Of a stretch of 32,186 nucleotides of DNA, positions 1 to 32,186 are shown piece by piece. Position 1 is the stretch's first letter. Each line of letters opens with the position of its first letter. The translations under genes and the position numbers were made by a program. Below the pieces are notes generated by a model that saw nothing but the letters and a program-made list of their open reading frames with translations, did not search any database and was not told the DNA's origin. The DNA is from a virus, in IMG/VR virus record IMGVR_UViG_3300043313_001360, positions 1 through 32,186 of that record; one strand, 5' to 3'.

Positions 1-730
1 AGAAGTACTTGAACATCAGCCAGTCGTAGCGGACGTCCTTACATAGGTATCGAGCGGCGTCCTCCATGCCATAGGTGTGGACCCCGGCCTTGCCCAACTC
101 GGGGTACTGCTGCGGCGTGAGGTGCAACCACTTCCACACCAGTGGCTTGAGCTTGTAGTTGATCTCATCCTCGTTGAGGATGTGCCGGAGGATGATCGTG
201 TCGTGGTACGGGCCCGGCGGCAGCTTGCCCTTGTAGTACTTGGCGATCGTCTGGAGATCGAACTTCACGTTGTGCCCGAGCTTGCCCAGGTCGCTGAACA
301 TCAGCGGCTCCAGGGCGTCCATCACCTCCCGTGCACCGAGCGTGCGAGGCGGCGGTGCGTACACGGCCTCCCGTGCCACCTCGACCTTGCGGGTGGAGAT
401 CTTGCGCTGGAGCGGTGGCAGGTCGCGAGTCGTCGGCGTGTAGCTCAGCGGGTGGCCGAGGCCGTAGACCTCGACGGCGGGGACCTTCTCCTTGTGGGCC
501 TTGGAGATGGTCACGCCGTTGGTGATCTCCAGGGGGATCAGGTACACCTGGCCGGGCCCGCCGAGGCCGATCCACGACAGCCGGTTGGTGCGTGGGTTGG
601 GAGCCTCGTTGGCTGCTGCCTGCTCGGTCTCGATGGTCTCGACGTCGAAGCAGAACATGTCGCCGCGAAGTAGATTCTCGACGGCGGCGTGGACCTCTCT
701 CAGGTCAGTGATGACGTGGGGAAGTCGCAG
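1..730 (-). CDS. polA: Family A DNA polymerase, N-terminal 3'-5' exonuclease domain (partial, runs off the left edge)
   Basis: The minus-strand reading frame from about 730 to 1 encodes the proofreading exonuclease domain of a PolA-type replicative polymerase. Exo I is seen as FDVETIE, Exo II as LGHNVKFDL and Exo III as ARYLCKDVRYDW (Y-x3-D), in the expected order and spacing. The polymerase palm lies beyond the window. The start is unresolved: the frame is open from a TGA near 788, but it has no ATG, GTG or TTG before the ATG at 658. That ATG would remove residues (ITDLREVHAAVENLLRG) that match the first helix of this domain, so a CTG (730), ATC (712) or other rare start is likely. An 11-bp inverted repeat at 728-760 lies just upstream. 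It follows the ssDNA-binding protein gene, as expected for a phage replication operon. Confidence 0.85.
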   Translation of the reverse strand, partial: MRLPHVITDLREVHAAVENLLRGDMFCFDVETIETEQAAANEAPNPRTNRLSWIGLGGPGQVYLIPLEITNGVTISKAHKEKVPAVEVYGLGHPLSYTPTTRDLPPLQRKISTRKVEVAREAVYAPPPRTLGAREVMDALEPLMFSDLGKLGHNVKFDLQTIAKYYKGKLPPGPYHDTIILRHILNEDEINYKLKPLVWKWLHLTPQQYPELGKAGVHTYGMEDAARYLCKDVRYDWLMFKYF

Positions 731-760
731 GGGGAGCCGAGCGTGGACCGGCTCCCCCTG
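728..760. repeat. 11-bp inverted repeat between ssDNA-binding protein and polymerase genes
   Basis: CAGGGGGAGCC at 728-738 is a perfect inverted repeat of GGCTCCCCCTG at 750-760, with an 11-nt loop. It sits in the short gap between the stop of the upstream gene (777) and the polymerase exonuclease domain. It has no T-run, so it may be a processing or attenuation hairpin, or a structure at the polymerase ribosome entry site. Confidence 0.6.
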
Positions 761-776
761 GCCTCCCCCGACTTGA

Positions 777-1532
777 TCAGACGTCGGTCAACTCCTGGGC
801 CAGTTCCCGCAGCTTGCGGGGAGGCTCGATCTGGATGACGTCAGGGGTGTAGCGCTCCAGCCGATCGAACTCGGACTGGTCGGGCACCGGCACGTCGTAG
901 TCCTCCTCCAGCGAGGCGGCTCGCACGGGGACCACATTGTACTGCGTGCTGGTCTTCTGCCCCGTCTTGCTGACGAGGTAGTACAGCTTGGACAGCGGCG
1001 CGACCTTGGGGTCGTTGCTGTAGCCCTTCAACACGTTGAAGACCCGCACGCCGACGTCCCAGGAGCGCAGGAGCACCTGGCCGTCGTCACCGATGACGGC
1101 GATGTTGAAGCTGTTGACGGCCTGGGCCTTGTCACCGACCTCGCACAGCGGGCAGGGCTGCGGCGGGTCGAGGCTCAGGGGGCAGGTGTAGGCCCGTGTC
1201 GTCTTCTGCCCACCGTCGTTGACACTGTCGATCCAGTGACGGCGGTAGCTGACGTACGGGGCGTCTTCGAGGAAGCGGATGGCCTGCATCTTCTCCTCGG
1301 GGCGGAAGGACTTGGCGAACGAGGACGTGGCCTCGTTCTGTCGCTGGCCCTCGGTCCAGCCACCACGGAGCTTCGGGCCTCCGTTGTTGGCGGTGCTCTT
1401 CATCGCCGGGGCCGTGGGCTCCTCTTCCTCACGCTCGTCCTCCTCATCGCTCGCTTGGACGGGAGCGACCTTCTTGGACGGGGTGGCTGTGGTGGCTGGC
1501 CGCTTGCGGGCCAGCTTCTTGGTGGGCGGCAT
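777..1532 (-). CDS. Putative ssDNA-binding protein (gp32-like, zinc motif)
   Basis: A 251-residue protein. It opens with a low-complexity basic then acidic tail (MPPTKKLARKRP..., DEEDEREEEE). The core, from about residue 70, contains FLEDAPYVSYRRHWID, then TCPLSLDPPQPCPLC (a Cys cluster likely to bind zinc), then NSFNIAVIGDDGQVLLRSWDVGVRVFNVLKG. This layout matches the ssDNA-binding proteins common in actinophages and thought to be analogous to T4 gp32. It should coat ssDNA at the replication fork. It lies directly upstream of the DNA polymerase on the same strand, which supports the role. The assignment rests on motif layout and context rather than an alignment. Confidence 0.7.
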   Translation of the reverse strand: MPPTKKLARKRPATTATPSKKVAPVQASDEEDEREEEEPTAPAMKSTANNGGPKLRGGWTEGQRQNEATSSFAKSFRPEEKMQAIRFLEDAPYVSYRRHWIDSVNDGGQKTTRAYTCPLSLDPPQPCPLCEVGDKAQAVNSFNIAVIGDDGQVLLRSWDVGVRVFNVLKGYSNDPKVAPLSKLYYLVSKTGQKTSTQYNVVPVRAASLEEDYDVPVPDQSEFDRLERYTPDVIQIEPPRKLRELAQELTDV

Positions 1533-1562
1533 GTGGTGTGTTCCGTTCTGCGTGTGGTGTGA

Positions 1563-2024
1563 TCACCCGACCAGTTCGTTGAACAGGCGGGCTACGTCTC
1601 TTGCGAAGGCCGGTGTGGGTGGGTTCCTCTCGCCCTTGCGGTTCGGGAGGATCACCCGATGCTTCTTCGCGACGCGGAGAATACCCTCGATCTGCTCGCG
1701 GGTCCACAGCCGCTTGCCCTTGTCGCTACGCCCTCCAGCGACGGGTGCCTTGGTGCGCGGCGAACGGTAGCCGCTGTTGGGGAGCAGGCCCTGCGACTCC
1801 CACAGACGCACGGCCTGAACGCTGTAGCCCAGGGCCTGGGCCAGCGCTCCGATGTAGAAGAACTCGCGCTTGACGCCCCCCACGATGTAGGTCGCCGGGT
1901 GAGCGTCCCATACCGGGGTATCGTCCGGCCCTTCTGGTTCGGGGTCCCGGTTCACCGGCTTGCGGCGTCCCGGGTAGGGCTGCTCCAGATCTTCGAAGCC
2001 CCGAAGGGCGGGGTCACCTGCCAT
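1563..2024 (-). CDS. MerR-like helix-turn-helix DNA-binding protein
   Basis: A 153-residue protein. The centre (about residues 55-120) reads FYIGALAQALGYSVQAVRLWESQGLLPNSGYRSPRT...KRLWTREQIEGILRVAKKH, the MerR-type winged HTH pattern: HTH, the 'R-x-W/Y-E-x-x-G-L-L' recognition stretch, then a wing leading into a final helix. No C-terminal effector domain is visible, so it is a minimal excisionase- or regulator-type HTH. The start (ATG at 2024) overlaps the end of the zinc-finger gene (2014) by 11 nt. The ORF itself contains one copy of the dispersed ATA-N6-TAT dyad (1910-1921). It could be the binder of that or another phage operator, but nothing here proves it. Confidence 0.7.
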   Translation of the reverse strand: MAGDPALRGFEDLEQPYPGRRKPVNRDPEPEGPDDTPVWDAHPATYIVGGVKREFFYIGALAQALGYSVQAVRLWESQGLLPNSGYRSPRTKAPVAGGRSDKGKRLWTREQIEGILRVAKKHRVILPNRKGERNPPTPAFARDVARLFNELVG

Positions 2025-2379
2025 GTCCTTGCACCTCGTTCAACATCTCCTCGGTTGCACGTCGCCAGCGAAGCAGAGGTGTCAGGGCAGCGACTGGAGC
2101 GGTCCCCCGGGGGAACATCTGACTGACCACCGCGTCGAAGATCTCGTCCACTGTGAGGTCGATCCTAGGTGGACGAGGGGCCGAGTGGTTGCTAGGAGCA
2201 GCACGAGGCTTGCGCTGGGACTTCTTCCCCTTGTACCCGTGGCGGATGCTGCGATGGACCCCCATCCCCGCCGCCATGAAGCGCTGGCCGCACTCGGGGC
2301 ACGGCACCTTGCCGTCGTCGGGGGCCAGCGCCGGGACCGGCGCTGCGATGGGGAAGGCGTCGAAGCGCTCCTCGCTCAT
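2014..2379 (-). CDS. Small C2H2 zinc-finger protein
   Basis: A 121-residue protein with a single classical finger near residue 27: CPECGQRFMAAGMGVHRSIRH (C-x2-C-x12-H-x4-H), followed by a basic stretch (GYKGKKSQRKPRAA) and a helical C-terminal part. Single C2H2 fingers of this kind occur in many actinophage and actinobacterial DNA-associated proteins. The target is unknown. The ATG overlaps the stop of the upstream gene (2376) as ATGA, so the two are probably translationally coupled. Confidence 0.65.
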   Translation of the reverse strand: MSEERFDAFPIAAPVPALAPDDGKVPCPECGQRFMAAGMGVHRSIRHGYKGKKSQRKPRAAPSNHSAPRPPRIDLTVDEIFDAVVSQMFPRGTAPVAALTPLLRWRRATEEMLNEVQGHGR

Positions 2380-2693
2380 CTCGCGGCCTTCCGAGTCCGC
2401 CGACCCTCACGCAGCTTCTGCTCCAGGAGCATGCGTCGGAACTCACTGCGGGTGGGTCGCTCTCCCCGGCCGTACTTGTAGCCGTCGGGATAGAAGTAGT
2501 GACGGGCGATGATCTGACCGCTGCCACCGATGGTGTCCCGACGCTCGGTGCCGCACCGCTCGCACCGCAGCACGAGGGGGTCACCGAACGTCGGGATCCA
2601 GTCGGAGTTGTCGTAGTCGAACCAGGCGTGTCCGATGGTGTTGCACCGGACGTACTGGGAGCGGTCGTATTGAGCCGTGGTCAGGTCTGACAC
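2376..2693 (-). CDS. Zinc-ribbon-like phage protein of unknown function
   Basis: A 105-residue protein. Metal-ligand-like residues are seen in CNTIGHAWFDYDN... and LRCERCGTERRD (C-x4-H... C-x2-C), then a very basic C-terminus (RSEFRRMLLEQKLREGRRTRKAAR). I recognise the pattern as common in actinophage early regions but know no function. It starts at a GTG (2693). TAGGTT (2705-2700), a -10-like box, ends 6 nt before it, suggesting a leaderless transcript. A 6-bp dyad (2708-2713/2723-2728) lies just upstream. Confidence 0.65.
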   Translation of the reverse strand: MSDLTTAQYDRSQYVRCNTIGHAWFDYDNSDWIPTFGDPLVLRCERCGTERRDTIGGSGQIIARHYFYPDGYKYGRGERPTRSEFRRMLLEQKLREGRRTRKAAR

Positions 2694-2728
2694 ACGACGA
2701 ACCTACCGGACTTGTTGCTAGTAAGTCC
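2694..2728 (-). promoter_or_regulatory. Candidate leaderless promoter with upstream dyad
   Basis: On the minus strand TAGGTT (2705-2700) is followed by 6 nt and the GTG start at 2693. Immediately upstream, GGACTT/AAGTCC (2708-2713/2723-2728, 9-nt spacer) forms a dyad that could be an operator or the terminator of the preceding RHH gene. Confidence 0.4.
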
Positions 2729-2734
2729 AACCGA

Positions 2735-2971
2735 TCAGACGACGGCGATGTCCTGCTCCTCCCACTTGGGGAGGGAGGCGGCGATCATCTTCTCGACGAG
2801 GAACGTCTTGCTGACGCTCCGACGCTCGGCCTCGACGTCGAGCCGGTCGATCAGATCCTGGGGCAGGCGCACCTGGATCTGGCCTCGGTCGCTGCCGTTG
2901 GCGGATGCGATGACGGGGGCTGCCTTCTTGGCGGCTCGCTTGGTGGGCTTGGTGGGGGTGGCCGTGGCCAT
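2735..2971 (-). CDS. Ribbon-helix-helix (CopG/Arc-like) DNA-binding protein
   Basis: A 78-residue protein. A basic, Ala/Lys-rich flexible tail (TPTKPTKRAAKKAAPV) is followed by QIQVRLPQDLIDRLDVEAERRSVSKTFLVEKMIAASL. This is the RHH pattern: one beta strand that enters the major groove as a dimer, then two helices. Such proteins act as small repressors or as plasmid/phage partition CBPs. It lies 5 nt after the stop of the upstream gene (2977), in one operon. It is a candidate binder for one of the dyads in this window, which is inference only. Confidence 0.75.
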   Translation of the reverse strand: MATATPTKPTKRAAKKAAPVIASANGSDRGQIQVRLPQDLIDRLDVEAERRSVSKTFLVEKMIAASLPKWEEQDIAVV

Positions 2972-2976
2972 GGTGG

Positions 2977-3474
2977 TTACTCCTCGATGAGGTGGAAGGC
3001 GTACGTCGGATCGTTCTCGTCGTACAGGGCTTGGAGGTCGTCGTCTGGAATGGTGCCCTCGAAGTTCGCTGCCAGGATGGCGTCCTCGTTGATCACCGTG
3101 ACCGTGCTGGTGCAGGAGGCGAGCAGCTTGCGCTTGGCGAGGTACGCCATCGTGCGCTCCTCGTTGAGGTTCATGCTGCCCTTGCGGGTCTGTCGCTGGA
3201 TGCCGACGATGGTGACCTTCTTGGCCTTGCCAGCCTTGTAGGTCACGAACTCCACCGGGGTCTCCAGCAGCAGCTTGCGATGTTCTCCTTCATCACCGTC
3301 GGGCATGCCGACAGCGGCAAGTACCTCCATGAGCGTGCCTTTGAGGTCGTTCTCATGGTAGGCAGACCGCTCGCGCATGGAGCGGTTCAGCAGATACTCC
3401 TGCACGGGTTGCGTGATGTCAGGCGCAGGCACCCGCTTGCGCCGTCGCACGGTCCGTGCAGGAGTATCAGCCAT
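2977..3474 (-). CDS. Phage protein of unknown function
   Basis: A 165-residue soluble protein I do not recognise. A basic N-terminus (TVRRRKRVPAPDI) precedes a mixed alpha/beta body with LLETPVEFVTYKAGKAKKVTIVGIQRQTRKGSMNLNEERTMAYLAKRKLL. The start is ATG at 3474. TACACT (3487-3482) lies 7 nt before it, with TTGCCC about 18 nt further upstream, so a leaderless promoter is likely. The first 27 codons contain a perfect 15-bp inverted repeat (3393-3407/3454-3468). Confidence 0.7.
   Translation of the reverse strand: MADTPARTVRRRKRVPAPDITQPVQEYLLNRSMRERSAYHENDLKGTLMEVLAAVGMPDGDEGEHRKLLLETPVEFVTYKAGKAKKVTIVGIQRQTRKGSMNLNEERTMAYLAKRKLLASCTSTVTVINEDAILAANFEGTIPDDDLQALYDENDPTYAFHLIEE
3393..3468. repeat. 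Perfect 15-bp inverted repeat inside the start of a gene
   Basis: GATACTCCTGCACGG (3393-3407) is the exact reverse complement of 3454-3468, with a 46-nt spacer. Both arms are coding (residues DTPAR and PVQEYL of the 2977-3474 product) and use codons that are otherwise uncommon here (GAT, ACT, CCT, TAT), so the structure rather than the protein appears to be selected. It would form a strong mRNA stem just after the start codon, or a two-site operator. Confidence 0.75.
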
Positions 3475-3505
3475 GGGTGTGAGTGTAGCGGGCTGGGGAC
3501 AGGTG
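3475..3505 (-). promoter_or_regulatory. Candidate leaderless promoter for the 2977-3474 gene
   Basis: On the minus strand TTGCCC, an 18-nt spacer and TACACT (3487-3482) are followed by 7 nt and the ATG at 3474. The same TACACT box precedes the ATG at 12417. Confidence 0.45.
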
Positions 3506-3512
3506 GGGCAAC

Positions 3513-3914
3513 CTACTGGGCCCGGCCGAGCCCCGCCCGCTTCAACACCGCCGCCGACACGCCCTCGGTGCGCCAGTCGGCGTACGTCAGGCCGTTGCGC
3601 TCGGAGTAGGACCCGGCGACCTTGATGAACGCCTCCTCCAACTGCTCCATGTCCTGCTCGGACGTGGTGGACTCGCGCTCCTGCGCTGCACGCAGGGCGG
3701 GGCGCAGCTTCAACCGATCGACCGGGTCTGTGGTCGCATCGATCTCGGCCTGGATGTCCGCAGCGCTCTTGGGCGCACGGCCCCGTGAACGCTTCGCTTG
3801 ATTGCCGAGTGCCGCCATGTACTCACGTACGGCGCGGCCCTCGGTCCGGCCCTGTGCCAGAGCGGCCAGGTGCTCGGGGGTGGGTGGGGCTTTGGGCCCT
3901 CGCTTGTTTGCCAT
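3513..3914 (-). CDS. Conserved actinobacterial/phage protein of unknown function
   Basis: A 133-residue, charged, mostly helical protein: MANKRGPKAPPTPEHLAALAQGR..., an acidic middle, and a C-terminus GSYSERNGLTYADWRTEGVSAAVLKRAGL. The 'SER-G-x-x-YADWR-x-GV-AAVLKRAG' ending is familiar from uncharacterised actinobacterial proteins. No catalytic motif is visible. The ATG at 3914 is preferred over a GTG at 3932 because TATTGT (3926-3921) sits exactly 6 nt before it, giving a leaderless start like those of neighbouring genes. Confidence 0.65.
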   Translation of the reverse strand: MANKRGPKAPPTPEHLAALAQGRTEGRAVREYMAALGNQAKRSRGRAPKSAADIQAEIDATTDPVDRLKLRPALRAAQERESTTSEQDMEQLEEAFIKVAGSYSERNGLTYADWRTEGVSAAVLKRAGLGRAQ

Positions 3915-3926
3915 GCCCCCACAATA
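3915..3926 (-). promoter_or_regulatory. Candidate leaderless -10 box for the 3513-3914 gene
   Basis: TATTGT on the minus strand (3926-3921) is followed by 6 nt and the ATG at 3914. ATACCCCACTCG on the plus strand (3924-3935) resembles half of the dispersed ATA-N6-TAT dyad. Confidence 0.4.
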
Positions 3927-3948
3927 CCCCACTCGGGAGCATTAGCAA

Positions 3949-5499
3949 CTAAGGAGAGTCGAGAAATTCTCGCAATGACTCCAGGTCCAGGCGCAGGCCC
4001 CCGGACTTCTGGTCGAACTCCCCGTCCAGGAATGCTCGGGCCACCTTGGCCTTCTGCTGGAGGAGCCGGTACATGCGGGCCTCGATCGTGCCGTGGCCGT
4101 ACAGGTACATGACGTTGATCTGCTCGAACTCGCTGTTGGTGCGGTCGATGCGAGCGATCCGTTGGGCCAGGGCACCACCGCTCCAGGGCAGGTCGTAGTT
4201 GATGATGTGGCTGCCCGACGGCAGGTCCACACCGTAAGCCCCGGCGTCGCTGGACAGGAACACCCGGCACGTGGGGTCGGTGTTGAACCGGACGATGGCC
4301 CGGTCCCGCTGCATGCCGGTGACCTCGCCGGTGATCAGAGCGTGGCCCGCCTTGATGCGCCGGGCGATCATGGCCAGCATCGGCTTGAAGTACGAGAAGA
4401 TGACCACCTTGTGGCGGGGATCCTCGCTCAGGATCTCCTCGACCATCTCGATCAGCGCGGCCAGCTTGGTGGTCTCGGCTGGGAAGCCGTCGAGCAGGCC
4501 CTGGGCGGCGAGAAGACTGGCGTACTCGGAACCACGGCGGGATAGCGGGGTATCGAACTGCTCGGCGCTGAGCCGTAGCAGGTGGGGATGGGCGCTCAGC
4601 ATCCGCATTGCCAGCAGCCGGGACATCACCTGGCCCATCATGCTGATGCCCTCATCGGCCGGGCCCTGCCCGTAGTGCTTCATGATGTCGAAGCTGCTGC
4701 CCGCGCCGAAGCCCATGGACATGGCATTGTCGATGGCGTCGCTCAGGTCGGCCCGGATGTGGTCGTGGAGCTTCATCACCGCCGGGTCCAAGACGATGGG
4801 CACCTCCATCTCGATGCGCTCGGGCAGGTACTCGGAGATGTCCTCTCGGCTGCGCCGGAACATCGCCGTCTCCATGCGCTTGGCCAGCACGGGGAGGTTC
4901 TTGTAACTGCGAGGGTTGCCCCAGTGGTCACGGGTGATGAAGGCCCGGTCGAACTTGGGGAACGGGCCCAGCACCTCGGGGTCGACGAACTGCATGATGC
5001 TGAACAGTTCCTCGGGCCGGTTCTCCACCGGCTGGCCGGACAGGGCCAGGCGCACGTCGGTGTGCTTGGCCATCACCTTGGCCCGCTTGGACGTCTTGGT
5101 GCCCATCCCCTTGATGGCTGTGGCTTCGTCCAGGATGACGAAGTCGATCGGCAGGTACCGCTTGATCAGATCCCAGTCGTTGACCAGGCACTGGTAGTGC
5201 AGGATCGTGTAGTGGAAGTTGTCAGCCCGGCGGATCGCCTGCTGGCGTTGCAGCTTGCTTCCGTCGACCACCTGCACGCTTGCTCGGGGATCCCACTTGT
5301 TGATCTCCCTCACCCACTGCCACTTGATCGACTTGAGAGCGAACACCACGCCGTGGTCGACCGCCCGCGCTCGCCGGAGCCTCCGGACCCCTGAGATCGC
5401 CGTCGCCGTCTTGCCCGATCCCATCACCATCGCCAGCAGCAGGTTCTGTCGCTCGACGATCCGATCGACGGCTTCCACCTGGTAGGGGCGTAGTTCCAC
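3949..5499 (-). CDS. SNF2/SF2-type DNA helicase (translocase)
   Basis: A 516-residue superfamily 2 ATPase. Motifs in order: ELRPYQVEAV at the N-terminus (Q-like), Walker A MGSGKT (about residue 27), Walker B DEATAIKG, motif III SGQPVENRPEELFSIMQF, then the second RecA domain with HKVVIFSYFKPML, motif V SSDAGAYGVDLPSG and motif VI QRIARIDR. This is the SNF2-like layout of many phage helicases that remodel forks or strip proteins. It is expected to use ATP to translocate on duplex DNA. It begins at GTG 5499, preceded by AAGGAG at a good distance. Its first 278 nt overlap the methyltransferase ORF in another frame. Confidence 0.85.
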   Translation of the reverse strand: MELRPYQVEAVDRIVERQNLLLAMVMGSGKTATAISGVRRLRRARAVDHGVVFALKSIKWQWVREINKWDPRASVQVVDGSKLQRQQAIRRADNFHYTILHYQCLVNDWDLIKRYLPIDFVILDEATAIKGMGTKTSKRAKVMAKHTDVRLALSGQPVENRPEELFSIMQFVDPEVLGPFPKFDRAFITRDHWGNPRSYKNLPVLAKRMETAMFRRSREDISEYLPERIEMEVPIVLDPAVMKLHDHIRADLSDAIDNAMSMGFGAGSSFDIMKHYGQGPADEGISMMGQVMSRLLAMRMLSAHPHLLRLSAEQFDTPLSRRGSEYASLLAAQGLLDGFPAETTKLAALIEMVEEILSEDPRHKVVIFSYFKPMLAMIARRIKAGHALITGEVTGMQRDRAIVRFNTDPTCRVFLSSDAGAYGVDLPSGSHIINYDLPWSGGALAQRIARIDRTNSEFEQINVMYLYGHGTIEARMYRLLQQKAKVARAFLDGEFDQKSGGLRLDLESLREFLDSP

Positions 5500-6358
5500 G
5501 GCGCACCAGTCTCCTTCGAATGGGGCTCAAGTACAGCACCTCAGCCTTGCGCCGGTTGTTGTCCTTCCCCGCGTAACCGTTGGGTGCACGCCACTCGACG
5601 AGGGTCCAGCCATCCGCGTGGAGTTCGGGGTACTCGTCGGCATAGCCCGCTATCACCGTCCGCACGTGAGAGGGCTGGGCGAGGGCCCAGGCGGTGATCT
5701 GCACGTTGAGCGGAGCGTCCTCGGCGTAGAGGCCCTTCTGCCTGGCCGTGTCGACGTAGGGCGGGTCCATGAACACACCGACGCTCTTGTCGAAGCGGTT
5801 GATGATGGCCGGGGTGACGGCCCGTCGCCATGGGTCCTTCCAGTCACCAGCCAGGAGGATGACGTTGCCCAGGCGCTCGGCGGCAGCGGTGATCTTGGCG
5901 TCGGTCATGCCGGTGGCCCACGCACCCTTCAACGAACGGTCGATGTGTGGCCGCTGACGGGCCAAGCGGTGGCCGTAGCCACTCCCGAGCCACGAGGAGA
6001 TCCCCTCCCACCACCACGCCGCCAGCATGGTGTTGTGCCACTCAGGGTCGGCCCGCAGCTTGTCGTTGAGCACGTCCCGCTGTTCGAGCAGGGCGGCGTG
6101 CTTGGCGTACACGTCGATCTCCGACACGGCACCCGAGAGGTACTGCTCCATCGATCGCCAGTCGTGTTGGAGGGTGCGGAAGAAGTTGACGATCAGCCCA
6201 TCAAGATCGACGGCGATCTCCGTGCGGGCAGGAGTGGGGCGTGCGAACAGCACGGCCAGCGATCCTGCGAACGGCTCGATGTAGATCTCGGGGTCACCCA
6301 GGTGTGCCCACACCTGGGGAGCAACCTTGGACTTGCCCCCGAAGTAGGGGAACAGCAC
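5222..6358 (-). CDS. D12-class adenine-N6 DNA methyltransferase (Dam-like) with overlapping C-terminal extension
   Basis: A 378-residue ORF. Residues 1 to about 285 form a D12-class methyltransferase: LFPYFGGKSKVAP (motif X / AdoMet region), IYIEPFAGSLAVLFARP (motif I), and VFMDPPYVD (catalytic DPPY). The family-like end is RRKAEVLYLSP. It would transfer methyl from AdoMet to adenine N6, protecting phage DNA or evading restriction. The final ~92 codons (from about IRRRLVRRG) run over the start of the helicase gene in a different frame and read as low-complexity Arg/Gly/Pro, as expected of a frame shadow. So either the gene truly reads through, or the functional stop was lost by a small indel. 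Confidence 0.8.
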   Translation of the reverse strand: MLFPYFGGKSKVAPQVWAHLGDPEIYIEPFAGSLAVLFARPTPARTEIAVDLDGLIVNFFRTLQHDWRSMEQYLSGAVSEIDVYAKHAALLEQRDVLNDKLRADPEWHNTMLAAWWWEGISSWLGSGYGHRLARQRPHIDRSLKGAWATGMTDAKITAAAERLGNVILLAGDWKDPWRRAVTPAIINRFDKSVGVFMDPPYVDTARQKGLYAEDAPLNVQITAWALAQPSHVRTVIAGYADEYPELHADGWTLVEWRAPNGYAGKDNNRRKAEVLYLSPIRRRLVRRGTTPLPGGSRRSDRRATEPAAGDGDGIGQDGDGDLRGPEAPASAGGRPRRGVRSQVDQVAVGEGDQQVGSPSKRAGGRRKQAATPAGDPPG

Positions 6359-6367
6359 GCTGGGATC

Positions 6368-6739
6368 CTAGGGGCGTGGCTTCTTCCTGACCAGACGACG
6401 CCGAGGTGGAGTCGGCGGGGGTGTCGGCTGCGGGAACCAGAACGTCGCCGGACGACCGTCCTTCCCGTCGTGGGTCCGAACCAACTCCCCGGTCGTCCAC
6501 ATGGTGTAGGGCATGCGCCTGATCGTCACCGTCTCGGAGACCGTAGCCAGGCCCATGTCGTGGGCGCGCACTGCGATCTGGTCAGCCGTCGGCCCCGGTG
6601 GGCCTCCGAAGTCGAGCATCGCTTGGTAGACGACCCATGTGCTCTTGCCATACCAGAGGACCAGCCGTTCAGCGTTGAACTCCGACGACAGTGGGTCAGT
6701 CTTGCGGTAGTACACCCACTTCTGCGGCCTCTTGACCAC
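6368..6739 (-). CDS. Phage protein of unknown function
   Basis: A 123-residue protein with no recognised family. The middle (TADQIAVRAHDMGLATVSETVTIRRMPYTMWTTGELVRTHDGKDGRPATFWF) has the helix-helix-beta-hairpin rhythm of a winged helix, but the resemblance is loose. The tail is Pro/Arg/Lys-rich. The GTG at 6739 immediately follows the TAG of the upstream gene (6740), so the two are probably co-translated. Confidence 0.55.
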   Translation of the reverse strand: MVKRPQKWVYYRKTDPLSSEFNAERLVLWYGKSTWVVYQAMLDFGGPPGPTADQIAVRAHDMGLATVSETVTIRRMPYTMWTTGELVRTHDGKDGRPATFWFPQPTPPPTPPRRRLVRKKPRP

Positions 6740-7060
6740 CTAGGGGGTCCACCACATCTTGGCGTTCCCCAGCACGTCCCGGATACGACTAGCCACATCA
6801 TCAGCCGTCGCCAGGGCATCGTTGAGGGCGTCATAGTCGACCATGTCCTCGATGCGCTGCTCGGCAGCGATTCGAAGCACGGCGTTCAGCGTGTCCGGAG
6901 TGGGTGTGTCCCCCTCGATGGCCGAGACGGCCTGAGCGACGAAGCCCGCCGTACCCTCACCGAGCCGACGCCGATGCGGCTCGGACAGGTACTCACAAAC
7001 ACGGAGGATGTATGCCTGGGGCGTCTCGCCCTGACGTGGGGTGGGTGCAGCTTCTGCCAT
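6740..7060 (-). CDS. Small helical phage protein of unknown function
   Basis: A 106-residue, acidic, mostly helical protein (MAEAAPTPRQGETPQAYILRVCEYLSEPHRRRL...), with no motif I recognise. The frame extends to a GTG at 7078, but those extra codons are exactly the 17-bp palindrome 7062-7078. TATCAT (7073-7068) ends 7 nt before the ATG at 7060, so the ATG is the likely start, probably leaderless and controlled through the palindrome. Confidence 0.6.
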   Translation of the reverse strand: MAEAAPTPRQGETPQAYILRVCEYLSEPHRRRLGEGTAGFVAQAVSAIEGDTPTPDTLNAVLRIAAEQRIEDMVDYDALNDALATADDVASRIRDVLGNAKMWWTP

Positions 7061-7061
7061 A

Positions 7062-7078
7062 GTGAGTATGATACTCAC
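7062..7078. promoter_or_regulatory. 17-bp perfect palindrome over the -10 box (operator candidate)
   Basis: GTGAGTATGATACTCAC (7062-7078) is a perfect palindrome about a central G. It contains the -10 hexamer TATCAT of the minus-strand gene and TATGAT on the plus strand. Its 11-bp core AGTATGATACT recurs exactly at 13882-13892, at the Y-RNA array promoter, and with one change at 16374-16384. The repeat of CATAGTGAG at 7058-7066 and 7107-7115 may add to the regulatory site. Confidence 0.6.
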
Positions 7079-7136
7079 CCCTCTACGAGATCTTGTACGA
7101 CAAGCTCATAGTGAGGGTCATCAGCGAGAAATAATT

Positions 7137-8054
7137 TCACAGCCCCCAGCGCTGCGTCGAGGCCCACGCACCGAGAAGGGCGTCGTCGTCGGGCACGTCA
7201 CCGACGTCCTTGGCGGGCTTGCCGTCCTCGTCCAGGAGGCCGTCGTAGCGCCACGGGATGGCCGCACAGCGCTTCCTGCGGAGCATGTCGGTGACCTTCT
7301 CGGCTCCCTCGCGCCCGGCCTTGTCGTTGTCGAGGGCGACGTACACGGCAGCGAAGCACCGGGCCATCAGGGTGACCTGCTCGGTGCTGGCCCAGGCCCC
7401 GAGGGAGGCGATGGCCGGGATCCCGAGCCCGAACAGCCTGACGGCATCCAGGGGGCTCTCCACGAGCACGGCGTAGTCGAACGGCTTGGCCTGCTCGTAG
7501 CCGAACAGCGTGGTGCTCTTGGGCAGCCCCTTGGGCTGGGTCAGGACCGAGCCGACCTTGCGGAGTTGGGCCCCGAGAAGGTCACCTGACGCCGGGTCAC
7601 GCAGAGGGAGGACCCATACCCGGGTATCCGGCTGCCAACGGACTTGGTACGCGTCCACGGCGGAGCGGGCCAGCCGCTTGAAGCTGAGCAGCTTCTCGGG
7701 CACGTCGACCAGGTCGTGCATCAGGGACCAGTCGTTCAGGTACGGGAGGACCGGGTCGATCACCTGCTCGGGTGACTGGCGGACCTGCTGCATCGAGCGC
7801 AGGAAGCCCTGCGTCTTCAACTGGTTCTCCAGGTCCGGTGGTGACACCCCCGTCAACTCGACGAGGAGCCCGGTCAGCGTGCCCTTGTAGCCGCACGAGA
7901 AGCAGTGGTGGAGTCCGGTGACCTTGTTGCAGGACCACGAGGGGTGTGTGTCGTTGTGGGTGGGACTGGGGCACAACCCCTCCACTTCCCTGCGCCCGTC
8001 CCGCAGGCCCTGCACCCCGGCCTGGGACAGCATGAGGAACACGTCAAGGGCCAT
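7137..8054 (-). CDS. DnaG-type DNA primase (CHC2 zinc finger + TOPRIM)
   Basis: A 305-residue primase. The N-terminal zinc-binding module has CPSPTHNDTHPSWSCN and HHCFSCGYKG (C...H...C-x2-C). The TOPRIM core carries the acidic motifs VLVESPLDAVRLF and YVALDNDKAGREGAEKV, which bind the catalytic metals. At 305 residues it is shorter than bacterial DnaG and lacks a helicase-interaction domain. It should synthesise RNA primers on the lagging strand. Its start (8054) overlaps the end of the DnaB-like gene (8044) by 11 nt. It contains an ATACCCGGGTAT palindrome at 7616-7627. Confidence 0.88.
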   Translation of the reverse strand: MALDVFLMLSQAGVQGLRDGRREVEGLCPSPTHNDTHPSWSCNKVTGLHHCFSCGYKGTLTGLLVELTGVSPPDLENQLKTQGFLRSMQQVRQSPEQVIDPVLPYLNDWSLMHDLVDVPEKLLSFKRLARSAVDAYQVRWQPDTRVWVLPLRDPASGDLLGAQLRKVGSVLTQPKGLPKSTTLFGYEQAKPFDYAVLVESPLDAVRLFGLGIPAIASLGAWASTEQVTLMARCFAAVYVALDNDKAGREGAEKVTDMLRRKRCAAIPWRYDGLLDEDGKPAKDVGDVPDDDALLGAWASTQRWGL

Positions 8055-9291
8055 TGGAGATCACCTCGTTCACTTGGCCCTGGGACCAGTTCCACGCGAT
8101 GAACGTGTCGGCTCGTGGACCCGATCGGGTCGCCAGGACTTTGAGCACGATGCTCACCTCTCCATCGTCAGGTTGTTCCGGGTCCAGACGTTCGACGCCG
8201 AGCAGCACATCTGCGCTCTGACGCCACGCCTGGGTGTACATGGCCGAGTTGGCGTTCAACTTGCCGCCTCGGGTCTTGGTCTCCGACGCCTGTGTCGTGA
8301 CCACGATCGGGATGCGCTGGGTCTGGGCGATCTTCTTCAACCCACGAGCGATGTCGGTGAGGGCCTGGGCTGAGCCCTGCTCCACCTTGGGGATCTCCGA
8401 GTTCATCAGGTAGGCGCTGTCGATGAACGTGATCTCGGGGTCGTACTCCATGATCTTCCCCTGGATCCCGGCCAGCGTCGTCCCGTTGCTCAGGTCGGTG
8501 GAGTACTGGATGGGGCGCATCAACTCCCGCTGGCGCACCGCCACCATGATCTCCCGGTGCTCACGGGTGGAGATGGTCCCGTTGAGGATCTTGGTCAGCC
8601 CGACGTTGGCCAGCAGCGACGCCTGTCGGCTCATCTGTTCGAGGTTGCTCATCTCGAACCCCATGAACAGCGCGGCCTTGGTCTGCTTCTGCGCCTCCAG
8701 GCACATCCACAGCAGCAGTGACGACTTCAAAGATTTCGGGAGGCCGATCATCACCACCAGTTGCTCGGGCTGGAAGCCGCCGGTCACGTAGTCGATGCCC
8801 CGGAAGCCGGTGCTGATCCCCCGGAGGTACCCGGGGTTGTCCATGCGCTCAGCGAGGATTTCGTCCAGTTCCCGGATCATGTCGACGTGGCTCATGTCGA
8901 GCGACGGGGTCGTCTCGATGCGGGCCTGCATCGCTGCGGCCTTCATGATCTCGATCATCTTCCACACGTCGGCGGCGTCCGCCGAGCCGACGAGGGCAGC
9001 GGCCTCGTTCAGTCCGTCGAGGGCGATGCTCTTGGCCCGGCGCACCCGCAGGGCATCGACGAGGTAGTCGAACGAGTAGGTGCTGGGCTCCCACCGGTAG
9101 CTCGGGAAGTTGCCCTGGATGACGTTCTCGTCGGCGGCCTGGGAGTACTTGCGCCAGTGGTCGAGGATGTACTCGTAGACCCGCTTCCACTTGTCGTCGT
9201 TGAAGAACTCGACCGTGATGTGAGCGTTGACAGCGTCCTTCGTCGCCTCATCGAGGATGACGCGTGACAGGAACGCTTGCTCGACATCCAT
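8044..9291 (-). CDS. dnaB: DnaB-like replicative helicase
   Basis: A 415-residue DnaB/RecA-type hexameric helicase. The N-terminal primase-interacting helical domain is MDVEQAFLSRVILDEATKDAVN.... The ATPase domain begins near residue 160 with STGFRGIDYVTGGFQPEQLVVMIG. The P-loop is GLPKSLKSS, keeping Lys-Ser but with Leu where the canonical GxxxxGK[ST] has the last Gly. ALFMGFEMSNLEQMSRQ and the Walker B-like ITFIDSAYLM follow, then GLKKIAQTQRIPIVVTTQ. It unwinds the fork ahead of the polymerase and works with the adjacent primase. Confidence 0.85.
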   Translation of the reverse strand: MDVEQAFLSRVILDEATKDAVNAHITVEFFNDDKWKRVYEYILDHWRKYSQAADENVIQGNFPSYRWEPSTYSFDYLVDALRVRRAKSIALDGLNEAAALVGSADAADVWKMIEIMKAAAMQARIETTPSLDMSHVDMIRELDEILAERMDNPGYLRGISTGFRGIDYVTGGFQPEQLVVMIGLPKSLKSSLLLWMCLEAQKQTKAALFMGFEMSNLEQMSRQASLLANVGLTKILNGTISTREHREIMVAVRQRELMRPIQYSTDLSNGTTLAGIQGKIMEYDPEITFIDSAYLMNSEIPKVEQGSAQALTDIARGLKKIAQTQRIPIVVTTQASETKTRGGKLNANSAMYTQAWRQSADVLLGVERLDPEQPDDGEVSIVLKVLATRSGPRADTFIAWNWSQGQVNEVISNGP

Positions 9292-9294
9292 GGC

Positions 9295-9714
9295 TCAGAA
9301 GTCCCCACCCATCACCACTTGCTTGCCCAACTGCCCATAGTTGTGCAAGCGCTCGGGGTCGGAGTCGATGATCTGCTGGATGTCCTGACGGAACTTCAAC
9401 CGGGAGCAGAACTGGCGGTAGTCCACCGCTTCGATAGCTGAGTACGGGATGGGGATGTCGTTCAACCACTCGGCGGCGAGATCAGCGACCTCCTGGGGCA
9501 GGAACGTGACGATCTCGAACGCCAGGTCCGGGAACCGGTCGGTCATGTACACGATCCGCTTCAACGGGATGTCGTGCCAGATCAGATTCCAGCCGGTGAC
9601 CTCGTCCTTGCGCCAGCGGTGTGTCTCGACGACCGGGACGACGGTGGCGAGGACTCCTTCGAGGACCACGAAGATGCGATGACCTGTCCAGGTCTCCAGA
9701 TCACCGTGCTGCAT
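9295..9714 (-). CDS. HAD-superfamily-like protein with degenerate catalytic motif
   Basis: About 139 residues from ATG 9714, although earlier GTG or ATG starts in frame cannot be excluded because no clear Shine-Dalgarno is seen. RIFVVLEGVLATVVP sits where HAD phosphatases have DxDGT/VL, but both aspartates are replaced (V-L-E-G-V-L). FEIVTFLP (motif II-like Thr) and IIDSDPERLHNYGQLG (a motif IV-like acidic stretch) follow in the right order. It looks like a HAD fold that has lost phosphatase chemistry. It is translated with the DnaB-like gene, whose start lies 3 nt downstream. Confidence 0.5.
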   Translation of the reverse strand: MQHGDLETWTGHRIFVVLEGVLATVVPVVETHRWRKDEVTGWNLIWHDIPLKRIVYMTDRFPDLAFEIVTFLPQEVADLAAEWLNDIPIPYSAIEAVDYRQFCSRLKFRQDIQQIIDSDPERLHNYGQLGKQVVMGGDF

Positions 9715-9911
9715 GTTGAACACGCGTGACGACGTGCGGCATCCATTTACCACCCTTGGCTCGTTGTACTTCCCACCCCAGGAAGGATCCCCGATGGAGT
9801 CTCGATCACCGGGACGACCCGTCGGCCATCCCTGCGAGCCAGGCCCCATCGGATCCCCATCGGGGATCGAACCAAGGACCCCCGACCGTAGCAGCAGCCG
9901 TCATGCGTTCG
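9715..9911. other. Intergenic stretch with a 7-bp hairpin
   Basis: No convincing gene. GATCCCC-ATC-GGGGATC (9852-9868) forms a 7-bp stem with a 3-nt loop, downstream of the 9912 stop. A related GATCCCCGATGG lies at 9788-9799. The hairpin may be a weak terminator or attenuator for minus-strand transcription, though no T-run follows. Confidence 0.4.
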
Positions 9912-10832
9912 TCAAGCGTTCCGCTCGCGCTGGAGCCGGACCTGGTCGAGGACCCACTGGGCCTTGGCCTTGTTCGCCATGCGCTCGGTGGGATCCTCGA
10001 CGTCCTCACGGCCCCACCACGCCGTGAACCGCTCGAAGGCGAACTGGGACTCCTTGACGATCACGTCGCCGCTCACACAGGCGTCCACGAAGGCGTCCAT
10101 GTACGCCTCCACGTGGGCCGAGGAGACCTCCGGGAGCATCACCTTGCGGAGGTACCCGATGGCCATGCCACGGCTGCTGGCGCGGATCACCCGGAGGGCT
10201 GGGGTCTCTCGCTTGGCGTCGGCCCACTTCCGGTCGAACTGGCGAGCCAGGTACACCGCTGGGTCGACCCGAACCTCGGAGGCTGGGAGAGCACCCTTCG
10301 GGTCCTCTCCGAAGGCTGGGCTGTCCCAGTCCTCGTCTCGGGGGCGGTTGAACGGCACGACGTTGCTCCTCGGCTCCGGGGGTGTCTGGTCAGCCGGGCG
10401 GCAGCCCGGCAGGGAGGGACCACCGAAGGTGGTCCCGTCTTGAACTCCTACGGAGTAGGAGTTCTTACTTCTGTCATCACTTGATGCCTGGAAATGATGC
10501 CTGGACAGGGCAGCCTTCAAGCCCTCCGAGAGGCACAGCAGGTGGTACTCCTGGCCATCCCGAAGGGACTTCTCCAGCACCCTTGGGGTGGTCGAGATCA
10601 GCCCCAGGTCGCGGGCCCGGACGATGAGCCGGTGGACGTTCTGGTGGTGCTTGCTGAGCTTCTTGGCCAGGGCCCGCTCGGAGGGCCAGCAGTCGGGCAG
10701 ATACCCGGCTATCGCAGCGAGCAGGTCGGTGATCGAGCGCCAGGCGTCCGGCCGGATCCCGGGGTTCGGGAGCGCACGGATCTCTTTCCGGGCTTCCCTG
10801 ATGAGCGTGGAGTGTGTTACTGTGTTCGGCAC
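9912..10832 (-). CDS. Helix-turn-helix protein, candidate replication initiator or helicase loader
   Basis: About 306 residues from the GTG at 10832, which has GGAAGG upstream; a GTG at 10868 would add 12 residues. The N-terminal part contains a winged-helix module, DCWPSERALAKKLSKHHQNVHRLIVRARDLGLI, of the type found in phage replication organisers and RepA-like initiators. A linker rich in Pro/Asp follows. The C-terminal helical domain (VDPAVYLARQFDRKWADAKRE... AFERFTAWWGREDVEDPTERMANKAKAQW) is of unknown type. It is the first gene of the minus-strand replication block, which makes an initiator or loader role plausible. An inverted repeat lies inside it at 10442-10464. Confidence 0.6.
   Translation of the reverse strand: MPNTVTHSTLIREARKEIRALPNPGIRPDAWRSITDLLAAIAGYLPDCWPSERALAKKLSKHHQNVHRLIVRARDLGLISTTPRVLEKSLRDGQEYHLLCLSEGLKAALSRHHFQASSDDRSKNSYSVGVQDGTTFGGPSLPGCRPADQTPPEPRSNVVPFNRPRDEDWDSPAFGEDPKGALPASEVRVDPAVYLARQFDRKWADAKRETPALRVIRASSRGMAIGYLRKVMLPEVSSAHVEAYMDAFVDACVSGDVIVKESQFAFERFTAWWGREDVEDPTERMANKAKAQWVLDQVRLQRERNA
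10442..10464. repeat. 9-bp inverted repeat inside a coding region
   Basis: GAACTCCTA (10442-10450) and TAGGAGTTC (10456-10464) pair perfectly around a 5-nt loop. In the protein it is the linker NSYSVGV, encoded with uncommon codons (GTA, GGA, GTT), which suggests the hairpin is what is kept. Confidence 0.55.
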
Positions 10833-10898
10833 GTGTCGACCTACCTTCCATGGGTCCGCGTCATTCACCGAGGTCTCCCGAGGGCCTGCGGTCTGCGG

Positions 10899-10922
10899 AG
10901 GTCGGGGTTCACGCCCCGACCT
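10899..10922. terminator. 9-bp hairpin in the divergent intergenic region
   Basis: AGGTCGGGG (10899-10907) pairs with CCCCGACCT (10914-10922) over a 6-nt loop, between the divergent starts at 10832/10868 and 10983. It has no T-run. It could insulate the two promoters or act as an operator. Confidence 0.4.
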
Positions 10923-10970
10923 TCGCCATTTGTGGGACAGGACCGTACCAGAGGGTCGAGTGGGGCTGCC

Positions 10971-10982
10971 TACGCTGCTGGC
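10971..10982 (+). promoter_or_regulatory. Candidate leaderless -10 box
   Basis: TACGCT (10971-10976) is followed by exactly 6 nt and the ATG at 10983. No Shine-Dalgarno is present. Confidence 0.45.
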
Positions 10983-11165
10983 ATGAGCAACGACCCGCAG
11001 CCCGACAACACCCTCCCCGGCGATCTCGACGACGACGACCTCGACGAGGTCGACGAGGACGTGGAGATCAACAACGACCTGCCCGACGGCAAGCAGCCGC
11101 CACGAGGCCGAGGCAACAGCCGAGGCAAGTCCGACCAGGCTCCTGGCCAGACCAAGAAGCCTTAG
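10983..11165 (+). CDS. Small acidic protein of unknown function
   Basis: A 60-residue protein: an acidic first half (GDLDDDDLDEVDEDVEIN) and a basic, disordered tail (RGRGNSRGKSDQAPGQTKKP). No family is recognised. The charge pattern suggests a DNA mimic or an interaction tail, which is speculative. It runs on the plus strand, opposite to its neighbours, with its own leaderless promoter. Its stop codon overlaps the stop of the convergent gene 11162-12325 by 3 nt. Confidence 0.55.
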   Translation: MSNDPQPDNTLPGDLDDDDLDEVDEDVEINNDLPDGKQPPRGRGNSRGKSDQAPGQTKKP

Positions 11166-12325
11166 CGCACCACGGCATCGAGGGCGTGCTTCAACACCAG
11201 GGGGGCGTCCTCGGGGCCACGGATGTGGGGGCTGATCCAGATCTTGCGGTGGCTCTCGGGGTTCCACTTGCCGTCGATGCGGGCCGGGCCCAGCGACGGG
11301 TAGTGCTGGTCACGGGGATGGCCACGCACGATGATGCGGTACGTCAGGGGGTGGCTCTCGCCGGGCTGGTCCCGGGGGGTGGGCTCGGTCTCGATCTCCA
11401 GGCGGCGCAGGTGGCGGACCTTGATCTCCTCGCCGTCGTCGGAGAAGCGCTTGTGCTTGCGGGCGATACGAGCGATGCGCCGGTTCTCAGGCCGCGAGAA
11501 GTGGGTGTCCTCGACGAGGATGTGCTGCCAGATCAGCCGGAACAGGGTGACCACCAACTGGCGCATCTGGTACAGGTCGGTGCTGGTCTCCAGGTCGGTG
11601 TCGACACGGGGCCCGAAGGGGACGGCGCAGAACGGCATCGGCAGCACCGGGGGCTCGCCGCTCTCCTCCCACGCTCCCGGAGCGACGAACATCGAACCGG
11701 CATCGAACAGCGGCCAGACCATCAGCCCGGAGTTGGCCTGGAAGGCCACGATGCGGGGGTTGTCCTCGTCGATGCCGGGGGCGGCGGCGATGTGAAGTCG
11801 CAGGTGCACCTCGTTGCGCTCGACCTCAGCGATCGAACCCTTGACGTAGCGGTAGGCGAAGCCCTTGATCCAGTACTCGACGGGGTCGTCACCGGGCATG
11901 GGCTTGTCGCTCATGGCCGAACGGATCCCCGCCTCGAACAGCACGGTGCCCTTGGCGTCGGGCATGTCGGTGAGCCACAGGGGCTCGTCCTCGAACGTGG
12001 GGATGAGGGCCTGCAACTGATCGCACATGTGCGCGCTCACGAACATCGTGTTGTTGTGGTTGAGGGTGTCCCACAGCAACGACCGGTAGCCCTCGACGAC
12101 GCCGGGGTCATCCGGGGGGATCTCGTTGCCGTCCGAGTCGTGGCCCATGTTCATCTTGTGCCGCAGCACGATGTCCCGGGTGAAGTCGAAGCCGTGCTCG
12201 GTGTCGACCCAGTCGGCCAGTTCGCAGTGGACCTGCAACGCCTCCGACGGGGAGTGGAAGGGGACGGGGAGGTTGCGCTCCTCGTCGATCTCGATCTCGT
12301 CGCCCAGGACTCGGACGTACTTCAC
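11162..12325 (-). CDS. Large phage protein of unknown function
   Basis: A 387-residue soluble protein: VKYVRVLGDEIEIDEERNLPVPFHSPSEALQVHC... through ...NPESHRKIWISPHIRGPEDAPLVLKHALDAVV. The final motif (SHR-x-I-W-I-x-P-x-x-x-G-P) is familiar from actinophage proteins without assigned function. No ATPase, nuclease or membrane motif is visible. GTG 12325 is chosen because it overlaps the stop of the upstream 31-codon gene as GTGA, a coupling arrangement used throughout this window. The frame upstream of 12325 is non-coding. Confidence 0.6.
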   Translation of the reverse strand: MKYVRVLGDEIEIDEERNLPVPFHSPSEALQVHCELADWVDTEHGFDFTRDIVLRHKMNMGHDSDGNEIPPDDPGVVEGYRSLLWDTLNHNNTMFVSAHMCDQLQALIPTFEDEPLWLTDMPDAKGTVLFEAGIRSAMSDKPMPGDDPVEYWIKGFAYRYVKGSIAEVERNEVHLRLHIAAAPGIDEDNPRIVAFQANSGLMVWPLFDAGSMFVAPGAWEESGEPPVLPMPFCAVPFGPRVDTDLETSTDLYQMRQLVVTLFRLIWQHILVEDTHFSRPENRRIARIARKHKRFSDDGEEIKVRHLRRLEIETEPTPRDQPGESHPLTYRIIVRGHPRDQHYPSLGPARIDGKWNPESHRKIWISPHIRGPEDAPLVLKHALDAVVR

Positions 12326-12417
12326 AGCATCACCACCAGACCTGTGACGAGCACGAGGAAGATGAAGCCGACCCAGGCGATCATCCAGTAGTCGGTGTCG
12401 TAGGCACGCTTGGTCAT
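12322..12417 (-). CDS. 31-residue single-pass membrane peptide
   Basis: MTKRAYDTDYWMIAWVGFIFLVLVTGLVVML: a short basic/polar head then one transmembrane helix (about residues 11-31). Its ATG (12417) lies 6 nt after TACACT (12429-12424), a leaderless arrangement. Its TGA overlaps the GTG of the large downstream gene, so it may serve both as a membrane peptide and as the translational entry for that gene. Confidence 0.6.
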   Translation of the reverse strand: MTKRAYDTDYWMIAWVGFIFLVLVTGLVVML

Positions 12418-12489
12418 GGGCACAGTGTAGCACACTCATGCACCTGTCCCCACGGTGTGGCTCCATTGTAAGCTGGGTATGGTCGCCTG
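12418..12489. promoter_or_regulatory. Divergent leaderless promoter pair
   Basis: This 72-bp gap separates two divergent genes. On the minus strand TACACT (12429-12424) sits 6 nt before ATG 12417. On the plus strand TATGGT (12478-12483) sits 6 nt before ATG 12490. No Shine-Dalgarno is seen for either. Confidence 0.5.
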
Positions 12490-12765
12490 ATGTCCGAAGT
12501 CATGGAGCCCGCCCTCGGAGTGCCCGCCATCTGGATCGTCTGGCAGATCGCCAAGTACTTCCTGACGGCGGAAGAGTGGATCTGGTGGACCCTCTGCATG
12601 GTCGCTGGAGTGGCCTGGGTCGTGGCCTTCATCAACCCCTCGTGGTGGTGGCAGGGACTGGGGGTAGGTGGGGCAGCAGTGTTCCTCGGCCTCGTTGCCG
12701 ACTTCCTGTTGCTAGTCGGGGACGCAGCTAAGGTCCACGTCCTCCGGAACTCCCGGAGCACGTGA
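12490..12765 (+). CDS. Small integral membrane protein
   Basis: A 91-residue protein with two to three predicted transmembrane helices (IWIVWQIAKYFL; IWWTLCMVAGVAWVVAFI; WWQGLGVGGAAVFLGLVADFLLLVG) and a short basic tail. It is rich in Trp. It is the first gene of the plus-strand accessory block and has no recognised family. It could be a holin-like or superinfection-related membrane protein, but nothing in the sequence decides this. Confidence 0.6.
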   Translation: MSEVMEPALGVPAIWIVWQIAKYFLTAEEWIWWTLCMVAGVAWVVAFINPSWWWQGLGVGGAAVFLGLVADFLLLVGDAAKVHVLRNSRST

Positions 12766-12785
12766 CCGCCACACAGGAGAACCGA

Positions 12786-13694
12786 ATGATGCACGTCGTG
12801 CTGGGTGACGGCGAGATGTCTCGCCGCGAACTCAGCAGCACGCTGGAAGACCTGCTGGAGAAGGCAGGCGACGAGGACTTCTGGTTCCTCGTCCAGGCCA
12901 AGGCCGAGCCCACCGCCACCGACAAGGCCATGATGGAGTGGATCGCTGAGCGTGGCGTCTACTACGAGACGATCGGTGACGACTTGAAGTCGGCCGACAA
13001 GATCTACAAGGACGCTCAGGAGAAGCACGAGGTCAAGCGCCTCGCTCCCAAGATCGTCAGCCTGATGGAGGAGAAGCCCGCCGAGGGTGAAGGTGCCGCC
13101 CTCTACGCCCTGTTCGTCAACAACGACGAGGAGGTGGAGGAGGACAAGTGGCTGATGGACGTGGCCACCTCGGTGGCCGACAAGAGCTTCATCGTCTACG
13201 CCATGAACGACGGCCTGGCCGAGTTGGGCTTCGACGACGAGGCCGGTGAGGAGACCGAGCCCGAGCCGGATCCCGAGCCTCCCAAGCCGGTGGCCAAGAA
13301 GGCCGCAGCCAAGAAGGCCGCTCCCAAGGCCGCAGCGCCGGTCGACGACGAGGAGACCGAGGAGGTCGACCCCGACGCCATCGGTCCCATGACCAGCCTC
13401 ACCCGGGAGATGCTGGAGGAGTTGACGATGCCGCAGTTGAAGAAGATCGCTGCGGACCGGGACATCGAGTTGCCACCTCGCACCCGCTCGACGACCTACA
13501 TTGCCACCCTGCTGGGCGAGAACGAGGAAGAGCCGCCCGTGGCCGACGTCGAGCCCGTTCCGGTACCGGAAGTGGACCCGGACGACGAGGAGATGGCGTT
13601 CGAAGCCGAGGCCATGGTGCTGGTCGTCTTCAACGGCACCGTGGTGGCCCGCACGCTGCCGGTCTCCGAGGCCCGAGCACTCATCGGAGTGTGA
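12786..13694 (+). CDS. Acidic protein with C-terminal SAP/HeH-like helices
   Basis: About 302 residues from ATG 12786, which has AGGAG 7-8 nt upstream; an alternative GTG at 12762 lacks such a site. The N-terminal 125 residues (MMHVVLGDGEMSRRELSSTLEDLLEKAGDEDFWFLVQAK...) look like a Rossmann-type alpha/beta domain. A linker of acidic runs and KKAAAKKAAPKAAA follows. Then comes LTREMLEELTMPQLKKIAADRDIELPPRTRSTTYIATLL, a SAP/HeH-like helix-extended-helix of the kind that binds nucleic acid. Function is unknown. Two hairpins follow the stop. Confidence 0.6.
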   Translation: MMHVVLGDGEMSRRELSSTLEDLLEKAGDEDFWFLVQAKAEPTATDKAMMEWIAERGVYYETIGDDLKSADKIYKDAQEKHEVKRLAPKIVSLMEEKPAEGEGAALYALFVNNDEEVEEDKWLMDVATSVADKSFIVYAMNDGLAELGFDDEAGEETEPEPDPEPPKPVAKKAAAKKAAPKAAAPVDDEETEEVDPDAIGPMTSLTREMLEELTMPQLKKIAADRDIELPPRTRSTTYIATLLGENEEEPPVADVEPVPVPEVDPDDEEMAFEAEAMVLVVFNGTVVARTLPVSEARALIGV

Positions 13695-13716
13695 TACTCA
13701 GATAAGGGGGCGAGGA

Positions 13717-13743
13717 GGGCCCGGGGCGGACGACCCCGGACCC
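13717..13743 (+). terminator. Hairpin terminator after the SAP-like gene
   Basis: GGGCCCGGGG pairs with CCCCGGACCC around CGGACGA (one C-A mismatch), followed by TTCCCC. It lies 23 nt after the stop at 13694. Confidence 0.5.
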
Positions 13744-13761
13744 TTCCCCAGCAACCAGAGT

Positions 13762-13843
13762 GCGGGCGGCGACCCTGGTCGCGTCCCCCGCGGGCGTGGG
13801 GGTTGTCCCCCACTGTAGTGAGCGGTGTGGTTCCCCGACACGC
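13762..13843 (+). other. Densely structured intergenic segment
   Basis: Two further perfect hairpins lie here: GCGAC-CCTG-GTCGC (13769-13782) and GTGGGGG-TTGT-CCCCCAC (13796-13813). The segment contains none of the Y-unit signature motifs and no ORF. It may be the end of the upstream mRNA or a separate small RNA. Confidence 0.35.
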
Positions 13844-13876
13844 CAGAGCCCCCCGGCGTGGTACCGGGGGGCTCTG
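13844..13876 (+). terminator. Strong 13-bp terminator-like hairpin
   Basis: CAGAGCCCCCCGG (13844-13856) pairs perfectly with CCGGGGGGCTCTG (13864-13876) over a 7-nt loop. It separates the upstream gene from the promoter of the Y-RNA array. No T-run follows, which is common for actinobacterial terminators. Confidence 0.6.
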
Positions 13877-13880
13877 ACGA

Positions 13881-13893
13881 AAGTATGATACTT
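13881..13893 (+). promoter_or_regulatory. Palindromic -10/operator of the Y-RNA array and Ro operon
   Basis: AAGTATGATACTT is a perfect 13-bp palindrome containing TATGAT (13884-13889), placing a start site near 13896, about 45 nt before the first Y unit. The core AGTATGATACT is identical to the operator candidate at 7065-7075. ACTTATGCGG (13890-13899) recurs exactly at 16581-16590. A degenerate copy (AGTGTGATACT) is at 13688-13698. Confidence 0.5.
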
Positions 13894-13942
13894 ATGCGGA
13901 ACCTCCTTGCTTCTGTGCGAACGTTTCGGTAGCTTGTCACTT

Positions 13943-14015
13943 GCTCCGGGCCGGAGCCAGCGGGTTACCCATCTGAAAACTGGAACCACCCCGCAGGCAC
14001 CCACTCGACCGGGGC
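13943..14015 (+). ncRNA. Y-RNA-like unit 1 (minimal, no tRNA mimic)
   Basis: A 73-nt unit. The terminal helix is 13943-13951 with 14007-14015: 9 positions, including one G-U and one G-A pair. A short GAG/CTC helix (13954-13956/14004-14006) and an inner helix GCGGG/CCCGC (13960-13964/13990-13994) follow. The asymmetric unpaired stretches between helices match the bulged Ro-binding helix of Y RNAs. The apical loop, about 25 nt, has no T- or D-arm signature, so this is a Ro-binding module only. Confidence 0.75.
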
Positions 14016-14034
14016 ATTGACAACTCAAGATCTC

Positions 14035-14165
14035 GCTGAGGGCCGAAGCAGTCTGGTTACCTCTTAGTAAAGGAGTGATTCGGGTTCGAGTCCCGACCGG
14101 GGTGCTTGCACTCCGGTAGCTCAACTGGCAGAGCACTTACTCAGGCCGCATTCCTCGACCTCAGC
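14035..14165 (+). ncRNA. Y-RNA-like unit 2 with full tRNA-like module (YrlA-type)
   Basis: A 131-nt unit. The terminal helix GCTGAGGGC/GACCTCAGC (14035-14043/14157-14165) has a G-A pair at the eighth position. The inner helix is 14048-14055/14142-14149, with one A-C mismatch. The insert is a permuted tRNA. It has a T arm (14080-14096; 5-bp stem, loop TTCGAGT), then an acceptor stem 14097-14104/14109-14116 closed by a CTTG tetraloop, then TA and a D arm GCTC-AACTGGCA-GAGC (14119-14134). The Ro-binding stem takes the place of the anticodon arm. This is the layout described for bacterial YrlA RNAs. Confidence 0.85.
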
Positions 14166-14174
14166 ACACTCTCA

Positions 14175-14276
14175 ACGGTGGGCCGGAGCTATCCGGTTAC
14201 CTACTGGAGGGTCCGCGCTCGGCGCTGTAGGGGTTCAAATCCCCGGTCAATCCCGGAGGCATCACTCGCCCACCGT
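14175..14276 (+). ncRNA. Y-RNA-like unit 3 (T arm only)
   Basis: A 102-nt unit. The perfect 9-bp terminal helix is ACGGTGGGC/GCCCACCGT (14175-14183/14268-14276). GAG/CTC (14186-14188/14265-14267) and TCCGG/CCGGA (14192-14196/14253-14257) follow. The insert has a T arm GGGG-TTCAAAT-CCCC (14230-14244) with a canonical T loop, but the acceptor and D arms are missing, so the tRNA mimic is reduced. An alternative CCTAC/GTAGG pairing (14200-14204/14227-14231) competes with the T stem. Confidence 0.75.
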
Positions 14277-14283
14277 GCAATCT

Positions 14284-14336
14284 GGAGCCAGACAAATCGC
14301 CGGGAGCCTCTTCCCGACGGGAATCTGGACTGGCTC
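14284..14336 (+). other. Structured spacer between Y units 3 and 4
   Basis: GAGCCAG (14284-14290) pairs with CTGGCTC (14330-14336). Inside it, CGGGA-GCCTCT-TCCCG (14301-14316) forms a second hairpin. It lacks the GGGCCG and GGTTAYC motifs, so it is not a seventh standard Y unit. It could be a decayed unit or an independent small RNA fold. Confidence 0.4.
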
Positions 14337-14338
14337 TC

Positions 14339-14457
14339 CCCATGGGCCGACGTGAGTCGGTTATCGATGGTTCGATTCCACCCCCGTGTGTCCGGCCCTC
14401 GGTCCACACGGGAAGCACAGTTGGCTGTGCACCCGGATCACACCCCTCGCCCATGGG
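14339..14457 (+). ncRNA. Y-RNA-like unit 4 with tRNA-like module
   Basis: A 119-nt unit. The perfect terminal helix is CCCATGGGC/GCCCATGGG (14339-14347/14449-14457). The inner helix GTGAGTCGG/CCGGATCAC (14352-14360/14433-14441) has one G-A and one G-U pair. The insert has a T arm with loop TTCGATT (14366-14382, one A-C mismatch in the stem), an 8-bp acceptor stem CCCGTGTG/CACACGGG (14383-14390/14405-14412) with a 14-nt loop, AA, and a D arm GCAC-AGTTGGCT-GTGC (14415-14430) with the conserved GG. Confidence 0.85.
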
Positions 14458-14466
14458 AACACTCTC

Positions 14467-14612
14467 GCTGCGGGCCGACGTCAGTCGGTTACCAGGTACC
14501 GGGTGCTAGCCACCCAGCGGTTCGAAACCGCACGCTGGCCTCGCCTTGGCCAGCACTCTCTCGTCGTTGAACACCATGAGGGAGCTTCCGGTTGGCAACT
14601 CTCGCCCGCAGC
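14467..14612 (+). ncRNA. Y-RNA-like unit 5 with tRNA-like module and long variable arm
   Basis: A 146-nt unit. The perfect terminal helix is GCTGCGGGC/GCCCGCAGC (14467-14475/14604-14612). The inner helix is 9 bp with wobble pairs (14480-14488/14588-14596). A hairpin GGGTG-CTAGC-CACCC (14501-14515) sits where a class II tRNA has its long variable arm. Next come the T arm GCGG-TTCGAAA-CCGC (14517-14531), a 7-bp acceptor stem GCTGGCC/GGCCAGC (14534-14540/14548-14554) and a divergent D-arm position: a 7-bp stem (14556-14562/14578-14584) with a 15-nt loop lacking GG. Confidence 0.8.
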
Positions 14613-14628
14613 ATCACAATCTGGCCCA

Positions 14629-14694
14629 TCTCCGGGCCGGAGGCATCCGGTTACCGCATTCCGTAACCCCGGATGTCACTCACTCGACCGGAGG
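14629..14694 (+). ncRNA. Y-RNA-like unit 6: minimal element overlapping the Ro ribosome-binding site
   Basis: A 66-nt unit without a tRNA mimic. The terminal helix 14629-14637/14686-14694 has one U-G and one G-A pair, the latter as in units 1 and 2. The inner helix is CATCCGG/CCGGATG (14644-14650/14669-14675), extended by TTAC/GTAA. The 3' strand of the terminal helix includes GGAGG (14690-14694), the Shine-Dalgarno of the Ro gene, 8 nt before its ATG. It therefore looks like a cis-acting operator for Ro binding rather than, or as well as, a free Y RNA. Confidence 0.75.
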
Positions 14695-14702
14695 ACCCTG
14701 AC

Positions 14703-16292
14703 ATGCCCAAGCGCAACGACCCCTATTCCGCTGTGCGGAGCCGGAATGTTCCGGTGACCCAGCGCCTCACCCCTGACCAGACCGTCAACTCCGACGGTGG
14801 ATACGTCTGGGCCCTCGACGACTGGGCCCGGATGGACCGCTTCTTGATCCTCGGCTCGGCCGGTGGCACCTACTACATCGGTGAGGGCGACCTCACCAAG
14901 GAGAACGCCGCCGCCGTCGACCGGTGCATCAAGGCCGACTACAAGCGGGCCGTTGATCGGCTCGTCGAGATCTCGGTGGAGGGTCGCAACCCCAAGCAGA
15001 ACCCGTTGCTCTTCGCCTACGCCATGGCGTGCGGTGCCGACGACGTGGAGGCTCGGGTCTACGCCCTCAGCAAGCTGAACGAGATCTGCCGCACCGGCAC
15101 CATGCTCTTCGTGTGGGCTCGCTACGTCGAGCAGTTCCGGGGCTGGGGCCGCTCGCTCCGTACGGCCGTGGCCAAGTGGTACACGGACCGGGATCCCCAC
15201 GACCTGGCGCTCCAGTTGGTCAAGTACCAGCAGCGCGAGGGGTGGTCGCACCGTGACCTCCTGCGGCTCGCCAAGCCCCGCCCCGAGCGTGGCTCGATGA
15301 CCGACCGCAACCTGGCGTGGGCCGTCCGCAAGGGCACCGAGGGCTACGACACGTTGCTCCAGGCCCACGAGGAGATGCAGGAGCCCGGCGTCACGCCGCA
15401 GCGCGTGGCCGAGTTGATCGAGATGTTCCGTGTCCCCTGGGAGGCGGTGCCCTCCGAGATGCTGGCCAAGCCCGAGGTCTGGCACGCCCTCCTCCCTTAC
15501 CTGGGTATGGGCGCGCTCGTCCGCAACCTCGGTCGTTTGACGTCCAACGGCACCATCAAGCCGATGACGGGCGTCGAGGCGGTGGTGACCCAGAAGCTGA
15601 CCAACGAGCAGGCCGTCAAGGGCTCTCGGATCCACCCGTTCAACGTGCTCCTCGGTGCGTCCACGTACGCCGCCGGTCGGGGCGTCAAGGGCTCGCTCAC
15701 CTGGCAGCCGAACGGCAAGGTGCTCCGGGCGCTGGACACCACGTTCCAGATGGCGTTCAAGAACGTCGAGCCCGCCAACAAGCGGACCCTCGTCGCCCTG
15801 GACGTGTCGGGATCGATGACCGGCAGCCGGATCGCCAACAGCCACCTGTCGGCCCGGGAGGGCTCCAGCGCCATGGCCCTGGTCACCCTCGCTACCGAGC
15901 CGCAGACGGCGGTCATGGCGTTCAGCAAGGGGTTCATCCCCCTCGGCCTGCACGCCGGTCAGTCGTTGGCCGACGTCGTCCGGATGACCCATGGTCTGCC
16001 GTTCGACTCGACGGACTGCTCGATGCCCATGCGGTGGGCGTTGACCAAGCAGGTCGAGGTCGACACGTTCATCATCTACACCGACTCGGAGACGAACGTC
16101 GGTGGCCATCCGGCCCAGGTGCTGCGGGAGTACCGCAAGCGCTCGGGGATCAACGCCAAGCTCATCGTCGTGGGCATGACGTCCAACGGGTTCAGCATCG
16201 CTGACCCCAACGACGCCGGGATGCTCGACGTGGTCGGCTTCGACTCGGCGGCTCCGTCGTTGATCGCAGACTTCTCGGCTGGGAGGGTCTGA
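14703..16292 (+). CDS. rsr: Ro60/Rsr-like RNA-binding protein (TROVE + vWA domains)
   Basis: A 529-residue protein, full length for the family. The N-terminal ~355 residues form the TROVE HEAT-repeat ring: MPKRNDPYSAVRSRNVPVTQ..., GGYVWALDDWARMDRFLILGSAGGTYY, then paired helices. The vWA domain follows, with an intact MIDAS metal site: D367-x-S369-x-S371 (DVSGSM), T437 and D461 (YTDSE). Ro proteins bind misfolded RNAs in the ring hole and Y RNAs on its outer rim, and in bacteria can deliver RNA to PNPase. A Ro homologue is known from mycobacteriophage Bxz1. ATG 14703 has GGAGG 8 nt upstream, located inside Y unit 6. A strong terminator follows at 16326. Confidence 0.95.
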   Translation: MPKRNDPYSAVRSRNVPVTQRLTPDQTVNSDGGYVWALDDWARMDRFLILGSAGGTYYIGEGDLTKENAAAVDRCIKADYKRAVDRLVEISVEGRNPKQNPLLFAYAMACGADDVEARVYALSKLNEICRTGTMLFVWARYVEQFRGWGRSLRTAVAKWYTDRDPHDLALQLVKYQQREGWSHRDLLRLAKPRPERGSMTDRNLAWAVRKGTEGYDTLLQAHEEMQEPGVTPQRVAELIEMFRVPWEAVPSEMLAKPEVWHALLPYLGMGALVRNLGRLTSNGTIKPMTGVEAVVTQKLTNEQAVKGSRIHPFNVLLGASTYAAGRGVKGSLTWQPNGKVLRALDTTFQMAFKNVEPANKRTLVALDVSGSMTGSRIANSHLSAREGSSAMALVTLATEPQTAVMAFSKGFIPLGLHAGQSLADVVRMTHGLPFDSTDCSMPMRWALTKQVEVDTFIIYTDSETNVGGHPAQVLREYRKRSGINAKLIVVGMTSNGFSIADPNDAGMLDVVGFDSAAPSLIADFSAGRV

Positions 16293-16325
16293 GCAGATCG
16301 CCACCGGTACGACCGGAGCGCAAGT

Positions 16326-16355
16326 AAGAGGCCCCCGCTACAGCGGGGGCCTCTT
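16326..16355 (+). terminator. Terminator of the Ro operon
   Basis: AAGAGGCCCCCGC (16326-16338) pairs perfectly with GCGGGGGCCTCTT (16343-16355) over the loop TACA, 33 nt after the Ro stop. Confidence 0.8.
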
Positions 16356-16372
16356 GCGTGTTGATGGCGACG

Positions 16373-16385
16373 AAGTATGCTACTT
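16373..16385 (+). promoter_or_regulatory. Palindromic -10/operator for the small membrane gene
   Basis: AAGTATGCTACTT contains TATGCT, with TTGCGT 16 nt upstream as a possible -35. It differs by one base from the palindrome at the Y-RNA promoter (13881-13893). Confidence 0.45.
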
Positions 16386-16420
16386 GGCTCGGGCAAAACG
16401 GACGGAAGGAAGTGTGGATC

Positions 16421-16561
16421 ATGGGGTTCGTCTACGCGGGCGTAGCAGCGGTGGTGGTGTTGGCAGCGGCCTTCATCTTCTCGGTCGTCGACCACGGGGC
16501 ACAGATGCGTGAGTTCCGGATGGCTCGTCGCAGGCACTTGGCAGGCGGTGGGGCATGGTGA
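16421..16561 (+). CDS. Small single-pass membrane protein
   Basis: A 46-residue protein: MGFVYAGVAAVVVLAAAFIFSVVDHG is one transmembrane helix, followed by a basic cytoplasmic tail (MREFRMARRRHLAGGG). ATG 16421 is preferred because a purine-rich GGAAGGAAG lies upstream; in-frame codons further 5' fall in the promoter. Function unknown. It stands alone between two hairpin-bounded units. Confidence 0.55.
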   Translation: MGFVYAGVAAVVVLAAAFIFSVVDHGAQMREFRMARRRHLAGGGAW

Positions 16562-16571
16562 GCGAGGCGTG

Positions 16572-16601
16572 TTGATAGCAACTTATGCGGTGCGGTATGG
16601 T
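16572..16601 (+). promoter_or_regulatory. Promoter with overlapping dispersed dyad
   Basis: TTGATA (16572-16577) and TATGGT (16596-16601) are spaced 18 nt and precede the secreted-protein gene. The dyad ATAGCAACTTAT (16575-16586) overlaps the -35 box and the spacer, so a protein bound there would block the promoter. Confidence 0.5.
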
Positions 16602-16658
16602 GCTGCCGCACTCCCGCAGCGGGCGGGGTGAGCAGACACACATCAAGGGAGTACGGAC

Positions 16659-16994
16659 ATGCGGAAGTTGATTGCGGCGGCGACCATCGTGCTGGTCGGC
16701 GTCAGTGCGGGTGGCACGGCGTTCGCCGGGGAAGTCGGCGGCGACGGGCACTCGACGCCGATCGCCCGGCCCGAGGAGGGTGGCAAGTCCGCCGCCAACT
16801 CGGAGTGCGCCTTCAACGGACTCGACGACGGTTCGGAGTCGGGGCTCGGCGTCCAGCCGGGCGTCGTCCAGTCGTTCGGCTACGGCCTGGCTCAGGCAGC
16901 CAAGGAGGCGGGCGGGGCGTCGTCGTTCGCCCACACGATCCGGGCCGAGGGCCCGGGGACGTGGTGCCGAGGCAACCTCGTGTTCGAGGACTGA
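16659..16994 (+). CDS. Secreted protein of unknown function
   Basis: A 111-residue protein with a clear Sec signal peptide, MRKLIAAATIVLVGVSAGGTAFA, cleaved before GEVGG. The ~88-residue mature part has two cysteines (SECAFNGLDDG and GTWCRGN), possibly forming a disulfide, and an alternating Gly-rich sequence. It has AAGGGAG upstream of the ATG. Phages seldom encode exported proteins of this kind; it fits a lysogenic-conversion or host-surface role together with the next gene. It ends with a UUCG-capped terminator. Confidence 0.75.
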   Translation: MRKLIAAATIVLVGVSAGGTAFAGEVGGDGHSTPIARPEEGGKSAANSECAFNGLDDGSESGLGVQPGVVQSFGYGLAQAAKEAGGASSFAHTIRAEGPGTWCRGNLVFED

Positions 16995-17015
16995 TCTCCA
17001 CCCCACCCGGAGACG

Positions 17016-17045
17016 CAAGAGCCCTCGCTTCGGCGGGGGCTCTTG
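17016..17045 (+). terminator. UUCG-capped terminator
   Basis: CAAGAGCCCTCGC (17016-17028) pairs with GCGGGGGCTCTTG (17033-17045) around TTCG, with one T-G pair. It follows the secreted-protein gene. Confidence 0.8.
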
Positions 17046-17066
17046 TCGTTGTAGGGTACGGCTCTT

Positions 17067-18911
17067 ATGCGTCGACCCATTGTGTTACTCACACTTCTGC
17101 TCACTTCGTGTGGGGGCGCTGCCCTTGCCAACGGTGGAGGAGGTGATGGATACGGGGAGACGACGACGACGGTCACCACCACGCCGCGAGAAGTGACGAC
17201 AACGACCGCAGGTTCTACCACAACGGCGCACCCGACCACCACAGCGGGTTCGACGACCACGGCACACCCGACGACGACGGCCCACGAGACCACGACGACG
17301 GAGAAGGCCACCACCACGACAGCCCGGGCGACGACGACGACCGCCGCCGCCACCACGACCACGCAGCAGGCGACCACGACGACGGCGACGACCACGCCTC
17401 GTGAGGTGACGACGACAACTGCGGCAGCCACAACCACAACTGCTGCGGCCACGACGACAACGACCCCGCGCAAGGTCTTCGTCTGCAAGTACGTCGGCAA
17501 GCCCGGCGTGGACGAACGGCTCCAGACCGGGCAGAACCCGATCAGCGTCAGTGTCAACTCGCTGACCAACGGTCCCATCGCCATCGGGGCCCGCTTCGAA
17601 GATGCCCAGGGCGCATCGGTGGTCATCGCCTTCGACACCGGCCAGCCCGAGCCCGACGTGAGCCAGTGCCCGACGCCTCAGGGCGGGACCACCACCACGG
17701 TGCGTGCGACCACCACGACGTTGGGCGGGACCACCACGACCACGACCGGCGGCGGTGGCACCACGACGACGCTGGGCGGCACCACCACGACCACTGGCGG
17801 TGGGACGACGACCACCACGGCCGGTGGCAGCACCACGACCACGTTGGGTGGCTCGACCACCACGTCGAGCAGCATCCCGACCGGTGGCCTCTTCGCCATC
17901 AACGTGGGCACGGTCTGCACCAACGGCGTGCCGCTGATCAACATCACGTTCCCCAACCGGCCCGAACTCAACGGCCAGCCCGCAGGCACGCTGACGTTCA
18001 GCACCGGGGGCTCGACGCCGCTGACCTTCATCGCCAACGCCTCGGTCCAGGTGCCCTACCCGCCGTCGGCGGGGACCGGCCCGGTGACGCTGACCTACGT
18101 CGTGGCTGGCCAGTCGGCCACCCCGGCCACGGTCACCTTCCCGCCCAACTGCACGCCGATCACCACGACGACGACGGCCCCGGGCGGCTCGACCACGACC
18201 ACGGCCCCCGGCGGGACGACGACGACCGTCCGCCCCGGTGGGTCGACGACGACGCTGCCGCCCGGCATCCCGGCCACGTTCAGCTTCGGCGCTGCGTCCA
18301 CGGTCTGCGTGCGTGAGGTCCCGACGATCCGCATCACCTTCCTCAACCAGTTCCCGACCCTCGCCGGTCAGACGGGGACGCTGACGATGGCCTCGGTGGC
18401 GACCGGTGCGGTGCTGTCGACGCAGCCGCTCGTGTACCAGCCGGGCACCACGGTTGACCTGCTCTACCCCGGCACCCGCGTGAACGCCGACGGGTCGATC
18501 GCGGACGTGCCGGGGTGGAACCTCAACAGCGCTGGCTTCTGGGTCCGTGACCCGGCCGACGAGTTCCTGCGGGCCGGGATCAACCTGACCTACACCGTCA
18601 ACCCGACGGCCACGGCCACGGTGAGCTACCCGCCGGAGTCGGCCAACTGCGCCAACCCCGACGGCCCGTTCCCTCCCGGCACGCCGACCACCGTGGTCGT
18701 GCCTGGCCAGCCCGGGATCCCGGTCCGTCCGGCCACGTTCGGTGCGGCTCCGGGGACACCTGGTGCCGCCGCTGGTGGGGCTGCGGTGTCCGCTACAGGA
18801 GCGCTGCCGTCGACCGGCAGCAACGACAAGCTGCTGGTGCCCCTAGCGCTGCTGACGCTCGCTGGTGGGGCCACCCTCCTGCTCGTCGCTCGACGCCCTC
18901 GGCGTCCGTAG
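17067..18911 (+). CDS. Thr-rich LPxTG cell-wall surface protein
   Basis: A 614-residue exported protein. The signal peptide MRRPIVLLTLLLTSCGGAALA also contains a lipobox-like LTSC (Cys15). It is followed by long Thr/Ala/Gly runs from ACC/ACG trinucleotides and a compact domain KVFVCKYVGKPGVDERLQTGQNPISVSVN (about 140-210), a motif I know from actinobacterial wall proteins. Two Ig-like domains with paired Cys follow (TVCTNGVPLINITFPN...PPNC; TVCVREVPTIRITFLN...SANC), separated by Thr linkers. The end is LPSTG (580-584), a hydrophobic segment and RRPRRP, the sortase sorting signal. It should be attached by the host sortase and displayed on the infected or lysogenic cell. Confidence 0.85.
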   Translation: MRRPIVLLTLLLTSCGGAALANGGGGDGYGETTTTVTTTPREVTTTTAGSTTTAHPTTTAGSTTTAHPTTTAHETTTTEKATTTTARATTTTAAATTTTQQATTTTATTTPREVTTTTAAATTTTAAATTTTTPRKVFVCKYVGKPGVDERLQTGQNPISVSVNSLTNGPIAIGARFEDAQGASVVIAFDTGQPEPDVSQCPTPQGGTTTTVRATTTTLGGTTTTTTGGGGTTTTLGGTTTTTGGGTTTTTAGGSTTTTLGGSTTTSSSIPTGGLFAINVGTVCTNGVPLINITFPNRPELNGQPAGTLTFSTGGSTPLTFIANASVQVPYPPSAGTGPVTLTYVVAGQSATPATVTFPPNCTPITTTTTAPGGSTTTTAPGGTTTTVRPGGSTTTLPPGIPATFSFGAASTVCVREVPTIRITFLNQFPTLAGQTGTLTMASVATGAVLSTQPLVYQPGTTVDLLYPGTRVNADGSIADVPGWNLNSAGFWVRDPADEFLRAGINLTYTVNPTATATVSYPPESANCANPDGPFPPGTPTTVVVPGQPGIPVRPATFGAAPGTPGAAAGGAAVSATGALPSTGSNDKLLVPLALLTLAGGATLLLVARRPRRP

Positions 18912-20312
18912 TCACCACGGGCTGATCCCTCCAGTGACCGAGCCAGTCACTGGAGGGACCACCTCTTGGATGTCACCGGGATAGAGGACGTCGAGGTGCG
19001 GCTGCACACGCACACCGGCCGGGACCCACTTGTAGACGTAGCCCTGCGCCTCGACCTCCTCATCGGTGATGATGAAGTCCTCGTTGTTGATGTCCCAGGC
19101 GAAGAGCCTGCCCGTGACTGCACGCTTGTGGTTGTACCAGGTGGAGTAGGTCTGACCCTTGCGGTTCTCCCCGCCGTACCAGGAGAAGTCGTCACGGGCC
19201 CCGTAGGTAGTGTCGCCGTCGAAGTACTGCCAGCCCTTCAACCAGTCGGGCTCGGCCAGCACGTTGTCGAGGTGCATCTCCCCGCCGTTGCACTCCAGGC
19301 GCACGAGACCGGTCGTGCCCTCGGCCACCCGGCGCAGGGCGTAGATGTGCAGGAAGCCGCTGGGAGGGAGGTCCCATACCTCCGTATCGTCACCCCAGTC
19401 GACGTCGGTCTCCAGGAAGTCCGACTCCCACGAGACCAGCCCGACCCGCAGCTTGCCGGTGCCCCGCACCATGGCCTGGATGGTCCACTGATCAGTTGCC
19501 TGCTGCACCCGGGTGGCCAGCGGGAACGTGTTGGTCTCGGCCACCACGACACCGCTCCCGGTGACCTTGCCGTACCACGCGCCCCCACCAGGGGCGGCTG
19601 GTAGGGACTCTGTGCTCTGGACCCTGGTCAAGGTCCCTTGGGTCCGCCAGTGGTTGGTGCCCAACTCGAAGCTCGGGTTGGCCACGAAGTTGACTCGCTG
19701 GGGGTACAGCCAGACGTGCTGGGTGTAGGCCATCTCGTAGTCCGGCGGGGCCTCCAGGACGGCGATCGACCCGGGGTCGGGGGCGACCTGGGTCGCGCCG
19801 ACGACGAAGATGGGCCAGGAGAACAGCGCCCGGTTGCCCGGGATCGCGGTGATCGGCCGAGCGATGAGGGAGTCCTCGGGGCCCAGGGTCATGGCCGTGG
19901 GGAACGGCTCATCGGTGACGAGGATGATCGGGTTGGTGCTGCCGCCGTAGTTGCCCACGAGCACCAGGGCCGCCGCCGTCACCGTCGAGGGCTGCCAACC
20001 CCCGCCCATGAGGAAGGCGCTGTTGTCGATGCAGTAGGTCGTCGTGCCTGCCGTGGCCGTGCCGATGGAGTGTGTCACTGAGATGGGGGCCAGTGGGGGA
20101 CCCCATCCGGGGACAGCGGCGAGATCGGACACCGTCTTGATAGCGGTGTATCGGGGGTCGTTCTCGTCGGTGATGGCGGCGTGGCTGCGGAAGTACACCC
20201 AGTAGACGCTCTTGCCGTTCATCAGGTTCTGGCTCGGGTCGATCGGCACCGTCTTGTCGAGGCTGGCGAACAACTGCTGGCGGAACAGGTCCGTGAACAC
20301 GGTGGCGGTCAT
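18912..20312 (-). CDS. Distal tail / receptor-binding protein with carbohydrate-binding-like domain
   Basis: A 466-residue structural protein. The N-terminal half starts MTATVFTDLFRQQLFASLDKTVPIDPSQNLMNG, as in phage proteins that build fibres or baseplate periphery. From about residue 210, VNFVANPSFELGTNHWRTQGTLTRV begins a jelly-roll domain of the CBM4/9-like type (NPSFE-x-G-x-x-W), a likely glycan-binding module. It is the last gene of the tail operon, where adsorption proteins usually lie. Its ATG overlaps the stop of the upstream gene (ATGA). Its stop directly abuts the stop of the convergent surface gene. Confidence 0.7.
   Translation of the reverse strand: MTATVFTDLFRQQLFASLDKTVPIDPSQNLMNGKSVYWVYFRSHAAITDENDPRYTAIKTVSDLAAVPGWGPPLAPISVTHSIGTATAGTTTYCIDNSAFLMGGGWQPSTVTAAALVLVGNYGGSTNPIILVTDEPFPTAMTLGPEDSLIARPITAIPGNRALFSWPIFVVGATQVAPDPGSIAVLEAPPDYEMAYTQHVWLYPQRVNFVANPSFELGTNHWRTQGTLTRVQSTESLPAAPGGGAWYGKVTGSGVVVAETNTFPLATRVQQATDQWTIQAMVRGTGKLRVGLVSWESDFLETDVDWGDDTEVWDLPPSGFLHIYALRRVAEGTTGLVRLECNGGEMHLDNVLAEPDWLKGWQYFDGDTTYGARDDFSWYGGENRKGQTYSTWYNHKRAVTGRLFAWDINNEDFIITDEEVEAQGYVYKWVPAGVRVQPHLDVLYPGDIQEVVPPVTGSVTGGISPW
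18926..18958. terminator. 13-bp hairpin at the convergent gene junction, inside the coding end of the tail gene
   Basis: TCCCTCCAGTGAC (18926-18938) pairs perfectly with GTCACTGGAGGGA (18946-18958) around a 7-nt loop. It lies 15 nt after the stop of the plus-strand surface gene and also encodes residues PPVTGSVTGG at the C-terminus of the minus-strand tail gene, so it may serve as terminator for the plus strand. Confidence 0.6.
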
Positions 20313-22231
20313 GTCGGCTCTCCCAACAAGAAGGCTTCCCAGGTGCTGGGGATGGGCCCAGCGTTGATCCAGGCGGTGCCGCTCCAGTAGATGACGTCGT
20401 TGACCGCAGCGGCCCGGTTGGGCGTGACACCTCGGAAGACGGGTGCCGCCGTGGGCACCGGGGCCGGGCTGAGCACGTAGGCGTCCTGCACGGCGTGCAC
20501 GGTGGGCAACGGCGTACCAGCGCCGGTGAGGGTGCCCTTGAAGACCAACTGGGCTCCCAGGGACTCTCCGGGGTCGCTGATGGTCAGGTATCGGTTGGGC
20601 GGCGGTCCGGTGGCCTCACCGATCGTCTCGGAGGTGTAGACCATCGCCCCGGCCAGGTCGATGGGCGGACTGGTGGCGGTGTAGGCGGCGCTGTCGGTGC
20701 GGGTGTCGAAGAGGATGTACGGCACCACGAACTCGGCCCCGGCCGGTGGCACCTGCAAGCCGGGGATGTTGAACTCCTCCCACGTGTTGGCAGCGGTGAC
20801 CGTGTCGAGGGCAGCCGATGACGCGCCGAGGAGGGTGTCGCCCTTGAACCACAGCAGCGACAGCGTCACCCCGGTGGGGATGACGGCCGAGTTGATCCAG
20901 ACCGAGAAGCCGTAGCTCTGGCCCTGCTCGACAGGGATGCCACCGGCGCTCGGGTACACCTCCTTGAAGCCACCCGGCACGGCCACGTAGCTGTCGCCGC
21001 AGGCGATGCCGATGTCCGCCGTGGCGTCGGCCTTGGCCGTGGTGATCCGCATCGAGCGACGACCGATGCCCGTTGGGGGCGGCTGCACGGAGAGGGTGTT
21101 GGTTGCCAACGTCACCTTCTCCCGAGGCAGGTATCCCGAGCCCGGTGCGTCGGTGGAGTCGAGGACCACACCCCAGTTGCCGGTGCTGGTGTAGAAGTCG
21201 GAGTCGTCCGGCAACAGGAGGGTGTTCCCCCCGGCCGTGACCTCGCACTCGTACTTGGACATGCGCTCGATGACGCCCTCCAGGCACTTCTGCGTGCCCC
21301 GGGTCTCGTAGAAGTGCCCAAGCTCGCTGAACAGCGAGCGGTAGCGGATGTCACCGATGCCCTGCTCGTAGTCGTAGCCGAAGTTGGGGCCCAGCTTGCG
21401 GAGCAGGCGGATCGGTGAACGGTCGACGTCGTAGACGCGCTGCCAGGACTCCACGAACTCACGGGCCGTGTCCAACTCGAAGCCGAACACCTCCAGGAAC
21501 TGCTGGAGGTGGCCCCGGCCCGTCGTGGTGTTCTCGTCGGTCCACCGGTAGTACGGCGGCACGTTGTCCCAGAGGTGCTGGGCGTGGCGGAAGTCCCGGG
21601 GCACCAGGACGCTGTCGAGCATCCCTTGGATCCACTCGACCTCGCTGACTTTGAAGAACAACCCGTAGTGGTACCACCGACCTGAGGGCAGGCCCACGTC
21701 GGTGACCACCGGCGGCGTGATCATCACGTGCTCGCCGTGCTCACTCACGATGTGGCCCTCGGCGTCGCGTTTGACGAAGGCCGAGTGCGAAGCGCTCAGC
21801 ACCGTCTGGCCGTCGTTGACCGTGGAGGGACGGCCGAAGGCCGAGCGCACCAACGCCATCTCCTTCCACACACCGACGATGGCGTGGGGCCAACCCCACG
21901 TGATCTCGACGTCGCCGCAGGGCCAGTTGATGTACCGCTCCAGGGCCCCGGTGTCGGTGAGGATGGCCTCCTTGCGGTTGTAGTGGTTCTTGACCCGCAC
22001 ATGCAGCACCGCCCGGTCCACGACCTCAGCGACCTCTGCGAGGGCCGTGGGGTACCGCAGGGCGGTGTTGGGCAGCGTGAGCACCGAGGAACCACGGACG
22101 TAGTCACCACCGGTGACGGTGCCGTAGACCTGCCGCCGGACCTGGAACGCCGGGTTGTCGCCGTAGCCCTCGGGCCACCAGTCCGACTCCGCCGGTTCAT
22201 CGGGGAGATGGGAGAAGGTCTCGTCACTCAT
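20309..22231 (-). CDS. Baseplate/tail protein, gpI-like N-terminal part with CBM-like C-terminal part
   Basis: A 640-residue protein. The first ~350 residues include LQQFLEVFGFELDTAREFVESWQRVYDVDRSPIRLLRKLGPNFGYDYE and YRSLFSELGHFYETRGTQKCLEGVIERMS, resembling the P2 gpI family that follows gpJ in contractile baseplates. The remainder is beta-rich and Gly/Thr/Pro-rich (SVWINSAVIPTGVTLSLLWFKGDTLLG...), again like a jelly-roll carbohydrate-binding domain. It probably links the baseplate wedge to fibres. The overlap with the next gene is 4 nt. Confidence 0.7.
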   Translation of the reverse strand: MSDETFSHLPDEPAESDWWPEGYGDNPAFQVRRQVYGTVTGGDYVRGSSVLTLPNTALRYPTALAEVAEVVDRAVLHVRVKNHYNRKEAILTDTGALERYINWPCGDVEITWGWPHAIVGVWKEMALVRSAFGRPSTVNDGQTVLSASHSAFVKRDAEGHIVSEHGEHVMITPPVVTDVGLPSGRWYHYGLFFKVSEVEWIQGMLDSVLVPRDFRHAQHLWDNVPPYYRWTDENTTTGRGHLQQFLEVFGFELDTAREFVESWQRVYDVDRSPIRLLRKLGPNFGYDYEQGIGDIRYRSLFSELGHFYETRGTQKCLEGVIERMSKYECEVTAGGNTLLLPDDSDFYTSTGNWGVVLDSTDAPGSGYLPREKVTLATNTLSVQPPPTGIGRRSMRITTAKADATADIGIACGDSYVAVPGGFKEVYPSAGGIPVEQGQSYGFSVWINSAVIPTGVTLSLLWFKGDTLLGASSAALDTVTAANTWEEFNIPGLQVPPAGAEFVVPYILFDTRTDSAAYTATSPPIDLAGAMVYTSETIGEATGPPPNRYLTISDPGESLGAQLVFKGTLTGAGTPLPTVHAVQDAYVLSPAPVPTAAPVFRGVTPNRAAAVNDVIYWSGTAWINAGPIPSTWEAFLLGEPT

Positions 22232-22479
22232 GGGTTCTCGTACCCCGCAGCCTTGGCTTCGGCGGCCTGAGACTTGCCCGCGTAGCTAACAGCGTTGGCG
22301 ATGATCGACACCGCTGCCAGGTAGACGAGGATCGATTTCTCCACTGAGGGCTCCTTCGAGATGAACCAGTAGCCGAGGCAAACGATCGGAACCTGTGCCC
22401 ACCAGACCCACGACATGATCCGGGCACGCTTGGCTTCCGCCAGAGCAGCAGCCGCTTTCTCATCGTTCTCGTCTCCCAC
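22228..22479 (-). CDS. Two-TM small membrane protein (holin-like candidate)
   Basis: An 83-residue protein starting at GTG 22479, which overlaps the TAG of the gpJ-like gene. A charged head (GDENDEKAAAALAEAKRAR) is followed by two hydrophobic helices, WVWWAQVPIVCLGYWFI and ILVYLAAVSIIANAVSYA, and a polar tail. The topology fits a class II holin or an antiholin, but position inside the baseplate genes does not prove this. Confidence 0.6.
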   Translation of the reverse strand: MGDENDEKAAAALAEAKRARIMSWVWWAQVPIVCLGYWFISKEPSVEKSILVYLAAVSIIANAVSYAGKSQAAEAKAAGYENP

Positions 22480-24764
22480 TAGGTGTTGGCCAGTCCGCCC
22501 ACGGCCTTGACCCACAGACCGTCATGGGTGCGCTCGTCCTCGGACATCCCCGGGAAGTCGGCCTCGCTCTCGGGGGCGTAGGGGTCGATCAGTGACACCG
22601 CGCCGGTCGCTGCCGCCGAGGCGACGTTGGCGCTCGTCTTGGCGTAGCTGATGGTCGTGGTGCCCACGGCGGTGAGCACGTAGGTGCCGTTGAAGATGGC
22701 GTCCACGTTCTCCACCAGGACCGTGTAGCCGACGAGGAACTGATGGGCCTCCGACAGCGTCAGCGTGGCCACGTTGGACGTCAGGATCTTGGTGGTGACC
22801 GCCCCGGTGAGGGTCGGCATCGGCGGGAGGATGCGGGGGATCAGCAACTCGTCGGTGTTGATGTCCTGCACGTCGCCGGTCGGCGTGGCCGGGTTGGGGG
22901 CGTAGCGGATGAAGCTGATGCCGACCACCGAGTTGGTGGCCGGGGGCATGGTCGACGAGGCGATGCGGACCACCGGGATCTGCTTCCAGCCCGTGTTGGA
23001 CGTCATCGCTGCGGTGACGATGAGGCTGAGCCACTGGCTGGGCCGGTCGAGTTGGGTGATCACGATGTGGTCACCGACGAGGAGCCCACCGATGGTTGCC
23101 GTGACGTCGGTGGGCCCGGCCGCAGTGTTGCTGATGGCGATCTGCGTCGGGAGCGTCGTGTTGTTGAGCCGGACGTTGGTCGCCCCCGGGTCGGCCATGG
23201 TGGTCGTCGTGGAGTAGTTCCAGTCGTCCATCAACACGAGGCTGGTGGCGTTGTCGGGGTCGATGATGCCCGTCGAGCCCAGCGCCCGCTCGTTGGGTGG
23301 CGGCTCGGTGGAGAGCCACTGGAGGTCGGCGTACTCCACGCCCTGCACGGCCAGCACGGCCCGGTAGATGAGGCCGACTGATACCCGGCTACCGAAGTCC
23401 ACGTTGTCGAACGCCAGCAGCGAGCGCACGACCTGGTCGACCTGGAGCCGCACGGCCGAGCGGGCGTACGCCTCCTGCACGTGCACGAGGATGCGGATCT
23501 GGATGTCCTCGAACAGTTCCTCGACGTCGGTCGGCTCGGGGTAGACCTGCGAGCCGATCATGATCTTGTCCTGCATGTAGGCGTACACGCTGTTGAGCAG
23601 GCGCTGCATGTAGTTGGCGTCGGCCTTGCCGCCGATGGGGGCCACCCGCACCCGCACGGCGGTGTACACCGCGCCGTAGGCCACGCTCTTGCCCACCCCG
23701 GGCACCTGCATGGCCAACTCGGCGTAGTCGTTGAGGGTCACCGCCCGCTGGCGCAGACGGGAGCCGCCACGGGAGACCGAGTAGCGCATCGACTCCACCG
23801 ACTCCGGGTCGGTGCCACCGATCGGTGAGGACCGGTTGGTCACCGAGACGTAGCTCAGGTCGACGTTGGGGATGTTCGAGATGCCCACGAGGGTGTTGCT
23901 GGCCAGGTCGTTGGCCGCTGCCCCCACGCCGTAGCGGTAGCTCACGAAGAACTGGGCGTTGACCGGCGGGATCCGGCCCGAGGCGTTGTCCCCGAACACG
24001 ATGTGGGTCAGGCCCACCTCGTCCATGAAGGTGGTGAACACGGCCTGCGTGGGCCGGGCCCCCGAGAGGTGCTGCACGTAGCTCCAGTGCGTGATCTGCG
24101 TGCCCTCGCGAGTCGTCACCTGGGTCGTGGCGTAGATGACGCCCTTGTCGGGGATGACCAACTCGGTGTTGGGGAGACCGCTGCTGGTGCCCATGGCCAG
24201 GTCCCGCACCGACAGGCCCTCGTTGCCATAGGCGACTATCGATCGGAGATCAGGTTCGCCGTCGGCGGGCACCCTCGGGTCGAGCTTCACCTCGGTGACG
24301 AGTTCGAACACGATCAGGTCGTCGGCGTTCTGTGACTCGTTGTAGATCCTCGTGCCGACCGGGATGGTCACCGGCAGCACCGTGCCCGGTGCCTCGGGGT
24401 CGTCGGGCTCGATGGTGAACGTGAGCGCCACCGACGCCGCCTGCTGACCGATGGGGATGTAGCCCATCATGTCTGCGATGTAGAGGACCGACTGCTGACG
24501 CACCGCCGTCGACAGGAACGCCTCGCTGGCCGTGCGGTCGATGTAGAAGTGCAGGACGTCGCCCATGTAGGCGAACAGTTCGAGGATCAGGGTCCCGAAG
24601 TCGCTGGGCTCCCCGGCCGTCTGCCAGTCCGGCATGATGCCCTTGGCCAGGCCCACCAACTGGGCCCGGATGGCGTTGAAGTCACGGCTGGTGTAGTCGA
24701 GGACGACCTTGCCCTTGTCGATGGACTCGTCGTCCAGATCGATGATGACGCCGATGTCGCTCAC
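22479..24764 (-). CDS. Baseplate J-like protein (gpJ / T4 gp6 family)
   Basis: A 761-residue baseplate wedge component. The N-terminus shows the J-like pattern: LDYTSRDFNAIRAQLVGLAKGIMPDWQTAGEPSDFGTLILELFAYMGDVLHFYIDRTASEAFLSTA. The middle contains DEVGLTHIVFGDNASGRIPPVNAQFFVSYRYGVG (the classic 'FGDG..G..P..G..I.v.YR.g' segment) and VESMRYSVSRGGSRLRQRAVTLNDYAELA. The C-terminal ~250 residues are an added beta-rich region. It assembles around the hub and controls sheath contraction. It starts at GTG 24764, overlapping the gp25 stop. Confidence 0.9.
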   Translation of the reverse strand: MSDIGVIIDLDDESIDKGKVVLDYTSRDFNAIRAQLVGLAKGIMPDWQTAGEPSDFGTLILELFAYMGDVLHFYIDRTASEAFLSTAVRQQSVLYIADMMGYIPIGQQAASVALTFTIEPDDPEAPGTVLPVTIPVGTRIYNESQNADDLIVFELVTEVKLDPRVPADGEPDLRSIVAYGNEGLSVRDLAMGTSSGLPNTELVIPDKGVIYATTQVTTREGTQITHWSYVQHLSGARPTQAVFTTFMDEVGLTHIVFGDNASGRIPPVNAQFFVSYRYGVGAAANDLASNTLVGISNIPNVDLSYVSVTNRSSPIGGTDPESVESMRYSVSRGGSRLRQRAVTLNDYAELAMQVPGVGKSVAYGAVYTAVRVRVAPIGGKADANYMQRLLNSVYAYMQDKIMIGSQVYPEPTDVEELFEDIQIRILVHVQEAYARSAVRLQVDQVVRSLLAFDNVDFGSRVSVGLIYRAVLAVQGVEYADLQWLSTEPPPNERALGSTGIIDPDNATSLVLMDDWNYSTTTTMADPGATNVRLNNTTLPTQIAISNTAAGPTDVTATIGGLLVGDHIVITQLDRPSQWLSLIVTAAMTSNTGWKQIPVVRIASSTMPPATNSVVGISFIRYAPNPATPTGDVQDINTDELLIPRILPPMPTLTGAVTTKILTSNVATLTLSEAHQFLVGYTVLVENVDAIFNGTYVLTAVGTTTISYAKTSANVASAAATGAVSLIDPYAPESEADFPGMSEDERTHDGLWVKAVGGLANT

Positions 24765-25189
24765 GTGGCTACCTCCAACAGGTTCTGTCTGATCCGGTCG
24801 ATGAACTCAGACGCCACGGGAACCGTGAGTGAGGTGTCCGTCGAGTACAGGGAGGGCCGGTACAGGATCGTGATCATGATGACGCCCCGAGGCCCGCTGG
24901 TCGGGACCTCCACCTTGACGTCGCGGACGATGCAACGGGGCACCAGTTGCTCCAGGCGCTGCCTGATCTGGCCACCGGCATCCCGGCGCATCAACTCGTC
25001 GGAGGGGTCGAAGATGGCGGCCTGCACGTCGCAGCCATAGCGGGGTCTGAACACCCGCTCGCCCTGGTTGGTCATCAGGGCGTCGATGACCTGGGCCCTG
25101 ACCACCTCCTCGTAGCTGTTCGTGATGGCGGGCTTGCCACTGGCGTCGAGGTGGAAGGGGAACGTGATGGCGACGGGGGAGTTCTTCAC
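24761..25189 (-). CDS. Baseplate wedge protein gp25/gpW-like
   Basis: A 142-residue protein from GTG 25189, which overlaps the hub gene stop as GTGA. It contains FPFHLDASGKPAITNSYEEVVRAQVIDALMTNQGERVFRPRYGCDVQAAIFDPSD, the gp25-like signature (N-Q-G-E-R-x-x-x-P-x-Y-G), then VRDVKVEVPTSGPRGVIMITILYRP. gp25 proteins share a lysozyme-like name but not activity; they nucleate sheath assembly on the baseplate. The next gene downstream is gpJ, the conserved order in contractile systems. Confidence 0.9.
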   Translation of the reverse strand: MKNSPVAITFPFHLDASGKPAITNSYEEVVRAQVIDALMTNQGERVFRPRYGCDVQAAIFDPSDELMRRDAGGQIRQRLEQLVPRCIVRDVKVEVPTSGPRGVIMITILYRPSLYSTDTSLTVPVASEFIDRIRQNLLEVAT

Positions 25190-26391
25190 AGGATGCTCGC
25201 GATGCTTTTCTCGGACCACGACGACACCCAGGCCGGGTTCTCGTCGGGTGTGGAGGTACGGGAGAGGTTGAGCACGGGCTTGGCCCGCACCGAGGCGTCC
25301 TGCCAGAACGGGACGTAGGACGGCGTCGACACCTGGGCCTTGCCACTCGGGCGGGCCAGCGATAGCAGGGTTTGGAACGACTGGCGATCCATCGAGTGGC
25401 TGACCTGGCGCACCAGCCACTTCCCGTCGTACTTGGTCTTGAGGTACTGCTTGTTGGTGGTGACGATCTCCACGCACATGCCGGGGTAGATGTCAGCGTC
25501 CCCCCAGATGCGTGCAAGTGCGTACTGCTTCCACCTGTCGATGTCGACGTTGCCAGCGTCGGTGTAGACCTTGGCGGCGTCCTGGTCACGCACCACCACC
25601 TCGGTGCCGAACGTGTAGCCCCGGAACAGCCCGGGCTGCCGGGCGATCTGCACGGATTGGGAGGACGTGAAGTAGCCGTACTCGGTGCCGAGGTTGGAGT
25701 AGAGGGCGTCGGCCTCCTCCACCGGCTGGAAGTCGAGGAGGATCCGGTCGGCCTGGAGGTTGGCCCCGGTGGCCCCACCCATGACGCAGCGGGTCACCAT
25801 TCCCGACTCGGTGAACAGCTTGACCGGGTCGTGGCAGAGCACCACGCCGTAGCGGTTGGTGATGATCCACCCGATCCGCTCGGCCAGCTTGGTGACGAAC
25901 CTCCAGTCGCTCTCGTTGGTCTGCGCCAGGGCTGCCCACACGTAGGCGTGGTCGTGACCGGAGTAGCCCAACTGGTTCTTGCTGGCCAGGTCGCGCACCG
26001 CCGAGGGGATCGACTTGTTGGACCAGAACTTGGGTGCTCCGTCGAACATCGCCTTGGTCGCCCCGAGGATCGACATGGTGAACGTGAGCGAGATGCCCGA
26101 GCCCTGGGCCGTCTCTTCCTTGACGTCCATGACGTAGCCGTTGAAGCCCTCGACCCGGCCGGTGGCCCCCCAGCGGAAGCTGATCGGCTTGTCCACCAGA
26201 CCCTCGGTGGTGGTCAGCGTGGACGACGACACGGTGATCGTGGCCTGGTCGTGTGCGCCCTCACCCGAGGCCATCGTGGCGCTCTGGGGCAACACCTCCA
26301 GCGGCTCCCCGTTGAGCATGAGGGTGTAGACGGGACAACGACCTCTCGTCGAGCGGCTGCTGCGCTGGGGGAGGACGTCAGCGATCGTCAC
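25186..26391 (-). CDS. Baseplate hub protein (gpD / late control D-like)
   Basis: A 401-residue protein. PVYTLMLNGEPLEVLPQSATMASGEGAHDQATITVSS and ISFRWGATGRVEGFNGYVMDVKEE form the first beta-barrel, and VWAALAQTNESDWRFVTKLAERIGWIITNRYGVVLCHDP is the characteristic gpD/VgrG-N middle segment. The C-terminal part has DIDRWKQYALARIWGDADIYPGMCVEIV, an OB-like stretch. This hub joins tube to spike. It is flanked by the LysM-like and gp25-like genes with 4-nt overlaps. Confidence 0.85.
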   Translation of the reverse strand: MTIADVLPQRSSRSTRGRCPVYTLMLNGEPLEVLPQSATMASGEGAHDQATITVSSSTLTTTEGLVDKPISFRWGATGRVEGFNGYVMDVKEETAQGSGISLTFTMSILGATKAMFDGAPKFWSNKSIPSAVRDLASKNQLGYSGHDHAYVWAALAQTNESDWRFVTKLAERIGWIITNRYGVVLCHDPVKLFTESGMVTRCVMGGATGANLQADRILLDFQPVEEADALYSNLGTEYGYFTSSQSVQIARQPGLFRGYTFGTEVVVRDQDAAKVYTDAGNVDIDRWKQYALARIWGDADIYPGMCVEIVTTNKQYLKTKYDGKWLVRQVSHSMDRQSFQTLLSLARPSGKAQVSTPSYVPFWQDASVRAKPVLNLSRTSTPDENPAWVSSWSEKSIASIL

Positions 26392-26723
26392 TGCTGCACC
26401 GGGATCCCGATGTAGTCACCCATGGCCAGATCGAGCGGGTACCAGACCTGCGGGTTGATGGCGGCGATCTCCCACCACCGGCTGGCGTCACCGGTGAACT
26501 TGTAGCCGATCCACTGGATGCCCTCGTCCTGTTTGACGTAGTAGTTGAGCACCGGGCCCGGCGCTCCCGTGTTGCCGAGCATGTACGTGGCCTCGCGGCG
26601 CTCGATCTTGATCTTGAGGTTGGGGTTCTCACCCTCCAGGTACGGATAGCCGTAGGCGTTGTAGACGTGCGCCTCGGTGAACACCCGGTCGGCACCCTCG
26701 TAGCGAGATCCGGCGGGGATCAT
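26388..26723 (-). CDS. LysM-like baseplate protein (gp53-like)
   Basis: A 111-residue protein from ATG 26723. The C-terminus, YKFTGDASRWWEIAAINPQVWYPLDLAMGDYIGIPV, has the LysM-like pattern (W-x-I-A-x-x-N near a 'L-x-x-G-x-x-I-x-I-P' end) seen in tail proteins that sit between tube and hub. The N-terminus has EAHVYNAYGYPYLEGENPNLKIKIERREATYM. It overlaps the CIS-tube gene by 1 nt and the hub gene by 4 nt. Confidence 0.8.
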   Translation of the reverse strand: MIPAGSRYEGADRVFTEAHVYNAYGYPYLEGENPNLKIKIERREATYMLGNTGAPGPVLNYYVKQDEGIQWIGYKFTGDASRWWEIAAINPQVWYPLDLAMGDYIGIPVQQ

Positions 26724-28327
26724 CAGCCCTCTCCTTCTCGGTTGCCAGGCGTGTCGGGGTTGCCGAGCATCGGTCGCCAGCACTCGGTGTAGTCCGTGGA
26801 GAGGAACTGGTAGGCGACGTTCCGACGGGCTGCGGGCTTGCCGGTGGAGTAGCAGTCGATGATGTCGACGCTGTTGGCGTCGGGGTTGTTCTTGTAGATG
26901 ATGGCCACGTGCCCCTCCTTGTTGGGCACGACGCCCTTCTTCCGGAACAGCAGGTCACCCGGCATCATCAGGGGGCAGGCGGGGAGGATGTCCTTCGAGC
27001 GCGTGGACGTGTTGGAGTCGCGGTTCTGGAAGACCAACTTGACCGGCGTCGCCTTGCTGTCGATCTGGCTGAGCATCGTGTTGGTGTCGGGCGCACTGCC
27101 GCTGCTGCCGAAGGCCCGGGTCCACGCTCCGCCCATGGTGACGTTCGGCTTCGAGGGATGGGAGGCGAAGATGGCCCACACGTAGCTGGAGCAGTCGGCG
27201 TTGGTCCACTGGTTGTCCCGCTTGGGCTTGGAGTAGATCGTCTGGGTGCCGGTGACCCGCTGGAGTGCATAGTCAGCTATCGATTGGTTCAGTGAACCGC
27301 TGGCGGCCAGGTTCAGGCCCAGCACCTCGTCGATGTTGTCGGGCAGCCCACCACCGGCGACGATGGTGTCGAGGAGCGATTCGATCTGCTCCTCGGTGAG
27401 GATGCCGCTGTTGGACATCTGCTCCAGGAAGAGGTTGGCGTTCTCAGCGATCTGCGCGTTGGTGATGCTGAACGGAGACGCCGTGCCGACGTTCCACGGC
27501 ACCGAGTCGGCAACCACCGTCTCCTCGGCCTTGTACTCGACCATGTCCTTCATGGGGCCGAAGTAGGTGGCCCGCATGGTCAGGTCGATCTGCATGCGGA
27601 TGGGGATCATCCGGTGCGTGAACTTGGTGAACGTCACCCGGGCGTTGGTGGGCCGACCCTGCACGGTGATGTTGGGGCTGAACACCACGGTGATGTCCCG
27701 GGGGTTGACCATCATCACGCCGTTGTCGGGAAGGTCGCTGCCGCCCGTGCTCGCGCCGCCCGGTTGATAGTTGGGTACCACGTTGCGGACCACGAGGTCG
27801 AAGTACTGGTAGTCGACGAAGACACCGGGGTGCTCGCCGTCCATCGCCGCTTCCTCCTGGCGGTCGAACATCAGGCTGAACGTGAAGTCCATGACCGAGG
27901 GCGGCGGCACCAGGTTGCCTGCCTGGTACACGGTGTTGAAGGGGTCGAGTGCCCCCTGCTCCAGGTAGCTCACGTAGTCCCTGGTGATCTCCGAGGGGTT
28001 GTACATGAAGTAGAGCCGGGACGTGCTCTTGTAGTCGGCCCGGTCGTAGTCGGCCCGGCGGATGAAGCCACGCAAGATGCGCTTGGGGATGCCGTCCTCG
28101 GTGAACTGCGGCATCAGCCGACCGGCTGAGCCGTGGGTGAACGGTGGGTTGCGTGACGAGGCGTAGCGCCCCGACTGGTCGTACCACTCGTAGGCGAACT
28201 GCTGCTCCAGCACCGTGCGATCCACCGGGCCCGGCATGTACCCGGGGATCGGCACGTCGGCGGCGTCGTAGGGCTTGGCCCCCGAGCCGTTGAACGTCAG
28301 CGCAGTGGGCCGGAAGGTGGTCGGCAT
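26723..28327 (-). CDS. CIS-tube-like tail protein fused to an NlpC/P60 peptidase
   Basis: A 534-residue fusion. The N-terminal ~290 residues have LYFMYNPSEITRDYVSYLEQGALDPFN and FTFSLMFDRQEEAAMDGEHPG, matching the LysM-associated contractile-injection tube/adaptor family. From about residue 375, TNADCSSYVWAIF (catalytic Cys), then PGDLLFRKKGVVPNKEGHVAIIYKN (catalytic His), gives an NlpC/P60 cysteine peptidase that cleaves stem peptides of peptidoglycan. It would act at the tail tip during penetration. Its start overlaps the tape measure stop by 1 nt. Confidence 0.85.
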   Translation of the reverse strand: MPTTFRPTALTFNGSGAKPYDAADVPIPGYMPGPVDRTVLEQQFAYEWYDQSGRYASSRNPPFTHGSAGRLMPQFTEDGIPKRILRGFIRRADYDRADYKSTSRLYFMYNPSEITRDYVSYLEQGALDPFNTVYQAGNLVPPPSVMDFTFSLMFDRQEEAAMDGEHPGVFVDYQYFDLVVRNVVPNYQPGGASTGGSDLPDNGVMMVNPRDITVVFSPNITVQGRPTNARVTFTKFTHRMIPIRMQIDLTMRATYFGPMKDMVEYKAEETVVADSVPWNVGTASPFSITNAQIAENANLFLEQMSNSGILTEEQIESLLDTIVAGGGLPDNIDEVLGLNLAASGSLNQSIADYALQRVTGTQTIYSKPKRDNQWTNADCSSYVWAIFASHPSKPNVTMGGAWTRAFGSSGSAPDTNTMLSQIDSKATPVKLVFQNRDSNTSTRSKDILPACPLMMPGDLLFRKKGVVPNKEGHVAIIYKNNPDANSVDIIDCYSTGKPAARRNVAYQFLSTDYTECWRPMLGNPDTPGNREGEG

Positions 28328-31035
28328 CAGTTGGTCCTCGCCATGCGCGTCTTCATCTGCTGCTCCAGTTGGTCGGCCAGCAGGGTGGCCGTCCGGCGCA
28401 CGTCGATGCCACCCTGGCCGCTGCCGCCCTCGATCTTGAACGTGTTGTTGAACATCACCGGGGCCTGCCGGGCTGCCCCCAGGGTCGGGGACATCATGGC
28501 GGCGTACTCCACATCACCGATGTCACCTGCACCGTGCACGGGCGTGCTGAGGAAGGAGTCGGCCGAGCCCTGGCTGATGTTGGGCAGATCCCCCCACGTG
28601 TAGAAGTTGTTGACCGCCGACTTCCATGCGGAGAAGCTGGCGTCGCTCATCAGGTTGGCTCGCATGGCCGACGTGTTGTCCTGGTTGAGCAACTTGGTCG
28701 TGTACTGCACACCGGTGGGCCAGTCCGGGTAGTTCTCCACGCCCTGTCGGTTGTGCTTGTTGGGGAAGTCGCCGCCCATCGAGTTGAACGGGTTGAAGTC
28801 GCTGGTGTTGCCCTCACCCTTGGCCACCATGGCCAGCTTCTGGAGGTTGTTGCGGGTGATCGGTGCGCCCAGGGCCTGCAACACCTGGGTGTAGAACGCC
28901 TCCAGGCTCGTGGCACCACCGACGCCGACAGCCCCGCCGGTGACGCCTCCCATGAGACCTCCGGTAGCGGTGCCACCCATGCCGCCTGCTGCGCCCGCTG
29001 CGGCACCGGACAGGGCTCGGTTGATCAGGTTGCCGTACCAGCCACCACCGGCGTTCACCCCGGTGGCCAGGCCCCCGGCGAGCGAGGCGTTGTTGGCGGC
29101 GTTGACGAGCCCGCCGTAGGTGTCCCGGTAGGCCAGACGGTCACGGTCGGTCTCGCCGCCAGCGAAGACGCCCATGAGGGCCTGGAGGAGCAGGGAGCTA
29201 CCCGAGCCGACGGCCTTGATCTGCTCGTCCGGAGTGCTCACGCCCATCATGCTCCCGAAGAAGGAGCCGAACAGATCCTTCATCGTCGTGCCGATCTGCG
29301 TGCCCAGGAGGCTCTTGATGGCCTCTCCGGCACCGCCGGTCCCGAGCAGGTCCAAGATGCCCTCACCGATACCTGGGTCACCGATGTCGCCCATGCCCAC
29401 GTGCCACGGCTCGCCGTGGCTGATGCCGGACTTGAGGCCGAACCGCTTGGCGTTGCGGGAGATCCAGCCGTACTCGCTGGACGGTCCGAGGTCTGCCGCC
29501 ATACCCCTGGTATGGGCCGACGGTCGTCCCGAGACCCGGCCCACGCCCTTGCGCTTCAAGCGCTGCTGGGTGCCCAGGTCCCGGAAGCCGCTGTTCATCC
29601 GGATCCGAGGGTTGGCAGCCATCATGGCGTCGACGCGCTTGCGGGCGTCGGGGTGCATGCCTGCCGTCGAGGTGCCGCCCAGTGGGCCGTAGTCCCCAAC
29701 GTCCCCCACATCACCGGACCCGAGCAACTGACCGAGCCCGGCACCCCAGCCCGCCACGCCAGCGATGCCTGCACCGATGTTGGTGCGCTCGGCAAGCTGC
29801 ATCAGGATCTCTTCCATGGTGTCGGGCATGTACTGCATGTACGACAGCGCACCCGTGGACATGGCGTTGGGCAGAGCGGCGTTGAGCAGGTGGCCCATCA
29901 ACTCGTTGAAGAACGTGTTGGCCTGCTCCTTGTTGGCGTAGGCCCCGCCCATCTGACCGGCCAGGCGGAAGCCCGTGCGGGTCTGTGCCGCCGACGCCTG
30001 GAGCTTGTTGAAGGCCACCGACTCGGTGACCGAGGCCCGGTCAGTGAACAGCTTGTCGGAGGACCCGGTCGATGTGGACTTGGCCATGGCGTAGGACCAG
30101 AAGTAGCTCTTCATGTCCGGCGTCACGCCGTTGGCCGACAGCCAGGCGTCGATGTTCGAGCCCGGGAAGTTCTGGCTCATCAACTCGCCGTAGCTGAACG
30201 GCTTGCCACGGTCGCCACCTGGTCGCAGGTTGGCCAACCACTTGAGGATCCCGTCGGCCCACTCGCTGATGGACTTCTGACGGTTGCCCGCACCGACCAT
30301 CGAGAAGGCACCGCCGGTCAGCATCATCGACGACTGCGCGGCCCCGACGTTGGCTGCCTGGCTACCGACCATGCCCGCCAACGAGCCGACGTCGACACCT
30401 GGCGTCATCCGCTGGGCCTGGAACACCGAGCGCAAGAAGCCCTCCATGCGGGGACCGCCACCGCCCTGCCACAGGCCCGGAGCGTTGGGGCCCTGAGCAT
30501 TCCAGTTGATCCCGGCACCCACCTGGCTGCCGACGTTCATGAGGTTGATGAGGTCGGCCGGGTTGCCGCCCAGCACGTTGCCGAACTGCCCGGCGAGCAT
30601 GCCCATCATGGGCGTGGTGCCCATGCCGGTGGCGAACGACTGCTGAGCCAGACCGGCCGACGCCTGGAGGGCGAGGTTGCGGTTGTCGCTGATGGCCCCA
30701 CGCATGAAGCGGGTCGGGAACATCAGCAGGTCCCGTTGCCAACCCTGCTGGCCCGAGCCGAACATGGCCGAGACGATCCCGCCGCTGCTGCCGGTACCAC
30801 CACCGCCGGTGCCACCGGAGACGGCCGAGGTCACCTTGCTGAACGCCGAGGCGTACGACGATGCGTTCTGGGTGAACTTGCTCATCGTCTGCTGGAGCGA
30901 GCCCATCACCGAGTTGAAGGCGGCGACCTGCGCCGTGGCCTGGGAGAGACCCTGGATGTTGATGGCCGTCTGGCCACCGATGGCCCCGTAGGCGCGACCG
31001 CCTACGGCATCACTCTCGCCCGGGTCGTTAGACAC
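28327..31035 (-). CDS. Tape measure protein with M15 D,D-carboxypeptidase and C-terminal lysozyme-like region
   Basis: A 902-residue tail length protein. The N-terminus is Ala/Gly/Ser/Gln-rich with helical, coiled-coil-like sequence (GLSQATAQVAAFNSVMGSLQQTMSKF). Near residues 480-560, MNSGFRDLGTQQRLKRKG, SAHTRGMAADLG and GEPWHVGMG supply the zinc-binding H-x6-D...H pattern of M15 (VanY-like) peptidases. The C-terminal portion (YTQVLQALGAPITRNNLQKLAMVAKGEG, FNPFNSMGG) resembles phage tail lysozyme domains. It would set tail length and cut peptidoglycan during injection. It starts at GTG 31035, overlapping the frameshift ORF. Confidence 0.9.
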   Translation of the reverse strand: MSNDPGESDAVGGRAYGAIGGQTAINIQGLSQATAQVAAFNSVMGSLQQTMSKFTQNASSYASAFSKVTSAVSGGTGGGGTGSSGGIVSAMFGSGQQGWQRDLLMFPTRFMRGAISDNRNLALQASAGLAQQSFATGMGTTPMMGMLAGQFGNVLGGNPADLINLMNVGSQVGAGINWNAQGPNAPGLWQGGGGPRMEGFLRSVFQAQRMTPGVDVGSLAGMVGSQAANVGAAQSSMMLTGGAFSMVGAGNRQKSISEWADGILKWLANLRPGGDRGKPFSYGELMSQNFPGSNIDAWLSANGVTPDMKSYFWSYAMAKSTSTGSSDKLFTDRASVTESVAFNKLQASAAQTRTGFRLAGQMGGAYANKEQANTFFNELMGHLLNAALPNAMSTGALSYMQYMPDTMEEILMQLAERTNIGAGIAGVAGWGAGLGQLLGSGDVGDVGDYGPLGGTSTAGMHPDARKRVDAMMAANPRIRMNSGFRDLGTQQRLKRKGVGRVSGRPSAHTRGMAADLGPSSEYGWISRNAKRFGLKSGISHGEPWHVGMGDIGDPGIGEGILDLLGTGGAGEAIKSLLGTQIGTTMKDLFGSFFGSMMGVSTPDEQIKAVGSGSSLLLQALMGVFAGGETDRDRLAYRDTYGGLVNAANNASLAGGLATGVNAGGGWYGNLINRALSGAAAGAAGGMGGTATGGLMGGVTGGAVGVGGATSLEAFYTQVLQALGAPITRNNLQKLAMVAKGEGNTSDFNPFNSMGGDFPNKHNRQGVENYPDWPTGVQYTTKLLNQDNTSAMRANLMSDASFSAWKSAVNNFYTWGDLPNISQGSADSFLSTPVHGAGDIGDVEYAAMMSPTLGAARQAPVMFNNTFKIEGGSGQGGIDVRRTATLLADQLEQQMKTRMARTN

Positions 31036-31177
31036 GTGCCCTCTCCCTCTTCCACTTGATCATGGCCATCCAGTAGTTCCTCTGTCGGGCTGACATGCCC
31101 CGTATCTCACTCAGTTGCCAGCCCGGGTAGTTGCTGGCGATCGCCTCGTAGGTGGCGTACAGCACCCGCTCGTCAGG
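31028..31177 (-). CDS. Frameshift extension of the tail assembly chaperone (GT-type)
   Basis: A 49-codon frame, +1 relative to the 31173-32030 gene, opening at the codons PDERVLYATYEAIASNYPGW and ending ARQRNYWMAMIKWKRERARV with a TAA overlapping the tape measure start. It lacks a good start and Shine-Dalgarno; only a GTG at 31165 is available. At the junction the upstream gene reads CAG CCC TGA C: a prolyl-tRNA slipping from CCC to CCT would read on as GAC, giving a fusion of about 334 residues. Chaperone pairs made by frameshifting just before the tape measure are widely conserved in tailed phages. Confidence 0.7.
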   Translation of the reverse strand, partial: PDERVLYATYEAIASNYPGWQLSEIRGMSARQRNYWMAMIKWKRERARV

Positions 31178-32030
31178 GCTGAAACAAGTCCGCCCAGCCG
31201 AGGGGGATCACTTGCTCCTCTCTGCATCCCACGCATTCCACGGTCACCGTCATGTCCACCTTGGGCTGGCGGCTGACGAGGGCAGCGAGGAGGCCCTGGC
31301 GATCTCGCATCGGCAACTTCCGTGCGTACAGCACGGGATCGACGACCACGGGGTCGTCGTTGACCCGCCGGATGCAGCGGCTGAGCATGATCGTGTTCTG
31401 CTCGGCCATGGTGGCGTTCTTGCGTCGGAGCGCTTCGATCTGGTCCGCACCGGTGGCTGGCCGGTACACGATCCGGTCCCCTGTGCTGGTGCGATAGTCG
31501 AATTCGGTCACCTCGATGTCGGATTCGGGCAACTCCAGCGGGAAGTCCTCGGAGAGGACCACCGTCAACTCCTGCTGCTCGTTGCACATCGGGCAGCGGT
31601 AGTTCATCGTCTTGCGGTCGCCGTAGGTCATGCGGACGATGCCGATGAACAACTGGTCCCGCTCACCAACCAGTAGCTGAGCGAGGTAACCCTGCCGCTC
31701 AGCGAGCGGCAGGGTCCCAAGCTCCAACGAACCGACTCGCACCGTGCCAAGCGCGAGGACGGTGTCGTAGATGTCGGAGACCTCCTTGACCCTGGAGATG
31801 GCCTCCTCGTCGATGCCCGTGAGTTCACGGACGGTCGTTCGCTTCTGCCAGGTCCCGGCGTGCATGAGCCCTCGTGGCAGGTCCACGTAGGGCTCGACCG
31901 ACTCCTGGATCATGGGCGTGTCGCCCACCGTCAGCGCACGGGCCTTGGTGATCTCGGTCTGCGCGTCGACGTTGTCTCTGACGAATTGTTCTACCGATTC
32001 CGTCCCCGGGGTGGGGATGGTGTCTGTCAC
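31173..32030 (-). CDS. Tail assembly chaperone with zinc-binding motifs
   Basis: A 285-residue protein between the tail tube and tape measure genes, the usual place of the tail assembly chaperone. The N-terminal half is helical (LTGIDEEAISRVKEVSDIYDTVLAL). The C-terminal half has CPMCNEQQ and CVGCREEQ (two C-x2-C pairs, likely one zinc site) flanking FDYRTSTGDRIVYRPATGADQIEALRRKNATMAEQNTIMLSRCI, a stretch typical of myovirus chaperone/baseplate proteins. It starts at GTG 32030 with GAGGAG 8 nt upstream. Its end carries the CCC-TGA-C shift site. The exact family name is inferred from position. Confidence 0.7.
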   Translation of the reverse strand: MTDTIPTPGTESVEQFVRDNVDAQTEITKARALTVGDTPMIQESVEPYVDLPRGLMHAGTWQKRTTVRELTGIDEEAISRVKEVSDIYDTVLALGTVRVGSLELGTLPLAERQGYLAQLLVGERDQLFIGIVRMTYGDRKTMNYRCPMCNEQQELTVVLSEDFPLELPESDIEVTEFDYRTSTGDRIVYRPATGADQIEALRRKNATMAEQNTIMLSRCIRRVNDDPVVVDPVLYARKLPMRDRQGLLAALVSRQPKVDMTVTVECVGCREEQVIPLGWADLFQP

Positions 32031-32044
32031 GATCAGTGCTCCTC

Positions 32045-32062
32045 AGTGTGATAGTGGGGTAT
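32045..32062. promoter_or_regulatory. Intergenic copy of the dispersed dyad
   Basis: ATAGTGGGGTAT (32051-32062) fits the ATA-N6-TAT dyad and lies between the tail tube stop and the chaperone start, where a protein bound to it could act as a roadblock or operator. Confidence 0.4.
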
Positions 32063-32186
32063 CAGGCCAACGTCTCGGACGCCGCCACCGTCCCGAAGTA
32101 GACGCCGAACCCCTCGTGGTGGACCGTCATCTGCTGGACGACGATGGCGTTGTCCGAGGCGTTGAGCCCCGAGAAGCCGACCGAGG
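32062..32186 (-). CDS. Tail tube protein, C-terminal end (partial, right edge)
   Basis: The minus-strand frame entering from the right edge reads SVGFSGLNASDNAIVVQQMTVHHEGFGVYFG, then ends TVAASETLA and TGA. The 'I-x-x-Q-x-M-T-x-x-H-E-G' ending is that of gp19-like tail tube proteins of contractile phages. It is directly followed by the chaperone gene, as expected. Only about 40 residues are visible. Confidence 0.7.
   Translation of the reverse strand, partial: SVGFSGLNASDNAIVVQQMTVHHEGFGVYFGTVAASETLA

What the first reader, a model, noticed from the sequence alone, without database searches (positions are those of the whole stretch)
13943..14694. Tandem array of six Y-RNA-like noncoding RNAs upstream of a phage Ro gene
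Six consecutive units share a fixed-length 22-nt 5' element (GGGCCGRMG, 5-6 variable bases, SGGTTAYC), a CTCG(A/C)C 3' element, and a 9-bp terminal helix whose sequence differs in every unit yet always pairs, i.e. strong covariation. The 5' element has the same length and pattern as the Ro-binding strand of vertebrate Y RNA (as I recall it, GGUCCGAAGG...GAGUUAUC). Known bacterial Ro loci usually carry one or two Y RNAs; six in series, in one probable transcript with rsr, looks new to me.
Basis: partly seen in the sequence, partly recalled or inferred. Interest (0 to 1): 0.95.

Follow-up and report, generated by a model that had tools for sequence, protein, structure and literature searches.

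The report
Phage Y RNA array controlling Ro
Just before its gene for a Ro60-like RNA-binding ring protein, this phage carries six tandem small RNAs of the Y RNA type, and the last of them overlaps the Ro gene's ribosome-binding site in a way conserved in its relatives, which suggests that Ro protein can switch off its own translation.

Summary
They lie directly upstream of a clear Ro60/TROVE gene (14703-16292). A covariance model built only from other phages' units finds units 1, 3 and 6 (E 1.5e-7 to 4.5e-5). Rfam matches unit 1 to a nematode sbRNA (Y RNA homologue) family above gathering, and units 2 and 4 weakly to YrlA.

They are bacterial/phage Y RNAs, a known kind. Tandem Y RNAs are common upstream of rsr: two or more in 38 of 82 viral and 38 of 70 bacterial loci at a strict threshold. 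Arrays of five or six were seen almost only in this phage's own clade, so six is the top of a range, not a new category.

What looks new is beside the last unit. In all seven clade loci the rsr Shine-Dalgarno lies inside that unit's terminal helix. A conserved 8-bp hairpin (UCUGGCCC/GGGCCGGA) competes with that helix and puts the strand that masks the Shine-Dalgarno into its loop. Searching viral contigs by this hairpin turned up two further Ro loci. I infer a Ro-autoregulated translational switch (about 0.45), not yet tested.

The parts
13907..13935 (+). sigma-70-like promoter TTGCTT-17-TAGCTT; -10 ends 7 nt before unit 1
   Evidence: the same TTGCNN-17-TANNTT, 5-7 nt before unit 1, in L020-L023; the same element in L338; not found by the stricter consensus scan
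13943..14015 (+). Y RNA unit 1, 73 nt, no tRNA-like module
   Evidence: RF01656 40.6 bits, above gathering 38; R1 model 41.8 bits, E 7e-7; two-helix scan 43.5
14035..14165 (+). Y RNA unit 2, 131 nt, with permuted tRNA-like module (T arm, closed acceptor-like stem, D arm)
   Evidence: two-helix scan 38.5; YrlA RF02553 34.3 bits, below gathering 69; fold z -2.3
14175..14276 (+). Y RNA unit 3, 102 nt, T-arm-like hairpin only
   Evidence: R1 model 33.2 bits, E 4.5e-5; two-helix scan 40
14339..14457 (+). Y RNA unit 4, 119 nt, permuted tRNA-like module
   Evidence: two-helix scan 44; YrlA 29.4 bits, below gathering; fold z -3.8
14467..14612 (+). Y RNA unit 5, 146 nt, T-arm-like hairpin plus two long hairpins
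   Evidence: two-helix scan 46; fold z -5.3
14629..14694 (+). Y RNA unit 6, 66 nt; 3' strand of its terminal helix carries the rsr Shine-Dalgarno
   Evidence: R1 model 45.1 bits, E 1.5e-7; two-helix scan 42.5
14620..14641 (+). competing hairpin UCUGGCCC-AUCUCC-GGGCCGGA, which takes up the Ro-binding 5' strand of unit 6
   Evidence: present once in each clade locus, always at the last unit; it is the minimum-energy fold of 14614-14705
14690..14694 (+). rsr Shine-Dalgarno GGAGG, 8 nt before the start codon
   Evidence: sequence; inside the terminal helix of the last unit in all clade loci
14703..16292 (+). rsr: Ro60/TROVE-vWA protein, 529 aa
   Evidence: Pfam vWA_Ro60 2.6e-61 and TROVE 9.9e-39; human RO60 2.5e-117, Xenopus Ro 1yvp 1.8e-112, D. 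radiodurans Rsr 2nvo 5.4e-101; PHROG 850
16327..16354 (+). very stable GC-rich hairpin after rsr, probable transcript end (no T run)
   Evidence: z-score -8.4; position

Best explanation
One promoter drives a transcript of six Y RNAs followed by the Ro (Rsr) gene. Each unit has the Ro-binding base: a terminal helix, one bulged C, a 7-8 nt internal loop on the 3' side, a second helix and UUAYC. Each unit carries a different loop module: none (units 1, 6), a T arm (3), or a permuted tRNA-like module (2, 4, and less canonically 5). Inferred: the units are cut apart in the unpaired spacers; Ro binds and stabilises them; the modules gate the Ro ring or tether it to different partners, as Deinococcus Y RNA tethers Rsr to PNPase. 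Also inferred (about 0.45 on its own): unit 6 is a translational operator. Without free Ro its 5' strand sits in the competing hairpin, the strand that masks the Shine-Dalgarno is in that hairpin's loop, and rsr is translated. When Ro exceeds the other five units it binds unit 6, locks the Y fold, buries GGAGG and stops its own synthesis. Shown here: anatomy, covariation, conservation, gene context. Not shown: transcription, processing, binding, regulation. The confidence given is for the Y RNA array with Ro; the operator has its own figure.
For: Covariation in 29 non-clade units: 93.7% of cells paired, score 0.915 against 0.267 shuffled; clade units 0.584 against 0.238. These units were picked partly by pairing, so the independent tests matter more: the R1 model without clade units finds units 1, 3 and 6; its 99 hits at E<=0.01 in 629 kb of other loci are all on the rsr strand; RF01656 matches above gathering in the window and twice in L020. 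Promoter conserved in position. Operator: Shine-Dalgarno inside the last unit's terminal helix in window, L020-L023, L338 and L265. The 8-bp hairpin is present once per locus, only at that unit; arms are invariant while the loop varies from 3 to 6 nt. TGGCCC-N3-8-GGGCCGGAG-N8-TTAYC in IMG/VR hits four loci, all at a Ro array, one new; L265 came from the looser hairpin search. Without protein the hairpin state is 5-8 kcal/mol better than the Y state in five clade loci and equal in FuzzBuster.
Against: No expression or binding data. Only three of six units were found by the independent model; long loops are lost. The Shine-Dalgarno overlap is confined to this clade plus FuzzBuster: 0 of 67 bacterial loci and no other viral locus of those scored. 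The hairpin arms do not covary inside the clade, because one arm is fixed by the Ro motif; strong hairpins at the same place also occur in some GC-rich bacterial units without Shine-Dalgarno overlap. In the computed fold GGAGG is partly paired even in the hairpin state, so the ON state is not clearly open.
Confidence: 0.85

Rival explanations
1. The array is made of Y RNAs, but the Shine-Dalgarno overlap and the hairpin of unit 6 have no regulatory role: gene packing put the last Y RNA against rsr, and the hairpin is a processing or folding aid.
For: Most Ro loci have the Shine-Dalgarno 12-60 nt or more after the last unit, so regulation is not a general feature; clade conservation may be one ancestral event; strong hairpins occur in other GC-rich units.
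Against: The hairpin arms are invariant across Ro proteins 52-65% identical to the window's, are absent at the other units of the same arrays, and FuzzBuster has an overlapping Shine-Dalgarno with a different but matching hairpin, CUUCACCC/GGGU(C)GAAG.
Confidence: 0.45
2. The units are remnants of a phage tRNA gene cluster that decayed and kept T- and D-arm fragments.
For: Units 2-5 hold T-loop sequences; ARAGORN calls tRNAs in some related arrays; many related phages have tRNA clusters next to rsr.
Against: ARAGORN finds no tRNA in the window. Units are bounded by the Y-type stem, not by acceptor stems, and two covarying helices are maintained. Modules in units 2 and 4 are circularly permuted as in YrlA.
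Confidence: 0.02
3. The whole leader is a cis-acting mRNA element only (for example an mRNA stability or Ro-recruiting leader), not a set of separate small RNAs.
For: No processing site or internal promoter is demonstrated; unit 6 overlaps the rsr Shine-Dalgarno.
Against: Known Y RNAs act as separate RNAs; the units have diverged loop modules, which a pure mRNA leader would not need; a few bacterial candidate units lie downstream of rsr.
Confidence: 0.1

Closest known systems
Bacterial Y RNAs / YrlA (Rfam RF02553; Chen et al. 2014, Sim and Wolin 2018)
   Same: Next to a Ro60 orthologue; base stem with bulged C; permuted T-acceptor-D tRNA-like module in units 2 and 4; size 66-146 nt against the reported 90-150 nt (PMC8394870).
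   Different: Rfam scores are below YrlA's gathering cut-off (34.3 and 29.4 against 69); up to six units in one leader; two units with no module; last unit overlaps the rsr Shine-Dalgarno.
Nematode sbRNAs (Rfam RF01656) and vertebrate Y RNAs
   Same: Single bulged C, opposite-strand bulge, upper stem, UUAUC-type motif (PMC4726728); unit 1 scores above the RF01656 gathering cut-off.
   Different: 3'-side internal loop is 7-8 nt instead of 3 in vertebrates; no pol III context; tRNA-like loops; no match to the vertebrate Y RNA family.
Ro-like RNA-binding proteins of actinobacteriophages (e.g. FuzzBuster gp78, Forza gp165, Alice gp220)
   Same: Same protein family (42-46% identity) with tandem Y-type units upstream.
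   Different: Those Y RNAs are not annotated in these records, some carry a tRNA label; of these only FuzzBuster shows the Shine-Dalgarno overlap.
Autoregulated ribosomal-protein leaders (mRNA site that mimics the protein's RNA target)
   Same: Proposed logic: excess protein binds a copy of its RNA target over the ribosome-binding site.
   Different: The target is a Y RNA and the protein Ro60; I know of no report of this (from memory; the searches found none).

Membership tests
Y RNA (Ro-binding RNA) | 5' and 3' ends pair in a lower stem with a single bulged C | tested here: met
   all six units; G.A in place of one pair in three units
Y RNA (Ro-binding RNA) | bulge or internal loop opposite the bulged C (3 nt in vertebrates) | tested here: met
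   present in all units but 7-8 nt long
Y RNA (Ro-binding RNA) | upper stem followed by UUAUC-type motif | tested here: met
   9-bp second helix then UUAYC in all six; strict UUAUC only in unit 4
Y RNA (Ro-binding RNA) | encoded with, and bound by, a Ro60 orthologue | tested here: inconclusive
   rsr directly downstream with Pfam and PDB-sequence support; binding not tested
Nematode sbRNA family RF01656 | covariance model score at or above gathering | tested here: inconclusive
   unit 1 met (40.6 against 38); units 3 and 5 below (24.5, 28.1); others no match
YrlA (RF02553) | covariance model score at or above gathering | tested here: not met
   34.3 and 29.4 bits against 69; so not filed as RF02553 members, though unit 2 has its module order
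YrlA (RF02553) | tRNA-like module modified by tRNA enzymes and binding PNPase | not testable with these tools
   needs experiment
Ro60/TROVE protein | TROVE (HEAT-repeat ring) and vWA domain | tested here: met
   PF05731 and PF25045 above cut-off; aligns end to end with 1yvp and 2nvo

The most novel reading that the evidence does not exclude
The last Y RNA of the array is a two-state translational operator: a conserved hairpin keeps the rsr Shine-Dalgarno free, and binding of Ro to the Y fold masks it, so that Ro made in excess of the other five Y RNAs shuts off its own synthesis and is titrated against its RNA partners.
Probability: 0.45. Interest if true: 0.78.

Novelty: new variant of a known kind. 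Interest (0 to 1): 0.62.

Why it matters
Why phages carry Ro60 is open. The locus shows that a phage can supply a whole set of Y RNAs with different loop modules together with the protein, a natural panel for asking what each module recruits. If the operator is real, it would be, as far as I know, the first case of Ro60 expression set by the protein's own Y RNA, and a simple rule for keeping Ro and Y RNAs in balance. Tandem Y RNAs in phage records are unannotated, and some carry a tRNA label, so the survey also points to annotation errors.

Tried and rejected
Decayed tRNA cluster: rejected on the Y-stem covariation. Chance repeats: rejected by shuffles and by the strand bias. 'Six in a row is new': weakened by surveys of viral and bacterial Ro loci. 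Shine-Dalgarno overlap as a general Ro feature: rejected, 0 of 67 bacterial loci. The R1 model with filters off gave many weak nonsense matches and lower scores for the long-loop units, so only the default search is used. Two pattern scans with a wrong spacer length were repeated correctly. The key papers (Chen 2014, Sim and Wolin 2018, Sim et al. 2020) are not in the library, so what they say about phages is from memory or from papers citing them. The istR (RF01400) and Six3os1 matches elsewhere in the window are below gathering and taken as chance.

Full report
What is there. The record is a 32,186-base virus contig with a Baseplate_J protein among its minus-strand genes. At 14703-16292 lies a complete Ro60 protein: Pfam TROVE and vWA_Ro60, PHROG 850, and end-to-end sequence matches to the solved human, Xenopus and Deinococcus Ro proteins, E 5.4e-101 or better. 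The segment GWSHRDLLRL matches GWSHKDLLRL of the human and Xenopus chains.

The six units. The outer five base pairs form in all 30 cases although they differ from unit to unit; among all 720 ways of matching 5' and 3' strands only the true one does so. Inside the bulge and internal loop there is a second 9-bp helix (GCCAGCGGG/CCCGCAGGC, GUGAGUCGG/CCGGAUCAC, GUCAGUCGG/CCGGUUGGC and so on), again different in every unit. This two-helix layout with one bulged C and UUAYC is the anatomy reviewed for Y RNAs and nematode sbRNAs (PMC4726728). Rfam scores unit 1 above gathering for the nematode sbRNA family and units 2 and 4 weakly for YrlA.

Independent test. I built a covariance model from 29 units of other phages, leaving out the window and its close relatives. 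It finds units 6, 1 and 3 of the window at E 1.5e-7, 7e-7 and 4.5e-5, and 99 matches at E<=0.01 in 78 other Ro loci, all on the rsr strand. Covariation scores far exceed shuffled and slid controls. The units were chosen partly by pairing, which inflates these scores; the model search and the strand bias are the cleaner evidence.

How common. 352 phage records in GenBank encode a Ro-like protein. Reading their upstream regions shows tandem units in FuzzBuster, Sparky, Cashline, BearBQ, Forza, Cece, Trina, the Bixzunavirus phages and an M. abscessus prophage. With a strict threshold, two or more units lie upstream of rsr in 38 of 82 viral and 38 of 70 bacterial loci; a control region inside the gene gives 6 units in 154 loci. 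Five or six units appear in the window, L020, L022, L023 and L066 only. So long arrays are a clade trait at the top of a continuous range.

Transcript. A promoter-like TTGCNN-17-TANNTT lies 5-7 nt before unit 1 in the window and L020-L023, and the same element is found in L338, which would start the transcript at unit 1. It is weaker than the consensus used by the scanning tool, which does not list it. A very stable hairpin follows rsr.

The last unit. GGAGG (14690-14694), 8 nt before the rsr start codon, is part of the 3' strand of unit 6's terminal helix. The same holds in L020, L021, L022 and L023, whose Ro proteins are 52-65% identical to the window's, and, with AAAGG, in FuzzBuster. It does not hold in the other loci scored. 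Just upstream, UCUGGCCC can pair with GGGCCGGA of the Ro-binding strand; the strand that masks the Shine-Dalgarno (CUCC or CUUC) is then in the hairpin loop. The hairpin occurs once per locus, at the last unit only; its arms are invariant, its loop is not. FuzzBuster has a different hairpin in the same place that fits its own motif. Calculated without protein, the hairpin state is favoured by 5-8 kcal/mol in the clade and equal in FuzzBuster.

A forward test. Searching IMG/VR with the hairpin plus the Y element returned L021-L023 and one new contig, L338, which proved to have five Y units and a Ro gene with the Shine-Dalgarno in the last helix.

Mechanism. Shown: anatomy, covariation, conservation and gene order. 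Inferred from known Ro biology: Ro binds the units; modules gate or tether, as in the Rsr-Y RNA-PNPase machine (PMC8394870, PMC8058203). Inferred here: unit 6 is a Ro-responsive operator. The weak points are that GGAGG is partly paired in the hairpin state too, that the hairpin arms cannot covary freely, and that all clade loci may share one origin.

Verdict. Known kind (phage/bacterial Y RNAs with Ro), long array, and a probable new regulatory variant at the last unit.

Noticed in passing
L022:3365-3491: The last Y unit of this relative encloses an ordinary, non-permuted tRNA-like fold (ARAGORN tRNA-Tyr 3390-3463; Rfam tRNA 40.7 bits) inside the Y stem; L023 and L338 look similar by eye.
   Followed up: partly
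L008:2247-2325; L020:3013-3087; L021:3102-3176: ARAGORN calls tRNA-Thr on parts of Y-type units; the L008 (prophiGD43A-5) call is also the GenBank annotation. Some phage 'tRNA genes' next to rsr are probably Y RNAs.
   Followed up: partly
L008:2320-2990: This M. abscessus prophage has about four to five Y-like units with a variant core (AACAGGA.. instead of GGGCCGA..), missed by the motif scan.
   Followed up: no
window 14277-14338: Spacer between units 3 and 4 folds into a long stable hairpin (AGCCAG/CTGGCT, z -2.1) that is not a Y unit.
   Followed up: no
window 13889-13899 and 16580-16590: TACTTATGCGG recurs (one mismatch) upstream of the array and after rsr; not more than chance overall, but both lie in intergenic DNA.
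   Followed up: partly
L265 and L338: Two Ro loci retrieved by the unit 6 hairpin pattern rather than by protein similarity; L265 is held only as a 1-kb stretch.
   Followed up: partly
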